NCBI GenBank assembly: GCA_900552415.1
Contig: USAD01000079.1
Span: 1 to 10,283, forward strand
Length of the DNA: 10,283 nt
Origin: an uncultured Parabacteroides sp.
GTDB taxonomy: Bacteria; Bacteroidota; Bacteroidia; Bacteroidales; Tannerellaceae
Reading direction: 5' to 3'
This document shows, piece after piece, positions 1 through 10,283 of this stretch. Numbering within the stretch: the stretch's first letter is position 1; the number at the start of each line of letters is the position of its first letter. A model generated the notes under the pieces. It did not search any database. It had not been told where the DNA came from and saw only the letters and a list, made by a program, of their open reading frames with translations. The position numbers were made by a program, and so were the translations under genes.

Positions 1-1336
1 GCATGTGCGATTGGACAAGGTTACCGATCAGCTCTACCAACGATTCGATCCAGCCCATCGGATAATCGCCTATGCGGAACGTTGCCTCGAACATGATCCA
101 CATGAAGAGCAGGAAGATCGGGAAGCCTAATACCTTGTGGGTGACGATCAGGTCGATGATTTGTGTGCTGGTCGCCTCCTTTATCTTGTTTTGTTCAAAT
201 GTCTCACGTAAGGCGCCTTGGATAAAACCGTAACGGGCATCGGTCAATGCGGTCTCACAATCGGTAGAGAGCAGTTCGCTGATTTGTGCGGCATTCCGGT
301 CCCGTTCTTTCAGGAGGTCTGCGCCATTGGGATACTCCTTAATGTGACGCTCAATCTCGCTGTCGCCCTCGAGCAACTTGATGGAGAGATAACGCTTGGA
401 AATGCTGGTTGGTATATCGGCATTCTTTCTCAAGGCATGAGCGATATTCTGGATCCCTCTTTCCAGTGAATCCCCATAATTTATATGGATATGTCGGATG
501 ACCGGGTCTTGTTCTTCATAAACCTGGATAACTCTTTGGAACAATTCCTTGACTCCGAAACCACTCTTGCTGATCGTGGGGATAATGGGTGTTCCGATCA
601 TCTTGGCCAGTGACTCATAGTCGAACTTGTTGCCTTGATTCTTGAGCTCGTCGAACATGTTGAGCGCGATCACCATCCGAACGTCCATATCGATCAGTTG
701 GGTTGTCAGGTAAAGGTTACGCTCCAGATTCGACGCGTCGACCACGTTGATTACGACATCAGGTTGCGCCTCGTTCAGGTGCTTGCGTACATAGAGCTCT
801 TCTGGTGTGTAGGCGGAAAGGGAATAGGTTCCCGGCAGGTCGACAATGCGAAACGTGTAACCGTCTTGATGGAAAATGCCCTCTTTGGCGTCTACGGTTA
901 CGCCACTGTAGTTCCCGACGTGCTCGTGTGCTCCCGATGCAAAATTAAACAGGGAGGTTTTGCCACAATTGGGGTTGCCGACCAAGGCGACATTGATTGT
1001 TTTTCCTTTATGGAGGGCGATTTCTCGCCAGTCATTATCAGAGGGGGAGATATACGAGCCGGCGTCTCGCTCTTTTTCATTAATCTTGGATTGGTATTCT
1101 TTCTCGAATTCAGCTTGACTGACCACCTCGATCATGTTTGCGTCCTTGCGACGAAGTGATACGTCGTAGCCCATTACCCGATAGTGGATTGGATCTTTCA
1201 ATGGGGCGTTTTGGATTACCAAGACCTCTTTTCCTTTGATAAATCCCATTTCGATAATACGTTTGCGGAAAGCTCCGCGACCCATGACTTTTACGATAAC
1301 GCCCTTATCGCCTGTGTTTAGTTCTGATAGTCTCAT
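1..1336 (-). CDS. feoB: FeoA-FeoB fusion, ferrous iron transporter (partial, C-terminus off window)
   Basis: GTP-dependent Fe(II) uptake permease of the inner membrane. Translating the minus strand from the ATG at 1336 gives 445 codons without a stop. Residues 1-72 form a FeoA (SH3-like) domain beginning MRLSELNTGDKG and containing KRIIEMGFIKG. The FeoB G domain follows: G1 GNPNCGKT at 120-127, G3 DLPGT at 166-170 and G4 NMFD at 226-229. Next comes the helical GDI-like spacer, and the first gate-domain membrane helix (VLGFPIFLLFMWIMF) lies near the window edge. From the family's usual size, several hundred C-terminal residues, including most membrane helices, lie outside. The FeoA-FeoB fusion is known from Bacteroides and relatives, where FeoA is usually a separate protein in other bacteria. 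The start is supported by the complete FeoA N-terminus. Transcription is divergent from the lipoprotein-folK pair. Confidence 0.95.
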   Translation of the reverse strand, partial: MRLSELNTGDKGVIVKVMGRGAFRKRIIEMGFIKGKEVLVIQNAPLKDPIHYRVMGYDVSLRRKDANMIEVVSQAEFEKEYQSKINEKERDAGSYISPSDNDWREIALHKGKTINVALVGNPNCGKTSLFNFASGAHEHVGNYSGVTVDAKEGIFHQDGYTFRIVDLPGTYSLSAYTPEELYVRKHLNEAQPDVVINVVDASNLERNLYLTTQLIDMDVRMVIALNMFDELKNQGNKFDYESLAKMIGTPIIPTISKSGFGVKELFQRVIQVYEEQDPVIRHIHINYGDSLERGIQNIAHALRKNADIPTSISKRYLSIKLLEGDSEIERHIKEYPNGADLLKERDRNAAQISELLSTDCETALTDARYGFIQGALRETFEQNKIKEATSTQIIDLIVTHKVLGFPIFLLFMWIMFEATFRIGDYPMGWIESLVELIGNLVQSHM

Positions 1337-1355
1337 TTGCTCATGTAATACGTCG

Positions 1356-1387
1356 CGAATTTACCGCATAATTGAATCACGGGCAAT
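1356..1387 (-). promoter_or_regulatory. Candidate Bacteroidetes-type promoter for feoB
   Basis: On the minus strand TAAATTCG (1356-1363) resembles the Bacteroides -7 element TAnnTTTG with one mismatch. ATTG (1384-1387), resembling the -33 TTTG, lies 20 bp upstream, which is normal spacing. The element sits about 20 bp before the feoB ATG. This is consensus matching by eye only. I looked for a Fur-type or other iron-responsive operator and saw none I could defend. Confidence 0.4.
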
Positions 1388-1494
1388 ACTCAGATGTAGG
1401 TATTTCTTGATAATCTCTGATCCTAAAAAGACACTAGGCGTGACTGATGATGAAAACGCTCCGTTTCTCCGATACGAATCTCAGGGATTTTGTG

Positions 1495-1502
1495 TATGTT
1501 CG
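1495..1502 (+). promoter_or_regulatory. Weak candidate -7 element for the lipoprotein-folK operon
   Basis: TATGTTCG matches the Bacteroidetes -7 pattern TAnnTTTG with one mismatch and would give a leader of roughly 35 nt before the ATG at 1546. No convincing -33 TTTG is seen at 19-21 bp upstream, so this is tentative. Confidence 0.25.
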
Positions 1503-1533
1503 CGCCATAAGGAAAGTAAGAACAATTAAAAAT

Positions 1534-1540
1534 AGGAGGA
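1534..1540 (+). promoter_or_regulatory. Ribosome binding site that fixes the lipoprotein start
   Basis: AGGAGGA lies 5 nt before the ATG at 1546. It is a strong Shine-Dalgarno sequence, notable in a region where most other genes lack one. It favours the ATG at 1546 over the in-frame ATG at 1447, which would place 33 unrelated residues in front of the signal peptide. Confidence 0.7.
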
Positions 1541-1545
1541 AAATA

Positions 1546-2037
1546 ATGAATAAGCGTGTCGCTCTTTGGTCGTTTTTTGTGGTGATGATGTTGTGCTGCT
1601 GTTTCTCATGCCAAACGAAATTGGATGATTTTGTCTTTACTTATTCGTTGGAAAGTCCGGGAAACTATAAGATCCAGGTTTCTTTTGATGACCAGAAGAA
1701 CTATAAGGTTGAGCGTTATAATTATTTCATGGACAACTTTGCCCGTAAAAGGGATCCGAAAATCCTGGAAGGCACATTGACCGACGGGGAATTCGAACAG
1801 GTTCGTGCCGTTTTAGGGGAAGCCCGTATTTTTGATATGAAAGACTCGTATGGGTTTGAGAAAGAGGTGAGCAGTAAGGATATGGGTGAGGTCCTGACAC
1901 AAGTTTACCTGAAATCGGAAGGTAAGGAAAAATACATCTCCATCCGTGATATGATGAATGAGAAGTTCCCGCAAGGCTACATTAAGTTGGTGAAATTCAT
2001 CAATCAGTTTTGTGTGGATCATCCGGTCGATGAGTAA
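1546..2037 (+). CDS. Hypothetical lipoprotein (163 aa)
   Basis: I do not recognise the family. The N-terminus MNKRVALWSFFVVMMLCCC is a lipoprotein-type signal: a basic n-region, a hydrophobic core and a terminal Cys at residue 22 in CFSC. The mature protein would be lipid-anchored, and the following QTKLDD is compatible with the acidic surface-export signals described in Bacteroidetes. The mature part is a small soluble domain rich in charged and aromatic residues (for example YKVERYNYFMDN) with no metal or catalytic motif that I can see. The stop and the folK start share one base (TAATG at 2035-2039), so the two are probably cotranscribed and translationally coupled. Nothing ties its function to folate. 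Confidence 0.85.
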   Translation: MNKRVALWSFFVVMMLCCCFSCQTKLDDFVFTYSLESPGNYKIQVSFDDQKNYKVERYNYFMDNFARKRDPKILEGTLTDGEFEQVRAVLGEARIFDMKDSYGFEKEVSSKDMGEVLTQVYLKSEGKEKYISIRDMMNEKFPQGYIKLVKFINQFCVDHPVDE

Positions 2038-2453
2038 TGGAAAATATTGAGGAAACGAACGAGTTGATCCTCTGTCTTGGATCGAACCGGGAACGGGAAT
2101 GGAATATAGGGCGTGCGGCGGAACGGCTGTGCGCTTCTTTTGTTTCCGCACGTTTCGCTCCGGCGGTTTATACGACTCCGGTTGGGTGCGCCTCCACGAT
2201 CCCATTCCTTAATCAGGTTGTCATAGCCTATACTTCATGTTCCATTGAGGAATGCCGGCGATTGATCAAGTCGATAGAGGCAGAGTTGGGCCGGACCGCC
2301 TCGGATAAGGCGGCCGGACGTATTCCGATCGATATCGACTTGTTGTGCTGGAATGGCCAGGTGCTGAAAGCCGATGATTGGGCACGTGGCTATGTCGCTG
2401 ATGGTGTGCGTTATTTATTGGGGCCGACATCTTCCAGAACCGGACGTAAATAG
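2037..2453 (+). CDS. folK: 2-amino-4-hydroxy-6-hydroxymethyldihydropteridine diphosphokinase (HPPK)
   Basis: Cytosolic folate-pathway enzyme that transfers pyrophosphate from ATP to 6-hydroxymethyl-7,8-dihydropterin. The family marks are LGSN at residues 14-17, YTTPVGC at 45-51, FLNQVV at 57-62 (pterin-binding region) and PIDIDLL at 97-103. The two Asp residues of IDID (99, 101) match the Mg-binding pair of HPPK. At 138 aa it is somewhat shorter than the E. coli enzyme (about 159 aa). The arginine-rich ATP loop is only partly recognisable (GRTASDKAAGR). The last ten residues (GPTSSRTGRK) look like an unselected tail, because they are encoded antisense to the end of licD. The start overlaps the lipoprotein stop by one base. 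Confidence 0.88.
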   Translation: MENIEETNELILCLGSNREREWNIGRAAERLCASFVSARFAPAVYTTPVGCASTIPFLNQVVIAYTSCSIEECRRLIKSIEAELGRTASDKAAGRIPIDIDLLCWNGQVLKADDWARGYVADGVRYLLGPTSSRTGRK

Positions 2454-3295
2454 GCCGCGTGGGTCGATATCCGTTTTTCTGGTGGCGGAGGTGTCATGTA
2501 GTTCTTCCCATATAATTGGGAAAGATAGGCATCCGCGTTATTGGGTCCATAAAATGAATGGCCCTCGAATGTGTACTCACGTAAGGGGAAAATCTCCTCA
2601 TAAGCGAAGTAACGGCGCCAGGGGGTATCGAATCCATGCCCGATCAAGCAATCCTTGTCTAATTGCAAGTTCGCTTTAGCCTGTTTGACGGCTTGGCGCA
2701 GGTAACGTTTTGCCAGGACCCGGAGTAAAGGCTTGGAGTAGGATACGACTCGTTTGGCAAGCGAGTGCTGTTTGTCCAGTTCCGCGTCCAATCCTTTGCA
2801 AAGCAGGTAAAAATAGGTCTTCGCTTTTTGCTCTTTCCGCAATATCTCCGGTTGGCGATGATAACGGTCCGCGGGGAAGATATCGATGAAGAGTCCCATC
2901 TGATATTTCTTTTTCTCTATTCCGGTGGAGATGATCAGGCTTTTCTTGTCCCGTATCTTGCAAGGAAGGGCGAGATAGTCGTAATTCGGATCGGTCTCGC
3001 GGGTTTGCAAGAACAGGTCTGATGGTAGTTCTTGTTGGGCAATTTGGATAAAACGATCATAATCTTCACGGATCATGCAAATGTCCAGGTCGTCGTCCCA
3101 AGGAATAAAACCTTGATGCCTGACCGCTCCCAGCAGGGTGCCAGAACACATCCAGTACCGCAAGTGGTGCTCGCGGCAGATGTAGTCTATGATCTTAAAC
3201 ATCCTGGTCATGACCAGCTGCGCCTGGCGTAGGATGGTCTCGCCCGATTTACGATTGTCCGGGAACAATTGATCGAAATCTGTCATGGTTTTCAT
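2411..3295 (-). CDS. licD: LicD family phosphotransferase
   Basis: Predicted cytosolic enzyme that transfers a phospho-substituent from a nucleotide-activated donor (classically phosphocholine from CDP-choline) to a glycan. At 294 aa it has the normal family length. The N-terminal part carries GTLLGAVRH (residues 52-60) and PWDDDLDI (65-72), the hallmark nucleotidyltransferase-fold motif with the metal-binding Asp cluster. The C-terminus has the family ending YGKNYMTPPPPEKR followed by a His. The start at 3295 overlaps the wzx stop as ATGA, a translational-coupling arrangement. MTDF at residues 4-7 offers an alternative start. It is the last gene of the polysaccharide operon and converges with folK over 43 bp. 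The real substrate need not be choline. The neighbouring LicC-like transferase would supply the activated donor. Confidence 0.88.
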   Translation of the reverse strand: MKTMTDFDQLFPDNRKSGETILRQAQLVMTRMFKIIDYICREHHLRYWMCSGTLLGAVRHQGFIPWDDDLDICMIREDYDRFIQIAQQELPSDLFLQTRETDPNYDYLALPCKIRDKKSLIISTGIEKKKYQMGLFIDIFPADRYHRQPEILRKEQKAKTYFYLLCKGLDAELDKQHSLAKRVVSYSKPLLRVLAKRYLRQAVKQAKANLQLDKDCLIGHGFDTPWRRYFAYEEIFPLREYTFEGHSFYGPNNADAYLSQLYGKNYMTPPPPEKRISTHAAYLRPVLEDVGPNK

Positions 3296-4539
3296 TTGGT
3301 TTTAAATAGATGAAATCGTCGTATGCCCGCGGCCCTGAAGCAGATTAACAAAGACTCAGAGAAGACCACCATCATCGCGACAGTCGTCGTGTCGAGGGCT
3401 GAGCAAAGATACAAAATAAATAGACCGGTTATATGTACGATCGACGTAATAACGATGGTCCAGTTCGTGTAATGAGGATGTCCCATGGCCGCCAGGAAGG
3501 GATAACCCATTAACATTGATGGAATTGTGACGAAACATCCGCTAACCAGGACCAGATAGACCGATTCTATATTCGGGTCTGCCGTGCCATAGACGATCTG
3601 TAGCACGATAGAGGACAACGCTAAAGCTGCCGCGACACAGAATATATTCGCGAAAGAGATCCTGTAGAATATCTTTTTGAAGAAACCGACGTCGCGGCTC
3701 TTCGCGATATGCGGGAAGAGGACGCCGGTAAAAGGTGTCAGTAATTGGTTATAGGCCTGATAAAGCTTCTCTGCCGCGGAATAGTAACCGACAGCCGTAT
3801 TACCGCAAACCAATCCGATCAGGAATGAGTTGCTGGTCGTGAAGAGCGAGGTGGATGCTCTCGACAGGAAATACATCGAACTTTCCCGTAAAGCCTCTTT
3901 TAACCCTTTTAACGTAGGCCAGTACCAACGCATATCCATCTTGGCGTAGACAATATACAGGCTGACCAGGCCGGCCAGCACAAATCCGAAGCTGTAGCAT
4001 ACCGGAACCAGCATATAGTCTTCCGGTTTCCGGATGAATATGAAGAAAGGTATGAAGCTCAGTGATTTGGCGATAATGTTGAATACCGTGATGTATTTCA
4101 TGTTTTCCATGCCCTGGAAAAACCACATCGGGAACATGACGTTGCCGATGATGATACCGAAATAGAGCAGATAGAAAAGGGCATCTGTCCGGAACTTATC
4201 GAATCCTCCGATCAGGATGAGCAGGATCAACAGGCTGACAAGGCAAAGCAGGAAACGCCCCGTCATGGCGCTGTTGAGGTAATCGTTGATCGCTTTCGGG
4301 TCGCTCCGGTGCTGCGAGATGTATTTGGTGGCCGACAGGTTGAACCCGAAGTCGGTGAACATCACGAAATATTGCATCAACGAATAGCCGAAGGTGACCA
4401 ATCCCCAGCGCTCCACACCCAATACCCGGAACAGGAAAGGGAATGAGATCAGGGGCAGGAGGTAATTGACCCCTTGCAACAATACCAGCGAGATGAAATT
4501 GACCGCCATCGGGCTTTTAAGCTTCTGTTTGATCGCCAT
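3292..4539 (-). CDS. wzx: Wzx-type polysaccharide/O-antigen flippase
   Basis: Integral inner-membrane protein of the MOP superfamily (Polysacc_synt type) that translocates undecaprenyl-linked repeat units to the periplasm. At 415 aa it has about twelve hydrophobic segments. The N-terminus reads as a typical Wzx start: amphipathic MAIKQKLKSPMAVNFIS, then LPLISFPFLFRVLGVERWG. The central FPMWFFQGMENMKYI and SFIPFFIFIRKPEDY motifs are also typical. The ribosome binding site AAGGAGG (4545-4551) overlaps the stop of the upstream dehydrogenase gene, with a 10-bp gap between the genes. Its stop overlaps the licD start. Its presence identifies the operon as a Wzx/Wzy-type surface polysaccharide locus. 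Donor specificity cannot be read from the sequence. Confidence 0.92.
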   Translation of the reverse strand: MAIKQKLKSPMAVNFISLVLLQGVNYLLPLISFPFLFRVLGVERWGLVTFGYSLMQYFVMFTDFGFNLSATKYISQHRSDPKAINDYLNSAMTGRFLLCLVSLLILLILIGGFDKFRTDALFYLLYFGIIIGNVMFPMWFFQGMENMKYITVFNIIAKSLSFIPFFIFIRKPEDYMLVPVCYSFGFVLAGLVSLYIVYAKMDMRWYWPTLKGLKEALRESSMYFLSRASTSLFTTSNSFLIGLVCGNTAVGYYSAAEKLYQAYNQLLTPFTGVLFPHIAKSRDVGFFKKIFYRISFANIFCVAAALALSSIVLQIVYGTADPNIESVYLVLVSGCFVTIPSMLMGYPFLAAMGHPHYTNWTIVITSIVHITGLFILYLCSALDTTTVAMMVVFSESLLICFRAAGIRRFHLFKTK

Positions 4540-4549
4540 GCTATCCTCC

Positions 4550-5674
4550 TTATCCTAGATCACGTAAGTCATCGATGGTCCGAATGTTGTAGTTCGCTAA
4601 AACCGCCGATTGGGCAATATCCCGGCCATTCAGCCCGGTGTCTGTCAGGTATTCCCGTCCCATGCGTCGCTGTGTCCAGCGGATCACCTGGTCGATCATA
4701 GGGGTCGGTTGGCCTAACAATGCTCCAAGCGACTTGATGATCAATAGTCCGTATGGGATATCTTCCGTGAAATAACGGTTCGAATAGTCTACCACATAGC
4801 CTTTCTCTTGTGGCGTCATGCACATCTTGATGCCCTTGAAGGCGACAATGGAGCGAATTTTGCGTGTCAACGAAACCTCGTCTGTTGATTCGTAATAGGA
4901 TAACAGAGAGGGGATTTCCTCTTGGCGGACAGGCAAGGCACGCAGCATGGCCTGGAATTCCTCATCGCACTCGATCAGCACCTTCGAGCTGAAATCGTCC
5001 CACTCCTCATAGAACAGGATCTCATGGTCATACAAATCGCCCTCAATAGGCGAGAGCATACCATAAATACGCGACGGATGCAAGAGCGGATTGCTGTTGG
5101 TCAAGGCCGCTTCCAGATAATGGCCCAAAGGATAGGTTGGGGTCGACAGCGCGTCGCTGAAGAACCCGGCGAGTCCTTGCAGGTCGCTATGACGATTGCC
5201 GCCTATTTTTAAGGAGGACTTATAACCCTTCAGGTCGGCCGCTTGCCCGTAGCGGGTTACCCGGCTGATGAACGGGACCCGTTGGAAACCGAACAAGCGT
5301 CTGCCTTCGCCCAACAGGTGACGGGCCATCCAGAAGAAGCCGCTGCTGCTTACGACGGAGCCGATCTCCTGTTGTGGCCCGACGAATGGGGCAATTTGCT
5401 TCAGGACCGGTTCGATCATGTAGCCGGGAACGCATAAAAGGATCACGTCTGAAGAGGGAATAACCTCCTCGGGGTGGTTGGAGGCCTGGTGAATCGTCCC
5501 ATGGATCACCTGCCCCCGACAGTCCGTAACATCCAGGTGGTTGGACCACTTCTCGGGATGACCGGTCAGCAAGTTGACCCGGTAACCCCGGTTGCTGGCG
5601 CTGGCCGCTATGGTATGGCCGAGGCTTCCGCCTCCGCAAATGCAGATCGTCTGAAAATTACACATACACTCCAT
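4550..5674 (-). CDS. NAD(P)-dependent octopine/nopaline dehydrogenase-like oxidoreductase
   Basis: Predicted opine dehydrogenase family enzyme: reductive condensation of an amino acid amino group with an alpha-keto acid, or the reverse. At 374 aa it has an N-terminal Rossmann fold with GGGSLG at residues 14-19 and the hydrophobic strand SSDVILLCVPG (75-84). The all-helical octopine-dehydrogenase domain follows and carries TNSNPLLHP (192-200). His199 aligns with the conserved substrate-binding His of the family. The start at 5674 is chosen because the Rossmann motif follows directly; M4 is an equally possible start. The gap to the preceding aminotransferase is 9 bp, and to wzx 10 bp. Its location inside a polysaccharide operon suggests synthesis of a glycan substituent such as an N-(1-carboxyethyl) amino acid. 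That role is inference. The enzyme class is fairly secure and the substrate is unknown. Confidence 0.82.
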   Translation of the reverse strand: MECMCNFQTICICGGGSLGHTIAASASNRGYRVNLLTGHPEKWSNHLDVTDCRGQVIHGTIHQASNHPEEVIPSSDVILLCVPGYMIEPVLKQIAPFVGPQQEIGSVVSSSGFFWMARHLLGEGRRLFGFQRVPFISRVTRYGQAADLKGYKSSLKIGGNRHSDLQGLAGFFSDALSTPTYPLGHYLEAALTNSNPLLHPSRIYGMLSPIEGDLYDHEILFYEEWDDFSSKVLIECDEEFQAMLRALPVRQEEIPSLLSYYESTDEVSLTRKIRSIVAFKGIKMCMTPQEKGYVVDYSNRYFTEDIPYGLLIIKSLGALLGQPTPMIDQVIRWTQRRMGREYLTDTGLNGRDIAQSAVLANYNIRTIDDLRDLG

Positions 5675-5683
5675 GTTTAAACC

Positions 5684-6850
5684 TTAAAAACAGGACAATG
5701 CCTCAGTCAACCGATCGTTGTCGCGCTGGTCGCGGATAGCGATCCGGATGTATTGCCGGCCATTGAAACCAGCCTTAGTCGCGCAGTTCTTGATCAGGAT
5801 ATCCTTCTCTAGCAAGGCCGCGCATAGTTTTTCCGACGTGAAAGGTGGTAAGACCTCGCACAGGAAATAATTGGCTTCTGATGGGATCACCCGCAAGAAC
5901 GGGATCTTCCTCAAATTATTCTGGAACCGCTCGCGTTCGGCCAGGAACCGCTCGCACGCCCGGTTATAGTCTTCCTTGTATTTTATGAATATCTGCATAT
6001 AGAACTCGGCGAACGAGTTGATATTCCAGATTGAGATCTCCCGCTTCATGGCCTCGATCAGTGAACGGTCGCCCGAAGCGAGGAACCCGAGTCGTAATCC
6101 GGGTACGCCGTATGATTTCGAGATGCTCTTGATGACGACCAGGTGCGGATTCTCGTCGAGCAGTTCCGTATTGAGAAGCGACAGCCGGTTCTCCGGATGC
6201 GCGAAGTCGAGGAACGACTCGTCGACGATCAATCGGATGCCCTCCTGGCGGGTCCAGTCGATGAGCGAGAGCAACTCGGCTTTCGATAACAGGTTACCCG
6301 ATGGGTTGTCGGGGTTGATCACGATCAGCTGGCGGATGCCCTTGTCGCGGAAAAAGGCAATAAGGTCGGAGCTGGTGTAACTGAAATCACCGTTGTCGGG
6401 CAGGTAAGGGATCCGGTGCTCCGGTTCCAGCCGGTTGGGATACTCCTCGAACGTCGGCAGCGTGATACCGGTCGGGCAGGAGGGGAACACACGGGTGTAG
6501 GTGTTGATCAACTCCGCCGCGCCATTGCCCACGATAATCTGTTCCGGATGTATGTCGGCATAGCGTGCCGCCAGTTGGGCGTTGACCCGCATGCCGGAAG
6601 GGTATTCCGTCAGCAACGTGTCGAAATTGGACTTGATCTCCTCTTTCAACCGTTTGTTCGGGAAATAGGGATTCACCAGATAACAGAAATCCTTCAGCTT
6701 CGGATACCGCCAGTAACCGCCGTAGCGGCTCTGCAGCAGCTTCAGCTGCGTCTCGTCATCCGGCGCCTGTAGAGCGAGAGCGCCTGATCGCTCTCCGCGA
6801 AGAGCGCCTCGGCGTTGTTCAGGTCTTGCTGGTCGTCGATCTCGTACCAT
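5684..6850 (-). CDS. HisC/CobD-like PLP aminotransferase, apparent 3' half of a frameshifted fusion gene
   Basis: Class I/II fold-type I PLP enzyme. In this frame NPDNPSG (residues 179-185) and VDES (209-212) bind the cofactor. The Schiff-base lysine is Lys245 in SKSYGVPGLRLG (codon 6116-6118). The early segment GGYWRYPK...NPYFP and VGNGAAELI resembles the histidinol-phosphate aminotransferase/threonine-phosphate decarboxylase group. The ATG at 6850 lies deep inside the nucleotidyltransferase gene, and the first 25 or so residues are an arginine-rich out-of-frame shadow of it. Genuine protein appears from about QAPDDETQLK (6769 leftwards). No good independent start exists there, and the next Met is well inside the domain. 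I therefore read it as the C-terminal domain of a nucleotidyltransferase-aminotransferase fusion broken by a small insertion. As it stands, efficient translation is doubtful. Confidence 0.8.
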   Translation of the reverse strand: MVRDRRPARPEQRRGALRGERSGALALQAPDDETQLKLLQSRYGGYWRYPKLKDFCYLVNPYFPNKRLKEEIKSNFDTLLTEYPSGMRVNAQLAARYADIHPEQIIVGNGAAELINTYTRVFPSCPTGITLPTFEEYPNRLEPEHRIPYLPDNGDFSYTSSDLIAFFRDKGIRQLIVINPDNPSGNLLSKAELLSLIDWTRQEGIRLIVDESFLDFAHPENRLSLLNTELLDENPHLVVIKSISKSYGVPGLRLGFLASGDRSLIEAMKREISIWNINSFAEFYMQIFIKYKEDYNRACERFLAERERFQNNLRKIPFLRVIPSEANYFLCEVLPPFTSEKLCAALLEKDILIKNCATKAGFNGRQYIRIAIRDQRDNDRLTEALSCF

Positions 6851-7527
6851 TTCTCAGTCCCGATAACCAGGGCTTTCAGGTCCGGTTTGTTCAAGAGCGA
6901 GATCACCTTCAGAACCTGCTCATAATATTCATTATTGCCCAGGGCCTTGCAGTAAGCCACAAGGAACGGGACATATTTGTTGCGTGAGAATTCCTTGCTG
7001 AACTTATAGATATTGACCGTCTTATAGTAGGAATTCTTTTGGTCGAACTGGAATGCCTTCTTGGCGATGAAATTGGAAATGCGGTTTTCCTCGTCGAGCG
7101 TGACGACGGTACCGTCCATCCAGCTCTCATATTTGGCGACCACCGCCAGGTTGGGCGCCGGGTCGTTCACCAGTCGCGGCAGGATACTGTCGGCGAAGAT
7201 CAGGTCCGACTCGAGCAGGATCGTCTCATCCTCCACGAGGAATTCTTTCGCCAGGTAGAGCGAGTAGATGTTGTTTGTCTTGTCGTAGATCGGGTTCGAG
7301 ATGTAGATGATGGGCGTATTGTTGATCTTGTTACCCAGCAAATCTCTCACTTTCTCGCCTTTATAGCCAATCACGATGATGATCCGTCTCAAGTCGAGGC
7401 GTTCCAACTGCCCGATCATGCGTTCGATCAAGGTTTGCTCGTGCACTTTGACCATGCACTTCGTGTTCTCGCGGGTCAGCTCACCAAGGCGCTTACCCAT
7501 TCCTGCCGCTAGGATGATTGCTTGCAT
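6742..7527 (-). CDS. LicC-like sugar/choline-phosphate nucleotidyltransferase, apparent 5' half of a fusion gene
   Basis: Cytosolic NTP-transferase fold enzyme expected to activate a phosphorylated small molecule or sugar, most plausibly with CTP as in LicC. The N-terminus MQAIILAAGMGKRLGELT is the classic nucleotide-binding signature, with Lys23 after it. ESDLIF (106-111) holds the metal-binding Asp108, and EIDD (229-232) gives the second acidic site. NPIYDKTNNIYSLYLAKEF (78-96) is typical of the LicC-like subgroup. The real domain ends near NNAEALFAESDQA. The last dozen or so residues (LSLYRRRMTRRS) look like a frameshift tail that ends at an out-of-frame TGA. The start is 5 bp after the stop of the upstream membrane protein gene, implying coupling. 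Together with the aminotransferase downstream it would form one polypeptide. Confidence 0.88.
   Translation of the reverse strand: MQAIILAAGMGKRLGELTRENTKCMVKVHEQTLIERMIGQLERLDLRRIIIVIGYKGEKVRDLLGNKINNTPIIYISNPIYDKTNNIYSLYLAKEFLVEDETILLESDLIFADSILPRLVNDPAPNLAVVAKYESWMDGTVVTLDEENRISNFIAKKAFQFDQKNSYYKTVNIYKFSKEFSRNKYVPFLVAYCKALGNNEYYEQVLKVISLLNKPDLKALVIGTEKWYEIDDQQDLNNAEALFAESDQALSLYRRRMTRRS
6764..6786 (-). repeat. CAGGCGC direct repeat bracketing a 17-bp frame-breaking insertion
   Basis: On the minus strand CAGGCGC begins at 6786 and again at 6769, exactly 17 bp apart. Removing one copy plus the intervening bases leaves GAT CAG GCG CCG GAT. This joins the nucleotidyltransferase frame to the aminotransferase frame without a stop and gives one ORF of 608 residues (7527 to 5684). 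The inserted segment also contains CGCTCTC (6776-6782), a perfect inverted copy of GAGAGCG at 6789-6795. This is compatible with a quasi-palindrome or template-switch origin. Confidence 0.75.
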
Positions 7528-7532
7528 ATCTT

Positions 7533-8609
7533 TTATTTTTTCATTGTTATTTTGCTAGACGCGCCTTTTTCCGAAATCGCTGCAAGCTCCCTCTTTTGCT
7601 CGGCGCAAAGCAGGCCGAGGAAAACCATCATGAAGAAGCCGCGGTTACTCGTGAAAGTCGCGTCGGCGATATTCTCGATTAGTATATATCCGATTATTAA
7701 TGTTACGATCACCAATGTACGGGTTTGCTGGGTCCTCATGAAGAAAAGGGCCGCTTTCCTGAAGATGTAGATCCAGAAGAAGATGAACAAGAGTACACCC
7801 GCCATGCCAAACTGGGCCAATGAGGGGTAATAAGTGTTCGCTATGAACTTATGATAGGTCCTGGAAAGGCCCCAGACCGTGTCGATCCCGTATTCCTCGT
7901 AGATACCGGAATAATATTCGCCGGAGGCATGCGTCGCGAAACTGGCCAGGCCGCTGCCGAAGGGGAAATAATCCTTCAGGATATCGATGGAGGTGGAATA
8001 AAGCACGAAACGGGCCAGGAAGTCTTGTTCGTTGTTGCCACCTTCAGCCTGGGCGGTTATTCCTTCGATAAAGTAGATCTCGATTTTTTGGTAGGCTACC
8101 GCTATGACGACCGCAAACAGCAATAGGAGAGCCATGAGGTTCTTGAAATTCAACTTGATATGTTTGGCGTTGCTGGCGTAAAGGATCATGAATCCCGCCA
8201 GGGCGAAGAACCCGTAGAATTTTGACCGTCCGGAGGCGATACCTAATGCCAGCATGATCAGGAAGATGATCCGGTCGCGGGGCGTATAGTCACTGCAATA
8301 GAGGTAAACTAAAGAGGAGGCCACGATCGCTGCCGCGAAACAGGAGGGATGTCCCATCACGGTCCACAAGATATTGTCGTTGACAAATCCCGCTATACCC
8401 AAGGGAACCAGCAGTACCCAAATGGCCACGGCGGTCTCTTTCAGGAGGTTCTTTTGGTTCTTGTCGAGTTGGGGCAGCAACTGGTAGGTGCAGAAAAAGG
8501 CCAGATAGGGCTTCATCTGGATGATGAGGTCGGTCGCGATCGCCTTTTTCGTATTGCTGCCGATCCAAATGGAATAGCCAACATACAACATGAACAGGAA
8601 CAGGGTCAA
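7533..8609 (-). CDS. O-antigen polymerase/ligase-like membrane protein, 5'-truncated
   Basis: Multi-spanning membrane protein with about nine hydrophobic segments, of the O-antigen ligase/polymerase (Wzy/WaaL-like) type. The family-like stretch is ARFVLYSTSIDILKDYFPFGSGLASF-like: an Arg-led helix leading to PFGSGL, after a periplasmic-type loop. Reading in frame upstream of the nominal TTG start at 8609 adds NYKEWPVNKAFLL before a TAG at 8649-8651. That stretch still looks like native coding sequence, so the true N-terminus (probably one or two membrane helices) has been lost at a junction near 8640-8650. Other internal starts are ATG at 8591 or later. It would be the first surviving gene of the operon, 5 bp before the nucleotidyltransferase, with no promoter of its own visible. 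It is probably non-functional. Polymerase and ligase cannot be told apart by sequence alone. Confidence 0.78.
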   Translation of the reverse strand: MTLFLFMLYVGYSIWIGSNTKKAIATDLIIQMKPYLAFFCTYQLLPQLDKNQKNLLKETAVAIWVLLVPLGIAGFVNDNILWTVMGHPSCFAAAIVASSLVYLYCSDYTPRDRIIFLIMLALGIASGRSKFYGFFALAGFMILYASNAKHIKLNFKNLMALLLLFAVVIAVAYQKIEIYFIEGITAQAEGGNNEQDFLARFVLYSTSIDILKDYFPFGSGLASFATHASGEYYSGIYEEYGIDTVWGLSRTYHKFIANTYYPSLAQFGMAGVLLFIFFWIYIFRKAALFFMRTQQTRTLVIVTLIIGYILIENIADATFTSNRGFFMMVFLGLLCAEQKRELAAISEKGASSKITMKK

Positions 8610-8636
8610 CAGGAAAGCTTTGTTGACGGGCCACTC

Positions 8637-8651
8637 CTTGTAGTTGATCTA
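8637..8651. other. Rearrangement junction between truncated polymerase gene and OmpA fragment
   Basis: Coding signal for the membrane protein (minus strand) runs rightward to about 8648. OmpA-like coding signal (plus strand) starts at about 8644-8650. Both genes lack their 5' ends here and are oriented head to head, so no promoter or start region separates them. This is expected after a deletion or inversion that removed both gene starts, or at a misassembly point. Confidence 0.65.
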
Positions 8652-8841
8652 CAATATCGGAACTTTCATGAAAAACAACCCGGATGTCAAAATCCGCATC
8701 GTAGGTTATGCCGATAAATTCGGTCCGATCAATGTAAATCTCCGGATTTCACAAGAAAGAGCCGAGGCTGTCGCCAATATGTTGAAAAAAGATTACGGCA
8801 TCAATTCTAACCGGATGGTTATCGAATATGTAGGTAAAGAA
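8644..8841 (+). pseudogene. Internal fragment of an OmpA-family peptidoglycan-binding domain
   Basis: The frame from 8644 encodes YNIGTFMKNNPDVKIRIVGYA then DKFGPINVNLRISQERAEAV and YGINSNRMVIEYVGKEK. This matches the OmpA C-terminal fold: a helix ending in KNNPDV, the GYAD strand with its peptidoglycan-binding Asp, then LS..RA..V, and a final strand. The style is that of Bacteroides major OmpA-like proteins. An in-frame TAG precedes it at 8641-8643, so the beta-barrel or N-terminal part is missing. After VGKEK the expected C-terminal motif (NDWNRVVIF-like) is absent, so the 3' end is lost too. About 66 codons remain. The open frame to 8964 past this point is not OmpA-like. It is a gene remnant, not an expressed protein. 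Confidence 0.75.
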
Positions 8842-8903
8842 AAAGAGATAATAGAAATATTTATTGACAAATTGCTGTACCATCCGTACGTTTGTTTGTT
8901 ATC

Positions 8904-8962
8904 CGGAATAACGTCTGGCCGACCCTTTTATTGTGGGTGGCCGTTATTCCGACGAGTTTTTT
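8904..8962 (+). terminator. Rho-independent terminator downstream of the OmpA fragment
   Basis: CGGAATAACG (8904-8913) pairs perfectly with CGTTATTCCG (8942-8951). The stem continues with GCC and ACCC pairs around small bulges to a loop at 8926-8934, for about 17 bp in total. A run of six T (8957-8962) follows on the plus strand. The orientation fits termination of plus-strand transcripts, so it is probably the original ompA terminator left behind. The minus-strand side lacks a U-tract, so it would not efficiently stop leftward transcription from the acetyltransferase. Confidence 0.8.
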
Positions 8963-9009
8963 AGATCGCGAATTTACAAAAAAAATAGCAGAATGGCAGG
9001 GTTGTTTGG

Positions 9010-9519
9010 TTACATTTCCATCATGTCAAAATACATGAGTCTGGTATGTTTGTCGTTATCTTCGGAAACTAGCATTTTGAAGCCATTTCTTTCGTAAAAT
9101 GGGATGGCAGAGAGATAAGCGTCTACAGTAAGGAAACGGAATGTAGAGTAGGTCTCTTCCGTATTTAGAATATGTTTAAGTGCCCACATTAATTTGGATC
9201 CAAGACCTGAATGATGATATTTTACGGAAACAGCAAAACGGCCGATTTTAATGGCCGGATAACTATTAAAGTGTTTCTTGTGAGGAAATTGTTTTTTGAC
9301 TTTCCTCCAAGCGGCATTGGATGCTTCTATGCGTGAGATTTTATCGTTGAATAAGCAGAAATAGGCTGCGATGTGATCGTTGTCCATTAATAGAAAGGTA
9401 TTACCAATACGTTTATTTATAAAGTTCTTAGCATCTTCTGTTAAGAAATTGTTTAAATCCGTATCGTCGCAATTGAAAGGTTTTAGTTCGTAATCGCTTG
9501 TCAATTTAATTAGTTTCAT
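9010..9519 (-). CDS. GNAT family N-acetyltransferase, possible TA toxin
   Basis: A 169-aa GNAT-fold protein. The layout resembles the TacT/AtaT type: an N-terminal FNCDDTDLNNFL (15-26) as in the F.c....LN.fL.. segment of that group, then RFAVSVKYHHSGLGSKL (94-110) with the acetyl-CoA pyrophosphate loop HHSGLG. The C-terminal AIPFYERNGF (138-147) has Tyr142 at the position of the proposed catalytic Tyr. Such toxins acetylate aminoacyl-tRNA, but substrate and toxicity here are inference. The start at 9519 lies 14 bp after the stop of the small upstream gene, with no clear Shine-Dalgarno. The gene is markedly more AT-rich than the polysaccharide genes to its left, suggesting separate acquisition. 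Confidence 0.88.
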   Translation of the reverse strand: MKLIKLTSDYELKPFNCDDTDLNNFLTEDAKNFINKRIGNTFLLMDNDHIAAYFCLFNDKISRIEASNAAWRKVKKQFPHKKHFNSYPAIKIGRFAVSVKYHHSGLGSKLMWALKHILNTEETYSTFRFLTVDAYLSAIPFYERNGFKMLVSEDNDKHTRLMYFDMMEM

Positions 9520-9533
9520 GGTTGTTTTGAATT

Positions 9534-9698
9534 TTAGGTATGGTTTTCTGAGAATAAATCCATGAACGCTTTTTTTGCCCTTTTGCGATTTTTTTCTCGT
9601 TCCTCAGGACTCATCCGTTCGGTTTGTTTCATCTCCTTGTCGAAGCGGATCGCATCTTTGCCATGTAATATGGGGGTTTCTCTAATAGGTCTGGCCAT
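9534..9698 (-). CDS. Small charged protein (54 aa), putative antitoxin partner of the GNAT
   Basis: Starts MARPIRETPILHGKDAIRFD and continues as a Lys/Arg/Glu-rich, probably helical segment with MSPEEREKNRKRAKKAF. From memory, proteins with this MA(R/K)PI.ETP.L.GKDA.RF pattern occur next to GNAT genes in Bacteroidales, which fits an antitoxin or DNA-binding partner. It is not the ribbon-helix-helix (DUF1778) type that accompanies TacT. The ATG at 9698 is preferred to the in-frame upstream start at 9833. The extra 45 residues have low-complexity Ser/Thr character, begin inside a repeat array and would read through the likely promoter. The leader is A-rich, typical for the phylum. Confidence 0.72.
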   Translation of the reverse strand: MARPIRETPILHGKDAIRFDKEMKQTERMSPEEREKNRKRAKKAFMDLFSENHT

Positions 9699-9728
9699 TT
9701 TTTTCTTTGTTTTTAATTTAATATACCG

Positions 9729-9736
9729 CGAAGATA
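9729..9736 (-). promoter_or_regulatory. Candidate -7 element for the small protein-GNAT pair
   Basis: TATCTTCG on the minus strand is one base off the Bacteroidetes -7 consensus TAnnTTTG and lies about 30 bp before the ATG at 9698, giving a short A-rich leader. The -33 position shows only a weak match. Confidence 0.4.
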
Positions 9737-9823
9737 GCGAAAATGAAGATATAACAGGTTGTTTAGTTGATAAAATTAAGTTGTTTTTACTATAGCGTGT
9801 AGTGGTACGCAACAGTGTGGTTG

Positions 9824-9885
9824 AAAATTTCACTGCAGTGCGTTTGGAATTTCACTGCAGTGTATTGGAAATTTCACTGCGATGG
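9824..9885 (+). repeat. Palindromic CACTGCAGTG box array (3 copies, 22-bp period)
   Basis: TTTCACTGCAGTG-type boxes start their CACTGC core at 9831, 9853 and 9875, exactly 22 bp apart. The first two carry the perfect 10-bp palindrome CACTGCAGTG. The third is degenerate (CACTGCGATG). Each is preceded by an AAATTT or GGAATTT stretch. Palindromes two helical turns apart would suit cooperative binding of a dimeric protein, though this is only inferred. Confidence 0.75.
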
Positions 9886-9942
9886 AATGATAAAAGGACT
9901 AGGATTTGTCATTATTTTGCTTGATGGAAATAATGGGTTTCC

Positions 9943-10030
9943 CCGGAAAGGATTGGGGTTTTCTCCGGAAAGGACTGGAGTTTGTTCCGGAGAGGACTGG
10001 AGTTTGTTTCGGAAAGGACTGGAACTTATC
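9943..10030 (+). repeat. Tandem repeat, four 22-bp units (CCGGAAAGGACTGGAG type)
   Basis: Units at 9943-9964, 9965-9986, 9987-10008 and 10009-10030 share a CCGGAAAGGA(C/T)TGG core followed by a T/G-rich tail. The second and third differ at one position, and the outer units are more degenerate. A related degenerate unit lies at 9889-9910, and traces continue after 10030. There are no unique spacers, so this is a tandem repeat and not a CRISPR array. Confidence 0.85.
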
Positions 10031-10095
10031 CTGAGGGGAATAGAATAAACTTGTGAAGAAAACTTGAATGGACTGATATCATATTGTATTTGATT

Positions 10096-10283
10096 ATGGG
10101 AAGAAGTGTTAGTTTTTTCAATTATTTGAGATGCCGTGTCGAGGCTAAGCGTTCGACGGGGCGATTTAGTTCTGTGGATTTGTATCGGGCGGCCGGAAGG
10201 CATTTCCGGGCCTATTTGGGCAAGGACTGCTCGTTGGCGAGAATCACGTCGATAATGGTTGATGATTTTAAGAGTTATTTAAA
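10096..10283 (+). CDS. Probable tyrosine recombinase/site-specific integrase, N-terminal part
   Basis: The open frame from ATG 10096 runs off the window after 62 codons: MGRSVSFFNYLRCRVEAKRS, then SSVDLYRAAGRHFRAYLGK, then SLARITSIMVDDFKSYL. The pattern of a helix, T/S-x-Y/L-x-x-A, xxF..YLGK and I(T)..MVDDFKSYL is that of the SAM-like core-binding domain at the start of Bacteroidetes tyrosine recombinases. The catalytic R/H/R/Y domain is outside the window, so the call rests on the N-terminal pattern only. It is transcribed away from the repeat arrays. Such recombinases often sit beside capsule loci in Bacteroides and Parabacteroides and invert promoters. Confidence 0.65.
   Translation, partial: MGRSVSFFNYLRCRVEAKRSTGRFSSVDLYRAAGRHFRAYLGKDCSLARITSIMVDDFKSYL

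Follow-up and report, generated by a model that had tools for sequence, protein, structure and literature searches.

An apparent gene split in a Bacteroidales polysaccharide locus is very probably an assembly mistake

The two nearest solved relatives of the nucleotidyltransferase (NTase) considered here are 1jyk, a CTP:phosphocholine cytidylyltransferase, and 6pd1, which matches it at 7e-11 and is named a class V aminotransferase; we take PDB entries 6pd1 and 6pd2 to be the PntC of T. denticola. In PntC-AEPT (6pd1/6pd2; PMC6697681), an N-terminal LicC/MobA-like NTase is fused to a PLP enzyme, and the same architecture is found in a gene of our window, the 10,283-nucleotide stretch of DNA that was analysed. 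The PLP enzyme of PntC-AEPT is, going by the name of 6pd1, a class V aminotransferase, whereas the C-terminal half of the window gene is of class I/II and lies nearest to threonine-phosphate decarboxylase-like structures (6oux, 4e-44; 1lc5, 8.3e-35). No PEP mutase domain was detected among the 13 window ORFs that were scanned with Pfam, the window covering part of the locus only, and given this and its PLP class the gene was not assigned to the PntC-AEPT phosphonate cytidylyltransferases. The NTase-CobD-like fusions of Bacteroidales polysaccharide loci, single chains of about 602–606 aa such as P0002 and P0004, have the same domain order and residues as the window gene, which contains both domains in order (Pfam; alignment to P0002); they are intact, whereas the window copy is broken by foreign DNA and read in two frames. 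Single-chain proteins of about 600 aa with this domain order do exist, as a preliminary description of the window had stated. No paper listed in a literature search dealt, going by its title, with this fusion.

The window would be a contig stretch from a Parabacteroides-like bacterium, probably of metagenomic origin, and it would cover a surface-polysaccharide locus with folK, licD, a flippase, an octopine-dehydrogenase-like gene, the NTase-aminotransferase fusion and wzy. Because a LicC/MobA-like NTase and a threonine-phosphate-decarboxylase-like PLP enzyme occur there together with licD (PF04991, Pfam), the sequences suggest that the intact fusion protein would make and CMP-activate a small phospho-amine for transfer to polysaccharide by LicD.

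A second kind of described system is an artefact: chimeric contigs formed through k-mers common to genomes are a documented error of metagenome assembly (PMC7299287). The inter-genome chimeric contig resembles the window in that one contig holds more than one genome, and one of the window's joins lies in DNA common to genomes. It is one end-to-end join, however, whereas the window carries two short internal patches, which are more like wrong gap filling. The apparent split of the fusion gene is, in our assessment, very probably an assembly mistake in which DNA of other organisms was spliced into the fusion gene and wzy (Table 1).

Table 1. Features of the fusion gene and wzy, in positions of the window
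Feature	Position	Strand	Basis or remark
Aminotransferase ORF, CobD/HisC-like PLP domain, 388 aa	5684..6850	minus	Window ORF list; Pfam Aminotran_1_2, 4.1e-32
Foreign patch 1, from the homologous fusion gene of another lineage (family B, P0121–P0147)	6659..6766	minus	36/36 residues identical
32-bp stretch with an identical copy in L035/L114 (one genome), a MAG labelled Akkermansia	6660..6691	minus	Exact shared word
NTase ORF (MobA/LicC-like NTP transferase), 261 aa, forming the 5' part of the fusion gene	6742..7527	minus	Window ORF list; Pfam NTP_transf_3, 8.3e-12
Two CAGGCGC copies	6763..6786	minus	Copy at 6780–6786 native; copy at 6763–6769 straddles the join
wzy-like polymerase gene, interrupted	7533..8885	minus	Aligned to L109, where the gene is intact (426 aa); Wzy_C, 3.9e-7, 30.4 bits (slightly under the Pfam cut-off of 31.7 bits)
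Foreign patch 2, antisense fragment of an OmpA C-terminal domain, ~190 bp	8637..8830	plus	PF00691, 3.6e-11

The NTase and aminotransferase ORFs share 109 bp, which they read in different frames, and each has a start codon, as would be expected if two genuine, separate proteins were encoded by overlapping genes. Homologous loci speak so uniformly against such an arrangement that we give it almost no credence. Of 539 confirmed loci the best 80 were fetched; by an alignment-based count, a single open frame spans residues ≤15 to ≥585 of P0002 in 78 of these, the gene is cut by contig ends in the other two (L040 and L049), and none of the 80 has two ORFs; this upholds the earlier view that the two ORFs are parts of one fusion gene, and the opposite case that it had named, homologues occurring as two separate proteins, was not seen. 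Proteins matching the aminotransferase ORF are mostly 602–606 aa long with both domains, and 111 of the 120 listed (the best 120 of 7999 scored) have at least 590 aa. The nine shorter ones begin at eight different points in the chain, which also argues against a separate aminotransferase, and they look like truncated gene calls; moreover, the first 28 residues of the window's aminotransferase ORF are NTase sequence read out of frame.

The closest genome found, that of locus L109, falls into one genus group with a P. distasonis genome. Its locus is collinear with window positions 1488–8636 at 74% DNA identity and carries an intact 602-aa fusion gene (at 4324–6132), and 14 of 38 genomes of its genus carry the fusion gene as a single open frame, at 15 places among the matches listed. 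In one genome of the Parabacteroides group, G013, the fusion gene matches in two pieces (G013:C110:3-1298 and G013:C56:11886-12302), the larger of which starts at base 3 of its contig.

Compared to the intact P0002 (602 aa), the window gene shows 4 mismatches in the first 253 residues of the NTase, while its aminotransferase ORF is identical from residue 54 onwards (335/335 residues, to the C-terminus). Between these flanks, window positions 6659–6766 (about 108 bp) encode APDDETQLKLLQSRYGGYWRYPKLKDFCYLVNPYFP, where P0002 differs. These 36 residues were found whole in 27 of 358 collected proteins, the members of family B. All 27 carriers continue with PKKMKDEIR and none with the window's NKRLKEEIK. 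The window's 20 residues downstream of the patch occur only in P0001 and P0002 among the 358 proteins, and a 25-residue segment upstream of the join is confined to P0002. Since both flanks match P0002 and the middle 36 residues match family B, the order along the gene, as read from these matches, is native, foreign, native.

The two joins of patch 1 are of different kinds. The lower crossover lies within about 6659–6691, where both families share DFCYLVNPYFP, and the exact 32-bp match to another genome makes this stretch a likely assembly switch point, a k-mer-sized bridge. The upper join, at about 6766–6770, is out of register, which breaks the frame and creates the second CAGGCGC; a long shared word was sought there in the fetched loci and reached 12 bp at most, and a simple k-mer switch therefore fails to account for this side. 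The NTase ORF is native to about 6770, and the residues just before its stop are an out-of-frame reading of foreign DNA. In the aminotransferase ORF, residues ~1–28 derive from the native NTase part, residues 29–64 from the patch, and native sequence begins at residue 65. The Arg-rich NTase tail and Arg-rich aminotransferase "shadow" pointed out previously both come from translation in the wrong frame to the two sides of the junction.

The preliminary description had attributed the split to a 17-bp insertion between direct repeats, with a slipped-strand switch or an assembly error as further options. On recomputation, its positions, the 109 bp that the ORFs share in two frames and the pair of CAGGCGC copies 17 bp apart all proved exact. 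The copies are present with that period (17 bp start to start, 10 bp between them), which is what an insertion or a phase-variation switch between CAGGCGC repeats would call for. However, exact 7-mer pairs 7–30 bp apart also occurred in 92 of 509 stretches of 109 bp taken in a sliding series along the window, some of them in tandem repeats, and in 591 of 5000 mononucleotide (base) shuffles of the overlap. Because such pairs are this frequent by chance, the CAGGCGC pair is a chance similarity without statistical weight. The length does not fit either: the window fusion gene has 1844 bp against 1809 bp in L109, an excess of 35 bp, and in a profile against L109 identity falls to 0.20 with 35 unmatched bases at 6731–6780. 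Furthermore, the 108 bp from the lower repeat past the conserved GGYW belong to another gene family. Collapsing the 17-bp interval had been proposed to give a 608-residue protein with a natural linker; counted on the quoted text and the window ORF, this form has 20 residues between "..LF" and "GGYW", a spacing not found in nature among the 327 collected proteins with both motifs, where it was 12 (2 proteins), 14 (230) or 15 (95); the 31 of 358 proteins without a motif match fall outside this count. An insertion or slipped-strand switch is accordingly an extremely improbable account of the split, and the gene was not classed as a slipped-strand phase-variable gene, as the sequence beside the repeat comes from another family and the excess is 35 bp; among the options first listed, assembly error is the one best supported here.

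The profile against L109, which covered window positions 1481–8900 in 50-bp steps, had only two strong breaks, one at patch 1 and the other at about 8681–8830, where identity was 0.08–0.36. We did not count milder dips as patches; examples are 0.48 at 1781 and, in a gene boundary at 5631, 0.50 with 11 unmatched bases. The second break lies in wzy, whose body occupies 7533–8636 and whose native 5' end lies at about 8830–8885. L109 aligns on both sides of the patch, up to 8636 and again from 8828, and the 5' end of wzy resumes at about 8828–8889 with 80.6% identity to L109 over 62 bp, so that the patch stands in place of about 100 bp of the gene. Best matches of the OmpA fragment were 38–52% identical per genome in 9 relatives of the Parabacteroides group, and its source was not found among those 9 genomes. 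Words shared with the fetched loci at the joins were 13 bp at most. Judging from its sequence, patch 2 cannot have been placed by homologous exchange, because it is antisense and nonhomologous to the wzy segment that it replaced.

At both patches, native sequence thus gives way abruptly to that of another lineage and then resumes. We propose that the assembler filled 6659–6766 with about 108 bp of a different organism's homologous fusion gene, and the stretch from 8637 to about 8830 with about 190 bp from an OmpA gene, which is unrelated. Each patch would have replaced about 70–100 native bases and disrupted the open frame; the organism itself would most likely have both the fusion gene and wzy as intact single ORFs. 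Misassembly is favoured because two unrelated, short, frame-breaking fragments lie within 2 kb of each other in 7 kb that are otherwise collinear with L109. We infer that the joins were made in assembly, by gap filling, a graph-path error or k-mer path switching, and not in the cell.

The same structure could in principle be a natural mosaic, in which the cell itself took in short pieces of foreign DNA and so lost the function of the fusion gene and of wzy, with a changed surface polysaccharide as the result. Possible routes would be microhomology-mediated filler DNA, or template switching together with homologous exchange at the conserved DFCYLVNPYFP. Polysaccharide loci recombine and lose genes, and the lower join of patch 1 does lie in a stretch conserved enough for exchange; yet this course of events would need two independent captures less than 2 kb apart, from two donors, of about 100–190 bp each and with replacement of native DNA, and patch 2 is not homologous to the sequence whose place it took. 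It would also have to be very recent, since the flanks are nearly identical to the intact P0002. We consider a natural mosaic very unlikely, and likewise a living bacterium in which a natural filler-DNA mutator acts on polysaccharide genes, the patches of ~108 and ~190 bp inactivating the fusion enzyme and Wzy. If the mosaic were real, it would mean that surface-polysaccharide genes can take up very short stretches of DNA from other species.

As to the donor of patch 1, the family-B protein P0131 was compared with several sets of genomes. Relatives were 57–68% identical in 7 genomes of the fetched loci and 56–61% identical in 18 further genomes, and the best match was 70% in 115 genomes of one family. 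Across 391 genomes of the class the best match among those listed was likewise 70%, a miss of little weight. The same low weight attaches to the absence of hits among the matches listed for 392 genomes of an order in that class (E ≤ 1e-290) and for 393 genomes of the Parabacteroides order (E ≤ 1e-230), since in all three of these comparisons no more than three candidates were scored for any genome listed. Viral contigs held relatives at 50–60% only, and the window itself had no near match among plasmids and phages. Family B's own genome and DNA were therefore not found in the genomes searched with P0131, where the nearest relatives stand at 70%. Spo0A was present in three of five genomes with family-B relatives (G533, G532 and G645), which suggests that the donor may come from another phylum. 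It was not found in G431 or in G703, one of the two best family-B matches, nor in either of two Parabacteroides-group genomes; in a control set of 14 genomes, the signal appeared only in Bacillus subtilis.

In keeping with misassembly, other database forms of the fusion gene also look chimeric when their sequences are aligned. P0001 differs from P0240 by 1 mismatch as far as residue 251, after which it keeps to the window, again with 1 mismatch, until its end. In P0003, likeness to the window starts only at aminotransferase residue 132, near the PTFEEYPNR motif, and in P0245 a similar NTase is coupled to a protein with a PF00834 domain; the switches in P0001 and P0003 appear to lie near conserved motifs. 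These three proteins could serve as examples for chimera detection. The present case calls for caution more generally, as frameshifted "pseudogenes" and "phase-variable" sites described from a single contig may be wrongly filled gaps.

Elsewhere in the window, a GNAT acetyltransferase gene (9010–9519) adjoins a small ORF (9534–9833) in an order that presumably resembles a GNAT toxin-antitoxin pair; PADLOC returned no match for either. Two 22-bp tandem repeat arrays, at 9813–9880 (3.0 copies) and 9943–10023 (3.7 copies), lie upstream of an incomplete tyrosine recombinase. Positions 10084–10283 encode a SAM-like domain, the N-terminal one of a phage-type integrase (PF13102, 9e-8), which runs off the window.
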